In this document: positions 1 to 64,000 of the stretch, one piece after another
Layout: each line of letters starts with the position of its first letter
How positions within the stretch are numbered: position 1 is the first letter of the stretch
From: an uncultured Pelagibacteraceae bacterium
GTDB lineage: Bacteria; Pseudomonadota; Alphaproteobacteria; Pelagibacterales; Pelagibacteraceae
NCBI GenBank assembly: GCA_902581585.1
Contig: CACHPB010000005.1
Span: forward strand, 1-64,000
Length of the DNA stretch: 64,000 nucleotides
Direction of reading: 5' to 3'
Made by a program: the position numbers and the translations under genes
Notes under the pieces: generated by a model
Database searches by the model: none
Told to the model about the DNA's origin: nothing
The model's input: the letters and a program-made list of their open reading frames with translations, nothing else

Positions 1-740
1 GACTCCTGTTTAAGTCGCCAACTTTGCAATAATTTAAAACTACCAGCTTTTAAGAATAGCATGCAGTCCAATTTTGAAAACAATTTTTTATATTTGTTCT
101 CTAATTGGCCATTTACAAATTTTCTCCATTTTAAATTTTTATCCTCTTTTTTTTCTAGAGGGTTAATAGACTTTTTTAAAGTATTTTTTTTTTCAGCTCT
201 AGCTCCTACACACCAACCCTCAAAAATTATTACATCTGGTACTCTTTTAATCAAATACCAGGACTTTCTTTTAAGTCTATCGTCTATAGCTTTATTAAAT
301 TTAGGAATTCTATGATGTTTAAATCTTTTTTTTTTAATTTTTTTTAGAAAATCAAACATAAAATTTACATCATGTGTTCCTGGAACACCTCTGGTCTTTA
401 ACAAGGGATGTATTTTTTTAGATAAGCTTATTCTATCTTTTCTAGTTTTATATAAATCATCAATTGAGATTTTAAAAACATTTAATCTAAAGTATTCAGT
501 TAAAATAATTTTTAAAATAGAGCTTATAGTTGTTTTGCCAGTTCCTTGACCCCCTGATAAACCTATCAAATAAGGTTTTGATTTTTTTGCTCTATTTGCA
601 ATCCAAAAACTGATTGGAATTAAAAAAGATTTTATCATCTTCTTTTTATTTTTAAATTTTTCTTTAGATGTTTCTTGAGATTTAATAAATTTAATACAGT
701 TTTTTCTTACTTTTCTATAACAATCGGCAATTGGTTGCAT
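1..740 (-). CDS. P-loop kinase, D-glycerate 3-kinase (GLYK)-like; 3' end truncated by window edge
   Basis: Manual reverse translation from ATG at 740: MQPIADCYRKVRKNCIKFIKSQETSKEKFKNKKKMIKSFLIPISFWIANRAKKSKPYLIGLSGGQGTGKTTISS...IFEGWCVGARAEKKN...; Walker A GGQGTGKTT and EGW motif; open to position 1, hence absent from ORF track. Confidence 0.8.
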   Translation of the reverse strand, partial: MQPIADCYRKVRKNCIKFIKSQETSKEKFKNKKKMIKSFLIPISFWIANRAKKSKPYLIGLSGGQGTGKTTISSILKIILTEYFRLNVFKISIDDLYKTRKDRISLSKKIHPLLKTRGVPGTHDVNFMFDFLKKIKKKRFKHHRIPKFNKAIDDRLKRKSWYLIKRVPDVIIFEGWCVGARAEKKNTLKKSINPLEKKEDKNLKWRKFVNGQLENKYKKLFSKLDCMLFLKAGSFKLLQSWRLKQE

Positions 741-749
741 AAAAAAATT

Positions 750-1118
750 TTATTGTTTTTGATCAAGAGGATGGTTCCTTCCATCATTCACCGGAACATC
801 CTCGATTTCAAATGGCTCTACACCCTCTATACATGCTATATTTACACCATATATTTTTGGATTACTTCTAGGTCTGTTATGAGTATGAATTCCACAGATA
901 GAACAAAAGTAATGTTTAGCGGTATTAGTATAAAACTGATAAAGTGTTAATTTATCCTCTCCTTTTGTAAGTTTAAAATCATCAGGTCCAAGTACTCCTA
1001 TAATGTAACCTTTTTTTTTACAGATTGAACAATTACAATGCATAATCTTTTCAACACCACCTATGGGAATTTTAACTTCGGCTTCAATTGCCCCACAGTG
1101 ACAAGTCAATTTTTTCAT
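750..1118 (-). CDS. GFA (glutathione-dependent formaldehyde-activating/CENP-V) family protein
   Basis: 122 aa; CHCGAIEAEV, HCNCSICKKKG, YFCSICGIHTHNRPRSNP zinc motifs. Confidence 0.85.
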   Translation of the reverse strand: MKKLTCHCGAIEAEVKIPIGGVEKIMHCNCSICKKKGYIIGVLGPDDFKLTKGEDKLTLYQFYTNTAKHYFCSICGIHTHNRPRSNPKIYGVNIACIEGVEPFEIEDVPVNDGRNHPLDQKQ

Positions 1119-1138
1119 ATTTTAATCTCCTAATAAAA

Positions 1139-1621
1139 TTATTTGTTAATAACTTTTAAATATTCTCCGTATCTTTTTAAACTTTCCTCTGACCATGTTT
1201 TCTTTGGATCATACATCTTTTCAAAACAAATTACATCATCTGTAAGTTTTAGCCATGGATCTTTATCTTTTGTAAAAATATGTACTTGTGGTGGAAAATT
1301 TTCTGAATTATCTAAAGTTTTAGTTCTAACTGTTAATCTACCAACAGCTGAGGCATAATCAGTATAAATATAAGTTCCACATTTGGTACAAAAATATGCA
1401 TTAGAAGTGGCGCCGCTCCCTGCTTTAAGTTCTGTCGATGCAACTTCTCCTTCTATAATTAAAGTGTTATCTAAGACGCTTGTATTAATAACGTATGAAG
1501 ACCCAGTTATAATTTTACAATCTTTACAATGACAAGCTTGGGTGAATAGAGGCTTTTCTGTAATTCTATATTTAACCTGACCACAAATACATCTTCCAGT
1601 TAAGCTTTCGTTTTTTTCCAT
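1139..1621 (-). CDS. GFA family protein
   Basis: 160 aa; GRCICGQVKY, ACHCKDCK, YFCTKCGTYIYTDY motifs. Confidence 0.85.
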   Translation of the reverse strand: MEKNESLTGRCICGQVKYRITEKPLFTQACHCKDCKIITGSSYVINTSVLDNTLIIEGEVASTELKAGSGATSNAYFCTKCGTYIYTDYASAVGRLTVRTKTLDNSENFPPQVHIFTKDKDPWLKLTDDVICFEKMYDPKKTWSEESLKRYGEYLKVINK

Positions 1622-1768
1622 TTATTATCTTCAAACTATTTGTGGTTAAAGTTATCCACATGTATACAACATGTGGTTTCGATGTTCACGTTTTGATTCA
1701 CTTTTGATTCAGTTACAGACTCAAAATACAACCTGATTGACACTATTGAATAACTTAGATATTAATTA

Positions 1769-1783
1769 GAACAAAATAAGAAC
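1769..1783 (-). promoter_or_regulatory. Candidate alphaproteobacterial LexA (SOS) box GTTC-N7-GTTC
   Basis: gaacaaaataagaac on + strand = GTTCTTATTTTGTTC on - strand, perfect GTTC-N7-GTTC, ending 4 nt before the umuD-like ATG at 1788. Confidence 0.7.
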
Positions 1784-1787
1784 ATTT

Positions 1788-2183
1788 ATGAAGCTAACTA
1801 TACCTTACTATTTACATAAAGCTGGCGCGGGTTTTCCGTCGCCTGCCACAGATTATATTGAGGAAGATATTGATCTAAATGTTCATTTAATCAAAAACAT
1901 TCCAGCAACTTTCATTATAAGAGTCCAGGGGAAATCAATGGTGGATGTGGGAATTAATGATGGCGATCTATTAGTTGTTGATAAGAGTTTAACACCAAAA
2001 AATTTCTCAACAGTTATTGCAAATGTTCATGATGAACTAGTTGTTAAAAGTTTAGTTCAAGAAAGAGATAAAAAATTTTTAACATCAGGTTCTAAAGAAT
2101 TTACAGATCGAATTTTAATTAATGAAGATGAAGATATATTTATTTGGGGAGTTGTAACTTATGTCATCCATTCAGTATACTAA
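1788..2183 (+). CDS. umuD: UmuD-like S24 autoprotease (DNA polymerase V accessory subunit)
   Basis: 131 aa; [14 protein letters not shown] cleavage region, [18 protein letters not shown] (Ser) and ELVVKSL (Lys) motifs. Confidence 0.9.
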
Positions 2184-3441
2184 AAAAATAGCACTTATTG
2201 ATTGTAACTCTTTTTATGTTTCTTGCGAAAGATTATTTAATCCTAAAATAAGAAAAAAACCTGTTGTAGTTTTATCTAATAATGATGGTTGTATAATTTC
2301 AAGATCAACAGAAGCAAAGGCTTTAGGTATTAAAATGGGAGAGCCCTACTTCAAGGCAAAAGATATTATTATTAAAAATAGAGTTGAAGTTTTTTCATCT
2401 AATTATTCTTTGTATGGAGATTTATCTAGAAGAGTAATGAGAACTCTAAAAAGATTTAACTCTGCCATCGAAGTATATTCTATCGACGAAGCATTTCTAG
2501 ATTTGTCAAATTTTTCAGATGATGAAGTTGAAAAGGTCGGAAGAGAAATTAGAGAAACAGTTTTAAAATGGACAGGTATTCCAACTAGTATTGGTATTGC
2601 TAAAACAAAAACTTTAAGCAAAGTTGCAAATCATATTGCAAAGAAAAAAAAGTCAGGTGTAACAAGTTTGATAGGAATTGAAAATATTGATCCTATATTA
2701 GAAAAAGTTGAAATTAACGATGTATGGGGTGTGGGAAGACAGTTAACAAAATTTTATCACAAAAACGGAATTTATAATGCAAAACAACTAAAGAACAAAT
2801 CAAATACATGGATAAAGAAAAACTCTAATGTTTTGGGTTCAAGAACTGCAATGGAACTAAGAGGAGTTCCTTGTATTGATTTAGAGACAACACAAACAAA
2901 AAGAAAAAGTTGTGTTGTATCTCGTTCTTTTGGTCAAAGAATTGAAAAATACCAAGAATTAAAAGAAGCAGTTGCAAATTATTGTTTGAATGCGTCTGAA
3001 AAAATTAGATCTGAGTCTTTAATTGCAAAATCAATTACAGTTTTTGTTAGAACAAGTCCTTTTCAAAGTAGATTTGGATATTATTCAAACTCAAAGACCA
3101 TAGATTTTGCAATTTCAACAAATAATAGTATTGAAATAGTTAAAACTGCTTTAGTTGCTTTAGACTCTATCTTTAAAAATGGCTACCGTTACCAAAAAGC
3201 AGGTGTAATGCTTACTGGTTTATCAAATGAAGATGGTAGTAAGAACCTATTTTCTTGTGAAAAAGATGAGAAAATAAAGGGCTTAATGAGGTCTATTGAT
3301 AATACGAACTATCGGTATGGAAGATCCACATTAAGTCTTGCAAGTGCTGGTGTTCAAAAAAGATGGAACATGAGAAGAGAGCATTCTTCCAAAATAGATA
3401 CAGCTGACTTCTACCTACTACCAACTATTAGAGCTAATTAA
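2161..3441 (+). CDS. umuC: UmuC-like Y-family DNA polymerase V catalytic subunit
   Basis: 426 aa; [50 protein letters not shown]; overlaps umuD by 23 bp. Confidence 0.95.
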
Positions 3442-4402
3442 TTTTAATTTCAGGTAATGGTTTTGTCCATTTAATTGATTTAGTAATTTTTTTTCCGTAA
3501 GTAGGCATTCTATAACTGCTTTTTCTATATCTTACATAGGAAACTGACTCTTTACTTTTAGATGAATAAGAGCATTTGTCTTGATCTAAAATTTCCTCAC
3601 ACTTATCACTGAAACCAAATTCTTTCACTGTTAAGGATTGAGTGGGAGTTTCATTTAAAAGTGCATCTTTAAGCCATCGATAAAAACCCCATTTAAATGT
3701 GTATCCATTGCCTATGGTAAAGTTTGAACCATATACTTCAAAAACTTTCTTATTATCGACCCATGCTATTATCTCTCCGTTATCCTCTTTTGAAGCTAAT
3801 ATTTTGAAACTTACAGTTCTGTAATTTTTAAATTGATCAACAGTTCCAAAGGGAAATTTATATGAAATTTTATCAAAATTAGAATTTTCGGGATCGCCTT
3901 TTAAATAAAAAACTTCTTTAGTAAAGTTTAACTGATGAACAACAGAACTTCCTCTATATTCTAATTTCATCCAAGGCAAAAGTCTCGAATTTCCTTTATT
4001 AGCAATAACTTGAAAAAAACTTCCTCCTACTGCTGGATGAGTTGGAAAGTCATTTAGCTTAAATGTATATTTTACATACACTGGCTTTTTAAATTTTCTT
4101 GGTTTCTTTTTGTTAGCCATTTCCCATCTTTGATTTCTTTCACCTGTTCTTTCCCAATCTTTTTTATTACCTTTAAATTTTGTATCTAAAGTAATTTTAA
4201 TTGCTCTACCATCTGCATCTTCAAAAATAGAAAGTGCTTTTTTTTTTGAAATAGATCTTGTATCATTTTTCAATTCTGAACTGGCTTTGCCCAATAAAAC
4301 TTCTTTTTTCAAAAATTTGTAAGGGTTTTCAGATGCATGTGTATTTATTGAAAATAAAAATAAGCTAAAAAATATTAATAAATATTTTTTCATTTTATAC
4401 AA
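3434..4402 (-). CDS. Secreted polysaccharide lyase-like protein (heparin-lyase-I-like, PF14099-type)
   Basis: 322 aa, signal peptide; [42 protein letters not shown]...DKCEEIL; similar to ORFs 5520 and 6440. Confidence 0.65.
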
Positions 4403-5523
4403 TTAGCATTAAACCCAATTAGATTGTCTATGCCATACTTTGGTCTTTTGGCTAAATAAGTAATATCTTTTTCATGTTTTATTCCAGTTACCATTTCCAT
4501 TAAGGTATCAATAGCTAAAGCCTCTTGATGTGTGTGCTTTCTAGCATTATGTTTTTTATATTGATTATTTTTTTGCTTACCATCGTATTTTCTTGAGGAG
4601 AAACTTTCATAATCAGTGATCCCTAAATTTAATACTTCTGCTGCTTTAGTAATTCTATTGATAACTGAGTCTGGAACTTTAGCCCCCCAATTTTTAGCTA
4701 AATAGATGTATCCTAAAGCTGAATTTAAACCATAAGAGTGATACCATAAGGCTCGAAACCCTCTAAAAGAATTATTATTGATATAGCCATCATCATAAAA
4801 CACTTCCTCTATATTTTTAAATCTAAAATTGAATTCTTTTGCTGCTAGTTTTTTATTATTTGTCCAATGAGCATAAGCTAAGTTTGGAATTCCTCCGTTT
4901 CCCATCGCATAAAATCCTTTTTCTTTCTCTAAAAATTCTTCAGGCTTAATAAATTTTTTATGCATTTTTTTAATATACTTGTTAACAATTTTAATTTCTT
5001 TATCACTTAAGTAATCTTTAAGATAAATTGCTATCAGCAAATAATTTGTAAAAGCATCCCTTGCAAATTCATATGCATGGTACCAGCAAGGTGCCTCAGG
5101 ATTTCCATCTTTCCAACATTTTGGTTTTTTTTTTAACTCTTCTTTACTGATTGTATTTAATAAAACATTTGCTTTAGCTATTTTAATCAATATTCCTTTA
5201 GCAGCATCAATGTCATTTTTATCATTATTGCCAATTGCATTATGGGTAGCAACAGCAAACGAGCTCATTGGACCAGTTAGATTTAGGTGATTTACGCTTC
5301 TAGAATTACCAAGCGCCCATTCACTCATCCAATCTAAACGTATTAAGCTTTCAATTCTAGCTTTTTTATATTTAGATTTAAAAGTCTCACTACCCACATA
5401 AGAGCATGATTTAATCTTATCTGTATAAAAATGTTTTGGAAAAGATATATCTTTAGATTTAACTTTTGCTTCAGCAGATAAACATAAAAATATGCCAAAT
5501 AAAGTTAAATAAATTTTTTTCAT
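4390..5523 (-). CDS. Secreted alginate-lyase-family protein
   Basis: 377 aa, signal peptide; ATHNAIGNNDKNDIDAAKGILIKIAKAN, FARDAFTNYLLIAIYL, GNGGIPNLAYAHW, FRGFRALWYHSYGLNSALGYIYLA typical of alginate lyase (alpha/alpha toroid) proteins. Confidence 0.65.
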   Translation of the reverse strand: MKKIYLTLFGIFLCLSAEAKVKSKDISFPKHFYTDKIKSCSYVGSETFKSKYKKARIESLIRLDWMSEWALGNSRSVNHLNLTGPMSSFAVATHNAIGNNDKNDIDAAKGILIKIAKANVLLNTISKEELKKKPKCWKDGNPEAPCWYHAYEFARDAFTNYLLIAIYLKDYLSDKEIKIVNKYIKKMHKKFIKPEEFLEKEKGFYAMGNGGIPNLAYAHWTNNKKLAAKEFNFRFKNIEEVFYDDGYINNNSFRGFRALWYHSYGLNSALGYIYLAKNWGAKVPDSVINRITKAAEVLNLGITDYESFSSRKYDGKQKNNQYKKHNARKHTHQEALAIDTLMEMVTGIKHEKDITYLAKRPKYGIDNLIGFNANCIK

Positions 5524-6440
5524 TTCAAAAATGATTTTGAAACCTCAAGAATATGGCTAGGATTAAATTTTTTATCATTTTTTCTATATGAATAAACTTC
5601 ATACTTTTCTACACTTTGAGACTCGAGCTTTTGACATTCAGATTTATTAAATAATTTTTCACATTTTTTTTCAGATCGTACTCCATCAAAAAAAATAATT
5701 CTTTGAGGCATTTTCTTTGTTTCAAATATATTTTTATATCTAGACATTGAACTATTATATAATCCATATCTTAAACTTTGCTCCTTACCTTTATTTGGAT
5801 GATTTGAAATACCCTTAAAATCAATCTTTAGTTGTCCATCTATCCAGACCTTCATGAAACCCTTATCGGGGTCAGGGTGCCAATTAGTATTAAAAATAAT
5901 TTGAGTCCAATTTCCTAATAATTCATCATTTTTTTTTAGTAGTACGTAAGAGTCTGTAAATGTATCTCCATTTCTATTAAAAGTTAAACCTGCATGCATG
6001 TGTTGAAACATAACTAAAACTTTTGAAGGCTTATGTCTCTTCCACTGTATTAAAGACATCTTAGATGGCGCAACTGAATTATAATCTTTTGGTAAGAAAA
6101 TATAAAATTGATACCATCGCTCAGCTTTTGACGGGTATCTTTTGTAGTATAGCTCAGTTCTTTCTCTATCATTTTCACAATCACTCCATTTTGGTTCGTA
6201 ACCACATTCACCATCATTTAGTTCAAATCTAACTGATTTATCTCCAACAATAGAAAAATCAGATACAGAAACAGGATTAATTGCATGTCTCGCATTTAGA
6301 AAATGAAATTGTTCAGGAATTGCTTTTCCGTATTTATCCTCTTTTAAAGCTTTTTTGACTTGTGAAAATTTTGTTTTAGAAAATGCTGTCCCATTGATCA
6401 TAGCAAACATCATAAAAAATAATAAAAATTTTTTTATCAT
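5520..6440 (-). CDS. Secreted polysaccharide lyase-like protein (PF14099-type)
   Basis: 306 aa, signal peptide; DRERTELYYKRYPSKAERWYQFYIFLPKDY, WTQIIFNTNWHPDPDKGFMKVWIDGQL, RYGLYNSSMSRY. Confidence 0.7.
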   Translation of the reverse strand: MIKKFLLFFMMFAMINGTAFSKTKFSQVKKALKEDKYGKAIPEQFHFLNARHAINPVSVSDFSIVGDKSVRFELNDGECGYEPKWSDCENDRERTELYYKRYPSKAERWYQFYIFLPKDYNSVAPSKMSLIQWKRHKPSKVLVMFQHMHAGLTFNRNGDTFTDSYVLLKKNDELLGNWTQIIFNTNWHPDPDKGFMKVWIDGQLKIDFKGISNHPNKGKEQSLRYGLYNSSMSRYKNIFETKKMPQRIIFFDGVRSEKKCEKLFNKSECQKLESQSVEKYEVYSYRKNDKKFNPSHILEVSKSFLK

Positions 6441-7444
6441 TAAAAAGGTCTTGGGTTGTTTGGGTAGCCTAAATTTTTACAAGTACTAGATTGCGGAGCA
6501 GTTTTGCATAATACAACAACCCTGACTCCATTAAGTTTAGATCGATCTGATAGTTGGCTTATAATTTCATTACATCCACTCCACAAGTCTTCACATTTGT
6601 CAGCTTTACCAACATTAGAGTATCTTATTTTAAGATCAGGAACTTCTAAACCTTCATTGGTTGCCTGGTGCATATGGTGTCTGTATGGTCCAAATTTAAA
6701 TCTTACACTTGATGCACCACCCAAAGTATCACCAAAGTAACTTGATCTAAGTTTTCCATCTATCCACATGTGCAAAAATCCATCTTTGGACCATCTTGCA
6801 TTTACTAAAACATTGACCCATTTGCCTTTTAATGGTGAAAAATTATGATCAAGATTAACAAAATATGTATCGAAGTATAAATATTCCTCACCTGTCTCAT
6901 TTTTATGCGAAGTATAATTTGGTGAGTTAAATACCCAATTAAATCTATTATTTATAATATTTAGTGCTGCATCATGAGTTTTCTCACCTTTTCCATATAA
7001 TTTTTTGAAATCAAATAAAGATATTGTATGCTTGTCAGTTCTTATATCCACTGGTACGAAATAACCAACTCTATACCATTTTGTTTTATTTTTTTTTGTA
7101 GTTTCTTTATAAGGTTCCATGATTTGAAATCTTTGAGCATGACCTTCAATGTCATATCTTTTCCAATCAAGTTTATGCCCTTTGAATGAATATTTTAAAT
7201 CGAATTCTATTCCTTTTTCAGTAACTCCCATTCTATCCTCAAATTTATCAAAAAATTTATAAATATTAGGATCTTTGATGTTTCTTGTATTAAAAACCAT
7301 TTTGTTATCTGATTGAGCTTTCAAAACATAATAAGCAAAATCTTTTTTTTCCTTTTTTTTCATTTTTATATGCCACTTTTCTGCATAAGAATGGGATGAT
7401 ACTAAAAATAAGATTATAAAAAATATTAAATTGATTTTTTTCAT
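6440..7444 (-). CDS. Secreted polysaccharide lyase-like protein (PF14099-type)
   Basis: 334 aa, signal peptide; GHAQRFQIMEPYKETTKKNKTKWYRVGYFVPVDI, WVNVLVNARWSKDGFLHMWIDGKLR, KFGPYRHHMHQ. Confidence 0.7.
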   Translation of the reverse strand: MKKINLIFFIILFLVSSHSYAEKWHIKMKKKEKKDFAYYVLKAQSDNKMVFNTRNIKDPNIYKFFDKFEDRMGVTEKGIEFDLKYSFKGHKLDWKRYDIEGHAQRFQIMEPYKETTKKNKTKWYRVGYFVPVDIRTDKHTISLFDFKKLYGKGEKTHDAALNIINNRFNWVFNSPNYTSHKNETGEEYLYFDTYFVNLDHNFSPLKGKWVNVLVNARWSKDGFLHMWIDGKLRSSYFGDTLGGASSVRFKFGPYRHHMHQATNEGLEVPDLKIRYSNVGKADKCEDLWSGCNEIISQLSDRSKLNGVRVVVLCKTAPQSSTCKNLGYPNNPRPF

Positions 7445-7453
7445 TTGTATATT

Positions 7454-8467
7454 TTAGTTAAGTTTTAAATTTTTTATTGAACCATCTTTATAAGTAAACT
7501 CTACCTCTTCTTTTGAAATAGACTTTATTGATGTAAAACCATCATATTCAGTTATGAATTCGTTTAATTTTTTTCTACTTTTCTTTGACATTTTTTTGCC
7601 TGGTGCGTTTACGCCTACATCAATAATTAATTCAGCACCGTTTAGAAAAGCATTTACATAAGCTTTTATCGGAGGACCACAGGTCATAGCCTCTGTCAAC
7701 CAAATTGGTTTATCAACATCAACTCTTTTTAACAAATCAGCAAATTCATCTACCCATAGCTCTTTATCACACTGTCCATCTGGACCGCTTATATGGTGAA
7801 TGTTTGCAATATCAAAATGATCCTTAATTTTTGGCAAAGCTGATTTCCAATATTTTTTATTTTCTGGAAACATTCCTGCAGCTCCAGCCATAACGATAAC
7901 TGCATCTGGTTGCTGTTCTTTAATTACTTTTGAAGAAAAATTAAAAATTTCAACAAAATCTTCCTCGCTTCCTTTAAAAAACATATCAAACTCAGGTTCA
8001 TTCATCACATCCCAATATATAATTGGTTTTGTTAATCCAGGCATATCATTTGAACCATCTCCATCATATCTATCCACCAATTTTATAAGGAAAGTTTTAT
8101 AATCTTCCATGGAACAAGGTTTGCTCAAATATTTTGTAAAACGTTTTCCAAATGGACTTCTGGCTTTTTTTCTTTTACAAGATTTTTGATCCCAATTTGT
8201 ATGAGGCCAGATAGTTGCTAAAATTGTTTGGTTGTGTTCCTGTGCATATAAAACGTATTTATCTACATCTTCCCAAAAAAATTTACCTTTTTCACTTTCG
8301 ATATGATTCCAAACGAAAGGTCCTGGATGAGGTCTTACCCATTGACCATCTTTGCCACGCATTTTTTTGTCTCTCATTTCAGTTAATTCGCCAAATCTAG
8401 ATTGAGAATTTGCAAAATTTGTTAACAATAAAAATGATAATAAAATTGTTAGTATTCTTTTCATCAA
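7454..8467 (-). CDS. Secreted clan-A-like glycoside hydrolase
   Basis: 337 aa, signal peptide; FVWNHIESEKGKFFWEDVDKYV, IIYWDVMNEPEFDMFF (acid/base Glu), PIWLTEAMTCGPP (candidate nucleophile Glu). Confidence 0.75.
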   Translation of the reverse strand: MMKRILTILLSFLLLTNFANSQSRFGELTEMRDKKMRGKDGQWVRPHPGPFVWNHIESEKGKFFWEDVDKYVLYAQEHNQTILATIWPHTNWDQKSCKRKKARSPFGKRFTKYLSKPCSMEDYKTFLIKLVDRYDGDGSNDMPGLTKPIIYWDVMNEPEFDMFFKGSEEDFVEIFNFSSKVIKEQQPDAVIVMAGAAGMFPENKKYWKSALPKIKDHFDIANIHHISGPDGQCDKELWVDEFADLLKRVDVDKPIWLTEAMTCGPPIKAYVNAFLNGAELIIDVGVNAPGKKMSKKSRKKLNEFITEYDGFTSIKSISKEEVEFTYKDGSIKNLKLN

Positions 8468-9621
8468 CTTTTAAATAATTTTTCAGATAAGTTTTGAAGT
8501 TTATCTCCCCAAAAAACTTCTTTTTGTATTCTTTTAAAATCTATATCAAAAACTGTAGACATGGCCGATGCATAAACAGATCTAGCGTCAATTGTTGAAT
8601 TTAAGTCTCTTCCCTCAAATAATTCTTTTCTCTTTAGTCCTGGCCAATCTGCATAAACCTGCGATTTTTTTAATAAACCGCCTGTCATAAAAATTGCAGA
8701 CCCATAGCCATGTTCTGTGCCACGTCCTCCATTTTGTTCTATAGTTCTACCAAATTCAGTTAGAGTTAAAACTAAAGTATTTTGAATTTCATTCCCTAGA
8801 CCCATCTCTAAACTTTTAAAAATAGAGTCCATTTCAATTAAACTATCTGAATGAGAACCATTCACTCCTCCCTGAGCAGCATGTGTATCAAAGCCATCAA
8901 CTTCAAAAACAGCAACTCTTGGACCATTTATTTTTTTTAATTCCAAACCTGCTTTTAATGCTAAAGATGAATTTTTTCTAGACATTGAAGTTCCACCACT
9001 ACTCATCGTTGACCTATTAGCTATTATTTCCATCATGTTAGCTAGGTCATGTTCAGATTTTTCAGCATAAATTGATTTTAAAAGTTTTAAAAGTTCTGTT
9101 CTTGGAAGTCTTTTCTTTGATGGATAAAAATTATCATTACTTGGAATACCTCTAAGTAGTAAAGGCATCGGTAAAGCTAATGCAAGGCCATCTCCTTTTA
9201 ATTCTGCTAACTTCATTCCTCTTCCTAGCCAACCAGTTTTGACAGCATAAGGAATATGTCCACCTGTCTCCATTAAATTTTGTCCATCAAAATGTGATCT
9301 TTTAGTATATGGAATATTTGTTGCATGAACGACTGCTCCTAGATTCTTTTTCCATAAATTATGAAAATTTTTTAATTTAGGATGTAGAGCAAAATCAGAA
9401 TCTAGCTTAATTGTTCGATCTAAAATTAAATCTTTTCTTCTTTTTTCGAAATTTTTGTCACCAATTATTGGGACAGCGCACAAACCATCCATTCCACCTC
9501 TTAACATTATAACTACAAGATTTTTTTTCTTGTCTGTATTTGCTAAAACTGGAAAATTAAAACCAGCAAAAAATAACGTAGTGGCTGACCCTTTTAAAAA
9601 ATTTCTTCTTGATATCTTCAT
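8464..9621 (-). CDS. DUF1501 family protein with Tat-like signal
   Basis: 385 aa; MKISRRNFLKGSATTLFFAGF, VIMLRGGMDGLCAVPI, EVDGFDTHAAQGG, LTEFGRTIEQNGGRGTEHGYGSAIFMTGG. Confidence 0.9.
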   Translation of the reverse strand: MKISRRNFLKGSATTLFFAGFNFPVLANTDKKKNLVVIMLRGGMDGLCAVPIIGDKNFEKRRKDLILDRTIKLDSDFALHPKLKNFHNLWKKNLGAVVHATNIPYTKRSHFDGQNLMETGGHIPYAVKTGWLGRGMKLAELKGDGLALALPMPLLLRGIPSNDNFYPSKKRLPRTELLKLLKSIYAEKSEHDLANMMEIIANRSTMSSGGTSMSRKNSSLALKAGLELKKINGPRVAVFEVDGFDTHAAQGGVNGSHSDSLIEMDSIFKSLEMGLGNEIQNTLVLTLTEFGRTIEQNGGRGTEHGYGSAIFMTGGLLKKSQVYADWPGLKRKELFEGRDLNSTIDARSVYASAMSTVFDIDFKRIQKEVFWGDKLQNLSEKLFKS

Positions 9622-11045
9622 GATTTAAGCGTCTCCGGTAAATTAAATAAAATAACATGTTTATGAACAAGCTCTTTATACTGATTTATAATTTGTAAAA
9701 TTTCACTTGGATTATCATAATTTTTTTCAATCATTTCTTCATAAAATTTAGTTGTCTGTGACTTGCCTGACTTCTTGTAATAAGCCTCTCTTGCATAAAC
9801 CAGCCTTCTAATTAGTAACTCTGGTGACATCCAATCCTCTGAAATATCTGACCATCCATTTGGTTGTTTTGCTAAATAAGGATGTTGTCCAAGCTCATCC
9901 ATCAATCTTTCTAAGGCTCTTTGATCTTTAATCGGTTTATTTCCAAGTTGATAAAGATCCATAAATGAAGGAGATGGGATTAAATCAACATCAGCCATTT
10001 TGCTCATTTGCAATAACCAGTTTTCTGGATTCTGAAATTTATTATATTTATCAGAATAATTAAAAGCAACCTCTATAGCAGCTTTGTGAACTTCTGGTAA
10101 AAAACCATCTGATTTTTCCCAAGCTTTTATAATTGGTTCCATCATATCTTCAGTCGGGTTATCTGTGATTAAATATCTACAGAGTTTCATTGCAATAAAC
10201 TTTCTGCAGGAAGGGTGGTTAACAAGATCTGTGATTGCAACTGATAAACTTTTTCTACCTCTTTTATATTTTTTACCTAAAACTATTTTAGTACCAGGCT
10301 CATGAGCATCAGGGTTAAAATGAACATCTCCTGTCTCTAATCTTTTCTTTCCCCACTTAGGTCTCCAACCACTCATTATATATGCCATTTGGATTACATC
10401 TTCTTGTGTATATCCACAATCTGGCGATACAGTATGAAGTTCAAGAAGCTCTCTTGCATGATTTTCATTTACACCTTTTGTCTTCCCTTTTTCTCTTGCC
10501 CATTTAGCTTCTTGACTCTTAGGTCCTATGTTCTGTTCATTATCTAAGTGATGTATCATCGACCAACCAATAGTTGCCTCTTGGGCCATTTTTTCAAAGT
10601 TTTGATTCATGTTAGCTCTAATGATCTCTCTTTGGTAAGCACCTGTTGTATACTGTGCTAAAAAATCTTTTTCACTGATTGCGAAATGATTTCCCCAGAA
10701 GTACCAAAGTTTTGCTAAAACTGGTGTTTCACTTTTTAATGCTTCTGAATACCTTATACAAAGTTCAAGGTTCCACCAAAATTTTTGACCAGTTGCGTGC
10801 CTTAACTTATTTTTTTCCCTTTTGTAGCCTTCTTTGTCATTTTTAAATTTTTTTCTTAGAACTTTTCTATCTCCATAAACGTAATCTCGATAATAATTTC
10901 TAAGTTCTTTCTCTGGTAAAATTTTTCCCTTCCAAGAAAATTCGGGAATATCGTTCAATTGGTTTTTTGCCCATTCTAATGGATCTGATGGTGCCTGTTC
11001 ATTAGGTCCTAAACCGAAAGCAACTTTACGATAAAAATTTTTCAT
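9618..11045 (-). CDS. DUF1800 family protein
   Basis: 475 aa; AKLWYFWGNHFAISEKD, VNENHARELLELHTVSPDCGYTQEDVIQMAYIMSGWR, PNGWSDISEDWMSPELLIRRL. Confidence 0.9.
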   Translation of the reverse strand: MKNFYRKVAFGLGPNEQAPSDPLEWAKNQLNDIPEFSWKGKILPEKELRNYYRDYVYGDRKVLRKKFKNDKEGYKREKNKLRHATGQKFWWNLELCIRYSEALKSETPVLAKLWYFWGNHFAISEKDFLAQYTTGAYQREIIRANMNQNFEKMAQEATIGWSMIHHLDNEQNIGPKSQEAKWAREKGKTKGVNENHARELLELHTVSPDCGYTQEDVIQMAYIMSGWRPKWGKKRLETGDVHFNPDAHEPGTKIVLGKKYKRGRKSLSVAITDLVNHPSCRKFIAMKLCRYLITDNPTEDMMEPIIKAWEKSDGFLPEVHKAAIEVAFNYSDKYNKFQNPENWLLQMSKMADVDLIPSPSFMDLYQLGNKPIKDQRALERLMDELGQHPYLAKQPNGWSDISEDWMSPELLIRRLVYAREAYYKKSGKSQTTKFYEEMIEKNYDNPSEILQIINQYKELVHKHVILFNLPETLKS

Positions 11046-11063
11046 TTAATTATTTAAAATAAC

Positions 11064-11936
11064 TTATTTTATGATGTCAATATCTGAAATATTTGTTAAA
11101 GAATTATTAAACTCAGTCATATTTTCTCTTCTTGATATTTTTAAAATAACTAGACCAAAAATAATGATTAGCGCTAAAGGTATAGCTGTAATTACACTTA
11201 AATATTCAGCAATTATTACCAAATATATTGCATAAAATGCTATTGATCTAAAAATCACTGAAGATTTAAATACTGCAATAATTGCTAGGGAATGTTTTAT
11301 TAAATTAATGAAACTCATTTTTGAGGGACCAAAATATCTAGAACCTCTTATTGATGGAGAATTAATTAAATTATTTTCTATTTTTGCTAATGATCCAGAA
11401 AAACTACTCCAGGTTGCTTTCTCGTCAATTAATTTCTTAACAGTTTCTTTTGTAAGGCAAGTGAAATTTCCAAATTTTATAAATTTTCCTGTAAATGTAT
11501 ATGTAATTATTTTGTGTAAAAAATAACAAATTTTAAAAATTAAACCTTCTGATCTTTTAACTCTTTCTCCAACAATACTTTTGTGAGGATTATCCTTAAT
11601 CTTTTCTACAAAGTTTTTTATCTCTTCTGGCCTGTCTTCTCCATCACCATCCATAGGTATTACATAATCAAAATCTTCATTTTCTGAAATATGTTTTAGT
11701 CCAGCAGCAATACATCTTGCGTGACCCTTGTTATTTCTCATATTTATTAACTTTATTGACTTAATCTTATTTAAATTTTTATTTTCTAAATTTTTTTCTT
11801 CAGTTGATGCATCATTAATTAAAATAATTGAAAATGAAGCATTTAAATCAGAAATATTGCTATTGATTTCTTCAAGTAATATTGATGTAGATCTAAAGTC
11901 ATTAAATACTGGAATTAATATTATAATGTTCATCAA
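11064..11936 (-). CDS. Family 2 glycosyltransferase with C-terminal TM segments (polyprenyl-phosphate sugar synthase-like)
   Basis: 290 aa; IILIPVFNDFRSTSILLEEI, YVIPMDGDGEDRPEEI, C-terminal hydrophobic helices; start shown is TTG, an ATG follows immediately. Confidence 0.85.
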   Translation of the reverse strand: MMNIIILIPVFNDFRSTSILLEEINSNISDLNASFSIILINDASTEEKNLENKNLNKIKSIKLINMRNNKGHARCIAAGLKHISENEDFDYVIPMDGDGEDRPEEIKNFVEKIKDNPHKSIVGERVKRSEGLIFKICYFLHKIITYTFTGKFIKFGNFTCLTKETVKKLIDEKATWSSFSGSLAKIENNLINSPSIRGSRYFGPSKMSFINLIKHSLAIIAVFKSSVIFRSIAFYAIYLVIIAEYLSVITAIPLALIIIFGLVILKISRRENMTEFNNSLTNISDIDIIK

Positions 11937-12058
11937 CTTACTGAGCCTATTAATCTAAACAAAGAGGCAAAAAAACCATATCCTGAAAGTTCTATTAAAG
12001 CAATTATTCCAATAATGAATAAAAGTTTTTTATTTTTTTCGTTTAATTGAAATTTCAT
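11933..12058 (-). CDS. 41-aa single-TM small protein (not in ORF track)
   Basis: Manual translation MKFQLNEKNKKLLFIIGIIALIELSGYGFFASLFRLIGSVS*; TGA overlaps the ATG of the downstream glycosyltransferase (TGATG), start overlaps end of upstream GT39-like gene. Confidence 0.55.
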   Translation of the reverse strand: MKFQLNEKNKKLLFIIGIIALIELSGYGFFASLFRLIGSVS

Positions 12059-13368
12059 TTATATTTTATGCACTCCATATCACTATTACACATGTAAAGA
12101 TCCTTTGAGCTATAAATCCACTTTGGTCTTTCTGGAAGATGATAAGATATATTTCCTGCAATCCACTCATTACCCTTTACATATTCCATTTTTCCAAGGT
12201 CATTTGCCTCTGTTTTATAAAAATTTTTAGCCTGTATAGCTAAATTTTTTCCATTAAAATCAGTCCTTTTGTCAGTTTTTGAAATAGAAACATATGCATA
12301 TAATATTGGTGAAATAAAAAATAAGACTAAAAAGACAGAAGTAAAAGCTTTCATTTTTTCAAAATTAATTTCAGACTTAAAAATATAAATAAATAGCAAA
12401 CCAAAACTTATATAGAATGGAGTCATCCACATAGTTCTTATTTTAAAACCCATAGTAAAAGATGTTAAAAAAATAAATAAAATAGGAATTAAGTTTATCG
12501 ATAACAAAAATAATAGTTTATCATCATTTAAGTTAATATTTATTTTAAATTTTTTAATTAAAATAAAAATCATTAATAAGAATGGAATCAATATTCCAAT
12601 TTGTTTAAGTAAAAATATAAATGGATTTTTTAAATGACCCAAAATACTTGCTTCTTCTGACCCAGTTCTCATTAGCCCATATGTTATAGTTACATACTCA
12701 TTCTCAGATAGCCAAATAATATGGGGAGACAAAATTAAAAAAAAAGGAATTAAGGATATCAGACACTTAAAATTTATTTTTTTGTTAATAATTAAGTAAA
12801 TTAAAAGGACAGCTATTGCTAAACCTAAGTAAACAAATAAATATTTTGAAAGGAAACCAAATCCAGCAAATAATCCAAGTAATATCCAATCTAAGATTTT
12901 GTTATTTGTAATTCCTTTCCATAAATAAAAGATAGAAAGTGACCAAAAAGGAATAAGACATACGTTTACATTAAACTCAGGAGTGGTGAAGTTATAGAAA
13001 TAAATACCCTCTAATAATAAAACAGATAGAAAACAATAAATCTTATTTTCAAAAAAATCCTCTGCTAACTTAAAAATAACAAAGAATGAAACTAAAATAC
13101 AAATTTGACTTAATAGATAATACGCCCAATCTTGTGGCCCAAAAATAAAATAAATTATTTCTGGTAAAAAAGCACTCATTGGAGGATGTTTATTAAATCC
13201 CCAATCTAAGTTGCTTCCCCACGCCAGGGCTTCAATAGTATCTAATGGCAAATTATGATTTGTAAGAGTTGGAATCAATGTCCAGATCAACAGATGTGAT
13301 GTAATGAAAATATAAAATATATTGTTTATATTCTTTTTATAAATGGCCATTTTTATTAATTTATACAA
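12055..13368 (-). CDS. Integral membrane glycosyltransferase, ArnT/GT39-like
   Basis: 437 aa polytopic protein; LPLDTIEALAWGSNLDWGFNKHPPMSAFLPEIIYFIFG (first-loop D/E motif), WKGITNNKILDWILLGLFAGFGFLSKYLF. Confidence 0.8.
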   Translation of the reverse strand: MYKLIKMAIYKKNINNIFYIFITSHLLIWTLIPTLTNHNLPLDTIEALAWGSNLDWGFNKHPPMSAFLPEIIYFIFGPQDWAYYLLSQICILVSFFVIFKLAEDFFENKIYCFLSVLLLEGIYFYNFTTPEFNVNVCLIPFWSLSIFYLWKGITNNKILDWILLGLFAGFGFLSKYLFVYLGLAIAVLLIYLIINKKINFKCLISLIPFFLILSPHIIWLSENEYVTITYGLMRTGSEEASILGHLKNPFIFLLKQIGILIPFLLMIFILIKKFKININLNDDKLLFLLSINLIPILFIFLTSFTMGFKIRTMWMTPFYISFGLLFIYIFKSEINFEKMKAFTSVFLVLFFISPILYAYVSISKTDKRTDFNGKNLAIQAKNFYKTEANDLGKMEYVKGNEWIAGNISYHLPERPKWIYSSKDLYMCNSDMECIKYK

Positions 13369-13393
13369 TTAATGCATTCTTGACACTCTATAA

Positions 13394-13846
13394 ATGATGA
13401 ATATATTCACCAGATTTGAAAAATTGAGTATGGTTAAGATCTCTAAAAAATATATTCCAAAAGAAACTGAAAAATACATGTGCGCAAAACATCTTGCATA
13501 TTTTAAACAAAAATTAATGGACTGGAAAAAAGATCTTAAGAGAACAAATAATGAAGCAATATTCAATGCTTCAATGGATGATAACAGTGCTTCAGCAGAT
13601 ATTGTAGATCAAGCAAGTTCATATACGGAAAAAAATGTTGAAATGAGAGCGATCAACAGACAAATAAAATTAATTTCAAAAATTGATGGTGCTTTGAAAA
13701 AAATTCAGGATGGAACGTATGGTTTTTGTGAGGAAACTGCTGAGCCAATTGGTCTTAAAAGATTAATGGCGAGACCAGTTGCAACCCTGTGTATATCAGC
13801 TCAAGAGAAACACGAAAAAGAAGAAAAAGTTTACGCTGATATTTAA
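13394..13846 (+). CDS. dksA: DksA/TraR-family regulator with degenerate zinc finger
   Basis: 150 aa; DNSASADIVDQAS, YGFCEETAEPIGLKRLMARPVATLCISAQEKHEKEEKVY. Confidence 0.85.
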   Translation: MMNIFTRFEKLSMVKISKKYIPKETEKYMCAKHLAYFKQKLMDWKKDLKRTNNEAIFNASMDDNSASADIVDQASSYTEKNVEMRAINRQIKLISKIDGALKKIQDGTYGFCEETAEPIGLKRLMARPVATLCISAQEKHEKEEKVYADI

Positions 13847-14469
13847 GGATAGTCTATTTCAGCATCTTTATTTAATACTTTAAATCCTTTGATAACTGCT
13901 GGACGTTTTGCAATATCAACGAACCATCTAGATAATCCTTTAAAGTTTTCTAATCCAATGTCATGTCTTTTGTGACGTGCTATCCAAGACCATGTAGCGA
14001 TATCAGCAATAGAGTATTCTTTTCCAGCTAAATAATCACTTGTTGATAGTCTTGCCTCTAAATCTTCGTATAACTTTCTAGTTATTTTAAAATATCTTTC
14101 CTCTCCCCACTCACTTTTTCCTTGATGATAATAATGAAACTGATGATGTTGGCCTATCATTGGACCAATCAAACCCATCTGGGCCATCAACCATTGATTT
14201 ATCTCTAATCTATTATTTTCTGGATAAAACATTTTACTTTTTTCACCTAAGTACATCAATATTGCTCCTGACTCGAATATTGATTTTTTATTTTCGTGAT
14301 CTGTAATCACAGGTATCTTATTAAACGGACTAATTTTTTTAAATTCAAGTTTGTGTTGTTCACCTTCGTTTAAGTTTACTTTGGTAATTTTATAATCAAA
14401 GTTTATCTCTTCTAACATAATACTAATTTTCCAACCATTAGGAGTATCGGCTGTAAATAACTCGATCAC
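13843..14469 (-). CDS. Glutathione S-transferase family protein
   Basis: 208 aa; TADTPNGWKISIMLEEINFDYKI, ESGAILMYLGEK, SIADIATWSWIARH. Confidence 0.9.
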   Translation of the reverse strand: MIELFTADTPNGWKISIMLEEINFDYKITKVNLNEGEQHKLEFKKISPFNKIPVITDHENKKSIFESGAILMYLGEKSKMFYPENNRLEINQWLMAQMGLIGPMIGQHHQFHYYHQGKSEWGEERYFKITRKLYEDLEARLSTSDYLAGKEYSIADIATWSWIARHKRHDIGLENFKGLSRWFVDIAKRPAVIKGFKVLNKDAEIDYP

Positions 14470-15481
14470 TATTTTACGCCCAGTCTATCTTTTATAGTGT
14501 TAGAGGCTGTTGTAAATTCAAATCTGTATTTCTCATTAGGTCTTGCATGTTTAAAGCAACCTCTTGCAGCTAGAGCTCCTTCATGGAAACCAGAAAGAAT
14601 TAATTTGAGTTTTCCTGGATATGTACAAATATCGCCGATAGCAAAAATACCCTTTTTATTAGTTTCAAAATTTTCTGTATTAACTGGTATTGTTTTTTTA
14701 TCTAAATTTAGTCCCCATTCAGCTATTGGTCCAAGTTGCATTATTAAACCGAAAAATCCTAAAACATAATCAGCCTTTATAGTTTTGCTTTCACCTTCTT
14801 CACTTTTAATCTCGACTTCCTCTAGAGAGCCGTTACCTTTCACATCTTTAATTGAATACTTTGTAAATAGACTAATTTTATTTTTTTCACTAAGTTCTTT
14901 AATTTTTTGAACACTTGCAGGTGCACCTCTAAACTCATCCCTTCTATGTATAAGAGAAACTTTCGAGGTACTTGACAATTCAATTGCCCAGTCAAGTGCA
15001 CTATCTCCACCTCCAAAAATAGCTACTGACTTATCTTTAAAAATACTCTTATCTTTTATTGAATATAATACTGTTTTGCCATCAAACTTTTCTGCACTTT
15101 TTGTCGGAAATTTTCGTGGTTCAAAAGATCCAACTCCTCCGGCTATTACTACATTTGGTGTGTTAAACTCTTTACCATTAGTTGTTTTTACTATCCAGCT
15201 CTCATTTTCTTCTCTTAGCTCTTGAACTCTATCATTTAAATGAAATTTAAAGTTAAAAGGTTTTATTTGTTTAATTAAATTGTTAGTAAGCTCTTCCCCA
15301 GTGCATTCGGGAACTGCGGGAATGTCATAAATTGGTTTATCTGGATAAAGTTCTATGCATTGGCCACCAATTTTATCTAGGTTATCAACTATTTCACATT
15401 TCAAACCAATGATTCCTAATTGATGGGCACAAAACAATCCTGTTGGGCCTGCACCGACTATTACAACATCAGTTTTAATCA

Positions 15482-15482
<1 letters not shown>
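14469..15482 (-). CDS. Ferredoxin--NADP reductase, thioredoxin-reductase-like type
   Basis: 337 aa; DVVIVGAGPTGLFCAHQLG, IAGGVGSFEPRKFP, GGGDSALDWAIEL, FAIGDICTYPGKLKLILSGFHEGALAAR; no CxxC active site. Confidence 0.9.
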
Positions 15483-15858
<376 letters not shown>

Positions 15859-15881
15859 ATATATATCGTAACTAATTGTTA

Positions 15882-16646
15882 CTAAGCTCTTCTTGTAGAG
15901 TTAGAAACTGCACAAGACCAGATAATTAAACCAAATGCGATTTTATTAACAAAGTCTGCTAAGTTATAGATAACGTTTAATGCGTTAGCATCAATTCCAC
16001 CTGTTAGGTAACCAAAAATGTAACCTAATGGGTAAATTGCCCAACCTACAGTAACAATCATTCTTAAAGCTCCAAATGCAGTTACTAAAGCTTTGTTTCC
16101 AGATTTAGCAGCAACTTTTCCTGCTTCTCCTGAAAAGATTTCATAAAGAATGTAAATCCATCCAGCCATACCGATTATGAAACCTAGTGTAGCATTAATG
16201 AATCCAGCTTCTCCAAGATATCCACCTATTAACATAACTAGTGAACCAATTAAGATTCTCCAGAATATGTTTGTGTCAACTTTTCTTACTGCTGAAAGAA
16301 TTAAGTAAAATTCTACTAGCTGTAGCGGTACAGTAATTAACCAGTCAATGTATCTGTAAACAGTCGGAGTATCACCTGTTTCAACCCATACTGCTCTCAT
16401 ATACATATAGTGAATAAATGCTATACCAGTTACTAATCCAGCTACGTTAACTGATTTTCTCCACTGTGAACCGACATTAGCCTGTTCCATAAAGAAAAAC
16501 GCTGTAGCTGCTAACATACCCATTGAAATTAACCAAAACGAAATACCTACGAAATCGTCTGTAGCTAAAAAGGCTGTTGCTGCGTTAGCTGCCGTAGTTG
16601 CTCCGAAAAGCACTGCCGCTAAAGCTAACATTTTCATTGTCTTCAT
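15882..16646 (-). CDS. Proteorhodopsin, proton-pump type, blue-tuned motif (Q at tuning position)
   Basis: Signal peptide; VYRYIDWLITVPLQLVEFYLIL (R94, D97, Q105, E108 by motif), IHYMYMRAVW (H75), ADFVNKIAFGLIIW (retinal Lys); AGGGAG SD upstream of ATG at 16646. Confidence 0.95.
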   Translation of the reverse strand: MKTMKMLALAAVLFGATTAANAATAFLATDDFVGISFWLISMGMLAATAFFFMEQANVGSQWRKSVNVAGLVTGIAFIHYMYMRAVWVETGDTPTVYRYIDWLITVPLQLVEFYLILSAVRKVDTNIFWRILIGSLVMLIGGYLGEAGFINATLGFIIGMAGWIYILYEIFSGEAGKVAAKSGNKALVTAFGALRMIVTVGWAIYPLGYIFGYLTGGIDANALNVIYNLADFVNKIAFGLIIWSCAVSNSTRRA

Positions 16647-16861
16647 AAAAAACTCCCTCATAGTTAGTTTTTTTTATTAGTTTAAATTTAAACTACAGAC
16701 TAATCTAATGATTAGCCTAAAGTTAGGGTTAGATAGCAAAAAAAATTGGTTTATTGAAGAGTTTTTGACCTCTAAAAAGTATTGATTTTACTTACTTTGT
16801 GAAATTAAATACAACCTGTTACATAAAATCATTATAAAAGTGAGTCAAAAAACAAATCACC

Positions 16862-18760
16862 ATGAAAGATAGTTTTAACAAAATTTATCAAGAATCTATT
16901 CAAAATCCTGAGAAGTTTTGGCAAAATGTATCTGAGGATATCTTTTGGTTTAAAAAACCATCAAAAATTTTAAACAAATCAAATCCTCCATTTTATAAAT
17001 GGTTCGAAGATGGAGTGACAAACACCTGTTACAATGCAATTGATACTCACATTGATAAAGGCAATGGTGATAAAATTGCATTGATATATGATAGTCCTAT
17101 CACAAATAACAAAGCAAAATTCACTTACAATGAATTAAGAGAAAAAATTTCAAAATTTGCTGGTGCACTTGATAATCAAGGTATCAAAAAAGGTGACAGA
17201 GTAATTATTTACATGCCAATGATACCGGAGGCTGTCATTGCTATGCTTGCATGTGCAAGGATTGGAGCAATACACTCAGTTGTCTTTGGTGGATTTGCAT
17301 CAAATGAGTTGGCAAGCAGGATCGATGATAGTAAAGCAAAGATTTTGATTACTGCTTCTTGTGGATTTGAACCAGGAAGAACAGTTGAGTATAGACCCTT
17401 AGTTGATGGGGCTCTTAAACTTGCAAAACATAAAGTTGAAAAAGTAATTTTCTATCAAAGAAAAAATCATGAGGTAAAACTTAATTCACCTCTTGAGATA
17501 AGCTGGGAAGAGTGTCTTATTAATGCGAAAGATAAAGATTGTGTTGAATTAGGAGCTAACGAATTTGCTTATATTTTATATACCTCGGGTACCACAGGAA
17601 TTCCAAAAGGAATAGTTAGAGATGTTGGTGGACACATAGTTGCACTAAAATGGACTATGAAAAATATATATAATATTGATGAAAATGATGTTTGGTGGTC
17701 AGCAAGTGATATTGGTTGGATTGTGGGGCACTCTTATATTGTTTATGCACCTTTGTTTAAAGGTTGCACAACTGTATTGTTTGAGGGTAAACCTGTAGGC
17801 ACCCCTGATGCAGGAGTATTTTGGAGGATTATTTCAGAATACAAAATTAAATCTTTATTCACTGCCCCAACAGCTTTTAGAGCAATTAAAAAGGAAGATC
17901 CCGATGGAAAGTTTTTTTCTAAATATGATTTAAGTTCATTTGAGTCATTATTTTTAGCTGGAGAGAGAGCTGATCCTGATACATTAAAGTGGGCAGAAAA
18001 TCTTTTGAGTGTACCTGTGATTGATCATTGGTGGCAAACAGAAACTAGTTGGGCAATAAGTTCAAATTGTACTGGTATAGAAATGCAAAAAACTAAATAT
18101 GGTTCAGCATGTAAAGCAGTTCCAGGATATGATATTAAAATAATTAAACCAGATCATTCAATCGCAAAACCAAATGAGATGGGAGATATAGTTGTAAAAC
18201 TACCTTTGCCACCTGGAACATTTCCTACACTTTGGAATGCAGATAAAAGATATGAAGAAAATTACATGTCTAATTACAAAGGATATTATCAAACATATGA
18301 TGCGGGACACATTGATGAAGATGGATACATTTGGATTATGTCAAGAACAGATGACATTATTAATGTTGCTGGACATAGATTATCTACTGGGGCAATAGAG
18401 GAGGTTTTATCTGAACATCAATCGGTTGCTGAGTGTGCCGTTCTTGGGATTTCAGATAAATTAAAAGGACAATTACCAATAGGTCTCGTTGTTTTAAAAA
18501 CTGGAGTAGAAAAGGATGATGATACTATCTCAAAGGAATGTATTAAAATGGTCAGGGATAAAATTGGACCAGTTGCAGCCTTTAAAGTAGTCATAGTAAT
18601 AAAAAGATTGCCCAAAACAAGATCTGGAAAAATTTTAAGGGGAACTATTAGGAAAATTGCTGACAGTGAAGATTACAAAATGCCAGCAACAATTGATGAT
18701 CCAGCAATTCTAGCTGAGATTACTCAAAGTTTAATTGAAAATAAAATTCTTAATAGATAA
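16862..18760 (+). CDS. prpE: Propionyl-/acetyl-CoA synthetase-like acyl-CoA ligase
   Basis: 632 aa; FAYILYTSGTTGIPKGIVRDVGGHIVAL, DHWWQTETSWAI, LPKTRSGKILRGTIRKIAD. Confidence 0.85.
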   Translation: MKDSFNKIYQESIQNPEKFWQNVSEDIFWFKKPSKILNKSNPPFYKWFEDGVTNTCYNAIDTHIDKGNGDKIALIYDSPITNNKAKFTYNELREKISKFAGALDNQGIKKGDRVIIYMPMIPEAVIAMLACARIGAIHSVVFGGFASNELASRIDDSKAKILITASCGFEPGRTVEYRPLVDGALKLAKHKVEKVIFYQRKNHEVKLNSPLEISWEECLINAKDKDCVELGANEFAYILYTSGTTGIPKGIVRDVGGHIVALKWTMKNIYNIDENDVWWSASDIGWIVGHSYIVYAPLFKGCTTVLFEGKPVGTPDAGVFWRIISEYKIKSLFTAPTAFRAIKKEDPDGKFFSKYDLSSFESLFLAGERADPDTLKWAENLLSVPVIDHWWQTETSWAISSNCTGIEMQKTKYGSACKAVPGYDIKIIKPDHSIAKPNEMGDIVVKLPLPPGTFPTLWNADKRYEENYMSNYKGYYQTYDAGHIDEDGYIWIMSRTDDIINVAGHRLSTGAIEEVLSEHQSVAECAVLGISDKLKGQLPIGLVVLKTGVEKDDDTISKECIKMVRDKIGPVAAFKVVIVIKRLPKTRSGKILRGTIRKIADSEDYKMPATIDDPAILAEITQSLIENKILNR

Positions 18761-18766
18761 AACTAA

Positions 18767-20077
18767 CTAATCTTCAAATCTTATTGGTTTTCCAGATGGT
18801 TCTCCAATGATTTCACCATCTTTCATTTTAATCTCTCCGTTTATAATTGTATAAACTGGGGTACCCTTAAACTTATATCCATCAAAAGGCGACCAACCAC
18901 ACTTACTTTCTATTTTATCATTTTCAATCTTGATAACTTTGTTCATATCAACAATTGTAATGTCTGCATCATAATCTTTCTTTATGAAACCCTTTCCTAT
19001 AATTCCAAAAATTTTTACAGGGTTCTCACATACAAGATTCATTAATTGTTCAAGTGATAATTTACCATCATTTACATGATTAAGCATTACAGGCATTAAA
19101 GTTTGAACTCCTGGCATTCCAGATGGCGTATCAGGATACTCTTTGTCTTTATTCACTTTTAGATGTGGAGCATGATCAGAGCCAATTGTATCATTATAAT
19201 TATTTCTTACTGCATACCATAAACGATCATAATGACTTTTGTCTCTTAAAGGTGGATTCATTTGAGCGTAAGTACCAAGTTTATCATAGCAGTCAGGTGC
19301 ATATATGGTTAAATGTTGCGGAGTTATCTCAAAAGTAACATTTCCTTTATTCTGAGATAAAAAATCTATTTCCTGTTTAGTAGTAATATGTAAAATGTGA
19401 GCTTTCTTACCTAACCTTTTTGCAATTTTAACAATTTTTCTTGTCGATGAAATTGCACATTCCTCATCCCTCCATATTGGATGAGAATGAACATTTCCTT
19501 TTTCTCTTAATTTTTTTCTTAAATTTAAAATATCTTCATCCTCTGAATGTACTGCAACAATTTTTGATGTGCTTTCAAAAACTTTTTCTATATCTTCCTC
19601 TCTGTGGACCAATAAAGTTCCAGTAGATGAGCCTGCAAATAATTTAACACCACAACACCCCTCTAATCCTTTAAGGTTTGCTAATTCACTTTGATTAGTA
19701 GGAGTAGCGCCAAAATAGAATGCATGATTACAATACATTCGATTTTTTGCTAAATCTATTTTTTTCTGAAATTCTCTCTGATCAGTGGTTGCTGGATTAG
19801 TATTTGGCATTTCAAAAACTGAGGTAATGCCTCCAACTATTGCTGCTCTGCTACCTGTGTGTAAATCCTCAGTATCTGTTGATCCTGGTTCTCTAAAATG
19901 TGTTTGAGTATCTATGCAACCAGGTAGAACTGTAAGTCCGCTTGCATCAATTATTTGAGTTGCCTCTTCATCTATTTTGCCTATCTTAGTGATCTTGCTG
20001 TTTTGAATGCCTATATCAACATCTTTTAAATCTTTATCAATATAGCATTTTCCATTTTTAATAATAAGATCTAACAT
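18767..20077 (-). CDS. pyrC: Dihydroorotase
   Basis: 436 aa; GLTVLPGCIDTQTHFREPGSTDTEDLHTGSRAA, TIGSDHAPH, CENPVKIFGI. Confidence 0.9.
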   Translation of the reverse strand: MLDLIIKNGKCYIDKDLKDVDIGIQNSKITKIGKIDEEATQIIDASGLTVLPGCIDTQTHFREPGSTDTEDLHTGSRAAIVGGITSVFEMPNTNPATTDQREFQKKIDLAKNRMYCNHAFYFGATPTNQSELANLKGLEGCCGVKLFAGSSTGTLLVHREEDIEKVFESTSKIVAVHSEDEDILNLRKKLREKGNVHSHPIWRDEECAISSTRKIVKIAKRLGKKAHILHITTKQEIDFLSQNKGNVTFEITPQHLTIYAPDCYDKLGTYAQMNPPLRDKSHYDRLWYAVRNNYNDTIGSDHAPHLKVNKDKEYPDTPSGMPGVQTLMPVMLNHVNDGKLSLEQLMNLVCENPVKIFGIIGKGFIKKDYDADITIVDMNKVIKIENDKIESKCGWSPFDGYKFKGTPVYTIINGEIKMKDGEIIGEPSGKPIRFED

Positions 20078-20119
20078 TTTTTAAAAAAGTAATTATATCA
20101 TTTGTTATAGCATTACAAT

Positions 20120-21001
20120 ATGAATAGAAATAAGGTTTACATATTAGAGGATAGAGGTCTTTTATATATTAGCGGGGACCAAGCAAGAGAATTTTTGCAA
20201 AATATAATTACAAATAACATTGAAAATGTATCAGAGGATAGAAGTTGTTTCTCAGCACTTCTAACTCCACAAGGAAAATATCTTTATGATTTTATAATTA
20301 TTAAACATAAATCAGGATATTTTTTAGATTGTGAGAAAAAAATTATTGATGACCTATATAAAAAATTAAATTTATACAAACTAAGGTCAAAAGTTGAAAT
20401 ATTAAATCTTAGTAATGAGTTTGTTATAGCAAGTTTAACTAAAGAAAAATTTTTAGAAATCGAAAATACTAAAGATGAGGAGGGTTTTACAGTCAAATTT
20501 AGAGAGGATCCTATACTTTTAGATCCGAGAGCTAAAAAACTAGGTGCTAGATTGGTAATTAATTTAGAAAAGTTATATTTATCATTAAAAAAACTAGGAT
20601 TAACAGTTTCAGATATTAATGAGTATTATAATCATAGTTATGAGTTAGGCATTCCTCAGATAGATACAAAAAATCTTCAAGATAAGGTATTTGGAATCGA
20701 ATGTAACTTAGAAGAATTAAATGGAATTGATTTTAGAAAAGGTTGTTATGTTGGACAAGAGAATACAGCAAGAATAAAGCTTAAAGATAAACTAAATAAA
20801 AGATTATTTGCTATTAAAGTATTAGACGGAGAGCTAAATGGTGAAGAAATTACCCTAGAGAACAAAAATATTGGAAAATTATTAATCAATAGTGATAATC
20901 CATTTGCTTTATTAAAATTAGAAAATAAAAAATTTAATTTTGATTTAGATCTAAAATGTGGAGAAGCAAGTATCAAAGCCATCAAGCCATCTTGGATTTA
21001 A
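20120..21001 (+). CDS. ygfZ: YgfZ/GcvT-domain folate-binding protein
   Basis: 293 aa; ISGDQAREFLQNIITNNIE, LTPQGKYLYDF, DFRKGCYVGQENTARIK. Confidence 0.85.
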   Translation: MNRNKVYILEDRGLLYISGDQAREFLQNIITNNIENVSEDRSCFSALLTPQGKYLYDFIIIKHKSGYFLDCEKKIIDDLYKKLNLYKLRSKVEILNLSNEFVIASLTKEKFLEIENTKDEEGFTVKFREDPILLDPRAKKLGARLVINLEKLYLSLKKLGLTVSDINEYYNHSYELGIPQIDTKNLQDKVFGIECNLEELNGIDFRKGCYVGQENTARIKLKDKLNKRLFAIKVLDGELNGEEITLENKNIGKLLINSDNPFALLKLENKKFNFDLDLKCGEASIKAIKPSWI

Positions 21002-21002
21002 A

Positions 21003-21374
21003 TTATTTAATAAATTTTGATAAATCTGGTTTAAAATAATCAGGTCCCTTCATAACTTTTCCAAATTCATTAAATATAGGTTTACCATCTTTACCTAACT
21101 TGCTCATGTTTGATTTTTGAACCTCATCAAAACATTTGTCTAAATCAATTCCAAATGCATGACCTGCTCCATAAGTGACGTATAATATATCTGTTAAAGC
21201 ATCAGCAACTTCTGTTAAATTTTTTTCTGATATAGCTTGTTTTAGCTCTTCTAATTCTTCATTAATTAACGATATTCTTAAAGAATTAATTTTATCTGTG
21301 CTTAAGCTTGATGAAACTTTAACATCTTGATTAAAAGTTTTCATAAACAACCCAACCTTTTCAAAATTTGTCAT
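21003..21374 (-). CDS. MazG-like/PRA-PH-like nucleotide pyrophosphohydrolase
   Basis: 123 aa; LINEELEELKQAISEKNLTEVADALTDILYVTYGAGHAFGID. Confidence 0.8.
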   Translation of the reverse strand: MTNFEKVGLFMKTFNQDVKVSSSLSTDKINSLRISLINEELEELKQAISEKNLTEVADALTDILYVTYGAGHAFGIDLDKCFDEVQKSNMSKLGKDGKPIFNEFGKVMKGPDYFKPDLSKFIK

Positions 21375-21440
21375 TTTACTCCTATATGATTTTAATATTT
21401 TTTAATGTATAACTGTTGAATATACTCTCAAAATTATATT

Positions 21441-22829
21441 ATGAAATTCAGAAAAGAATATGACAGCATTGGTAATATTAAGGTGCCTGTGGATAAATAT
21501 TGGGGAGCATCTACTCAAAGATCAAAAAAATACTTTGATATTGGAGATGCATTAGTTAGACCAAAATTAATAAAATCAATTGCAATAATTAAAAAAGCAG
21601 CAGCGATTACAAATTTTAAAAACAAAGATATTAACCCAAAAATTTTTAAATCTATTGTTAAAGCTGCTGATGAGGTAATTAAGGGTAAATTAAACAGTCA
21701 TTTTCCACTTAAGGTTTGGCAAACTGGTTCGGGTACACAAACAAATATGAATGTGAATGAAGTAATATCAAATAGAGCCATTGAAATATTAAAAGGTAAG
21801 AAGGGTACAAAAAAACCTGTTCATCCTAATGATCACGTAAACAAATCACAATCTACTAATGATGTATTTCCAACTGCAATGCATATTGCTATTGCAATGG
21901 AAACCAGAGAGAAATTATTACCAAGTTTAATATTATTGGACAAAGAGCTTAAAAAAAAAGTAAGAGAATTCATTAAGATTGTTAAGATAGGAAGAACACA
22001 TCTTCAAGATGCAACTCCTTTATCTTTGGGACAAGAATTTTCAGGATATCAATCACAATTACAAGAGTGTATTAAAAGAATAAAAGTATCTCTTAATGAA
22101 ATTTACTATTTAGCACAAGGTGGTACTGCAGTTGGTACTGGAATAAATACGAAAAAGAATTTTGATAAAAAAATTGTTAATGAAATTAAAAAAATAACTA
22201 AGTTACCATTTAAGCCAGCTAAGAATAAATTTGCTGCATTAGCTGCACATGATGCAATTGTAAATTATTCTGGTACACTAAATACAACAGCAGTTTGTTT
22301 AATGAAAATTGCAAACGATATAAGATTTTTAGGATCAGGTCCTAGAGCTGGATATGGAGAATTAATACTTCCAGAAAATGAACCAGGATCATCAATAATG
22401 CCTGGTAAAGTAAATCCAACACAATGTGAAGCTGTAACAATGGTTTGTGTAAAGGTAATAGGAAATCACAATGGAATTACTATGGCAGGTTCACATGGAC
22501 ACTTTGAACTTAATGTTTTCAAACCCTTAATAATTCATAACGTTCTACAATCAATACAAATATTATCAGATAGCACAAAAAGTTTTGCAAAGTATTGCAT
22601 TTCTGGACTAAAGGCAGACAAAAATAGAATTAAACATTTAGTAGATAACTCTTTAATGTTGGTAACAGCTTTATCTCCAAAGATTGGTTACGATAATGCT
22701 GCAAAAATTGCCAAAAATGCATTAAAGAATAAAACTACTCTTAAAGCTGAAGCACTAAAATCAGGTTTAATAAACAAAAAAGAATATAATAAAATAGTAG
22801 ATCCTAACAAGATGATAAAACCTGATTAG
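21441..22829 (+). CDS. fumC: Fumarate hydratase class II
   Basis: 462 aa; [57 protein letters not shown]. Confidence 0.95.
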
Positions 22830-24199
22830 CTATTTATTATTTTTTTAACTAATGATTTTAGTTCTTGTGAATTTCTAATATTATATCTATTTTCAGCACT
22901 GTTGCTAGCATTATGGGAACTTTGATTTATTTTAATATCAAAAATTGATATTAATCCAGTAACAATATTTTTCTCAATTTTAAAATTTATTAAATCTATA
23001 TCTTTTACCATATCAAACTTTAATTGAAATTTTTTAGCAAACTGTTTTTTATTTTTTATAATTAAAGAATTTGATGAATGAAAAATTGTATCACCATTTT
23101 TTTTAGTAAATTTTATATTAGACTTGATTTGGCCTATATCACCAATACCCAATAAAACTTCACTTAAATTTAAATTTTTTTGTTTTATATTTAAAGTTAC
23201 AAGGCCATTTCTTATTAGTTCATGCTCAATATTAGTTATATGAAATTTGATGTCTCCATTTAAGTTACCTAATAAATCAGGTTTCAAGTTTAAAATAGAA
23301 AATATTAATTCATCAACTAAAAAATTTAAATTTTGCTTATTAAGAGTAATATTTGAATTAAGATAAAAAGGCGTTAACTCTATTTTCGTATACACTTGAA
23401 TGTTGTTAGAATTTTTTGGGGATTGTAAAATAATTAAATTATTTTTAAGATTATAATCAATTTCTATATTTTGGTTTAAAATGCTAATTAATAATGTACC
23501 ATTATAGTCGGAGCTATTATTATATTCTAAATTATTTTTTATAAAAATATTTGGTTCTTTAAAATCAATTTCTATTTGTGAATTCATTTCAGAGTCATAT
23601 TTTTTTTTCCATACTGATTTAAAATTCAAATCAAATAAATTTCCTTTAATATTTAATTTTTTGTAATTATCTTGTTGAGACGTTGTAAAATCTATTTTCT
23701 CTATTGGAGATATAATTAAAGTCTCATTATTTTCATCTACAATGAATATTTTACTTTTTTTAATTAAAAATGGTTTGCTGTTACTTTTATGAAAATAATT
23801 TCTTAAAATAATATATTCGTTTTGCTTTAATTTAAAATTTGTATTTTGAATTTCAAATCTTTCAAAATTAATTTTTGATTTTGGATAAAGTTTATTTGAT
23901 AATAAAAATATCTTTAAATTCTTTATATCTGCAATCATTCCATAATCATTACTTTCATTAATTGACAATGATGAGTCGCTAACTATTAAATGTGGTTTTG
24001 GAAGTAATTGATACTTTATGTCACCATTTATATTTAAGTTAATATTAAAATCAGAATAAAATTTACTTTCAATTATGTTTTCTATGCTTTTATAATTATA
24101 TAAAACTGGTATTGATAAATAAATGCCAAATGAAAAAAACAGAGCAATTATTAAAAAAATGCCTTTGATAAAGATTGGTATTTTCTTAGTTTTATCCAT
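22826..24199 (-). CDS. AsmA-like protein
   Basis: 457 aa with N-terminal TM and [28 protein letters not shown]; low-complexity, repetitive beta character. Confidence 0.6.
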
Positions 24200-24236
24200 T
24201 AATTTAATATTGCTTAAATTATAAAAAAATTAAACG

Positions 24237-26264
24237 ATGAATTTAGATTATTTAACAAATCTTAATGAAAGTCAGGAAGAGGCTGTTCTATATTTAAGCG
24301 GTCCTCTTTTGATTGTTGCGGGAGCTGGATCTGGAAAAACAAGAGTTCTTACGGCAAGAATTGCCCATATTGTTAAACAACATAAGGCATTTCCCAACCA
24401 GATATTAGCTGTGACATTTACAAATAAAGCTGCAAAAGAAATGCAATTTAGAGTTTCCAAATTTTTAAAAAAAGAGGCAACAGGCCTACCCTGGCTAGGT
24501 ACCTTTCACTCAATAAGTGCAAAAATATTAAGAAAACACGCTGCAGCTGTTGGCTTAAAATCAAATTTTTCAATTATTGATCAAGATGACCAAGTAAGGC
24601 TGATAAAAAATATATCTAAATCTGAGAATATAGATACAAAAAAAATATCTCCAAGATATATCTTGGCTGTAATAGATAAATGGAAGAATAAAGGCTTTTA
24701 TCCTGAAGAAGTCATACTTAAACGTAAAGACATATTAGAAAAAAGTTTTCTTGGAATTTATAAAATATATCAACAGAAATTAATAGATTTAAACGCTGCA
24801 GACTTTAGTGACTTAATACTTCATACAGTTAAGATTTTTGAAAAACATAGAGATATAGCGTCAATGTATTCTAAAAAATTTAAATATATTTTAGTTGATG
24901 AATATCAAGATACAAATTTTATTCAAAGCGAATGGCTTAAATATTTAGCAGAATATAACCATAATATCTGTTGTGTTGGAGATGATGATCAATCGATATA
25001 TAGCTGGAGAGGAGCAGAAATTAAAAATTTTCTTCAATTTGAAAAAGTGTATGAAAATACAAAAATAATAAGATTAGAAAAAAATTATAGATCAACACAA
25101 AATATTTTAAATGTAGCATCAAATATTATTGAAAATAATCAAAACAGAGTAGGAAAAAAACTTTTTACAGATCAAGAAGATGGAGAACTTGTAACATTGA
25201 ACTGTTTTAGAAATGTAAAAGATGAAGCGACTGAAATTGGTTCAAATATTGAGGACCTCAAAAATAAATTTTCGTTAAATGAAGTTGCAATTCTTGTAAG
25301 AGCTATTTTTCAGACAAGAGAATTTGAAGAAAGATTTTTAAAAATTGGTATTCCATACAGAATTATTGGAGGTATTAAATTTTATGAAAGAGCAGAGGTG
25401 AAAGATTGTGTCGCATACTTAAAAACAGTTTATCAACCTTTGGATGATTTATCATTCGAAAGAATTTTAAATGTTCCAAAAAGATCCATTGGAGATACGA
25501 CAGTAAAATCTATAAATAATTTTGCCAAATTAAATAAATGTTCGCTAGAGGTTGCCTCGAAACGTTTAATCGAACTGAACAAAATCAAACCTAAAACGAA
25601 ATTGGGTCTAAATTCTCTTCTAAATCTTTTAGCTAAATGGAGAAACGACTTAAAAGGTAAAATGAATCACAATAAATTATTGCAAACAATTCTTGATGAA
25701 TCTGGATATAGTGAGATGTTGAAGAATAAGAAAGATTTAGAAAATGAAAATAGATTAGAAAATATAAAAGAATTATTAATCGCTATGAAAGAATTTGACA
25801 ATTTAGAAAGTTTTTTAGAGCATGTTGCTCTTGCAACATCGTTAGACCAAGATTGGCAAAGTGAGAAAGTCAATTTAATGACAATACATGCATCTAAAGG
25901 ATTAGAATTTGATGTTGTATTTTTACCTGGATGGGAGGAAGGTTTATTCCCTCATCAAAAAAGTATCGAGGAAAAAGGTGAAAGTGGGTTAGAAGAGGAA
26001 AGAAGATTGGCATATGTTGCGATTACAAGAGCTAAAAAACTTGCTAAAATATCATTTTCAATGAACAGGTTTTATCAAGGGGATTGGATAGATAGCATGG
26101 CATCAAGATTTGTAGATGAACTTCCAGACAAATATATTAAAAAAAATAATAATTATATAGATGAAAAAGAGGAAGATTTTGAATTCAATCAAGACATAGA
26201 TTTCAATAATGATAGTGAAATTAGAAGCCCTGGATGGATACGTTATCAAAAAAAATTAAAATGA
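24237..26264 (+). CDS. uvrD: UvrD/PcrA-type DNA helicase
   Basis: 675 aa; IVAGAGSGKTRVLTARIAHI, ILVDEYQDTNFIQ, LMTIHASKGLEFDVVFLPGWEEGLFP. Confidence 0.95.
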   Translation: MNLDYLTNLNESQEEAVLYLSGPLLIVAGAGSGKTRVLTARIAHIVKQHKAFPNQILAVTFTNKAAKEMQFRVSKFLKKEATGLPWLGTFHSISAKILRKHAAAVGLKSNFSIIDQDDQVRLIKNISKSENIDTKKISPRYILAVIDKWKNKGFYPEEVILKRKDILEKSFLGIYKIYQQKLIDLNAADFSDLILHTVKIFEKHRDIASMYSKKFKYILVDEYQDTNFIQSEWLKYLAEYNHNICCVGDDDQSIYSWRGAEIKNFLQFEKVYENTKIIRLEKNYRSTQNILNVASNIIENNQNRVGKKLFTDQEDGELVTLNCFRNVKDEATEIGSNIEDLKNKFSLNEVAILVRAIFQTREFEERFLKIGIPYRIIGGIKFYERAEVKDCVAYLKTVYQPLDDLSFERILNVPKRSIGDTTVKSINNFAKLNKCSLEVASKRLIELNKIKPKTKLGLNSLLNLLAKWRNDLKGKMNHNKLLQTILDESGYSEMLKNKKDLENENRLENIKELLIAMKEFDNLESFLEHVALATSLDQDWQSEKVNLMTIHASKGLEFDVVFLPGWEEGLFPHQKSIEEKGESGLEEERRLAYVAITRAKKLAKISFSMNRFYQGDWIDSMASRFVDELPDKYIKKNNNYIDEKEEDFEFNQDIDFNNDSEIRSPGWIRYQKKLK

Positions 26265-27940
26265 GTACTGAAATAAATAACGTTATTTTATTAAATAATT
26301 TAGATGGGTATATCATTCCAAAAAATGATAGTTACTTCACTGAGTATTCTAAAGTAAATAATCTCAAATTAGTTACAAACTTTTCTGGATCTGCAGGATT
26401 TGCCATTTTTTTAAAAAGTGAAAAATATTTATTTGTTGATGGAAGATATACAATTCAAGCAGAAAAAGAATCTGGAAATAAGTTTAAAATATGCGAAATA
26501 CCAAATGTTTGGCCTAAAAATATTTTGAAGAATAAAAGTAAAATTGGATTTGATCCATATCTATTTACAAAAGAAACTTTAGATAAATATTTTGGTGATG
26601 AACACACCTTAATTCCATTGAGTTTGAAATTTAAAATAAAAAATCAAATTAAAAATAGGGAACCTTTTTTTAGTTTGGATACTAATGTGGCAGGTGAAAG
26701 TATTTATAAAAAAATTAATCGATTAGTCAAAATAATGAAAAAAAAAAAGATTGATTATACTTATATAAGTTCAGGCGAGAATGTTTGCTGGCTTTTAAAT
26801 ATAAGAGGAAAAGATTTACCAAATTCACCTGTTGCAAACTGTAAAGTGATACTTACAAAAGAAAAAGAAATTTATTTTTTTGCGGATCTAAAAAAAATCA
26901 ACAAAATTAAATTTAGTCTCAAAAAATTCAAGGTACATTTTTTAAAGGAAAATAGAATTTTGGAATGTTTATTTGCACTAAAAATTGGAAACTTTTGTAT
27001 TGATAGTAAAACTTGCTCAGTATTTGAAGAAAGCCTAATTAGTCATAAATTTAACATTATGCTTAAAGAAGACCCTATTTATATTTTAAAATCAGTTAAA
27101 AATAAGACTGAAATAAAAAATATGGTTAATGCGCATATTGAGGATGGTATTGCTTTAACAAAGTTTTTATATTGGATTAAAAACTGTAATATAAATAATC
27201 TAACAGAGATAAAAATTGAAAAAAAATTAGAGAATTTTAGAAAAAAAAATAAAAATTACTTATACGCAAGTTTTGATACAATTGCTGGATCAGGACCAAA
27301 CGGAGCAATTATTCATTACAGATCTAATAAATTTTCTAACAGGAAATTAAAAAAAGACCACTTACTTTTAGTAGACTCAGGTGGTCAATACAGATGGGGG
27401 ACAACAGATGTTACAAGAACGATATGCTTTTCAAATGTATCTAAAAAGATTAAAACTATTTTTACCAGAGTGTTGAAAGGTCATATTGCTGTTGTTTTAT
27501 CAGATATAAAAAGAGAGATAAATGGTAATAATATTGATAAAATTGCAAGAAGAAGTCTAAATTCCGTCGGACTTGATTATCGTCATGGAACTGGACATGG
27601 AGTCGGAGCATTTCTCAATGTTCACGAGGGACCACAAGGAATATCTAAAAATAACTATGTAAAGTTAAGAGAGGGAATGATTTTAAGTAATGAACCTGGT
27701 TTTTATAAAAAAAATGATTTTGGAATGAGAATAGAAAATCTAATTTTTATTAAAAAAATAAAATCTAAACTTTTATTCGAAAATCTAACTATGGCTCCAA
27801 TTGATACAGACCTAATTAATTTTAAAATGCTAAGCGTAGAAGAAAAAAATTATTTATTTAAATATCACTTTGATGTCTATAATAATATTTCTCCCTATTT
27901 AAAGAGTTACGAAAAAAAATGGTTAGCTAGCTTAATCTAG
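26261..27940 (+). CDS. pepP: Xaa-Pro aminopeptidase (aminopeptidase P); start trimmed to ATG 26261
   Basis: ASFDTIAGSGPNGAIIHYRS, LLLVDSGGQYRWGTTDVTRT, RHGTGHGVGAFLNVHEGPQGI. Confidence 0.9.
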   Translation: MSTEINNVILLNNLDGYIIPKNDSYFTEYSKVNNLKLVTNFSGSAGFAIFLKSEKYLFVDGRYTIQAEKESGNKFKICEIPNVWPKNILKNKSKIGFDPYLFTKETLDKYFGDEHTLIPLSLKFKIKNQIKNREPFFSLDTNVAGESIYKKINRLVKIMKKKKIDYTYISSGENVCWLLNIRGKDLPNSPVANCKVILTKEKEIYFFADLKKINKIKFSLKKFKVHFLKENRILECLFALKIGNFCIDSKTCSVFEESLISHKFNIMLKEDPIYILKSVKNKTEIKNMVNAHIEDGIALTKFLYWIKNCNINNLTEIKIEKKLENFRKKNKNYLYASFDTIAGSGPNGAIIHYRSNKFSNRKLKKDHLLLVDSGGQYRWGTTDVTRTICFSNVSKKIKTIFTRVLKGHIAVVLSDIKREINGNNIDKIARRSLNSVGLDYRHGTGHGVGAFLNVHEGPQGISKNNYVKLREGMILSNEPGFYKKNDFGMRIENLIFIKKIKSKLLFENLTMAPIDTDLINFKMLSVEEKNYLFKYHFDVYNNISPYLKSYEKKWLASLI

Positions 27941-29944
27941 AAATTTTAACCATTCATCTTGAGATAAAATTTTTATTCCTAATTCTTTAGCCTGTTGCAC
28001 TTTTCGATTTGTTGGCTTATCACCAATTATTAAATATTTTAATTTTTTATTAACTGAGCTAATTACAGTCCCAGAATTTTGTTCAATCAAAGACTTTGCT
28101 TCAGCCCTACTCATATTTGATAATTTACCAGTGAACATAAATGTGTAATTTAAAAGTTTTCCACTTTTATTTAACTTTAGGTCTGTAATATTTAATATTT
28201 CAGATAACGTTTCAATTACTTTATAATTTAATTTGTTATTAAAAAATTTTTTTAGAGAGTTTATTTGTGTATCTCCAATTCCATCAATATTCAAAAAATC
28301 ATTTAATTTATTTTTATTTACAAAATTCATAAAATTTTTTATCGATTTTGTATATTCTGCTAGAAGCTTGGCATTTTCTATACCTATATGCCTAATACCA
28401 ATTGCATAAAGAAATCTATCAAAAGAAATTTTTTTTGATTGGTCTATTGAATATTTTAAATTTGATACTGAAAGATTGCCCCAACCCTCTAAATTTGAGA
28501 TTTTTTTATAGTCTAAGTTATAAATATCTTGTGGAAATCTTATTAAATTTAGATCCCAAAATTTTTCCACAACTTTTTTTCCAAGTCCATCAATATTCAT
28601 TGCATCTTTAGATATAAAGTGTTTTATTTTTTCAATCGCAATTTTTTCACATTCATAACCTTCATTTACACATCTTCTTACTGCATCAAATTTTTTTGTT
28701 ACTCTGTTAAACTCTTTTATTGTTTCTGAACCGCAAGAAGGACATTTGTTTGGAAAGACAAACTTTTTTGATTTTTTATCTCTTTTTTTAATATCAACCA
28801 ATATTACATGTGGTATTACATCTCCTGCTCTCTCAATTTTTACAGTGTCACCAATTCTTATGTCTTTTCTAGTTATTTCATCCTCATTATGTAAAGTAGC
28901 ATTAGCAACTATAACGCCTCCAATATTCACTGGCTTTATTCTTGCTACTGGAGTTAATGCCCCAGTTCTACCAACCTGAATATTTATATCTCTAATTTGA
29001 GAAAATGCACTATCTGCAGAAAATTTATGAGCTATGGCCCACCTTGGAGAATTTGAGGTAAATCCCAATCTTTTTTGAAGCTCTAAGCTATTAATTTTAT
29101 AAACTAGACCATCAATATCATATTCCAAATTAAATCTGTCTTTTTCAAATTTCTTATGAAAATAATCGAGATCATTAATTGTTTTTAAAACTTTGTTGTA
29201 TTGATTTGTTTTAAAACCCCACTTTTTGAGGGAATTTAAAAATTCTGATTGTTTTTTTATTTTGTTACTTTCAAAATAACCATAAGTGTAGGCTATAAAG
29301 TTAAGCGGAATTTTTCTAGTCTCCTCAGGGTTTTTTTGTCTCAGTGAGCCAGAAGCAGCATTTCTAGGATTAGCAAAATTATTTTTTAAACTATCAAAAT
29401 CATTTTTTTTTATAAAAACCTCTCCTCTTATATCTATATTATTTGGGAAATCTTTATTTGATATTTTTTGAGGTATATCTTTTATTGTTTTTAAATTTTC
29501 AGTAATAATCTCACCTGTAGTTCCATCTCCCCTTGAAGTACCTAAAACCAGATAACCATTTTTATAAGTTAGTGATGCTGAAATTCCATCTATTTTTGGC
29601 TCTACACTGTACTCAACCTCTATTTTTTTATTCAAATAGTTAAATATTCGTTTCTCAAAATTTTTAAGGTCTTCTATATCAAAAGCATTTGATAATGACA
29701 GCATTTTGACTCTATGCTTAGATTTAATAAAATTTTTAGAAGGGGAATAACCTAAAGAAGTAGAAGGTGATGAACTACTTTTTAAATAAGAATATTTTTT
29801 TTCTAATTTTATTATTTCTTTTTTTAAATTATCATACTCTTTATCTGATATTTTTGGAGAGCTATCTTCAAAGTAAAATTTATTGTGTGTTTTAAGTTCT
29901 TGAATTTTTGTTTCATATTTTTTTTTAATTTCACTCTCTTTCAT
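27932..29944 (-). CDS. ligA: NAD-dependent DNA ligase
   Basis: 670 aa; VEYSVEPKIDGISASLTYKNG, RGEVF, RNAASGSLRQ, C4 zinc region, BRCT C-terminus. Confidence 0.95.
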   Translation of the reverse strand: MKESEIKKKYETKIQELKTHNKFYFEDSSPKISDKEYDNLKKEIIKLEKKYSYLKSSSSPSTSLGYSPSKNFIKSKHRVKMLSLSNAFDIEDLKNFEKRIFNYLNKKIEVEYSVEPKIDGISASLTYKNGYLVLGTSRGDGTTGEIITENLKTIKDIPQKISNKDFPNNIDIRGEVFIKKNDFDSLKNNFANPRNAASGSLRQKNPEETRKIPLNFIAYTYGYFESNKIKKQSEFLNSLKKWGFKTNQYNKVLKTINDLDYFHKKFEKDRFNLEYDIDGLVYKINSLELQKRLGFTSNSPRWAIAHKFSADSAFSQIRDINIQVGRTGALTPVARIKPVNIGGVIVANATLHNEDEITRKDIRIGDTVKIERAGDVIPHVILVDIKKRDKKSKKFVFPNKCPSCGSETIKEFNRVTKKFDAVRRCVNEGYECEKIAIEKIKHFISKDAMNIDGLGKKVVEKFWDLNLIRFPQDIYNLDYKKISNLEGWGNLSVSNLKYSIDQSKKISFDRFLYAIGIRHIGIENAKLLAEYTKSIKNFMNFVNKNKLNDFLNIDGIGDTQINSLKKFFNNKLNYKVIETLSEILNITDLKLNKSGKLLNYTFMFTGKLSNMSRAEAKSLIEQNSGTVISSVNKKLKYLIIGDKPTNRKVQQAKELGIKILSQDEWLKFLD

Positions 29945-29952
29945 TATTTTAC

Positions 29953-30792
29953 TTATTGGAATAAATCTTTAAATCTTTTTAATAATGACTTTTGTTTTTT
30001 TAGATCCTTTTCAATTTTGGTTTTTTCATAATTTTTATTTAAAATTTTATAAGATCTCTCATACCAATCACTTGATTGATAATTATAACCTAATATTGCA
30101 GCATACTTTTTGGACTCGTTTATCAATCCAAGTTTATAATTTAATTCAACCAGTCTATATAAAGCTTCCTCTACAAAAATAGTTGTCTCGTAATCATTTA
30201 CAATTTTCTTATATCTATTCATGGCTGGTATCCATTTTTCTCTATCTAAATAGTAATTTGCTAGATATAATTCTTTAGATGCTAATATTTCCTTTATAAG
30301 CTCAAGTTTGAATATTGCATCTTCTGAAAAATCAGTATTGGGGTATTGGTTTATTAATAATGTGAAATATTCTTTTGCTTTTATTATTTCTCCTAAATCT
30401 TTTTTTTCGTTTACTATCTGGTTGTAATGACAAACTGCTAGTAAATAATATGCATAATCTGTATCAGGATGATTTTTATATTTATCAAGAAATCTCTCTA
30501 ATTCATATATAGCATCATTGTAGTATAATTGTGAATAGTAAGCGTAAGCGGCCATCAATATTGATCTTGGTGCCCATATAGATTGTGGGTATAAAAGTTC
30601 AACCTCATTAAATTTTTTTGCGGCAAAAAAAATGTCCCCTTTGTTGAGCTCTTTTAAACCCTCATTATAAGCCTCGATCATTTGCATTTCTAAATTATCT
30701 TCTTTGATTACTGAAACTTTTTCTTCTTTTTGCGAACAAGAAATGAAGGTAAAAATAATTAATAAAAATATTAGAAATTTTTGATATCGCAT
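29953..30792 (-). CDS. bamD: Outer membrane assembly lipoprotein BamD
   Basis: 279 aa; lipobox FTFISCSQ, LNKGDIFFAAKKFNEVELLYPQSIWAPRSILMAAYAYY. Confidence 0.9.
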   Translation of the reverse strand: MRYQKFLIFLLIIFTFISCSQKEEKVSVIKEDNLEMQMIEAYNEGLKELNKGDIFFAAKKFNEVELLYPQSIWAPRSILMAAYAYYSQLYYNDAIYELERFLDKYKNHPDTDYAYYLLAVCHYNQIVNEKKDLGEIIKAKEYFTLLINQYPNTDFSEDAIFKLELIKEILASKELYLANYYLDREKWIPAMNRYKKIVNDYETTIFVEEALYRLVELNYKLGLINESKKYAAILGYNYQSSDWYERSYKILNKNYEKTKIEKDLKKQKSLLKRFKDLFQ

Positions 30793-30830
30793 TAAGAAAT
30801 TTTATCAGAATATTTTTAAAATTCTAATTA

Positions 30831-31793
30831 TTAAGCAATAGATTTTAAAATATGGCGGTTATTTATTATTGAGTGGGGTAAATTTTTTCCTTTTATTTCT
30901 AATAAAGAATAATTTTTATTATCACTAAATACTTTTCTTAATAATTTGTTGGTTAAACTATGACCACCATTTCTACATTTTAAAGATCCAATTAATCTAT
31001 AACCGACTAGATAAATATCACCAATACAATCAAGAATTTTGTGATTTACAAACTCGTTAGCATTTCTTAATCCCTCTTTATTTAATATTTGGTCTTCTTT
31101 AACTACAATTGCATTATCTAAAGATCCACCTTTACCTAAACCCAATTTTTTTAGTTTTTCTATGTCATCATAAAGACAGAATGTTCGAGAATTATATATG
31201 TCCTCTAAATTATCTTCAAATACGCTTACATTATTTTTTTGATGTTTTATAAATTGATCTTTGTAATTTATTTCAAATTCTATATCCAATGTTGTATTCG
31301 ATTTATCTAAAGATATAAATTTATCTCCCTCATTTATTTCTATATATTTGTTTATTTTTATTAATTTTATAGGAACGTCACTTGTTTTTAAGCTGGTTTG
31401 TTTTAAAATATTTACAAATTCTTTAGCTGAACCATCAAGGATTGGAACCTCCTGCGAGTCAATTTCAACAATAGCATTATCTATTCCTAAACCTAAAAAT
31501 GCTGCCATTAGATGTTCGATTGTAGATACTTTTACTCCAAATTGATTTGATATAGTTGTGCAAAGAGTAGCATCGCTAACATTCTCAAAATTTGGAACAA
31601 CAATATTATTTTTTGTTAAATCGGTTCTTTTAAAAACTATTCCAGAATTTGGGGATGCAGGTAAAATATTTAAATTTACTTTATTACCAGTGTGGATACC
31701 AATTCCACTTAAAGATATTTTGTTTGCAATTGTTGATTGCGAAAGTAATGACATAGTCCAAATATATAAAATAAGTGAAAATTTAATATTCAA
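30831..31793 (-). CDS. lpxC: UDP-3-O-acyl-N-acetylglucosamine deacetylase
   Basis: 320 aa; LSGIGIHTGNKVNLNILPA, STIEHLMAAFLGLGIDNAIVEIDSQEVPILDGSA, NHKILDCIGD. Confidence 0.95.
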   Translation of the reverse strand: MNIKFSLILYIWTMSLLSQSTIANKISLSGIGIHTGNKVNLNILPASPNSGIVFKRTDLTKNNIVVPNFENVSDATLCTTISNQFGVKVSTIEHLMAAFLGLGIDNAIVEIDSQEVPILDGSAKEFVNILKQTSLKTSDVPIKLIKINKYIEINEGDKFISLDKSNTTLDIEFEINYKDQFIKHQKNNVSVFEDNLEDIYNSRTFCLYDDIEKLKKLGLGKGGSLDNAIVVKEDQILNKEGLRNANEFVNHKILDCIGDIYLVGYRLIGSLKCRNGGHSLTNKLLRKVFSDNKNYSLLEIKGKNLPHSIINNRHILKSIA

Positions 31794-31815
31794 GTAATAT
31801 TACAAGAAAATACAA

Positions 31816-32967
31816 TTATTTAGAAAATAGGTTGAAGAATCTTTCAAAAAACCCTGATTTTTTTGACTTTTTTTTCGTTTTTAAAAGAAAACTTTCTTTA
31901 CTCTTAAAATAATCAAGACCGACTTCACAAACAAGGGAATCATTTTCATCATAAGTAATTATTTCTGATATTACTTTGTTAATTTTCAATTTATAATTGT
32001 TTATTAAAAACTTTGACCCCCCACCCGTAACAATTAATACTGGTTTTGACATAAAATTAAGACTTTTAATTATATTACTTTTTAAAAAAACTAAATCAAT
32101 TATTTCATTTACTCTCGCTTCAATGATCTGCCTAAGTAGTTGAGTAGATAAATTTTTTTCTGAAATTTCACTAATTAAATTTTTTTCTTTTAATTTATCT
32201 TTGTAAAGATACATTTCATTTTCTAATTTGTTAAATTTTATTTTTAAATCTTCAGAATATTCAAAACTTATATTTAAAACTTTAGCAATATCTTTTGAAA
32301 TATGATTACCACCCAAGGGAATTGATTTAAAAAACTCGAATATCCCGTTGTTGAATACTAAACTACTAGTTCGCTCATAACCTACATCTAAAAAAATTAG
32401 AGGATTATTACTTCTTGATTTTTTTTTGTAAGAAATAGATTTAATATAACTTGAACAAAATATATTTAATACGTTTAAATTATTTTTTTTAAATGTATTT
32501 TTTATATCGTCAATTAATGTTTTTTTTAAACATATAAATTTAATCTCTAATATTAAAGAATTAATTTTTATATCTCCAATAATTTTATCTAGCTTTTTAT
32601 TTTCATCTACAAAAATATTTTTAATAACTAAATGAATTATCTTATCTTTAAAATTATTTTGAGAAATTAAAAAATGTGCCTCTTCTATTAAATTATCATA
32701 AACTGGTTTAATTGATGTAGATTGATCAAATACTTTTTTTATTGATATATCTAAAGAATGATAGTTAGCAGAGTCATATAAAACAATGATGTTATCAATA
32801 TGAGTAGATAAATTAATTTCTGCATCCCTTATGAGTGTGTTTAAAGATTCCTCTAAACTTATATTAATTTTTTTCTTTGAAAAATAGACGCTTTTTTTGT
32901 CTTGATTAAAAATGCCTAATTTTAAATTTTGAGATCCATAATCTATTACAGCATTTAAATTATCCAT
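31816..32967 (-). CDS. ftsA: Cell division protein FtsA
   Basis: 383 aa; NAVIDYGSQNLKLGIF, FLDVGYERTSSLVFNNGIFEFFKSIPLGGNHISKDIA, VLIVTGGGSKF. Confidence 0.85.
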   Translation of the reverse strand: MDNLNAVIDYGSQNLKLGIFNQDKKSVYFSKKKINISLEESLNTLIRDAEINLSTHIDNIIVLYDSANYHSLDISIKKVFDQSTSIKPVYDNLIEEAHFLISQNNFKDKIIHLVIKNIFVDENKKLDKIIGDIKINSLILEIKFICLKKTLIDDIKNTFKKNNLNVLNIFCSSYIKSISYKKKSRSNNPLIFLDVGYERTSSLVFNNGIFEFFKSIPLGGNHISKDIAKVLNISFEYSEDLKIKFNKLENEMYLYKDKLKEKNLISEISEKNLSTQLLRQIIEARVNEIIDLVFLKSNIIKSLNFMSKPVLIVTGGGSKFLINNYKLKINKVISEIITYDENDSLVCEVGLDYFKSKESFLLKTKKKSKKSGFFERFFNLFSK

Positions 32968-33654
32968 TATTATTTGTTAAAATGATTTGATTTAGTACTC
33001 TTAAATCTATGATTTTTTTATCTATCAAATTAATATTATCTGATAAATTTTTATAAATTTTTATTGATTCATCAATGTTTTGAGAAGGTAACTTTAATGT
33101 TACTCCACTGTAAAATAACAAATCCCACCTTTTATTTTTAAAATAGTAATATTCTCTAATTTTATTTATATCTAAGCGATTATTATTTAAAATATTTATC
33201 AGTTCTAGAAATTCTTTAACATTAAAATCCCCATAAATTGTTGATACATTTTTTGTTTCAAAAACTTGATTAGATTTTATAAATTTCCCATTTTTACCAA
33301 CATATAAATTTTCTTGGTTTACAAAAGTTTTGCCAAGAATAGATGTTTTGGATAAATCAATGTTGATTGTAGAAGGTATTATCTTTCTAACGTATATTTT
33401 ATCTAAAAAATTAAATTTATTAAGGGCTCTCAAAATTTTATCCTCATTAAGTTCAAATATATTTGTATTTTTAAAATTTTTTAGTTCATTTTCTATTATT
33501 TTTTTCTCATTGATAGGAAGACCAATTATATTAATTTGTTTGATTAAAAATTTGTTTTTATAAATTTCTAAAAATTGGAGGTTTATTATTGAAGATAGAA
33601 AAATAAAAAAAATAGATATAGGTATAATCTATATTTATTTATTGATTGATGCAT
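32960..33654 (-). CDS. ftsQ: Cell division protein FtsQ, apparently split across two frames (ATG 33654 frame joins main frame by -1 shift at T8 run 33605-33612)
   Basis: Track ORF starts inside POTRA domain; same frame reads upstream to 33628 (IIPISIFFIFLSSIINLQFLEIYKNKFLIKQINIIGLPINEKKIIENELKNFKNTNIFELNEDKIL RALNKF...) with no ATG/GTG/TTG; alternate frame gives MHQSINKYRLYLYLFF just before. Confidence 0.7.
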
Positions 33655-34555
33655 CTTTGATTATTTCTTGTACAAGTTGAAAAAAATTTATATTAGAATA
33701 TTTTGCAATTTCTGGAACTAAAGAGAGTGAAGTCATACCAGGTTGTGTGTTTAATTCTAAAAGATAAAATTTATTATTATAAAATCTAAAATCTGATCTA
33801 GATACACCCCTACAGTTTAAAAGCTTGTGTGCTTTCATTGCTATACCATTAACTATATTAAAATTTTTTTCACTTATATTCACAGGAATAATATGTTTTG
33901 TTTTAGCACTAGCACTATATTTTGCTTTATAATCATAAAATTTCCTTTTTGGTTTTAACTCTATTATACCTAATTTTTTATTTCCTAAAATAGCAGCCTG
34001 GATTTCTCTACCAGGAATGTACTTCTCAATTAAAACTTCTTTAAATTTTTCTAATTTAAGTAAATTTTTTTTAAAATTTTTTTTATTTGTTATTTTTACA
34101 CCTACACTTGACCCTTCATTAATTGGTTTAATAACAACTGGAAATTTTAATTTTTTTTTAATTTTTTTAATTAGATTTTTTAAATTTAAATTATTTTTAA
34201 AAACAAATTTAATATAAGAAGGTGTTAAGATATTGTTTTTTATAAACAACTTTTTTGATATTTCTTTATCAATTGCAAGCGAAGACGACAAAACTCCAGA
34301 ATGTGTATACTTTACTTTTTCTGACTCAAGAATTGCTTGTATATAACCATCTTCTCCATATCTTCCATGCAGTAGATTTAAAACTAAATCTGGCTTAAAT
34401 TTTCTTATTGTATTAACAAGATTTCCATCAGGTTCGGCTACTAATAAATTATATTTACTTCTTTTTTTTAATTCTCTTGTAACACTTTTCGCTGTAATTA
34501 AACTTATTTCTCTTTCATTTGAATATCCACCAGCTAGAATTAAAATTTTTCTCAT
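33635..34555 (-). CDS. ddl: D-alanine--D-alanine ligase
   Basis: 306 aa; LAGGYSNEREISLITAKSV, LLHGRYGEDGYIQ, PVVIKPINEGSSVGVKI, LELNTQPGMTSLSLVPE. Confidence 0.95.
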   Translation of the reverse strand: MRKILILAGGYSNEREISLITAKSVTRELKKRSKYNLLVAEPDGNLVNTIRKFKPDLVLNLLHGRYGEDGYIQAILESEKVKYTHSGVLSSSLAIDKEISKKLFIKNNILTPSYIKFVFKNNLNLKNLIKKIKKKLKFPVVIKPINEGSSVGVKITNKKNFKKNLLKLEKFKEVLIEKYIPGREIQAAILGNKKLGIIELKPKRKFYDYKAKYSASAKTKHIIPVNISEKNFNIVNGIAMKAHKLLNCRGVSRSDFRFYNNKFYLLELNTQPGMTSLSLVPEIAKYSNINFFQLVQEIIKDASINK

Positions 34556-35460
34556 TCGACTATGACAATTTCAAGTTCTAACTTTACTCCTGTTTTTTTT
34601 TCAACTTCTTTTTTTACATCATATATTAATGACTTCATATCTGCAGATTTTGCATTTTTTTTATTAACAAAAAAATTTGCATGCTTTTCAGAAATCATTG
34701 CATCGCCATAACATAATTTACTTGGTACACTATATCGAATTAGTTCCCAAACTTTTTTATCTGTTTGTAAAATTGGATTTTTAAAAGTGCTTCCACTAGT
34801 TTTAATTTTTGTTGGTTGGGCTAACTCCTTTTTTTGTTTCAATTCCTCCATATAATTTTGAATTTCAAAACTATTTTTTTGCTTTCCTTTAAAAGTAGCA
34901 CTTAAAAATATTAAATCTTTAGGTAATTTTATAGATCTATAATTAAAAATAATTTTATCCGAAGGTATGCTTTTTACATTACCCTTAAAATCAATTAATT
35001 GAATAGAGATAAGAACATCTTTAAACTCTTTATTAAAGCATCCAGAATTCATTCTAATACCACCACCAATTGAGCCTGGTATACATGACATAAATTCTAA
35101 TCCTGAAATACTTTTGTCTTTTGCAAAATTCGACACCTTTTGTTGAGAGTTTGCAGCTCCAGCTATTATAGTTTCTTTATCTAGCAATGTAATTTTGGAA
35201 AAACTTTTACCTAGTTTGATTACAGTGCCTTGATAAAGGTCATCATCAAATAAAACATTTGATCCATTTCCTAGTATAAATATTTTACCTCTATTATCGT
35301 ATAACTTTAGATAATCTATTAATCCTTTGAGTGAATTTGGTTTAAAAAATATTTTAACTTTTCCACCAATATTAAACCAATTAAATTTATTAATACTCTG
35401 ATCAAAAAAAATATCCCCATCTATTGCTAATTTTGTTTTTTTTATATCTTCAGTTTTCAT
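34552..35460 (-). CDS. murB: UDP-N-acetylenolpyruvoylglucosamine reductase
   Basis: 302 aa; FILGNGSNVLFDD, GLEFMSCIPGSIGGGIRMNSGCF, GSTFKNP. Confidence 0.95.
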   Translation of the reverse strand: MKTEDIKKTKLAIDGDIFFDQSINKFNWFNIGGKVKIFFKPNSLKGLIDYLKLYDNRGKIFILGNGSNVLFDDDLYQGTVIKLGKSFSKITLLDKETIIAGAANSQQKVSNFAKDKSISGLEFMSCIPGSIGGGIRMNSGCFNKEFKDVLISIQLIDFKGNVKSIPSDKIIFNYRSIKLPKDLIFLSATFKGKQKNSFEIQNYMEELKQKKELAQPTKIKTSGSTFKNPILQTDKKVWELIRYSVPSKLCYGDAMISEKHANFFVNKKNAKSADMKSLIYDVKKEVEKKTGVKLELEIVIVE

Positions 35461-36857
35461 TAAAAAATATTTTTTAAATTTCTCATCCAGTTTGATATTG
35501 ATCCTGCTCCCATACCTATATAAAATTTTTTGCCATAAGTATTTTGTTTTATAAACCTTCTTAATTGGATCTCATCTTGCACTATAATTAAACTAACTTT
35601 AGAATTTTTAATTATTGATTCTGCAAAAGATTTATATGTAAAATTAAGCCTTAATTTTTCATTAGCTGTGTAAATAGGACACAACACAACTGTATCTGCC
35701 ATTTTAAAGCATTTTGAAAATTCTTTCTTCAAATTTTTTACCCTTGAAATTCTGTGAGGTTGAAAAATACAAATAATTTCTTTATTTTTGTGCACACTTT
35801 TAACAGCATTTAAAACTGAACTTATTTCAGTTGGATGATGAGCGTAATCATCATAGAAACTTATATTATTATAATCAAATAAATGAGTAAATCTTCTTTG
35901 CACACCTTTAAAATTATAAAGTCCTTTCTTGATATATTTTTCTGGCAGTCCAATTGTAAATGATAATGCAGCTGCTGCTGTAGCATTTTTTATATTGTGC
36001 ATCCCAATCATTGGTAATTTAATATTTTTGATTATTTTAGTTTTACTTGGAATATTTATTTTAATATCAAAACTAGATATTTTAGAAGATTGCCTTATAT
36101 TTAAGATTTGGAAATTTGAGTTTTTAGTTTTACCATATGTATAAAAATTTTTATTTTTCGTTTTTATAAAGACTGATTTTAAATTTGCATCATCATTGCA
36201 AATAAAACCTTTGCCGACTGATGGTATTTTTTCTATAAATTTTGAGAAACTTTTTTTTAGATTACCGATATTTTTATAAAAGTCTAAATGTTCAGAATCT
36301 AAGTTAGTAATTATAGAGTAAGTAAAAGGAATTTTTAAAAAACTTCCATCCGACTCATCAGACTCTGTAACACACCAATTACTTTTCCCTAATTTTGCAG
36401 AATTACCAAATGAGTTTAATACACCTCCATTAATTATTGTTGGATCTAGATTTCCCAAAGTAAAAATATTAGACACCAAGGAAGTGGTTGTAGTTTTTCC
36501 ATGGGAACCAGTTACAACAACATTTCTCATAAATGATACTATGTGTCCTAACATATCCCCTCTTGTATATATTGGTAAATTTTTCTTTTTTGCCTCTATT
36601 ACTTCAGGATTATTTTTTTTAATAGCTGATGAAATTACAAGAACGGTTGTTTTTTTTATATTTTCTTTTTTATGATTTAAAAATATCCTTATCTTTTTCT
36701 CAGTTAATCTCTTAATATTTCTATTATCAGCTATATCACTGCCTTGAACTTTATATCCTAAGCCATTCATGATTAAAGCTAAACCACTCATACCTATTCC
36801 GCCTATGCCAACAAAATGAATAAGCTCATTTTTTCCTAAATCAATTTTCATTAACAA
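35460..36857 (-). CDS. murC: UDP-N-acetylmuramate--L-alanine ligase
   Basis: 465 aa; IHFVGIGGIGMSGLA, VVTGSHGKTTTTSLV, DDYAHHPTEI. Confidence 0.95.
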   Translation of the reverse strand: MLMKIDLGKNELIHFVGIGGIGMSGLALIMNGLGYKVQGSDIADNRNIKRLTEKKIRIFLNHKKENIKKTTVLVISSAIKKNNPEVIEAKKKNLPIYTRGDMLGHIVSFMRNVVVTGSHGKTTTTSLVSNIFTLGNLDPTIINGGVLNSFGNSAKLGKSNWCVTESDESDGSFLKIPFTYSIITNLDSEHLDFYKNIGNLKKSFSKFIEKIPSVGKGFICNDDANLKSVFIKTKNKNFYTYGKTKNSNFQILNIRQSSKISSFDIKINIPSKTKIIKNIKLPMIGMHNIKNATAAAALSFTIGLPEKYIKKGLYNFKGVQRRFTHLFDYNNISFYDDYAHHPTEISSVLNAVKSVHKNKEIICIFQPHRISRVKNLKKEFSKCFKMADTVVLCPIYTANEKLRLNFTYKSFAESIIKNSKVSLIIVQDEIQLRRFIKQNTYGKKFYIGMGAGSISNWMRNLKNIF

Positions 36858-37917
36858 GTTCAGTTATGTAAGATTTGTTTTTTTCCCAAGTATCTTCTTG
36901 ACAGAGTTTTTTTAAATTATTTTTTTTTGAAAAATATTCGTTTCCATCATCAAATATTTTATTCAACAAATCAGTAAAATTATTTTCGTTAATATCTTTT
37001 TGCATAATTAGCCAACAACATTTGTTTTTTTCATAATATCTTGCATTGTGATACTGATGATTATCTTTAGCATACGGAAAAGGAATTGCTACAAATGGAA
37101 TATTTAAATAACTCAGTTCTGAAATTGCTGAAGCCCCAGAACGAGTAATAGCTAAGTCATAATCTACTGCTTTTACTAAAAATTTATCATCAAACTCGAA
37201 TAATTCATATTTTATTTCATTTTTTTTATACAAATAATTTATCCTATCTAATGATTGTCGATCAGTTACCTGTTGCAAAACTTTAATATTTTGATTTTTT
37301 GAGAGCTTTATAATAATTTTAGAAATAAACTCGTCCATAAATTTAGCTCCTTGGCTTCCTCCTATGATTAATATTTTTTTCTCTTTCTCAAGGGTTGTCT
37401 TTTCATTTTTTTTAAATTCATAAATTTCTTTTCTAAGAAATGGTTTTACTAAGCAAATCTTATTTAAGGATTTTTTGGAAATTCCTAGTAAATTCTTATC
37501 ATAGCAAATAATTTTTTTGGCATAGTTTTGTATTAGTTTATTTGCTCTTCCCAAAACAGAGTTAGGTTCAAAAATATAAATTTTAGTATCTAATAAGATT
37601 GATGCTATACAAAAAGGTAAGGACATATATCCTCCTGTGCTAATTAAAATATTAAATTTATTCAATTTAAGAAATTGATAAGATTTTATTACCGAAGTAC
37701 AGAATTTTATAAAATTATACGGTATCAAAAATATATTTGAACTAAACTTTGGAACATCAATTACTAAATAATTATAATTTTCTTTTTTAATATATTTAGA
37801 TCCTCTCATATCTGTTACTATTTTAATATTAAACTCATTTTTTAATGCATCATAAATACTTAGTGATGGAAAAACATGTCCACCTGAGCCACCTGTTGTA
37901 ATGAGTATTTTTTTCAT
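36841..37917 (-). CDS. murG: Undecaprenyldiphospho-muramoylpentapeptide beta-N-acetylglucosaminyltransferase
   Basis: 358 aa; ILITTGGSGGHVFPSLS, FEPNSVLGRANK, IIGGSQGAKFMDE, AITRSGASAISEL. Confidence 0.95.
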   Translation of the reverse strand: MKKILITTGGSGGHVFPSLSIYDALKNEFNIKIVTDMRGSKYIKKENYNYLVIDVPKFSSNIFLIPYNFIKFCTSVIKSYQFLKLNKFNILISTGGYMSLPFCIASILLDTKIYIFEPNSVLGRANKLIQNYAKKIICYDKNLLGISKKSLNKICLVKPFLRKEIYEFKKNEKTTLEKEKKILIIGGSQGAKFMDEFISKIIIKLSKNQNIKVLQQVTDRQSLDRINYLYKKNEIKYELFEFDDKFLVKAVDYDLAITRSGASAISELSYLNIPFVAIPFPYAKDNHQYHNARYYEKNKCCWLIMQKDINENNFTDLLNKIFDDGNEYFSKKNNLKKLCQEDTWEKNKSYITELVNEN

Positions 37918-37921
37918 TTGA

Positions 37922-39031
37922 TTAATCTAGTTTTCTTTTTGTCAAATTTAATATTATACCAGACACAATTGCTGTACTTACTATTGATGAACCACCGTAA
38001 CTTAAAAATGGTAATGTCATTCCTGTAGTGGGCAATACTCTTATATTTACACCCACATGTATGAATGTTTGCAATAATATTAAAGAAACACAGCCAATCA
38101 AAATTAGCTTTGATAGGTCTTCACTTATAAGATTGATTTTTTGTATTACTTTGTATGAAAATACAAGATATAAAAATAATATACCAATAACAATAATAGC
38201 CCCAAATTCTTCTGAGATAACTGAGACTATATAGTCAGTATGTGCCTCTGGCACTCTTGAATTTAAAGTACCCTCACCAATTCCCGTGCCAAAAAAACCA
38301 CCATTGATAATGGCATCACTGGCCTTTTCTGCCTGATAGTTGTTTCCTGAATTTGAGTCCAGAAAGGCTAAAAGTCTAATTTTAATATACTCAAACTTTG
38401 GAACAAATATCACTATATAACTCACAAAAGATACAAACAAAAAAAAGAATGCAAAAAAAATATATATGTTTACACCTGAAACAAAAATTAAAGCTAACCA
38501 TAATGAAGTTAATAAAAGTGTTTGTCCTATGTCTGGCTGATAAATTAGCAACATTAAAATTGGAAATAAAACTAAAGCAGTTAAGAAATATTTGAAATAC
38601 AGCCTTCTATTTTGAGTGGTCAGCATTAAGGATAAAATAACTATAAGAAAAGGTTTCACTATCTCAACAGGCTGAAATCTTGGCAAAAAAAACAGATCTA
38701 ACCATCTTTTTGACCCTTTGATTTCAGTTCCAAGAAAAGGAACAAGCAACAAACTTAAAAATGCAATTGAAAATAAAATTATTGAAAATTTAGTTAGCAT
38801 TTTTTGATTTAAAAATGAAAACCAAATTAAAATTATAATTGCAAGAGTTATATAAACACTATGTTTAAAAAAGAAATAGTAAGATTTTGTATCTAATTTG
38901 TCGGAAGCTATAAGAGAAGTGGAGACTAGTGAAAAAAAGAGGCCTAAAAAGAATAATCCTAAGATTATAAATAATAAAAATTTGTCAATATTTTTCCACC
39001 AATCATAAAAACTATCAAAATAATTATTCAT
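37922..39031 (-). CDS. ftsW: Lipid II polymerase FtsW (SEDS)
   Basis: 369 aa polytopic; KGSKRWLDLFFLPRFQPVEIVKPFLIV, PEAHTDYIVSVISEEFGAI, GMTLPFLSYGGSSIV. Confidence 0.95.
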   Translation of the reverse strand: MNNYFDSFYDWWKNIDKFLLFIILGLFFLGLFFSLVSTSLIASDKLDTKSYYFFFKHSVYITLAIIILIWFSFLNQKMLTKFSIILFSIAFLSLLLVPFLGTEIKGSKRWLDLFFLPRFQPVEIVKPFLIVILSLMLTTQNRRLYFKYFLTALVLFPILMLLIYQPDIGQTLLLTSLWLALIFVSGVNIYIFFAFFFLFVSFVSYIVIFVPKFEYIKIRLLAFLDSNSGNNYQAEKASDAIINGGFFGTGIGEGTLNSRVPEAHTDYIVSVISEEFGAIIVIGILFLYLVFSYKVIQKINLISEDLSKLILIGCVSLILLQTFIHVGVNIRVLPTTGMTLPFLSYGGSSIVSTAIVSGIILNLTKRKLD

Positions 39032-39034
39032 CTT

Positions 39035-40333
39035 CTAATTTTTAAATTTAGATTTTATTAACTTATTAAAATAATTTCCTCTTTGCTCAAAATTTTTAAA
39101 TTGATCGAAAGAAGCGGCAGAAGGACTAAAAAGAACCACCTTCTTATTTTTATCTTCTTTAATACAATTATTTAAATTTTCTATAACCTTCTTAAGAGTT
39201 AATGACTTTTTAAATAAAATCTCACGTGGTAATGATTTTGACAAAAAATTTCTATCTTTACCATAAACATAGGCTCGACTAATATTTGAAAAATACTTTT
39301 TATTTAACTTTAGCTTATCACCTTTTTTGGAAAGTCCTCCCAATATCCAATAAATATTTTTATAGCTTTCAATTAAAGGGACTGTTGATGAAAAACTAGT
39401 TGATTTTGAATCATTGATAACTAATAATTTTTTCGATTTACGAATGATTTGTTGTCTGTAATTCAATCCTTTAAATTCGTTAGCAGCTTCTATTACTGTT
39501 TTTTGACTCAATTTTAAAATTTTAGCAATTTTAAAAACAAAAGATAGATTTTTTTCATTACCAGAATTTTTAAAGTAAATATTATCAATTTGATTAAAAT
39601 ATTTTTTATAATTTAAGTAATTAATTCTTATTATCTTTGATCTTATATTACTCTTTTTAATCAACTTATTCAGAAAACTAGATCTAAAGTCTATGAAAGC
39701 AAAATCTTTTTTATTCTGTGATTTTATAATTTTAAATTTTGCCTCAGCATAATTTTTAAAAGTGCTATGCCTTTCTAAATGATCTGGACTTAAATTAAGT
39801 ATCACAGAATATTTAGACTTAAAGTACTTACTGTAATCTAGCTGATATGAAGATGCTTCGATAATAAAAATTGTATTCTTTTTTACTTTTTTTTCCCTTA
39901 ATATTGGATATCCAATGTTTCCAGTTAATCTCACATCTTTTTTATTAATTTTTAGAACTTCGTAAAGAAGTTTTGATGTTGTGGATTTGCCATTTGTGCC
40001 AGTTATTGCGATTGTATTTACTTTTGGATAGGATATTTGGAATATATCAAGTTCTGTAATAATCTTAGACTTGTTCTTAGTAATATAATCCGAAATTTTA
40101 CATTTATTAATATCTATTCCAGGACTTATAACAATAAAATCAAATGAGGTGACAAGTAAATTCTTTATGTTAAATAATTTTTTTTTAAACCTTTTAGGAA
40201 TATTTTTTTTATTGTCATCAAATATTAAACAGTAATTATCTTTTTTCAAAAAATTGTAGCAGGAAATACCAGATTTACCTAATCCATAAATTAAAATTTT
40301 TTTATTATTAAAATTAATTTGCTTATCATTCAT
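39035..40333 (-). CDS. murD: UDP-N-acetylmuramoylalanine--D-glutamate ligase (start trimmed from 40390 to ATG at 40333)
   Basis: MNDKQINFNNKKILIYGLGKSGISCY, AITGTNGKSTTSKLL, NLSPDHLERH, SFSSTVPLIESYKNIYWILGG; trimmed start abuts mraY stop. Confidence 0.9.
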   Translation of the reverse strand: MNDKQINFNNKKILIYGLGKSGISCYNFLKKDNYCLIFDDNKKNIPKRFKKKLFNIKNLLVTSFDFIVISPGIDINKCKISDYITKNKSKIITELDIFQISYPKVNTIAITGTNGKSTTSKLLYEVLKINKKDVRLTGNIGYPILREKKVKKNTIFIIEASSYQLDYSKYFKSKYSVILNLSPDHLERHSTFKNYAEAKFKIIKSQNKKDFAFIDFRSSFLNKLIKKSNIRSKIIRINYLNYKKYFNQIDNIYFKNSGNEKNLSFVFKIAKILKLSQKTVIEAANEFKGLNYRQQIIRKSKKLLVINDSKSTSFSSTVPLIESYKNIYWILGGLSKKGDKLKLNKKYFSNISRAYVYGKDRNFLSKSLPREILFKKSLTLKKVIENLNNCIKEDKNKKVVLFSPSAASFDQFKNFEQRGNYFNKLIKSKFKN

Positions 40334-41418
40334 TATCTTAGTTTTAATGTTGCTAATCCTATCATTGCTAAGATAATTGATATGATCCAAAATCTAACAA
40401 CCACTGTAGATTCTGGCCAACCCTTTTTTTCAAAATGATGATGAATTGGAGCCATCTTAAATATTCTTTTGCCTGTGAGTTTAAATGATATTACTTGCGC
40501 TATAACCGAAACTGCCTCTAATACAAATAATCCACCTGTAATTGCTAAAACAATTTCGTGTTTAGTTATAATGCCAACTGCTCCCAATGATCCTCCTAAA
40601 GCCAAAGATCCTGTATCACCCATAAATATCTTAGCAGGTGGAGCGTTAAACCATAAGAAACCAAGACAAGATCCAATTATTGCCCCACAAAAGATAGATC
40701 CTTCACCAACGCCTTGTATATATGGAATTTGTAAATAATCAGAAAAAACCATATTTCCAGTCACATAACTAATGAATGCAAAACAAGCTGCAACTAATAT
40801 TACTGGCACAGTTGCTAAACCATCTAGTCCATCAGTTAAATTTACTGCATTAGAAGATCCAACAATTACGAATAAATAAAAAGGGATAAAAAACCAACCC
40901 AAGTTAATTACTAAATTTTTAAAAAATGGAAAGTGTAGATTTTGGAGTTCATTAGATCCACTGTAAAAATAAAGAATTAAAATTCCAGATAGTGCTAAAA
41001 CTATTTGAATAATAATTTTTAATTTTGAACTAATACCATTTGAATTTCTTTTTTTAATTTTTTGGTAATCGTCGTAAAGTCCAAGTAATCCAAAAGAGCC
41101 AGCTATATAGAGTAAAAACCAATTGTAAATATTTGAAAAATCACCCCACAAGATAACGCCAGAAAAAATACCAAGTAAAATCATCAGACCTCCCATTGTA
41201 GGAGTTCCTATTTTTTTGACTATATGATCACTTGGACCATCTTCTCTAATTGGATCATGAATTTGATTCAAAGAAAAATAATTTATAAGTGGTCCCCCAA
41301 CTAAAAAAACTACTATCATTGATGTAAACATTGATAGACCAGTTCTTACTGTTAAATATTTAAAAACATTAAGGAAACTAAAAATATCAACCAAACTTGC
41401 AAATAAACTAAAAAGCAT
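40333..41418 (-). CDS. mraY: Phospho-N-acetylmuramoyl-pentapeptide-transferase
   Basis: 361 aa polytopic; GTPTMGGLMIL, NAVNLTDGLDGLATVP, FMGDTGSLALGG, PIHHHFEKKGW. Confidence 0.97.
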   Translation of the reverse strand: MLFSLFASLVDIFSFLNVFKYLTVRTGLSMFTSMIVVFLVGGPLINYFSLNQIHDPIREDGPSDHIVKKIGTPTMGGLMILLGIFSGVILWGDFSNIYNWFLLYIAGSFGLLGLYDDYQKIKKRNSNGISSKLKIIIQIVLALSGILILYFYSGSNELQNLHFPFFKNLVINLGWFFIPFYLFVIVGSSNAVNLTDGLDGLATVPVILVAACFAFISYVTGNMVFSDYLQIPYIQGVGEGSIFCGAIIGSCLGFLWFNAPPAKIFMGDTGSLALGGSLGAVGIITKHEIVLAITGGLFVLEAVSVIAQVISFKLTGKRIFKMAPIHHHFEKKGWPESTVVVRFWIISIILAMIGLATLKLR

Positions 41419-44254
41419 TTAATTCTCCTCTTTTTAAGTTTTTTGTTATTTTATTTAATCCAGTAGAATTCGATCCTTTAATCATTAAGTATTCGCCATC
41501 CTTAATATCATTTTTAATAAAATTTAAGATATCTTTTTTCGAATTTAATATTTTCCCTCTCTTTTGTGGTCTTATTTTGTTAAATGTGTCAACAACATCA
41601 CCTCCAAATACATAAACTTTATCAATTTTGGTTTTGTTAATTAAATTTGCAGCCTTTTTGTGAAGTTCTTTAGAGTATTTTCCAAGTTCAAGCATATCAC
41701 CTAACAAAATTAATTTTCTTTTAGATTTAGTTTTTAAATTATTAAACTTATTTAAAGCAAATTTTAGAGATAATGGATTTGAATTATAACTTTCATCAAT
41801 TAAATTAATTTTTTTTTTATTTAAATTAATAGAACATAAGTCTCCTCTACCCTCTGGAGGTTTAAAGTCATTAAAGAATGATATATCTAATTTATTTATA
41901 TCAAAATAAACAGAAATTACAGCTAATGTTGAAAGAATATTGTAAATGTAATCTTCCAATTGTTTATTAATTAAAAATTTTATAATTTTATTATTAAAAC
42001 TTATTGAAACATTAAAATTGGATTTTAATTTTTTGATTTTAACCAATTTAATATTTGATTTATTTTTTATTCCAAAAGAAATTATTCTTAATTTTTTTTT
42101 TAAGGATTTATTTTTCAAAAAGTTAAAGTATTTGTCATCAGCATTTAACACAATTGAACCTCCCTCTGTGATATTATTTATAATTTCAGATTTGGCTTCG
42201 GCTATATCATTTAAATTTTTAAAATTTTTTATATGTGCGTAAGAAATATTGGTAATAACACCCACATCAGGCATTATTTTTTTAGTAAGAAAATCAATCT
42301 CTCCTTTTTTATCCATACCAACTTCAAAAATACCTATTTGATCGGTCTTCTTTATATTGAATAAAGAAATAGGAACTCCGTATTTATTATTAAAAGAATT
42401 TTTTGAATAAAATGTTTGATACAATTTACCCATCATTTGTCCTAACATCTCCTTTAAAGAGGTTTTGCCTGCAGAACCAGTAATTGCAATAGTGGAAATA
42501 TTAGATGATACTCTTATGGATTTAGCAATATTTGAAAATGTGTTTAAAGAATTTTTAACATATATATTATTTTTATTTTTCCTGATTAATTTATTATCAC
42601 TAACTGCAATAGATGCTCCATTACTTAAGGCTTGATTTACAAATCTATTTCCATCGAATTTTTTTCCTTTTATGCCAAAAAAAACATTATTTTTTCTTAT
42701 GGTTCTTGAGTCAATCGAAGACTCATTTATTTTAATATTTTTATCTATATTTTTTTTTGTTATTTCTGAAATAATATTAGATTTCCAGTTTCTACTTAAA
42801 GATTTATTTCTTTCATAGATAAACCTTTTTATAAAATTTTTATCTGAGAAGAATTTTTTGGTAATATATTCTTGGTAAACTTCATGTCCTTTTCCTGCAA
42901 CAATTAATATCTCATCTGAATTTATATCTAAAATAGCAGATTTTATTGCACTTTTTCTAGAAGGGATCTCTAATAATTTAGTTCTTGAAATATTTAATTT
43001 GATATCTTTTCTTATCTCATTTGGATCCTCACTTCTTGGGTTGTCATCAGTTAAATATATTCTATTACAATATTTATTTGCAATTCTTCCCATTAATTTT
43101 CTTTTAGGTTTATCCCTTTCTCCTCCGCATCCAAATACTAAGTTAATTTTTCTGAATTTAAACTGTTCCTTAACATTTTTAATACAAGTTAAAAGAGCAT
43201 CCGGTGTATGAGCATAATCAAGTATTACAATTCCATTATTGTGAAGTTTTCCAATTTGCTCTAATCTCCCATTAACTGGTTTTATTTTTTTAATGATCTT
43301 TACTATTTTTTCTATTGATATTTTGCTCTTTATTGCCGCCATGATAGCCATCAATAGATTTTTTATTTGAACTCTGCCAATTAATTTTGTTGAAAAGACA
43401 TATTCATTATTATTAATTTTAAATGTAACTTTCTGCTCATTTTTTAAAAATTGATGACTAATTACTGAAACACTTGAATAATTGCCTCCCATTGTAAATA
43501 TCTTAATCTTGTTTGATTTTGCAATTCTTTTTAATTTTGAAGCACTATTCAGCTGTGCATCATAAATAGCAACTGCATTTTTTTTCATTAATTTTTTAAA
43601 TAAGATTAACTTTGAATTTAAATAATTTTGTAAAGTTTTATGATAATCTAGGTGATCTCTTGTTAAATTTGTAAATATGCCAATGTCAAATTTTAATCCA
43701 TCTAATCTATTTTGCTTTAGCCCATGGCTCGATGCTTCTAAAATAACATTTCCAACTTTTTTTTGATAAAGTTTTTGTAAAATACTATTTATTTGAATTG
43801 TATCAACAGTAGTGTTATTAAAATTAATTTCTGTTTTTAACCCCTTTACGCCTAATGTTCCAATTGAAGCTGCCTTAATATTATTTAATTTTGCAATTTG
43901 ATAGTAAAAATTCACCACAGATGATTTTCCATTTGTCCCTGTAACTGCTATCAAATTATTTGGTTTTTTATTAAAAATTTTTAAACTAAATTCTGTCAAC
44001 AGTTTTCTGGGATTTTTATCCCTTAAAAACAAAACATTTTTTTTCCAGCCAATTTTTTTAAATTTGTTAGAAATTATAATTTTTGAACCATTTTTAATTG
44101 CATCATCAATAAAAAAATTTCCATCAGATTTTGTTCCTTTAAATGCAAAAAAAATATATCCCTTTTTAATTTTCTTAGAATTAAATGCTATTCCTGAAAA
44201 GGTCACTTTGTGATACTTTTTATGTAGGTTTGGTAAATAATCTTTAAGAAACAT
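41408..44254 (-). CDS. murE/murF: Bifunctional MurE-MurF fusion (DAP-adding ligase + D-Ala-D-Ala-adding ligase)
   Basis: 948 aa; MurE half AVTGTNGKSSVVNFYYQ, HTPDALL, LTDDNPRSEDP; MurF half AITGSAGKTSLKEMLGQMM, KNSFNNKYGVPISLFNI, DESYNSNPLSLKFAL. Confidence 0.95.
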   Translation of the reverse strand: MFLKDYLPNLHKKYHKVTFSGIAFNSKKIKKGYIFFAFKGTKSDGNFFIDDAIKNGSKIIISNKFKKIGWKKNVLFLRDKNPRKLLTEFSLKIFNKKPNNLIAVTGTNGKSSVVNFYYQIAKLNNIKAASIGTLGVKGLKTEINFNNTTVDTIQINSILQKLYQKKVGNVILEASSHGLKQNRLDGLKFDIGIFTNLTRDHLDYHKTLQNYLNSKLILFKKLMKKNAVAIYDAQLNSASKLKRIAKSNKIKIFTMGGNYSSVSVISHQFLKNEQKVTFKINNNEYVFSTKLIGRVQIKNLLMAIMAAIKSKISIEKIVKIIKKIKPVNGRLEQIGKLHNNGIVILDYAHTPDALLTCIKNVKEQFKFRKINLVFGCGGERDKPKRKLMGRIANKYCNRIYLTDDNPRSEDPNEIRKDIKLNISRTKLLEIPSRKSAIKSAILDINSDEILIVAGKGHEVYQEYITKKFFSDKNFIKRFIYERNKSLSRNWKSNIISEITKKNIDKNIKINESSIDSRTIRKNNVFFGIKGKKFDGNRFVNQALSNGASIAVSDNKLIRKNKNNIYVKNSLNTFSNIAKSIRVSSNISTIAITGSAGKTSLKEMLGQMMGKLYQTFYSKNSFNNKYGVPISLFNIKKTDQIGIFEVGMDKKGEIDFLTKKIMPDVGVITNISYAHIKNFKNLNDIAEAKSEIINNITEGGSIVLNADDKYFNFLKNKSLKKKLRIISFGIKNKSNIKLVKIKKLKSNFNVSISFNNKIIKFLINKQLEDYIYNILSTLAVISVYFDINKLDISFFNDFKPPEGRGDLCSINLNKKKINLIDESYNSNPLSLKFALNKFNNLKTKSKRKLILLGDMLELGKYSKELHKKAANLINKTKIDKVYVFGGDVVDTFNKIRPQKRGKILNSKKDILNFIKNDIKDGEYLMIKGSNSTGLNKITKNLKRGELNAF

Positions 44255-44265
44255 TATTCACGCTC

Positions 44266-45921
44266 TTAATATTTTGTGGCTAAAATTGGCCCAATTTTAT
44301 CTATCATCTGACCTGTTACCCAAACAGTAGTCCAACCTGCTGTATTTCTCCAATTACCTTTGTATGGATATCTATTGTCTCTATAATGATATACAAATTC
44401 TTTGTTTGCTTTTGGCTCATCTAACATTACTGCCAGGACAAATTTAGGATCAGAGGTTGGAAAGACAGAAGCGAACGTATTTACTTTTTTCTTGGAGTAA
44501 CCACCCTCTAAAGGTTGATCTGCAGTGCCAGTTTTTCCTCCAATTTCATAACCTGTTACATTTGCAAAACCTGCGGTCCCTTCTTTTGTAGATACAATTT
44601 TTCTAAGAATAGGATTAATAGTTTTAGATAAATTCTCATCAAGAATTCTTTGTCTTTTTGATTTTTTTTTCTCTAATAATGTCGGAGTTACATTATATCC
44701 ACCATTACTTATGATTGAATATGCTTTTGAAAGTTGTAACAATGTTGTCGCAATCCCATGACCAAAAGCAACTGTTGCAAGTTTACATTTGCCCCATCTG
44801 CCTAGCTGAGTTGACCCTATTTCTTGAATATCAAATTCTAAGTTAGATATAATTCCTATTTTTTGTAAAAATTCATTATAGTTTTCTATACCAACTTTCT
44901 CAGCAATTCTTACAGAACCAATATTTCCTGACCTGATTAAAATCTCCTCAGCTGTTAAATTTGATGGTATTTTGTCATCATATTCAGATATAGAATTTCC
45001 CGCACATGTTATTCTTTTTTCAAGATCATTAAACTCTGTGTTTGGTTCTACTACATTATATTGAAGTCCGGCAGCCAATGTAAATGTCTTAAACACAGAT
45101 CCAAATTCATAAACACCTTTGGTTGCTCTATTAATATATTTTTTATCAATAATTTTTTTTCTTTTGTTAAGATCAAAATCTGGAAGAGATACCATCGATA
45201 AAATGTTACCATTATTTATATCCATTAAAATTGCTGCACTTCCAACATTTTGAAAGATATCTTTAGATTTTAATAATTCTTCTTTAATTAAATATTGTAA
45301 ATCTTTATCTAATGTTAATTTTAGCGGTTTTTTTGAAGTTGTAAGTTCATAATCAAAAGTTTTTTCAATACCTGATATTCCATTATTATCGTTATCAATT
45401 TGGCCAATGACATGGCTGAACAAACTTCCATTAGGATATACTCTTGCTATGCCATCTTCCTGAATAAAAGATTTATCTCCCAAAAGAAGAATTTGTTCAA
45501 GTTTTTCAGGACTTATTTTTTTCTTTATGTAGAAAAATTTTTTTCCATACATTTCCTTTTCGAAATTTTTATTTGGAAAAATTAATCTAAGTGAAATTAA
45601 TAATTTTTCTTTATTAATTACTAGATTAGGATTGATGCCTAAATTAATAACTGGAACACTTTTAGCTAAAATATTTCCTTCATTATCTAAAATGCTAGAT
45701 CTAAAATTTTCTTTTTTTATTACCTTTTGAATTTCGGGAATTTTTTTTGTACTCAATATTATTACTTTTGAAGAAAATATGATTGCCAAAATAAAGAATA
45801 CAAAAAAAATAAATGCTATTCTTTCAAATGATATTTTTAAATATGACTTATTTTCTCTGAATGAAAAAATCTCATTATATTTATCTGAACTTTTAAATTG
45901 TTCATTAATCTCACTCATCAC
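44266..45921 (-). CDS. ftsI: Penicillin-binding protein / FtsI transpeptidase
   Basis: 551 aa; GSVFKTFTLAAGLQ (SxxK), SGN-like RSGNIGSVRIAEKVG, GGKTGTADQP (KTG). Confidence 0.95.
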   Translation of the reverse strand: MMSEINEQFKSSDKYNEIFSFRENKSYLKISFERIAFIFFVFFILAIIFSSKVIILSTKKIPEIQKVIKKENFRSSILDNEGNILAKSVPVINLGINPNLVINKEKLLISLRLIFPNKNFEKEMYGKKFFYIKKKISPEKLEQILLLGDKSFIQEDGIARVYPNGSLFSHVIGQIDNDNNGISGIEKTFDYELTTSKKPLKLTLDKDLQYLIKEELLKSKDIFQNVGSAAILMDINNGNILSMVSLPDFDLNKRKKIIDKKYINRATKGVYEFGSVFKTFTLAAGLQYNVVEPNTEFNDLEKRITCAGNSISEYDDKIPSNLTAEEILIRSGNIGSVRIAEKVGIENYNEFLQKIGIISNLEFDIQEIGSTQLGRWGKCKLATVAFGHGIATTLLQLSKAYSIISNGGYNVTPTLLEKKKSKRQRILDENLSKTINPILRKIVSTKEGTAGFANVTGYEIGGKTGTADQPLEGGYSKKKVNTFASVFPTSDPKFVLAVMLDEPKANKEFVYHYRDNRYPYKGNWRNTAGWTTVWVTGQMIDKIGPILATKY

Positions 45922-46216
45922 TTCTCACCATTTGATCTATTTTTATTTGATTATTTATAATTTCTATTGTGCTTAAATTTTCTATTTTCTTTTGGACAAA
46001 ATTTTCATCGAAATAAATTCGTTGGTACTCCATCAACTTTTTTGGTGAAGTTAAAATACTATAATCAAGCAAAATAAGTTCGTAATGATCTTCTAATATT
46101 CTTATATTTTCTTTTAATTGAAAAATTTCTTTATCGAGTCTTTTTGTGGAATTTTTAGTTAAGGTTGTTGCAAAAATTAGAAAAACGATAGGTATAAATA
46201 AAATTAATTTTTTCAT
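45911..46216 (-). CDS. ftsL: FtsL-like cell division protein
   Basis: 101 aa, N-terminal TM then coiled coil; position between rsmH and ftsI. Confidence 0.7.
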   Translation of the reverse strand: MKKLILFIPIVFLIFATTLTKNSTKRLDKEIFQLKENIRILEDHYELILLDYSILTSPKKLMEYQRIYFDENFVQKKIENLSTIEIINNQIKIDQMVRSDE

Positions 46217-46220
46217 ATAA

Positions 46221-47216
46221 TCATACCAGGTCCTCTATATCAGTAAAATTTTTAAATTTTTTTCTAAAATAGTTAAAATCACATTTATTATTTATTTTAA
46301 TTCCATATCTTAATTTAGCTGATCTTGATGGAGGATTATGTTTTATCTCTAATGAACTTGGTAAAATGGGTTTTTTATCAATCAATTTGAAACAACTTTC
46401 TGAAATATCATTATGAGGTAAATATCTTGAGGAATTTTTCTGCTCAGAGTGATGTTTGAAAAAAAATTTAACAATCTTATCCTCTATTGAGTGAAATGTA
46501 ACTACAGCTATGATGCCTCCTACAGGAATTAGATTAAATGAATTTACCAAGCCATTAATTAGTTCACTTATTTCATTGTTTACCAAAATTCTTAAAGCCT
46601 GAAAAACTTTTGTAGAGTTATGTATTTTAGTTTTTTGATATTTTTTAACGTTATCTATAATTTGAACCAAATCTTCTGTCTTTAAAGTTTTTTCTTTTCT
46701 TTTGTTTACAATTTCTTTTGCAATTTTTTTTGAGTATCTTTCATCGCCTAGCACTTTAAACACTTTTATTAAATTATTCTCTTTCATTTTAGATATAACA
46801 TCATCTGCTGAAAAATCATTTATACCCATTTTCATATTGAGTTTACCTTTGTGAGAAAATGATAAAGCTTTTTGAGAATCTTTAATTTGATTTAGAGAAT
46901 ATCCTAAATCAAAAATTATACCTTTAAGTTTGCTATTTTGTAATCTGACTTTATCTAACTGTGAAAATTTTATATTATAAAATTTAAATCTATTTTTGTA
47001 TTGCGCTTGAAGTTTCGATGCACTACTAAATACATCCTTATCTCTATCTAATGCAATTATATTGTTGTTTTTATTTTCAAGAATTTTTTTTGAATATCCT
47101 CCTTGACCAAATGTACAGTCAATAAATGTGCCACCATAAAGAGGGGAAATAATGCTAATTAATTCATTTAGCAGAACCGGAAAATGTTTGTTTTCCAGAT
47201 TTATGGTGGCATTCAT
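46221..47216 (-). CDS. rsmH: 16S rRNA m4C1402 methyltransferase
   Basis: 331 aa; HFPVLLNELI, FIDCTFGQGGYSKKIL, FQALRILVNNEISEL, VVTFHSIEDKIVK, NPPSRSAKLRYG. Confidence 0.95.
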   Translation of the reverse strand: MNATINLENKHFPVLLNELISIISPLYGGTFIDCTFGQGGYSKKILENKNNNIIALDRDKDVFSSASKLQAQYKNRFKFYNIKFSQLDKVRLQNSKLKGIIFDLGYSLNQIKDSQKALSFSHKGKLNMKMGINDFSADDVISKMKENNLIKVFKVLGDERYSKKIAKEIVNKRKEKTLKTEDLVQIIDNVKKYQKTKIHNSTKVFQALRILVNNEISELINGLVNSFNLIPVGGIIAVVTFHSIEDKIVKFFFKHHSEQKNSSRYLPHNDISESCFKLIDKKPILPSSLEIKHNPPSRSAKLRYGIKINNKCDFNYFRKKFKNFTDIEDLV

Positions 47217-47234
47217 TTATTTTTTTGAAGACCA

Positions 47235-48698
47235 TTAATTTTTTTGTCTTCTCAAAAATGCTGGGATTTCTAAATCATCTTCCTCATCTTTTTCTTCTAC
47301 TTGTCCAATGATTGAAGAAGCATCATCAATTTCTTTAGTCGATTCATCTGAGTTAAATAACTCTGGTGTTTCCTCATCGAAATCAAAGTTCTCTAAACCA
47401 TTTGAAGGTGTAGAATCTGCTTTAACTATTTCTTCACCTTTTACTGGCTGATCTGACACTGTAGGTAATTCTTGTTCAACTGTATTAAACCCATTTTCAA
47501 CGTTATTTAAGCTTGTTGTTTCCAGAACATTATCTGTTTTTGATGCTTCTTGATTTTCAGGTTTCACTTCATCCTCAATTTTGAGAGCATTTGCACCATT
47601 AGTCATTATTGAGCTATTTTGGTTTGAAAACGAAAATGCTTGTGAAGTATTTGTGTTAGAAAAGTCTGAATATCCTGGGTTTCTATTTTGTATTCTATGT
47701 ACCATATTTATAACCGATTTTGGTTCTGGTTGTTGACCATCTAATGACGTAGCTACAATTGAAACTCTCATTAAACCATCTAGGGTTTCATCAGTGATTG
47801 CTCCAATAATTAATTCTGCATCTGGATCTACTTCTGCTCTAACTTTGTTTACAGCTTCATCAACTTCAAATAGTTTAAGATCTTTTCCTCCAGTTATATT
47901 AACTAAAAGTCCTTTTGCACCCTTTAAGGTATAGTCATCAATTAATGGATTATTTATTGCCATCTCTGCAGCTTTTACCGCTCTACCCTCGCCTTCAGCT
48001 TGACCTGTACCCATCATAGCCTTACCCATAGAACTCATAACAGTTTCAACATCTGCAAAATCTAAATTAATCAAACCAGGTCTTACCATTAAATCTGTAA
48101 TACTCTGAACTCCATGAAGCAAAACATCATTTGAAAGCTCAAAAGACTCCTCAAATGTAGTTTGTTCGCTGGCAATTTTGAATAGATTTTGATTTGGAAC
48201 TACTATGATAGTATCCACATGTTTTCTTAATTCTTCAAGACCTTGATTTGCTTTTCTCATTCTAGAAGGACCCTCATACAAGAAAGGTAAAGTGACCACT
48301 CCAATTGTAAGTATATTTAATTCCTTAGCAGCTCGGGCGATAACATGTGCAGCACCAGTTCCAGTTCCACCACCCATCCCTGCAGTTATGAAAACCATAT
48401 TTGCACCCTGAAGGACATTTACTATCTCATTCAATGACTCGTCTGCAGCGGCCTCACCAATATCTAATTTTGCGCCAGCACCTAAACCTTTTGTTAAATT
48501 CAAACCCATTTGAATTTTTGTTTGAGCATGGCTTAATCTTAAATCTTGTGCATCCGTGTTTACAGCTATGAACTCAACTCCTTGTAAACCTGCCTCTATC
48601 ATTCCATTTATGGCATTTCCTCCAGCTCCTCCAATCCCTAAAACTAATATTCTTGGTTTTAACTCTTTTATATCTGGTGTTTTAAAATTAATTGTCAT
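47235..48698 (-). CDS. ftsZ: Cell division protein FtsZ
   Basis: 487 aa; [54 protein letters not shown], conserved C-terminal [12 protein letters not shown]. Confidence 0.98.
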
Positions 48699-48709
48699 TT
48701 ATCCCCCGT

Positions 48710-49165
48710 TTAGTTATTAAGTTTTTGCTCCCATTTAAGGTTAGCCCTATAAATATTTGATTTTTTTCTAGCAGTGACCCTAAATTTTTCAAAAATTGCT
48801 GGTTCCCATATTTGGAACGTTTTTCCCTGACCAACAAACAACATACTATTTTTTATTTTTGCGTGTTTTAATAATTTCTCTGTAATTTGTATTCTTCCTT
48901 CACTATCAAATTGTAAATTAATACTTTCTGATAGTATTGAAGTTGCAAAATAATCTTTCTTATCTTCAAATGGATTTAATGAGTCTATTGCATTAGAAAT
49001 TTTTTCAATTCTATCTTGAGGCCAAGCCTCAATTGACTGATTATTAAATGATGGAAAACATACAATTCCGTTATATCCCATATTAGAGAGATAGCTTCTA
49101 AAACTAGCAGGCACTGACACCCTCCCTTTTTTGTCTAATTTGTTCTCGTAAGTAGATAAAAACAT
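48710..49165 (-). CDS. mraZ: Transcriptional regulator MraZ
   Basis: 151 aa; FLSTYENKLDKKGRVSVPASFRSYL, LQFDSEGRIQITEKLLKHAKI. Confidence 0.95.
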   Translation of the reverse strand: MFLSTYENKLDKKGRVSVPASFRSYLSNMGYNGIVCFPSFNNQSIEAWPQDRIEKISNAIDSLNPFEDKKDYFATSILSESINLQFDSEGRIQITEKLLKHAKIKNSMLFVGQGKTFQIWEPAIFEKFRVTARKKSNIYRANLKWEQKLNN

Positions 49166-49184
49166 AATCCATAAATTCCATATT

Positions 49185-49209
49185 TGGGATTTTATGGGAT
49201 ATTATGGGT
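49185..49209. promoter_or_regulatory. Candidate MraZ-binding box: three TGGGN direct repeats at 10-bp phase
   Basis: TGGGA (49185) ttttA-spaced TGGGA (49195), TGGGT (49205) on + strand, 20-44 bp upstream of mraZ ATG. Confidence 0.65.
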
Positions 49210-49354
49210 TTTAGATATGATCGTCAATACCTAATATCAGACCAAATATTCTTGATTTGTTCTAAAATTCCAGAATGGAAAAATAGATTAGAATTTTGAT
49301 TAAATGATAAAATTGAATTTAATATATTTATATTTTCAAATAAAATAATTAAGA

Positions 49355-49713
49355 TTGCCAGATAAAATATAAGCCGGGTTCTGTCGTTTAAACTTATCAT
49401 TTCTCTAGGCCTTAAATCACTTTAAGGCTCAAGCAACTAACCCAGATGACTAGCCAAAGACTGCTTTTTGTTTTTTCAAACTCTGTCATCTCTACTCAGT
49501 CTTGCTCCCAGTGGGGTTTTCCATGCGCTAGTTGTTACCAACTTAGCCGGTGTGCTCTTACCACACCTTTTCACCCTTGCCTTGATAAGGCGGTTTATTT
49601 TCTGTGGCACTATCCCTAGGGTCGCCCCCGCCAGCAATTAACTGGCACTGTGTCTTTGTAGAGCCCGGACTTTCCTCTTTAAAATTAAAGCGATAAGTCT
49701 TTTATCTGGCTCT
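49355..49713 (-). ncRNA. rnpB: RNase P RNA (bacterial class A)
   Basis: Minus strand: GAGCCAGATAAAAG...AGAGGAAAGTCCGGGCTC...GGCGGGGGCGACCCTAGGGATAGTGCCACAGAAA...CGACAGAACCCGGCTTATATTTTATCTGGC; P1 termini complementary. Confidence 0.93.
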
Positions 49714-49751
49714 AGCACAATATAAATTTTTTTGTAAAATTCAATTATTTA

Positions 49752-50498
49752 TTAATTACAAATACTAAGGGATTTTGCTATCTCATAACACTCTAAATCT
49801 AATTTTCCGTCAATTAACTCTGGTCTAAATTTCATTTGAAAAATTTTTATAATCTTTTTTAACTCATAGTGATTACTAAATTTGGTATTATACCCAATTT
49901 TATTTAAATATTTGATAAATTTATTAAAATTAAATCCAGTCATCTTGCCTCTTATTAATTTAAGCTTTTTTGGATTTAAATTATGCCAAATACCAATTTT
50001 TTTTTTATGTAAATATTTCCATGGAAATTTTTCACCTGGGTCTTTTTTTCTTAAAGGAGATATATCTGAGTGACCCAATATATTTCTTTGATCAATTTTA
50101 TAGATTTTAATCAAATGTCTCAAAAGTTTTATCAAACATTCAATTTGTTTATCTTTAAATTTTCTATAGCTATTTTGATGTCCAGGGTTTGATATTTCAA
50201 TTCCTATTGAATTACGATTCAAAGATCTTCGATTTTTCCAATTTGATTTACCTGCATGCCAGGCAATATATAGATCAGGCACCATTTGGATAAGTTTACC
50301 AGATGAAGTAATATAATAATGACAACTTACATTAGAATTAAAACTAGTTAGTCTTTGAATTGCCAATTTATCATTTTTCATTCCTGTATAATGTAGAATT
50401 AAAAACTCAATTTTTTTTTTTTCTCTTTTTTGAGGGTCAAAATTTGGAGAATAATTTATAGTCATTTTTTGAACATTTTTTAGCATTATTTCAAACAT
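49752..50498 (-). CDS. N-acetylmuramoyl-L-alanine amidase, AmpD-like
   Basis: 248 aa; FLILHYTGMKN, VSCHYYITSSGKLIQMVPDLYIAWHAGKSNW, NSIGIEISNPGH, ILGHSDISPLRKKDPGEKFPW. Confidence 0.93.
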   Translation of the reverse strand: MFEIMLKNVQKMTINYSPNFDPQKREKKKIEFLILHYTGMKNDKLAIQRLTSFNSNVSCHYYITSSGKLIQMVPDLYIAWHAGKSNWKNRRSLNRNSIGIEISNPGHQNSYRKFKDKQIECLIKLLRHLIKIYKIDQRNILGHSDISPLRKKDPGEKFPWKYLHKKKIGIWHNLNPKKLKLIRGKMTGFNFNKFIKYLNKIGYNTKFSNHYELKKIIKIFQMKFRPELIDGKLDLECYEIAKSLSICN

Positions 50499-50541
50499 TT
50501 AAATCTTTAAATAAGTATAAGATATAATATAGTTCGTTAAT

Positions 50542-51345
50542 ATGAGAAAATTTTTATTAGTAATTATAATTTCTATAATTTCCCAAGCAGTCTCTCTAAA
50601 TGTTTTTGCAGGATCTGACGGGACACTAAAGATGAAAAATAAAACTGAAACTAGCAGTGAAGAAGTTAAAGATTGTTTTGAAACTTTAAATAGGGGTATA
50701 TTTGCTTTTAACCAAGGACTAGATAAAGTAGTTTTTAAACCAATTGCAAAAGGCTACAGGTATCTTCCAAAACCAATTAGGTCAGGAACAAGCAATGCCT
50801 TAAGCAATTTGTCAAATGTCGTGACTATCCCTAACAACCTTTTACAAGGACAATTTAAAGATGCAGGAATAAATACTTTAAGATTTTCAATTAATTCAAC
50901 TCTAGGAATTGCTGGAATTTTTGATGTTGCATCATACTATGGACTTAACAAGCTTGATAAAGAAGATTATGGTCAAACTCTTGGAACTTGGGGTGTGAAA
51001 GAAGGCTGCTATTTTGTTCTACCTGTTTTGGGCCCAACAACGGTAAGAGATACTTTGGGTTCAATTGCAAATTTTTCAGGAGGTGATGCTTGGTACAATG
51101 TTACCATTGCAAATGATACAAGATATTTAGAGAACTCAGACTATTATTATTCAAGATTGGCAGCTGGGATTGATTTTAGAGCAAAGAATCTAGAAGCATT
51201 TGATAGCCTTGAAAATAACTCTATTGATTTATATGCATCAGTAAGAAGTCTTTATTTGCAAGATAGGAAAAGGAAAATACTTAATTTAGATGAAACAACT
51301 GAAACAATGAATGATGATGATTGGGAGGAAATAGATACCCAATAA
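50542..51345 (+). CDS. mlaA: MlaA (VacJ)-family phospholipid transport protein
   Basis: 267 aa; ETLNRGIFAFNQGLDKVVFKPIAKGYRYLPKPIRSG, EDYGQTLGTWGVKEGCYFVLPVLGPTTVRDTLG. Confidence 0.93.
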   Translation: MRKFLLVIIISIISQAVSLNVFAGSDGTLKMKNKTETSSEEVKDCFETLNRGIFAFNQGLDKVVFKPIAKGYRYLPKPIRSGTSNALSNLSNVVTIPNNLLQGQFKDAGINTLRFSINSTLGIAGIFDVASYYGLNKLDKEDYGQTLGTWGVKEGCYFVLPVLGPTTVRDTLGSIANFSGGDAWYNVTIANDTRYLENSDYYYSRLAAGIDFRAKNLEAFDSLENNSIDLYASVRSLYLQDRKRKILNLDETTETMNDDDWEEIDTQ

Positions 51346-51351
51346 TTATTA

Positions 51352-51942
51352 ATGATTAAAGCTAAAATTTTTTCTTTTTTATTTCTTATTTATTTATTAA
51401 TAAATCCATCAATGGCTAAAGAGCCAAGCAAATTAATTACAGAGATAGTAAACGAGGCATCAATAATATTATCGAGTTCAGATCCAGTTGAGTCTAAAAT
51501 TATTAAATTAAATAATATCGCAGAAAATAACGTAGATATAAATGGTATTGGAATGTACACCTTAGGAAAATACCGAAAAAATTTGAGTGAGGAACAAAAA
51601 ATAAAATATACAAAATTATTTAAAAGTTATTTTTTAAAAAGTTTTTCAAGTAGGTTAGTAGATTATTCTGATCCAAAAATAAATGTAGTTTCAGAAAAAA
51701 AAATAAACGAAAAATATACTATTGTGAATACCGTCTTAGAAGAAACTTCTAAAAATCCAGAGATAAAAATAGATTGGAGAATATATACAAAAAATCCTGA
51801 AAGACCGTTAATTAGAGATCTAATTGTAGAAGGTTTAAGTTTAGCAAGAACTCAAAAAGAAGAATTTAAATCTATAATTCAAAACAATAATGGAGATATC
51901 AACTACCTTTTTAAATCTCTTGAGGAGTTTATTATAAAGTAG
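51352..51942 (+). CDS. mlaC: MlaC/Ttg2D-family phospholipid-binding protein
   Basis: 196 aa, signal peptide; YTLGKYRKNLSEEQKIKYTKLFKSYFLKSFSSRLVDY, RDLIVEGLSLARTQKEEFKSII. Confidence 0.9.
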   Translation: MIKAKIFSFLFLIYLLINPSMAKEPSKLITEIVNEASIILSSSDPVESKIIKLNNIAENNVDINGIGMYTLGKYRKNLSEEQKIKYTKLFKSYFLKSFSSRLVDYSDPKINVVSEKKINEKYTIVNTVLEETSKNPEIKIDWRIYTKNPERPLIRDLIVEGLSLARTQKEEFKSIIQNNNGDINYLFKSLEEFIIK

Positions 51943-51989
51943 TTTGGTGGGCCCGCCAGGACTCGAACCTGGGACCAATACATTATGAG
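51943..51989 (-). repeat. 47-bp perfect direct repeat = 3' half (anticodon loop to CCA) of the tRNA at 53491-53567; candidate att remnant or tRNA pseudogene
   Basis: tttggtgggcccgccaggactcgaacctgggaccaatacattatgag identical to 53489-53535. Confidence 0.95.
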
Positions 51990-52118
51990 AGTCCTGAAGT
52001 AACTTAAATCAAGATTGCTATTGTTTGTTAATTTGAATTGAATTTTTCGATTTACACAATTTCGAATACTACAAAAATATGAAATTAGACAAATAAAAGT
52101 GTATTTTAGTGAAAATTA

Positions 52119-52514
52119 TTATCTGTTATCACAGAGTGTCTTTATAATATTTCCCATAATTGTACCTGGAGGAAGATAATTCCATTTTAATTTATCTCTT
52201 TGAAAATTTGAAAATTTCCCAGTGCCCATTTGCCCTTCATAGAATATATATTGTACACCAGCAGATCTTATAAGATTACAATCTATTTTATGAAATGTTT
52301 TACCAGACAAAATTGATTTACCGTTGTCAACTACTGGTTTTTTCCAATCTTTCAATGACCATATATATAAATATTCACCATCGTCTGAAAGAGTTTTAAT
52401 ATCTAAATACATTTTTCCATCTGGTTGCTCTATATTTCCCACTTCAATCCACTCTGCTTTTACGTTTGAAATTAATAAAAAGATAAAACTAAATATAACT
52501 AAGTATTTTTTCAT
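52119..52514 (-). CDS. Hypothetical secreted protein (mini-island gene)
   Basis: 131 aa; signal peptide MKKYLVIFSFIFLLISNVKAEW; EVGNIEQPDGKMYLDIKTL...YLYIWSLKDW resembles surface-adhesin-E-like small secreted proteins. Confidence 0.6.
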   Translation of the reverse strand: MKKYLVIFSFIFLLISNVKAEWIEVGNIEQPDGKMYLDIKTLSDDGEYLYIWSLKDWKKPVVDNGKSILSGKTFHKIDCNLIRSAGVQYIFYEGQMGTGKFSNFQRDKLKWNYLPPGTIMGNIIKTLCDNR

Positions 52515-52699
52515 TTGTGTTTTTTTCTAAACTTCTCGTTTATATTATCCATATAAACTCTAATCTTTTCTCTTTCTGTAACTTCTCTACCCTCTTTTAA
52601 TTGCCGGGCTAATTTCTTTTTTTTATATGAGTAATAAATTGGCAATACGATTGATAAGCCAACTATAATTATTGCTAGTATTATTTGCCAAGTTTCCAT
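52511..52699 (-). CDS. Hypothetical small membrane protein (mini-island)
   Basis: 62 aa; one TM IILAIIIVGLSIVLPIYYSY then basic tail; overlaps 52514 start by 4 bp. Confidence 0.5.
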   Translation of the reverse strand: METWQIILAIIIVGLSIVLPIYYSYKKKKLARQLKEGREVTEREKIRVYMDNINEKFRKKHK

Positions 52700-52941
52700 T
52701 AGTTTATTGTCTTAAAGTAATCCTCTAAATTAGAATGTGCAATATCATTTAAATCCCACTCCCACCTCTCTACTGTGCGTTTATTTGGATTTTCTGATAA
52801 AATTGCTTCGATAAAATCTTTTTGAATGATAATCTTAATTAGAACTGAAATTTCTGGAGGAAAATAATTTACTAACCTGGGTATTTGTTTATCGAATTCC
52901 TTTAGTGAAATTTTTTTATCAAATTTTATTTTTAATTCCAA
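52699..52941 (-). CDS. Hypothetical protein (mini-island)
   Basis: 80 aa; 1-bp overlap with downstream ORF, no recognised motif. Confidence 0.45.
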   Translation of the reverse strand: MELKIKFDKKISLKEFDKQIPRLVNYFPPEISVLIKIIIQKDFIEAILSENPNKRTVERWEWDLNDIAHSNLEDYFKTIN

Positions 52942-52970
52942 GCTGTTCTCCTCACTTTTTTTTCATATAT

Positions 52971-53342
52971 TTAAAATAGTGTAGCTAAAATACTAATGAT
53001 TATAAATAATATAACAAAGGGCACAGCCCAACCAAAGAAGAAATCAAAAGTATCATAAATGCCTTTTAATAAATTTGTCAGTGGATTATCATTTTTTTTT
53101 AAATTTTTTCTGCCTTTTTCAGTTTTTTTTGAATAATCTTTTCCTGGAAAAATTTTAAAATAATATTTTGGAAAATCGATCCAAAATAGTGCAACTATTG
53201 GAATTGAAAATGCTAAAGCAATAGTACCTAAAAAACTCGATTCATTAAAATCTATATTAAATGATTTAGATAAATGGGAGAGCAAATATAAAGTTAAAAT
53301 AAATCCAATTACTCGAAAGGGCCAAAAGAAAAAAATATACAC
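52971..53342 (-). CDS. Hypothetical membrane protein (mini-island)
   Basis: 123 aa; three hydrophobic segments. Confidence 0.5.
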   Translation of the reverse strand: MYIFFFWPFRVIGFILTLYLLSHLSKSFNIDFNESSFLGTIALAFSIPIVALFWIDFPKYYFKIFPGKDYSKKTEKGRKNLKKNDNPLTNLLKGIYDTFDFFFGWAVPFVILFIIISILATLF

Positions 53343-53490
53343 AGCTATATTTTATTAAACTTTATCGAATAAGACCAGTACATTGCTAAAAATGATTGGA
53401 CTCAATTTGGTATACAATGAAAAAATTTTTAGAGTTTTTTTGCTAAAATTTTAAGAAACTTAATTTTCTAAACGTTGATTTTACTGGATT

Positions 53491-53567
53491 TGGTGGGCCC
53501 GCCAGGACTCGAACCTGGGACCAATACATTATGAGTGTACTGCTCTAACCAACTGAGCTACAGGCCC
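53491..53567 (-). tRNA. tRNA with CAU anticodon (Met or Ile2; not distinguishable by eye)
   Basis: GGGCCTGTAGCTCAGTTGGTTAGAGCAGTACACTCATAATGTATTGGTCCCAGGTTCGAGTCCTGGCGGGCCCACCA, cloverleaf intact, CCA encoded. Confidence 0.95.
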
Positions 53568-53666
53568 TAAATTGAGGGTTTTTTACAATAACTATTGTGC
53601 TCTAGCAAGGAATAAAACTTAATTCTAAAAAATTTTAGTTTTTTAAGTAATTTAGTATAGTTATTT

Positions 53667-55283
53667 ATGGAAAAATCAAAGGGTGATTTTTTAACAAAAG
53701 AAATAAGTAAAATTTTGAATTTTTATAAGTCAGGTGACTATCACTCAATTATAATTAGGTCAAAAAAACTTTTAAAAAAATATCCAGATTTTAGTCCACT
53801 TTATAATTTTTTAGGGATAAGCTATAGACAACAAGGAAAAATAAAACTTGCAGAGAAAATACTTCTGAAAGGGTACTCAATAGATCCAAAAAATCCTGGA
53901 ATATTAACAAATCTAGGATCGATTTACAGAATAAAAAATAATAAAAAAGATTCACTAAAATACTTTGAGGAGTCTTTCAAAATAAATCCTAATGATATTG
54001 CACTTTTAGTTAATTATGCGAATGCTTTAAGTGATTTTAACAGAATTCAAAAGTCAATTAGTCTTTTAGAAAAAGCTAGGCTAATTGACAAAAATAACCA
54101 GACTGTGCTTATCAGTCTTGCGAGTTCATATCAAAATTTAGGAAAATTTGAAGATGCCAGAAATATATTATTAGAAATTATTGAAAAATTTTCTGAATTA
54201 ACAATTCCTCATAAAATGCTTTCAGACATTACTAAATATAAAGTTAATGATAAACATCATTTACAAATGCTGAAATATGCTGAACACATTGATAAAAATC
54301 ATACAAAGTATACTGAGGAATTAAAATATCCTCTGTATTTTGGGCTTGCAAAATCGTTTGAAGATCAAAAAAATTTTAGAAATGCTTTCAAATGGTTAAA
54401 AAAAGGTAACGACACAAAAAAATTTACAATTATTAGAGATGCTAAAATATTAAATCAGAAAAATCCAATAAAAAAAGAAATAAATTTTTTGAATATTGTA
54501 CAAGAAATTTTTCAAAATATTGATATAAAGAAATATGATAATGAAAACAAAAGTGGAAAAAATTTAATATTTATTCTTGGATTGCCTAGGTCTGGAACAA
54601 CATTAACACATCAAATTATTGCATCTCATTCTAAAACTTTTGGTGGGGGAGAGCTGAATTTTCTTACCCGTGCAGTATATGATAATATTGATGATCAAAT
54701 TTTCTTAAATATTTTTAAAGACTATAATTTTCAAAAACTAAATAATTTAGTCCAAAATTATATTGAAAATTGCAAAGATTTAAATAATGAGGGAAAAATA
54801 ATTGTGGATAAATCCCCAATGAATTTTAGAATGATAGGGTTTATAAGAATGTTATTCCCAGAGTCTAAGGTTATTCATTGTACTCGTGAAGCTAAAGATA
54901 ATTGTTTGTCGATTTATAAAAATGTTTTTAATGAGTCAAATATTCCATGGAGTTATAATATTGATGATTTGACAACATATTACAGAGAATACAAAAAAAT
55001 AATGAATTTTTGGAATACAAAAATGCCTGGTTTTATCTTTAATTCGAGCTACGATTTATTAGTTAAAAATCAGGAGACTCAATCTAAAAAAATTTTTAAT
55101 TTTTGTAATTTAAATTGGGAAAAAGATACATTAAAATATTACAAAAATATCATTCCGATACAAACCGTAAGTATAGAGCAAGCAAGAAAACCTGTATATC
55201 AAACATCACTAAAAACTTATGAAAATTACTCTGAATTTTTAGATTTTAAGGAAATAGATAATATAGAGAGAGAATATTCTTAA
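53667..55283 (+). CDS. TPR-repeat sulfotransferase
   Basis: 538 aa; N-terminal TPRs (LNNFLGISYRQQGKIKLAEKILLKGYSIDP-like), C-terminal LIFILGLPRSGTTLTHQIIASHSKTFGGGELNF and VIHCTREAKDNCLSIYKNVF. Confidence 0.88.
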   Translation: MEKSKGDFLTKEISKILNFYKSGDYHSIIIRSKKLLKKYPDFSPLYNFLGISYRQQGKIKLAEKILLKGYSIDPKNPGILTNLGSIYRIKNNKKDSLKYFEESFKINPNDIALLVNYANALSDFNRIQKSISLLEKARLIDKNNQTVLISLASSYQNLGKFEDARNILLEIIEKFSELTIPHKMLSDITKYKVNDKHHLQMLKYAEHIDKNHTKYTEELKYPLYFGLAKSFEDQKNFRNAFKWLKKGNDTKKFTIIRDAKILNQKNPIKKEINFLNIVQEIFQNIDIKKYDNENKSGKNLIFILGLPRSGTTLTHQIIASHSKTFGGGELNFLTRAVYDNIDDQIFLNIFKDYNFQKLNNLVQNYIENCKDLNNEGKIIVDKSPMNFRMIGFIRMLFPESKVIHCTREAKDNCLSIYKNVFNESNIPWSYNIDDLTTYYREYKKIMNFWNTKMPGFIFNSSYDLLVKNQETQSKKIFNFCNLNWEKDTLKYYKNIIPIQTVSIEQARKPVYQTSLKTYENYSEFLDFKEIDNIEREYS

Positions 55284-55292
55284 ATTTAAAAA

Positions 55293-55367
55293 TGGTGGGC
55301 CGTGTTGGTTACGCTCCAACTACCCCTGCAATGTCAATGCAGTACTCTACTATTGAGCTAACGGCCC
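55293..55367 (-). tRNA. tRNA-Val(GAC)
   Basis: GGGCCGTTAGCTCAATAGTAGAGTACTGCATTGACATTGCAGGGGTAGTTGGAGCGTAACCAACACGGCCCACCA; anticodon loop TTGACAT. Confidence 0.9.
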
Positions 55368-55368
55368 T

Positions 55369-57204
55369 TTAACTCTCTAAAAAACTTTTTAATTGTTTTG
55401 ATCTACTAGGATGTTTCAATTTTCTGAGTGCCTTTGCCTCTATTTGACGAATTCTTTCTCTAGTCACAGAAAACTGTAACCCAACCTCTTCTAATGTATG
55501 ATCTGTATTCATACCAACTCCAAACCGCATTCTCAGAACTCTTTCTTCTCTTGGTGTTAAAGTTGATAAAATTTTCGTAGTGGCTTCACTTAAATTAGAT
55601 TTAATAGCTTGCTCAAGTGGTGCTAATGCTTTTGTATCTTCTATAAAATCTCCTAAACTACTATCTTCTTCGTCTCCGACTGGTTTTTCAAGTGAAACTG
55701 GCTCTTTTGAGATTTTTAGAACTTTTCTTACTTTTTCCAACGGCATTCTTAATTTTTTTGCAAGTTCCTCTGGTGTAGCTTCTCTACCAAATTCACTTAA
55801 AATTAGTCTTTGAGTTCTTACTATTTTGTTTATTGTTTCAATCATATGCACTGGTATTCTTATCGTTCTAGCTTGGTCTGCGATTGATCTTGTTATAGCT
55901 TGTCTTATCCACCAAGTGGCATATGTAGAAAACTTATAACCTCTTCGATACTCAAATTTATCAACAGCCTTCATCAATCCAATATTTCCTTCTTGAATTA
56001 AGTCTAAAAATTGAAGACCTCTATTTGTATATTTTTTTGCTATAGATATCACTAATCTAAGATTAGCTTCAACCATTTCCTTTTTTGCGATACGAGACTC
56101 TTTTTCACCTTTCTGAACTCTACTTACAAGTAATTTAAATTCAGTTACTGAAATTCCAAGCCTGCTACTAATTTCAATTAGTCTATCTTTGATATTTTTG
56201 AATTCATTTTTATACTTTTGAAAGAATTTCTTCCAAGTATCATTGGTATCTAAGAAGTTTTTTAAGTTAGGATTAATTTCATTACCCACATAAAATTTAA
56301 TAAACTCTTCTCTAGAAATTTTCTCATTCAAGGCAAGTCTTAATAGATTTCCCTCTAGAGAAATGATTTTACGATTTTCAATATAATGTTTTTGAACTAA
56401 TTCCTCTAATACAGAAGGTGATAATTGAAGTGTTTTAATATTTTCCAGTATATCTTCTACAATTTTTTTATAGTTTTTTTCCTTGGATGTAGAAAATTGT
56501 CTTGAATTAAGAACACAATCAAGTTTCTCTTTCTGATACTTAATCAATTTGTTATATTCTTTTGTCAAATTGTAAATCGTTTTCAAAACTTTTGGTTTGA
56601 TCTCGGTTTCCATAGCCGCTAAGGTTGGATTAAACTCGTCATCGTCTGTATTGCTTTCTTCTTCCTCTGTTTGAGTATTGGTATTATCATCTGATTTTTT
56701 TTGTTTAGCACTTTGACCAGTGTCTTCATCTTCCATATAATTAGTATCTATATCTATTATCTCCCTTACTAAAATTTCATCGTTTTGAAGTTGTTTATTC
56801 CATTCAAAAAATTGTTGTGCAGTAATTGGACTTTGTGATAATGCATTTAACATAACGTCTTTTCCAGCTTCAATCCGTTTTGCTATTGCAATTTCACCTT
56901 CTCTAGAGAGCAATTCAACTCCCCCCATTTCCCTTAAATACATTCTTATAGGGTCATCACTTTTTTCAACTGATTTACCCTCTTCCTTTAATCCATTTTC
57001 TTTTTTTCTGAGTACTTTAAAGTCTGCTTTTTTTTCAACTAAAATTATTTTCGCATCTAAAATATGAATGAAGGCTTGTTCTAAATTTTCATCTGATAGG
57101 TTTCTTTTTCCTAAGGATTTATTTAACTCCTCGTAAGTGATAAATCCTCTATGGACACCTCTGCCCATAAGTCTAGCGAATGATTTAGTAATTATACGTT
57201 CCAC
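55369..57204 (-). CDS. rpoD: RNA polymerase sigma-70 factor RpoD
   Basis: 611 aa; [92 protein letters not shown]. Confidence 0.98.
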
Positions 57205-57269
57205 AATAAAAAAGTTCAGGATGTATATAATGGTAAATTAAAAAAAATCTATGGGATTTTAATTTAAAT

Positions 57270-59045
57270 TTAATTGATTTTTTGAAGTTTTTTAAGCTCT
57301 TTTAGCTCATTAAATGTAGCTTCACTTAAATCTTGTGAGAATCTTGATTCTAAATCAGCTATTCTTACTTCTAGTTCATAATTTTTAAGATCTCTAATAA
57401 TCTCAGATAATATTTCAAGTAATTTTTCATCATTATTAAAATTTTTTGCAATTATATGTTTTATAGATGCATATTTTAAAACTCTTTCTATTAAATTTTG
57501 ATCAACGTTAAAGTTTTCTATATCTGTAATTTCAAAATTCTTTGATTGGATTAAAATTTCACTAAGTAACAATTTATTTTCATTGCTAAATAATTTTACA
57601 TTTTCAATTAAATTGAAGTTATCTCTAATTAGTTCAGGTTTTTTTAACAAAATATATAAAAATGAAAATTCTTTGAGATCAATTGCTTTTAAAGATTTAG
57701 TCTCATTATAAAAATTTTGAGTTGATTTAAGTGATTTAGTGGGTTTTAAATAATCTTTACTATATTTTAAATTTGTATTTGGAGTAAATACTGAAATCTT
57801 TTCTAAGAAATATTCTAGTACATACTTCTTTATAAATTCGTCTTTTATAGTTGACGAAATCGATCTTAACCTTTTTTCAAAAATAGCTCTTGAAGATGGG
57901 CTGTCATCCATATTTTTTAAATAATGATCGAATATAAATTTATGAATAGAGACTGAATTGCTTTGTGAGTAATCTAGAAAGAAGTCTCTACCCTTTTCAT
58001 TTACAAAACTGTCGGGGTCATGATTATCAGGTAAAAATAAAAAGGAAATTTTTTTCTCAGGTTTTAATTCAATAATAGAATTTTCTGCAGCCCTTAATGC
58101 TGCTTTATAACCACTTTCGTCACCATCAAAACATATAACTATTTCATCAAAAAATTGATTTAAGGACAAAATCTGCCTTGTTGTCAAAGAAGTTCCTAAA
58201 TTAGCAACAACATTATCAATCTTATTTTTACTTAGTCCTATCACATCCATATAACCCTCAACTAAGAAAATATTATTTAAGCTATTTGATAGTTTTCGTG
58301 CAGAATCTAAATTAAAAAGATTCGATCCTTTTTTAAAAAAAGGAGTTTCTGGAGAATTTATATATTTTGCAGAATATTTACTTTCTTTTAATATTCTTCC
58401 ACCAATCGCAATTATTTCACCTGTAATATTTCTAATAGGAAATATTACTCTTTCTCTAAATCTAGATAAATGTTTTTTTTTATTCTGATCAAAATAAAAT
58501 AGACCACTATCTTTGATTTCATTTTCATTGAACTCCGCAAATATATTTTTTTGAAAATTTACATCATTGGTTTCAAATCCAATCTTGAATTTTTTCACTT
58601 CTTCTAAAGTTAATCCTCTTTTTTTGAGATAATTTTTAGCGTCGGTTGAAATTGGATTTTTTAATAATTCATTGTGATAATGGTCAACATATTTATTAAA
58701 AATTGATTTATAATTGTTCCATTTTTTTTCCCTAATCTCATCTTCTTTTGAAAAAGTATAAGGCCTCATTCCAGCAAGATTTGCAAGTGACTTTACAGCT
58801 TCTCCAAATTTTAAGTTTTGTGTTTTCATTACAAAATCAAATATGTTGCCATGTTCTGCAGTGCTAAAACAATGATAGAATTCTTTTTCATCGTTTACAG
58901 TAAATGAGGGAGTCTTTTCAGTTTTGAACGGAGATAATCCAACATATTCTTTACCTCTTTTTTTTAAATTTACAGTTTTAGATACAACTGTTGAAACTTT
59001 TAATCTTGTTTTTATTTCCTCTAAATATTCTTTTGGATACTTCAT
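57270..59045 (-). CDS. dnaG: DNA primase with degenerate zinc-binding site
   Basis: 591 aa; YVGLSPFKTEKTPSFTVNDEKEFYHCFSTAEHGNIFDFVM, RVIFPIRNITGEIIAIGGRIL, FLVEGYMDVIGL, ICFDGDESGYKAALRA. Confidence 0.95.
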   Translation of the reverse strand: MKYPKEYLEEIKTRLKVSTVVSKTVNLKKRGKEYVGLSPFKTEKTPSFTVNDEKEFYHCFSTAEHGNIFDFVMKTQNLKFGEAVKSLANLAGMRPYTFSKEDEIREKKWNNYKSIFNKYVDHYHNELLKNPISTDAKNYLKKRGLTLEEVKKFKIGFETNDVNFQKNIFAEFNENEIKDSGLFYFDQNKKKHLSRFRERVIFPIRNITGEIIAIGGRILKESKYSAKYINSPETPFFKKGSNLFNLDSARKLSNSLNNIFLVEGYMDVIGLSKNKIDNVVANLGTSLTTRQILSLNQFFDEIVICFDGDESGYKAALRAAENSIIELKPEKKISFLFLPDNHDPDSFVNEKGRDFFLDYSQSNSVSIHKFIFDHYLKNMDDSPSSRAIFEKRLRSISSTIKDEFIKKYVLEYFLEKISVFTPNTNLKYSKDYLKPTKSLKSTQNFYNETKSLKAIDLKEFSFLYILLKKPELIRDNFNLIENVKLFSNENKLLLSEILIQSKNFEITDIENFNVDQNLIERVLKYASIKHIIAKNFNNDEKLLEILSEIIRDLKNYELEVRIADLESRFSQDLSEATFNELKELKKLQKIN

Positions 59046-59506
59046 TTTTGGTTTAGCAATTCTTTTATCATTGCTCCAGCTTTAGAGAAATCAATGCTAT
59101 CAGCATTATTTTTTTTTAACTCACCCATCACTTTGCCCATATCTTTAATTGAACTTGCTCCAGTGGAATTAACAATCTCAGAACATAACTTCCTAGTATC
59201 TTCATCGCCAAGTTGTTTAGGTAAATATTGACTAATTACTTCCACTTCTTTCTCTTCTACTTCTTGAAGATCATTTCTATTGTTTTTTTTGTACATTTCT
59301 ATTGATTCGGTTCTTTGCTTTATCATTTTTTTTAAAAGCTTTTTAACGTCCTCGTCATCAGTCTCTTTTTTATCAGCTTGAGATCTATTGCTAATATCCA
59401 AATCCTTAATACCTGATAAAATTAACCTATAAGTTGATATTTTATTTTTATCCTTCGCTTTTAAAGCACTTTTATAGTCTGTTCCGATTTTTTCTCTTAA
59501 GCTCAT
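59042..59506 (-). CDS. yqeY: GatB/YqeY domain protein
   Basis: 154 aa; YRLILSGIKDLDI, LLKKMIKQRTESIEMYKKNNRNDLQEVEEKEVEVISQYLPKQL, MGKVMGELKK. Confidence 0.93.
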   Translation of the reverse strand: MSLREKIGTDYKSALKAKDKNKISTYRLILSGIKDLDISNRSQADKKETDDEDVKKLLKKMIKQRTESIEMYKKNNRNDLQEVEEKEVEVISQYLPKQLGDEDTRKLCSEIVNSTGASSIKDMGKVMGELKKNNADSIDFSKAGAMIKELLNQK

Positions 59507-59631
59507 AATATAATTTTATCGCATCAAAAAAATTCTTCCAAAAGAAAAAAAAATTTTTTTACAAAATATACATTAGATGTGTTGCGCAAAAAAAGGTTTT
59601 ATTGTATAGACCTTTAACTCATGAGTTGTAA

Positions 59632-60825
59632 TTGAACAAAAAACAAAAAAATAAAATTGCAATTAAACATCAATTTCCCACAGGTATTTTAGTTTTAGAC
59701 AACAAGACAGTTTTTAAGGGTGTTGGTCTTGGATATCAAGGTTCAGCAACTGGAGAAGTTTGTTTTAACACTTCTTTAACTGGATACCAAGAGATTATAT
59801 CTGACCCTTCGTATGCTGGTCAAATTATTAACTTTACATTTCCTCATATTGGAAATGTTGGAACTAATAATGAAGATTTAGAGTCTGATAAAATTTGGAC
59901 AAGAGGTGCAATATTTAATTCTGAGATTACTTCTCCCTCAAATTACAGAGCTTTAAAAACCTTAGACGAATGGCTAAAAAAAAACAAAATAGTTGGATTG
60001 ACTGGATTAGATACAAGAAGCTTAACAAATTTTATACGTGATAAAGGTGCTCCAAAAGGAACGATATCAAATAATAAAAAAGGTATATTTAATATTAAAA
60101 AATTAATTAATAATTCAATTACATGGCCTGGACTAGATGGCTTAGATCTTGCAAAAGAAGTTTCAACAAAAAAAACATACTCATGGAAAGGTTTTAAAAC
60201 TTGGAGAAAAGAGACTGGGTATAAAAAAAATTCCAAAAAAATTTTTAAGATAGTTGCAATTGATTATGGAATTAAAAAAAATATTTTAAGATATTTTTCT
60301 GATTATAATTGTGATGTAAAAGTAGTTTCTTGTAAGACAACCGCGGAGGAGATTTCAAAATTAAAACCAGATGGAATTTTTTTATCAAATGGTCCAGGTG
60401 ACCCAGCAGCAACCGGTAGATATGCAATTAAAACCATACAAAAATTAATAAAGCGGAATTATCCAATCTTTGGTATTTGCTTGGGCCATCAAATTTTAGC
60501 TTTAGCGTTAAATGCCAAAACAAAAAAAATGAAGTTAGGTCATAGGGGAGCAAATCATCCTGTAAAAAATTTAATTAATAACAAAGTTGAGATTACAAGC
60601 CAAAATCACGGTTTCGTTGTAATAGAAAAAAGCTTATCCAAAAAAATTCAAATAACTCATAAGTCACTTTTTGATAATACTATTGAAGGAATAAGATTAA
60701 AAAGTAGACCTGTTTTTTCAGTTCAATACCATCCTGAAGCAAATCCAGGACCACAGGATAGTCAATATTTATTTAAAAGTTTTATTCAAGATGTAAAAAA
60801 ATATGCCCAAAAGAAAAGATATTAA
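59632..60825 (+). CDS. carA: Carbamoyl-phosphate synthase small subunit (TTG start)
   Basis: 397 aa; [69 protein letters not shown]; in-frame TAA directly before TTG 59632. Confidence 0.95.
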
Positions 60826-63800
60826 AAAAATATTAGTAATTGGTGCAGGCCCAATAATAATTGGGCAAGCATGTGAATTTGATTACTCTGGTACACAAGC
60901 ATGTAAGGCTCTTAAAGATGAAGGTTTTGAGGTAGTATTAATAAATTCAAATCCTGCAACTATAATGACAGATCCTGGAGTTGCAGATAAAACTTATATA
61001 GAACCTATTACAATTGCTGTCCTTGAGGAAGTAATCAAAAAAGAAAAGCCTAATGCAATTCTTCCTACTATGGGCGGGCAGACCGCTTTAAATTTAGCAA
61101 TTAGTGCAGAAAAAGCAGGTCTTCTTAAAAAATATAAAATTGAACTAATAGGGGCAAATTCAAAAGCAATTGAAAACGCTGAGGACCGTAAAAAATTTAG
61201 AAAAAATATGTCTGACATTGGTTTAGATTTACCAAAGTCTAGGATCATAAATAATTTCAAAGACGCCTCAACATGTTTAAAAGAAATTGGTTTACCTGCA
61301 ATTATAAGACCTTCATTCACATTGGGTGGATTAGGTGGAGGAATAGCAAAAAGTAAAAAAGAATTCTTTAAACTTGTTAGAAATGGAATGAATGAGTCGC
61401 CTCAAAATCAAGTTTTAATTGAAGAGTCTTTAGAAGGGTGGAAAGAGTTTGAGATGGAGGTTGTAAGAGACAAAAATGACAACTGTATAATTATTTGTTC
61501 TATAGAAAATGTTGATCCAATGGGAATACATACTGGGGACTCAATTACTGTCGCTCCAGCTTTAACGCTCACTGATAAAGAATACCAAGTCATGAGAAAT
61601 GCCTCTATTGCTTGTTTGAGAAAAATTGGGGTTGAGACGGGAGGGTCAAATGTGCAGTTTGCAATTAACCCTAGAAATGGAAGAATGGTTATAATTGAGA
61701 TGAATCCTAGGGTATCAAGATCGTCAGCTCTTGCCTCTAAAGCCACAGGTTTTCCAATCGCAAAAGTAGCTGCTAAACTTGCAGTTGGATATACTCTTGA
61801 CGAATTAAAAAATGAAATTACAAAGGTAACGCCAGCTTCATTTGAACCAACAATTGATTATGTAGTTACAAAAATACCTAGATTTACATTTGAGAAATTT
61901 TCTGACACCAAAGCTGTGCTTGGAACCTCAATGAGATCGGTTGGCGAGGCAATGGCAATTGGTAGAAATTTTAAAGAATCCTTCCAAAAAGCTTTAGTTT
62001 CATTAGAAACTGGGTTATCTGGATTAGATAGTTTGTTTAATTATTCAAAAAAAGAGATCTTAAAAAATTTAAAAGTTAGTATTCCAAATAGACTACTATT
62101 AATTGGTGAAGCTTTTAGGAAAAATATTCCATTAAACACAATATATAAACTTTCAAAAGTTGATCCTTGGTTTCTTAATCAAATCAAAGATCTTGTTGAT
62201 GAAGAAAAAAATATAATTCAGAAAGGAATTCCAAAAAAATACAATGAGTTTAATAGAATTAAATCTATTGGTTTTTCAGATAAAAAATTATCAAAACTTA
62301 CAGGAATTAAAGAAAAAATCGTAAAATCTAAAAGAGTTGCTCTTAAAGTTTTGCCTGTCTTTAAAAAAGTAGATACTTGCGCGGCAGAATTTAAATCTTT
62401 TACTCCGTATATGTATTCAACGTATCAGAGAAATTTTGCATTAAATACTGAGTGTGAGGCCGATCCTAGTAATAAACAAAAAATAATTATACTTGGAGGA
62501 GGTCCAAATAGAATTGGTCAAGGAATAGAATTTGATTATTGCTGTTGTCAGGCAAGTTTTTCTCTAAAGGAAGCTGGATTTGAAACAATTATGGTAAATT
62601 GTAATCCAGAAACTGTTTCGACAGATTACGATACAAGTGATAGATTATACTTTGAGCCTCTTATAGAGGAATATGTTCAAAATATTATTCTAAAAGAAAA
62701 ATCAAAAGGAAATTTGATTGGAGTTATTGCTCAATTTGGAGGTCAAACTCCAATTAAATTAGCAAAATTTTTGCATGAAAACAACTTACCAATACTTGGT
62801 ACTCAATATGGTTCAATTGATTTAGCAGAGGATAGAGATCGTTTCAGAGATCTATTAAACAAACTGAATTTAAAACAAGCAAAAAGTGGTATTGCTAACA
62901 AGTTTGATCAAGCAATTAAAATAAGTGAAAAAATTGGTCTTCCAGTTGTTGTAAGACCCTCGTATGTTTTGGGTGGAAGAGCAATGGAAATAGTTCATGA
63001 TAAAAGCCAACTTAAAAAATTTGTTAATGAAGCTTTCAGAGCTTCAGAGCAAAATCCAATTTTAATTGATAAATTTATAGATCATGCAATGGAAGTTGAT
63101 GTTGATGCTATCTCTGATGGAAAAGATGTTTATGTTGCAGGTATAATGCAACACATTGAAGAAGCAGGAGTTCATTCTGGGGACTCAGCATGTTGTTTAC
63201 CTCCAGTATCAATCAAAGATAATCTTTTAAAAGAAATTAAAATCCAAACTAGAAAATTAGCATTAGCACTAAAAGTTAAAGGTCTTTTAAATATTCAATT
63301 CGCAATAAAGAAGGATGAAATATTTGTTATAGAAGTAAACCCAAGAGCAAGTAGAACAGTTCCATTCGTCTCAAAAGCTAATGGGGTTCCGCTAGCTAAA
63401 ATTGCGTCCAGAATAATGGCAGGAGAAAAACTTTCAAAATATAAATTAAAATATAAAACCAACAAAAAATTTGCGGTCAAAGAAGCAGTATTCCCATTCA
63501 ACAAATTTCCTGATAGTGATCTATTGCTTGGACCAGAAATGAAATCTACTGGAGAGGTGATGGGTTTTGATGATGATTTTGGTATGGCAATAGCCAAAAG
63601 TCAGATAGCAGCAGCAAATTCATTACCAACAAAAGGTTTAGCATTTTTATCTGTTAAAGATTCTCATAAACAAGAAATAATTGGTATTGCACAAAGGTTG
63701 TTAAAATTGGGATTTTCTTTGTCAGCAACAAAAGGGACTGCAGATATTTTAATTAAAAATGGTATGAAATGCAGAAAAATTAATAAAGTGAGTAGTGGTA

Positions 63801-64000
63801 AACCTCATATAGTGGATGTACTTAATTCAAAGAAAATATCTTTAGTAATTAATACTGGTGGTGGAAATAGTGAAAATAGAATAAGTGATGCAAAGGCTTT
63901 AAGAAGAGGAACCTTGGCTAATAAAATTCCATATTGTACAAATATGTCTACCGCATATTCATTTTTAGAGGCAATAAATGCTCTGAAAACGAAAAAACTT
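60803..64000 (+). CDS. carB: Carbamoyl-phosphate synthase large subunit, 3' truncated by window edge (not in ORF track)
   Basis: Manual translation from ATG 60803: [68 protein letters not shown]...; frame still open at the end (...[17 protein letters not shown]); overlaps carA by 23 bp. Confidence 0.97.

Follow-up and report, generated by a model that had tools for sequence, protein, structure and literature searches.

The ftsQ locus and its split frame

The stretch of DNA analysed here (64,000 nucleotides, hereafter the window) is part of an 84 kb contig of 28% GC in the draft genome of a marine SAR11-type bacterium, an assembly of 29 contigs and 1.26 Mb in total that is 82% complete. On its minus strand ddl, ftsQ and ftsA follow one another in that order, and ftsQ is divided between two reading frames. 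The features of the locus are as follows.

33635 to 34555, minus strand: ddl (D-Ala-D-Ala ligase), intact, overlapping the start of ftsQ
33586 to 33654, minus strand: zero-frame 5' part of ftsQ, 22 codons from the ATG to a TAA, encoding a basic N-tail and the start of a TM helix
33605 to 33612, minus strand: T8 run at the break between the frames; 8 of 18 close orthologues have T9 here
33604 to 33610, minus strand: T_TTT_TTA heptamer, incidental; found in frame within 205 of 649 genes, unconserved in orthologues
32960 to 33628, minus strand: main part of ftsQ in the -1 frame, encoding the remainder of the TM helix, POTRA_1 and FtsQ_DivIB_C
31816 to 32967, minus strand: ftsA, intact, overlapping the end of ftsQ

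The zero-frame part starts at an ATG (33654) inside the end of ddl, begins MHQSINKYRLYLYLFFL and reads MHQSINKYRLYLYLFFLFFYLQ before a TAA (33588-33586) is met. The -1 frame is open for 222 codons (33628-32963), begins with an ATT right after a TAG and stops at 32960-32962; a scan for ATG, GTG, TTG and CTG from 33628 downwards found none before the TTG at 33433. Pfam matches in this frame to POTRA_1 (FtsQ-type, 25.6 bits) and FtsQ_DivIB_C (31.9 bits), both above cut-offs, together with the ddl-ftsQ-ftsA order identify the split gene as that of the FtsQ/DivIB cell division protein, and it is the sole match to FtsQ_DivIB_C in the whole assembly. The N-terminal TM helix is taken from reading the sequence rather than from a prediction tool. 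Joining of the two frames gives a protein colinear with its relatives and gap-free, the window being one base short.

An earlier note on this DNA had described ftsQ as split at the T8 run (33612-33605), with an ATG overlapping ddl and a TAA soon after the run, a downstream frame open to 33628 that is preceded by a TAG and has no usual start before the TTG at 33433, and a T_TTT_TTA heptamer (33610-33604) at which a -1 shift would join the frames. This description is accurate in each respect. As explanations the note offered a homopolymer indel (“the most prosaic”), transcriptional slippage on the run, programmed -1 ribosomal frameshifting and a rare ATT start; the first of these stands, while programmed frameshifting, the ATT start and slippage as a conserved device find no support in the comparisons below.

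ftsQ in related genomes

The ddl-ftsQ junction was read in 18 orthologues with 55-63% identity to the window FtsQ. In all 18, ftsQ is intact in a single frame of 230-232 codons and starts at an ATG equivalent to 33654, which overlaps ddl and opens a basic N-tail. Translation from a rare start, such as the ATT at 33628, is consequently hard to credit and is considered extremely unlikely: this ATT does come directly after the TAG, but its use would drop the tail that the close relatives all encode from their ATG, and no ribosome-binding site can be seen.

At the position of the T8 run, T9 with an intact frame, as the earlier note anticipated for an assembly error, is found in eight orthologues (G005, G031, AG-337-O05, G068, G078, G238, G239 and G293). 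The others vary: T10 (G072), T12 (G287), T8 that is nevertheless in frame (G111, G148 and G087), T7 (G308), T6 followed by CTA (G004, G303 and G071) and an interrupted run (G315). The normal ftsQ of the clade runs through this part of the TM helix in one frame, as FFF-I or FFL-I. The base missing from the window would most simply be a T; one A of TTA-ATT, the arrangement of G111, is formally possible.

More widely, ftsQ matches are present in 47 of 61 related genomes and in 206 of 300 genomes of the genus, and the remainder may reflect incompleteness or divergence from the query. Nearly all the matches listed for these 61 and 300 genomes are single open frames of ~219-250 codons. Short frames in G311 and G088 were rejected as lesions because the contigs end there, as was a stop inside the match in G242 and G146, where ftsQ is intact on reading. 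One Pelagibacter assembly (G025, contig C9) does have a split ftsQ, but there an independent deletion removed one base from another run (A7 in GATATAAAAAAATTTT), and the site of lesion in ftsQ is therefore not conserved. Viral contigs, searched with Ddl, yielded no further ddl-ftsQ junctions, a scan of genome contigs gave two loci with the junction in only one, and a literature search for split ftsQ in SAR11 found no paper.

The gene itself is not eroded. Identity to the clade is 0.588 for FtsQ (0.636 within the clade), 0.593 for FtsA (0.615) and 0.816 for Ddl (0.839), such that divergence of FtsQ is in line with that of its neighbors. The private changes in the window ftsQ still favour codon position 3, and the gene is open throughout outside the T8 run. 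The lesion is therefore either very recent or not real.

The slippery heptamer and transcriptional slippage

The sequence at the run conforms to the X_XXY_YYZ pattern of programmed -1 frameshifting, with T_TTT_TTA in the zero frame, and is identical in heptamer and phase to the HIV-1 gag-pol site (U_UUU_UUA). A -1 shift there would yield the colinear protein, but is it a recoding signal? This genome has 274 in-frame copies of the heptamer, spread over 205 of 649 genes, and 838 A/T runs of 8 or more lie inside the 651 CDS sampled. With runs so abundant and the heptamer so common, loss of a T from a T run will very often leave T_TTT_TTA behind; chance would put the heptamer there, and finding it tells little.

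The recoding that the earlier note entertained is likewise at odds with the 18 close orthologues, in which ftsQ is intact in a single frame and read without a shift, and the split frame and its slippery site are not conserved. Nor did the stimulatory stem-loop that it suggested looking for emerge, as fold energies fall within those of shuffled sequences over 101 nt downstream (z = -0.09) and over 60 nt (z = -1.42, with a weak A-U hairpin starting ~30 nt downstream), and neither a G+C-rich stem nor a Shine-Dalgarno-like stimulator was seen in the sequence. Unlike the gag-pol site, that of ftsQ is thus unconserved and lacks a stimulatory structure, as befits a by-product of an A/T-rich genome, and programmed -1 ribosomal frameshifting at U_UUU_UUA is judged highly improbable.

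Among the mechanisms of rescue, only transcriptional slippage has a real precedent. Transcripts of E. coli and Buchnera acquire single-nucleotide insertions in A/T runs at a frequency that grows exponentially as the runs lengthen (PMC5574713). For the frameshifted genes of Blochmannia, an AT-rich insect endosymbiont, rescue by transcriptional slippage has been proposed, and that account cites earlier work in which ~30% of transcripts were full-length (PMC3017870). The likeness to Blochmannia vafer dnaX, dnaG and others lies in a single-base poly-A/T indel in an otherwise intact, expectedly essential gene of a small AT-rich genome (PMC3017870). If the T8 were real, RNA polymerase slippage could add a U to some transcripts and so supply enough full-length FtsQ. 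The low GC of the contig (28%), the many long A/T runs, the undecayed state of ftsQ and the direction of the change, an insertion being what would restore the frame, are all consistent with this. However, T8 is short for efficient slippage, for which an A/T run of usually 9 or more and mixed transcript lengths are the criterion, and it is also only T8 in comparison with the endosymbionts. No transcription error restored a frame in the data of PMC5574713, the split state occurs in no close relative, and two further frameshifts of this genome (see below) need a deletion rather than an insertion for restoration. Whereas some Blochmannia frameshifts are common to species or populations (PMC3017870), the SAR11 ftsQ lesion is private to one draft assembly. 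In Citrobacter rodentium, tssM is likewise prematurely interrupted as read from the genome, and two length variants are reported to arise there by transcriptional frameshifting (PMC4256274), whereas the ftsQ split is unconserved. Rescue of ftsQ by slippage is very unlikely, and it seems very improbable that the population truly has T8 and that this free-living SAR11 lineage makes FtsQ only through slippage on it, as has been proposed for insect endosymbionts. Were the lesion real and fixed, a streamlined bacterium living freely would rely on transcriptional slippage for an essential division gene.

One-base indels elsewhere in the genome

Comparison of ~924 kb of the genome with the proteome of G012, a single-contig and nominally complete member of the genus, revealed two further genes broken by one base in a homopolymer. 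On contig C10 (~8,625, within ~8,610-8,650) an EamA-like transporter gene, so labelled from its sequence and not by a family search, has an extra T giving T8, where G087 and G148, ~95-97% identical here, have T7. On contig C2 (~54,955) a gene with an HHEVFH motif has an extra A giving A7, where G031, 98.5% identical here, has A6. With ftsQ this makes at least three lesions, a lower bound since the HSP-based scan misses those near gene ends (including ftsQ itself, until a start-codon test was added). The C10 and C2 lesions are insertions and that of ftsQ is a deletion; such scatter in both directions, over different genes and sites, is what random homopolymer errors or mutations would give. Among the CDS of the window's own 84 kb contig that were compared with three relatives, no gene besides ftsQ turned out to be broken.

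With the close relatives intact, a lesion of exactly one base in a run, no decay in the rest of the gene and two similar lone indels in the assembly, the split is very probably a sporadic one-base contraction of a homopolymer in a single draft assembly and not recoding, and such an indel accounts for all the observations. The indel is probably an error of amplification, sequencing or assembly; a real mutation that arose recently and is confined to the cell or population sequenced comes next and is less likely. Because FtsQ is normally essential, an error is easier to accept than a mutation that the cell tolerates. Short-read assemblies are, however, seldom wrong at T8-T9, which leaves some room for a real mutation, and one that is deleterious may be present where a single cell was sequenced. 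We infer that reads or conspecific genomes would show an intact run. An artefact or private indel amounts only to a caution: in AT-rich draft genomes chance is expected to place a “slippery site” where an essential gene is split, and a look at relatives should come first.

Several other candidates were set aside. The remaining broken-gene flags on the window's contig come from ORFs that lie antisense to real genes or from relatives whose starts are over-extended, and an apparent frameshift at C2 ~48,900-49,000 reflects a pair of neighbouring ABC-transporter genes whose counterpart in the relative is a single gene.

Two side observations concern gene content. The HHEVFH-motif gene of C2 is present only in G000 and G031 among twelve close genomes. 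On contig C9 (10071-14063) a pyruvate dehydrogenase E1 (AceE-type, 1021 aa) carries an N-terminally fused lipoyl domain and is followed by an E2 of 308 aa that starts MSDQTIKTSASPKVRKFARELG and has no lipoyl domain; Biotin_lipoyl has one further match elsewhere in the assembly, on C7. The matching E2-type protein of G012 is 419 aa long, with ~120 more N-terminal residues, and a domain relocation is possible.

Follow-up and report, generated by a model that had tools for sequence, protein, structure and literature searches.

Positions 51943-53535 of the window, by which we mean the whole 64,000-nucleotide stretch of DNA analyzed here, probably hold one member of a family of non-autonomous integrative mini-elements that are mobilized by an integrase encoded elsewhere. 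The mlaC/tRNA locus was compared across public genomes of the same genus, and the sequences displayed exact restoration of the insertion site, conserved paired ends, tandem stacking, cargo turnover, recent transfer between divergent hosts and the lack of an integrase of the element's own. These comparative data, which remain sequence evidence only, give good support to site-specific insertion and to horizontal movement; the helper integrase, mobilization in trans or in tandem (cis), excision, a circular intermediate, the mode of cargo expression and the route from cell to cell are inferred.

The insert is bracketed by a 47-bp repeat without a single mismatch (Table 1), whose copies are 92% identical when the comparison is stretched to 61 bp and for which the chance expectation in this region is about 1e-18. 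The left copy begins at the very base following the mlaC stop codon (51940-51942), and 45 of the 47 repeated bases correspond to the 3' half of a tRNA, from the CCA to just past the anticodon loop. ARAGORN and Rfam (RF00005) detected a single intact CAU tRNA in the window and no intact tRNA at the left copy; the distance from the 3'-half copy to the intact gene is 1,546 bp, with an insert of about 1.5 kb. ARAGORN assigned this tRNA to the Met isotype. It is probably tRNA-Ile2(CAU) rather than Met, because its acceptor stem carries the C4-G69 and C5-G68 pairs, an argument that draws on what we take to be TilS determinants, and because a separate canonical elongator tRNA-Met(CAU) is found elsewhere in the same genome (G000:C1:138323).

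The first-pass annotation of this DNA had described the perfect repeat, the fragment placed directly after the mlaC stop codon and four small minus-strand ORFs without an integrase, and had read them as an integrase-mediated insertion into a tRNA gene. Each of these observations was reproduced, no integrase or conjugation family being matched by the four cargo ORFs, and the reading gained support from the empty site found in relatives. The ORFs had been described as lacking recognizable homology to core genes; three of them matched no family, and a correction is needed for ORF A, a clear Adhesin_E match. Between the two options left by that annotation, a non-autonomous or a decayed element, the former is much better supported, given a design with conserved arms in at least 27 genomes.

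Table 1. Features of the integrated element and its target gene (window coordinates).
Feature	Positions	Strand	Basis
Displaced tRNA 3'-half copy, attL-like, 47 bp	51943..51989	-	100% identity to 53489-53535; same mlaC-adjacent place in other occupied genomes
Left arm, non-coding: AGTCCTGAAGTAACTTAAAT 51990-52009, arm motif TTTACACAATTTCGAATACTACAAAAA 52051-52077	51990..52104		Alignment of 16 elements
Cargo ORF A, 131 aa, secreted, Pfam Adhesin_E (PF16747)	52119..52514	-	E=1.3e-18
Cargo ORF B, 62 aa, one TM segment	52511..52699	-	87% identity to ORF in G258 element (L104)
Cargo ORF C, 80 aa, TTG start	52699..52941	-	No family match
Cargo ORF D, 123 aa, GTG start, several TM segments	52971..53342	-	No family match
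Right arm, non-coding: GACCAGTACATTGCTAAAAA 53373-53392, motif GACTCAATTTGGTATACAATGAAAAAATTT 53399-53428, right end CTAAACGTTGATTTTACTGGATT 53468-53490	53373..53490		Alignment of 16 elements
Second 47-bp repeat copy, attR-like, within intact tRNA gene	53489..53535	-	100% identity to 51943-51989
Intact target gene, CAU tRNA, probably tRNA-Ile2	53491..53567	-	ARAGORN, Rfam RF00005, isotype argument

Seven close relatives (L039, L043, L044, L046, L048, L049 and L050) have an empty site, in which mlaC is followed after about 4-8 bp by one intact tRNA, then by about 60 bp, tRNA-Val and rpoD. Joining the window flanks at the repeat reproduces this arrangement and restores the tRNA exactly, and the insert itself is missing from the closest relatives of the window's genome. 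In other relatives, a tRNA 3'-half copy adjoins mlaC and different genes are located ahead of the intact tRNA. The exact 31-bp att core was detected in 285 of 399 genus genomes, 20 of which harbor at least two copies. The earlier expectation that empty-site strains would show mlaC followed directly by one intact tRNA was therefore met, as was the suggestion that other cargo might occupy the same site; the finding that would have refuted the insertion, the same four genes in all relatives, was not obtained, since relatives carry other genes. Going beyond that annotation, the insert is part of a mosaic, horizontally moving family.

The other side of the tRNA also varies. In the window, a gene encoding a 538-aa TPR and sulfotransferase protein (53568-55292) separates the CAU tRNA from tRNA-Val, against only about 60 bp in the closest relatives, and this gap is variable in further genomes too (L042, L047, L057, L061 and L067). 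A copy of tRNA-Val was considered as the cause of this insertion and rejected, as no tRNA-Val fragment lies at its other end.

A scan of 84,980 species genomes with the right-end pattern of the elements returned 28 contigs, all with titles naming Pelagibacteraceae, Pelagibacter or Pelagibacterales and mostly belonging to single-cell genomes. Complete elements of the window's type (type 1) were found in at least 27 species-level Pelagibacteraceae genomes, counting one per genome. The 23 measured elements extend over 1,370-2,623 bp (median 1,832), and with four further complete ones (L137, L153, L155 and L156), which include the family minimum of about 1.06 kb, the overall span is 1.06-2.62 kb; GC content ranges from 0.23 to 0.30. 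All share one design, composed of the tRNA 3' half and two non-coding arms (about 100 bp on the left and 125 bp on the right) flanking one to five variable small genes, and none of the complete type-1 elements matches the integrase found at this site. Tandem arrays combine type 1 with type 2 (L041 and L108/L109) or type 1 with an integrase island (L104), every unit being bounded by a tRNA 3' half. The left site, attL, is lost or mutated in L137, L153, L154 and L157, of which L137 and L153 have mutated cores, and copies without a functional left site (these four and L143) are likely fixed and immobile.

Several loci around this site show further arrangements. At L143:1405-1445, the type-1 right end is reduced to a scar-like remnant of about 25 bp between mlaC and the intact tRNA. 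In the clade comprising L054-L067, mlaC and the tRNA are about 1.1 kb apart without any 3'-half copy between them, possibly an old fixed insertion, and several members carry a type-1 right-end-like sequence (ttattaacattgattttacttgatttgg) ahead of the tRNA. In L154 (13669-18066), a stretch of about 4.5 kb with TonB-receptor-like and B12-binding radical-SAM-like genes lies ahead of a type-1 right end, with no left att copy.

The non-coding arms at both ends are conserved within the family, as observed across 16 aligned elements. In this alignment, the left arm opens with AGTCCTGAAGnAACTTAAATTAACATT and carries TACACAATTTGGTATACAATGAAAA at about 65-90 bp from the core, and the right arm presents GACCAGTACATTGCT, followed by GACTCAATTTGGTATACAATGAAAAAATTT and the terminus CTAAACGTTGATTTTACTGGATT. 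A 26-bp motif is located in both arms. Its pattern, ACWCAATTTSGNAYACAATNAAAAAA, produced 15 matches in 12 of the 399 genomes, all of them at these elements and none elsewhere, with zero matches for the control. The likeness between left and right motifs exceeded that of shuffled sequences in all 13 type-1 elements tested (p from 0.003 to 0.04), the left motif of the window being a somewhat diverged copy (p=0.04 by shuffling). Both arms are altered in the variant elements L114 and L108/L109, for which the left-right similarity was not significant. In the type-2 elements (L040 and the second units of L041 and L109), the motif has changed in step in both arms, reading GTGAGTACC in two of them and GTGTGTACAT in the third. 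These paired motifs look as arm-type integrase binding sites would, a resemblance for which there are no binding data. Arm similarity is uncorrelated with mlaC divergence (Spearman -0.06 and -0.08), and the right arm, at a median of 82% identity, exceeds mlaC similarity in 24 of 24 divergent pairs. The predicted attP junction can be written as one searchable sequence, namely the right arm (CTAAACGTTGATTTTACTGGATT), the 45-bp tRNA core and the left arm (AGTCCTGAAG...).

The cargo points to recent movement between distant hosts, with proteins 94-100% identical in genomes whose MlaC proteins are only 56-76% identical. This was observed for L102/L149 (97% against 56% for MlaC), L045/L103 (95-98% against 59%), L099/L105 (98% against 63%) and L107/L149 (99-100% against 69%), and ORF B of the window is 87% identical to its counterpart in the G258 element, the MlaC proteins of the two hosts being 57% identical. 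Mosaics were also evident: the first gene of L149 is held in common with L102 (97%) and its other two with L107 (99-100%), and L045, L103 and L112 have their first and last genes in common while the middle genes differ. Homologs of ORF A were found in only 5 of 180 other genus genomes at 24-33% identity, and ORF D had no homolog in these 180. As a separate observation, a near-identical signal peptide (MKKLLGIVVLGLLLSGN...) precedes unrelated cargo proteins of L102, L105, L107, L112, L113 and L152, as if leader sequences had been recombined onto different bodies.

Regarding function, among the cargo ORFs that are 75 aa or longer, 51 of 62 run in the direction of the tRNA, as do all four ORFs of the window. 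No terminator-like site was found between the tRNA and the cargo, and in combination with this orientation expression by read-through from the tRNA is therefore possible, an inference in itself. The family cargo includes nuclease-like proteins, with MrcB_N plus NucS/PDDEXK (matching the PADLOC candidate PDC-S02), T5orf172/MUG113 (matching PADLOC PDC-S57) and HNH domains, as well as secreted and membrane proteins, which makes phage defense and surface variation plausible uses.

In four relatives (G010, G258, G336 and G368), this att copy is followed about 96 bp inward by the gene of a 322-aa tyrosine integrase. The nearest solved structure to this enzyme is 5c6k, annotated as Integrase, which we take to be the P2 integrase, and the corresponding P2-type islands at this tRNA (L068, L100, L104 and L117) were grouped as type 3. 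Their arms are unlike those of type 1, without significant left-right similarity, and a 14-bp right-arm stretch (CAATGAAAAAATTT) is all that the two types have in common. In the G010 island (L068:4543-9100 approximately), DNA C5-methyltransferase-like, large ATPase/helicase-like and HNH nuclease-like genes were read from the ORFs, making a defense island possible. Related integrases (about 33% identical) occur in five SAR11 genomes (L086-L090, about 1356-2586), some 65 bp from the 5' side of a canonical elongator tRNA-Met(CAU), and other such integrases adjoin tmRNA (L091 and L094) or tRNA-Leu (L093). The window's genome yielded a single PF00589 protein, encoded at L038:1132-2085 on contig C6, away from the tRNA locus; it is XerD/Cre-like, scored far below the curated cut-offs of both XerC and XerD, and has PF00589-matching counterparts in 30 of 34 surveyed, mostly element-bearing genomes, usually as a single 325-codon frame. 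The search for integrases outside the insert that had been proposed earlier thus led both to this protein and to the islands at the same tRNA in four relatives.

No integrase with type-1 arms was detected in the genomes examined or in viral collections, and for this reason the helper remains hypothetical; since the host genomes are partial (the window's genome is 82% complete), the integrase may sit in their unsequenced part. IMG/VR was scanned with cores of 41 bp and 19 bp, with the left end and with two arm patterns, none of which produced a genuine match. The few viral sequences that matched the right-end pattern or a relaxed arm pattern (L119-L125, L159 and L160) were discarded, as they lacked the tRNA core, the one inspected lying inside a virion-type protein gene. 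In known phages, the matches fell in polymerase genes or in the tRNA genes of large, unrelated phages. Larger type-1 islands were also considered as a source, and no integrase was found next to the element in L154 or L155-L157.

Taking these features together, the family resides in Pelagibacteraceae (SAR11) at the CAU tRNA gene that has mlaC on one side and tRNA-Val/rpoD on the other. In the mechanism that we propose, an arm-binding tyrosine integrase of the lambda/P2 type, presumably supplied by a helper island or a phage, would join the circular element to this tRNA gene by recombination at the anticodon-loop end; the incoming element would bring a new tRNA 3' half, leaving the tRNA intact and displacing the old 3' half to the far side. 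Repeated insertion would generate tandem arrays, cargo may be exchanged between elements, and its expression may proceed by read-through or from promoters of its own. Part of the mosaicism probably stems from homologous recombination between elements. Least certain are the helper's identity and the mode of movement, which may take place in trans, in tandem with the helper or by homologous exchange.

A different origin would be the decay of an integrase-bearing island, of which only immobile ends, inherited vertically, were left. This would be a classical CIME, an element that has lost its integration and transfer genes and kept attL and attR, and can become mobile after accretion (PMC5704250), a definition that speaks for this reading; clearly degraded loci also exist, such as L143 with its right end only and L137 and L153 with mutated attL cores. 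We nevertheless find decay unlikely, as a single anatomy, with conserved arms, narrow sizes and no remnant of an integrase, is repeated in at least 27 species genomes, near-identical cargo (94-100%) occurs in hosts whose MlaC identity is 56-76%, the similarity of the arms is uncorrelated with the divergence of the hosts, and the window insert is missing from the closest relatives. Even less of our confidence goes to an exchange of cassettes without site-specific recombination, by which transformed or transduced DNA would be swapped through homologous flanks (mlaC, tRNA and rpoD) and shared arms. Replacement-type islands of marine bacteria move in this manner (PMC5217437), and such exchange is consistent with the mosaic cargo (L149 with L102 and L107; L045/L103/L112) and probably accounts for it and for the elements without attL. 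It leaves unexplained, however, the boundaries of the inserts at the tRNA 3' end and the anticodon loop, the paired-motif arms and the tandem units bounded by 3' halves, and the divergence of the adjacent mlaC despite shared cargo indicates that the flanks did not travel along.

The cassettes could also be loaded and shuffled by a resident, integron-like system based on the conserved chromosomal SAR11 tyrosine recombinase (317-325 aa; L038). Its standing as the sole PF00589 protein found in the window's genome, its matches in 30 of 34 surveyed genomes and the array-like appearance of tandem units bounded by att copies speak in its favor. Yet this recombinase is XerD/Cre-like by sequence, and enzymes of that type normally act on a simple, armless core site, while arms are conserved in these elements; its gene is on contig C6 rather than near the tRNA locus, and the arm motif is missing from the rest of the genomes, all of which renders this explanation very improbable. 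Practically no weight is left for chance or a plain segmental duplication, with a tRNA pseudogene and local genes in between. Here the first-pass annotation had kept a decaying full tRNA duplicate in reserve, on account of about 14 partly tRNA-like bases past the repeat (gt.ctg...taac). These bases proved to be the conserved left arm of the family (AGTCCTGAAGTAACTTAAAT), common to elements with unrelated cargo, and no full-length tRNA alignment was obtained; a 47-bp repeat by chance is negligible, and the relatives hold an empty site.

With a mobile, integrase-less element as the preferred reading, the family can be placed among known systems. It resembles CIMEs in its att-like ends, its lack of integration and transfer genes and its tandem accretion beside integrase islands at the same gene. 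In Dehalococcoides, 15 islands at the tmRNA gene (ssrA) without an integration module have been given the CIME interpretation (PMC3146451). The window element satisfies the presence of attL/attR at the target gene (47-bp repeat, intact tRNA and empty site) and the lack of integration and transfer genes, with no integrase match in other type-1 elements either. For an origin by decay of an ICE or IME, integrase islands do use the same site, but their arms differ and no decay intermediates were seen; for accretion with a helper, one tandem of a type-1 element and an integrase island exists (L104), the movement itself being inferred. Unlike CIMEs, the SAR11 elements are much smaller (1.06-2.62 kb), exhibit one anatomy across many species, carry paired arm motifs and show no trace of conjugation genes, and this recurrence suggests a lifestyle rather than decay. 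The P2-type integrase islands have the tRNA target and core copy in common with the elements, each island starting at the att copy, and differ in their own integrase, larger cargo and other arm sequences. Lambda and P2 att systems join a core with arm sites in both arms, and the elements have a conserved paired motif unique to them, for which binding is inferred.

Other marine systems offer partial parallels. In Actinomarinales, direct repeats of tRNA sequence mark small cassettes targeted to tRNA genes (PMC7771536), and Methylopumilus has tRNA-Lys repeats (PMC10872708); these additive flexible islands likewise hold mostly unknown genes in the same kind of streamlined genome, but are long and accretive, and the portions available describe no conserved arms, integrase partner or element family. 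Phage satellites and tycheposons have in common with the SAR11 elements the integration of cargo at tRNA genes in small-genome marine bacteria and, for satellites, helper dependence. Tycheposons, given as 4-200 kb (PMC10872708), are cargo elements at tRNA genes that carry a tyrosine recombinase; neither this size nor the recombinase applies to the 1.5-kb, recombinase-free window element. Satellites such as PICI, PICMI and P4-like elements are defined by an own integrase and replication or packaging-hijack functions, PICMIs carrying excision, integration and replication genes (PMC10803314); the window element lacks these, and the others carry small unrelated cargo. Trans-mobilized hitchers, integron cassettes/CALINs and MITEs, as reviewed (PMC11389934), are comparable in being integrase-less, with the enzyme encoded elsewhere, in forming arrays and in gene shuffling. 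In place of attC hairpins or transposon inverted repeats, the SAR11 ends have double-stranded arms of lambda-type appearance and a tRNA core (no dedicated attC search was made), and the integron-integrase family did not match the integrase at this site and matched the resident L038 protein only weakly. Studies of SAR11 ecogenomics (PMC7318151) and marine lateral transfer (PMC12416821), in the portions available, do not describe a small mobile element family of this kind. With due caution, the general kind (CIMEs and tRNA-targeted cassettes) is known and the SAR11 family appears to be a new form, priority not being certain with incomplete literature coverage.

Reduced to ends and cargo, with no recombinase of their own, these elements can still persist, and a minimal family with identifiable ends provides a concrete vehicle for the turnover of small genes in streamlined SAR11 genomes, as well as a means of measuring it. 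A broader proposition, which we consider possible without calling it probable, is that of a distributed SAR11 cassette system, in which the essential tRNA-Ile2 gene would be the place where integrases of separate, rarely resident helpers load, stack and exchange integrase-less units of 1-3 kb with dedicated arms, integrase specificity and arms coevolving into compatibility groups (types 1, 2 and variants). If true, this would amount to an integron-like acquisition of genes, with tRNA att sites as its basis, among bacteria that rank with the most abundant in the sea.
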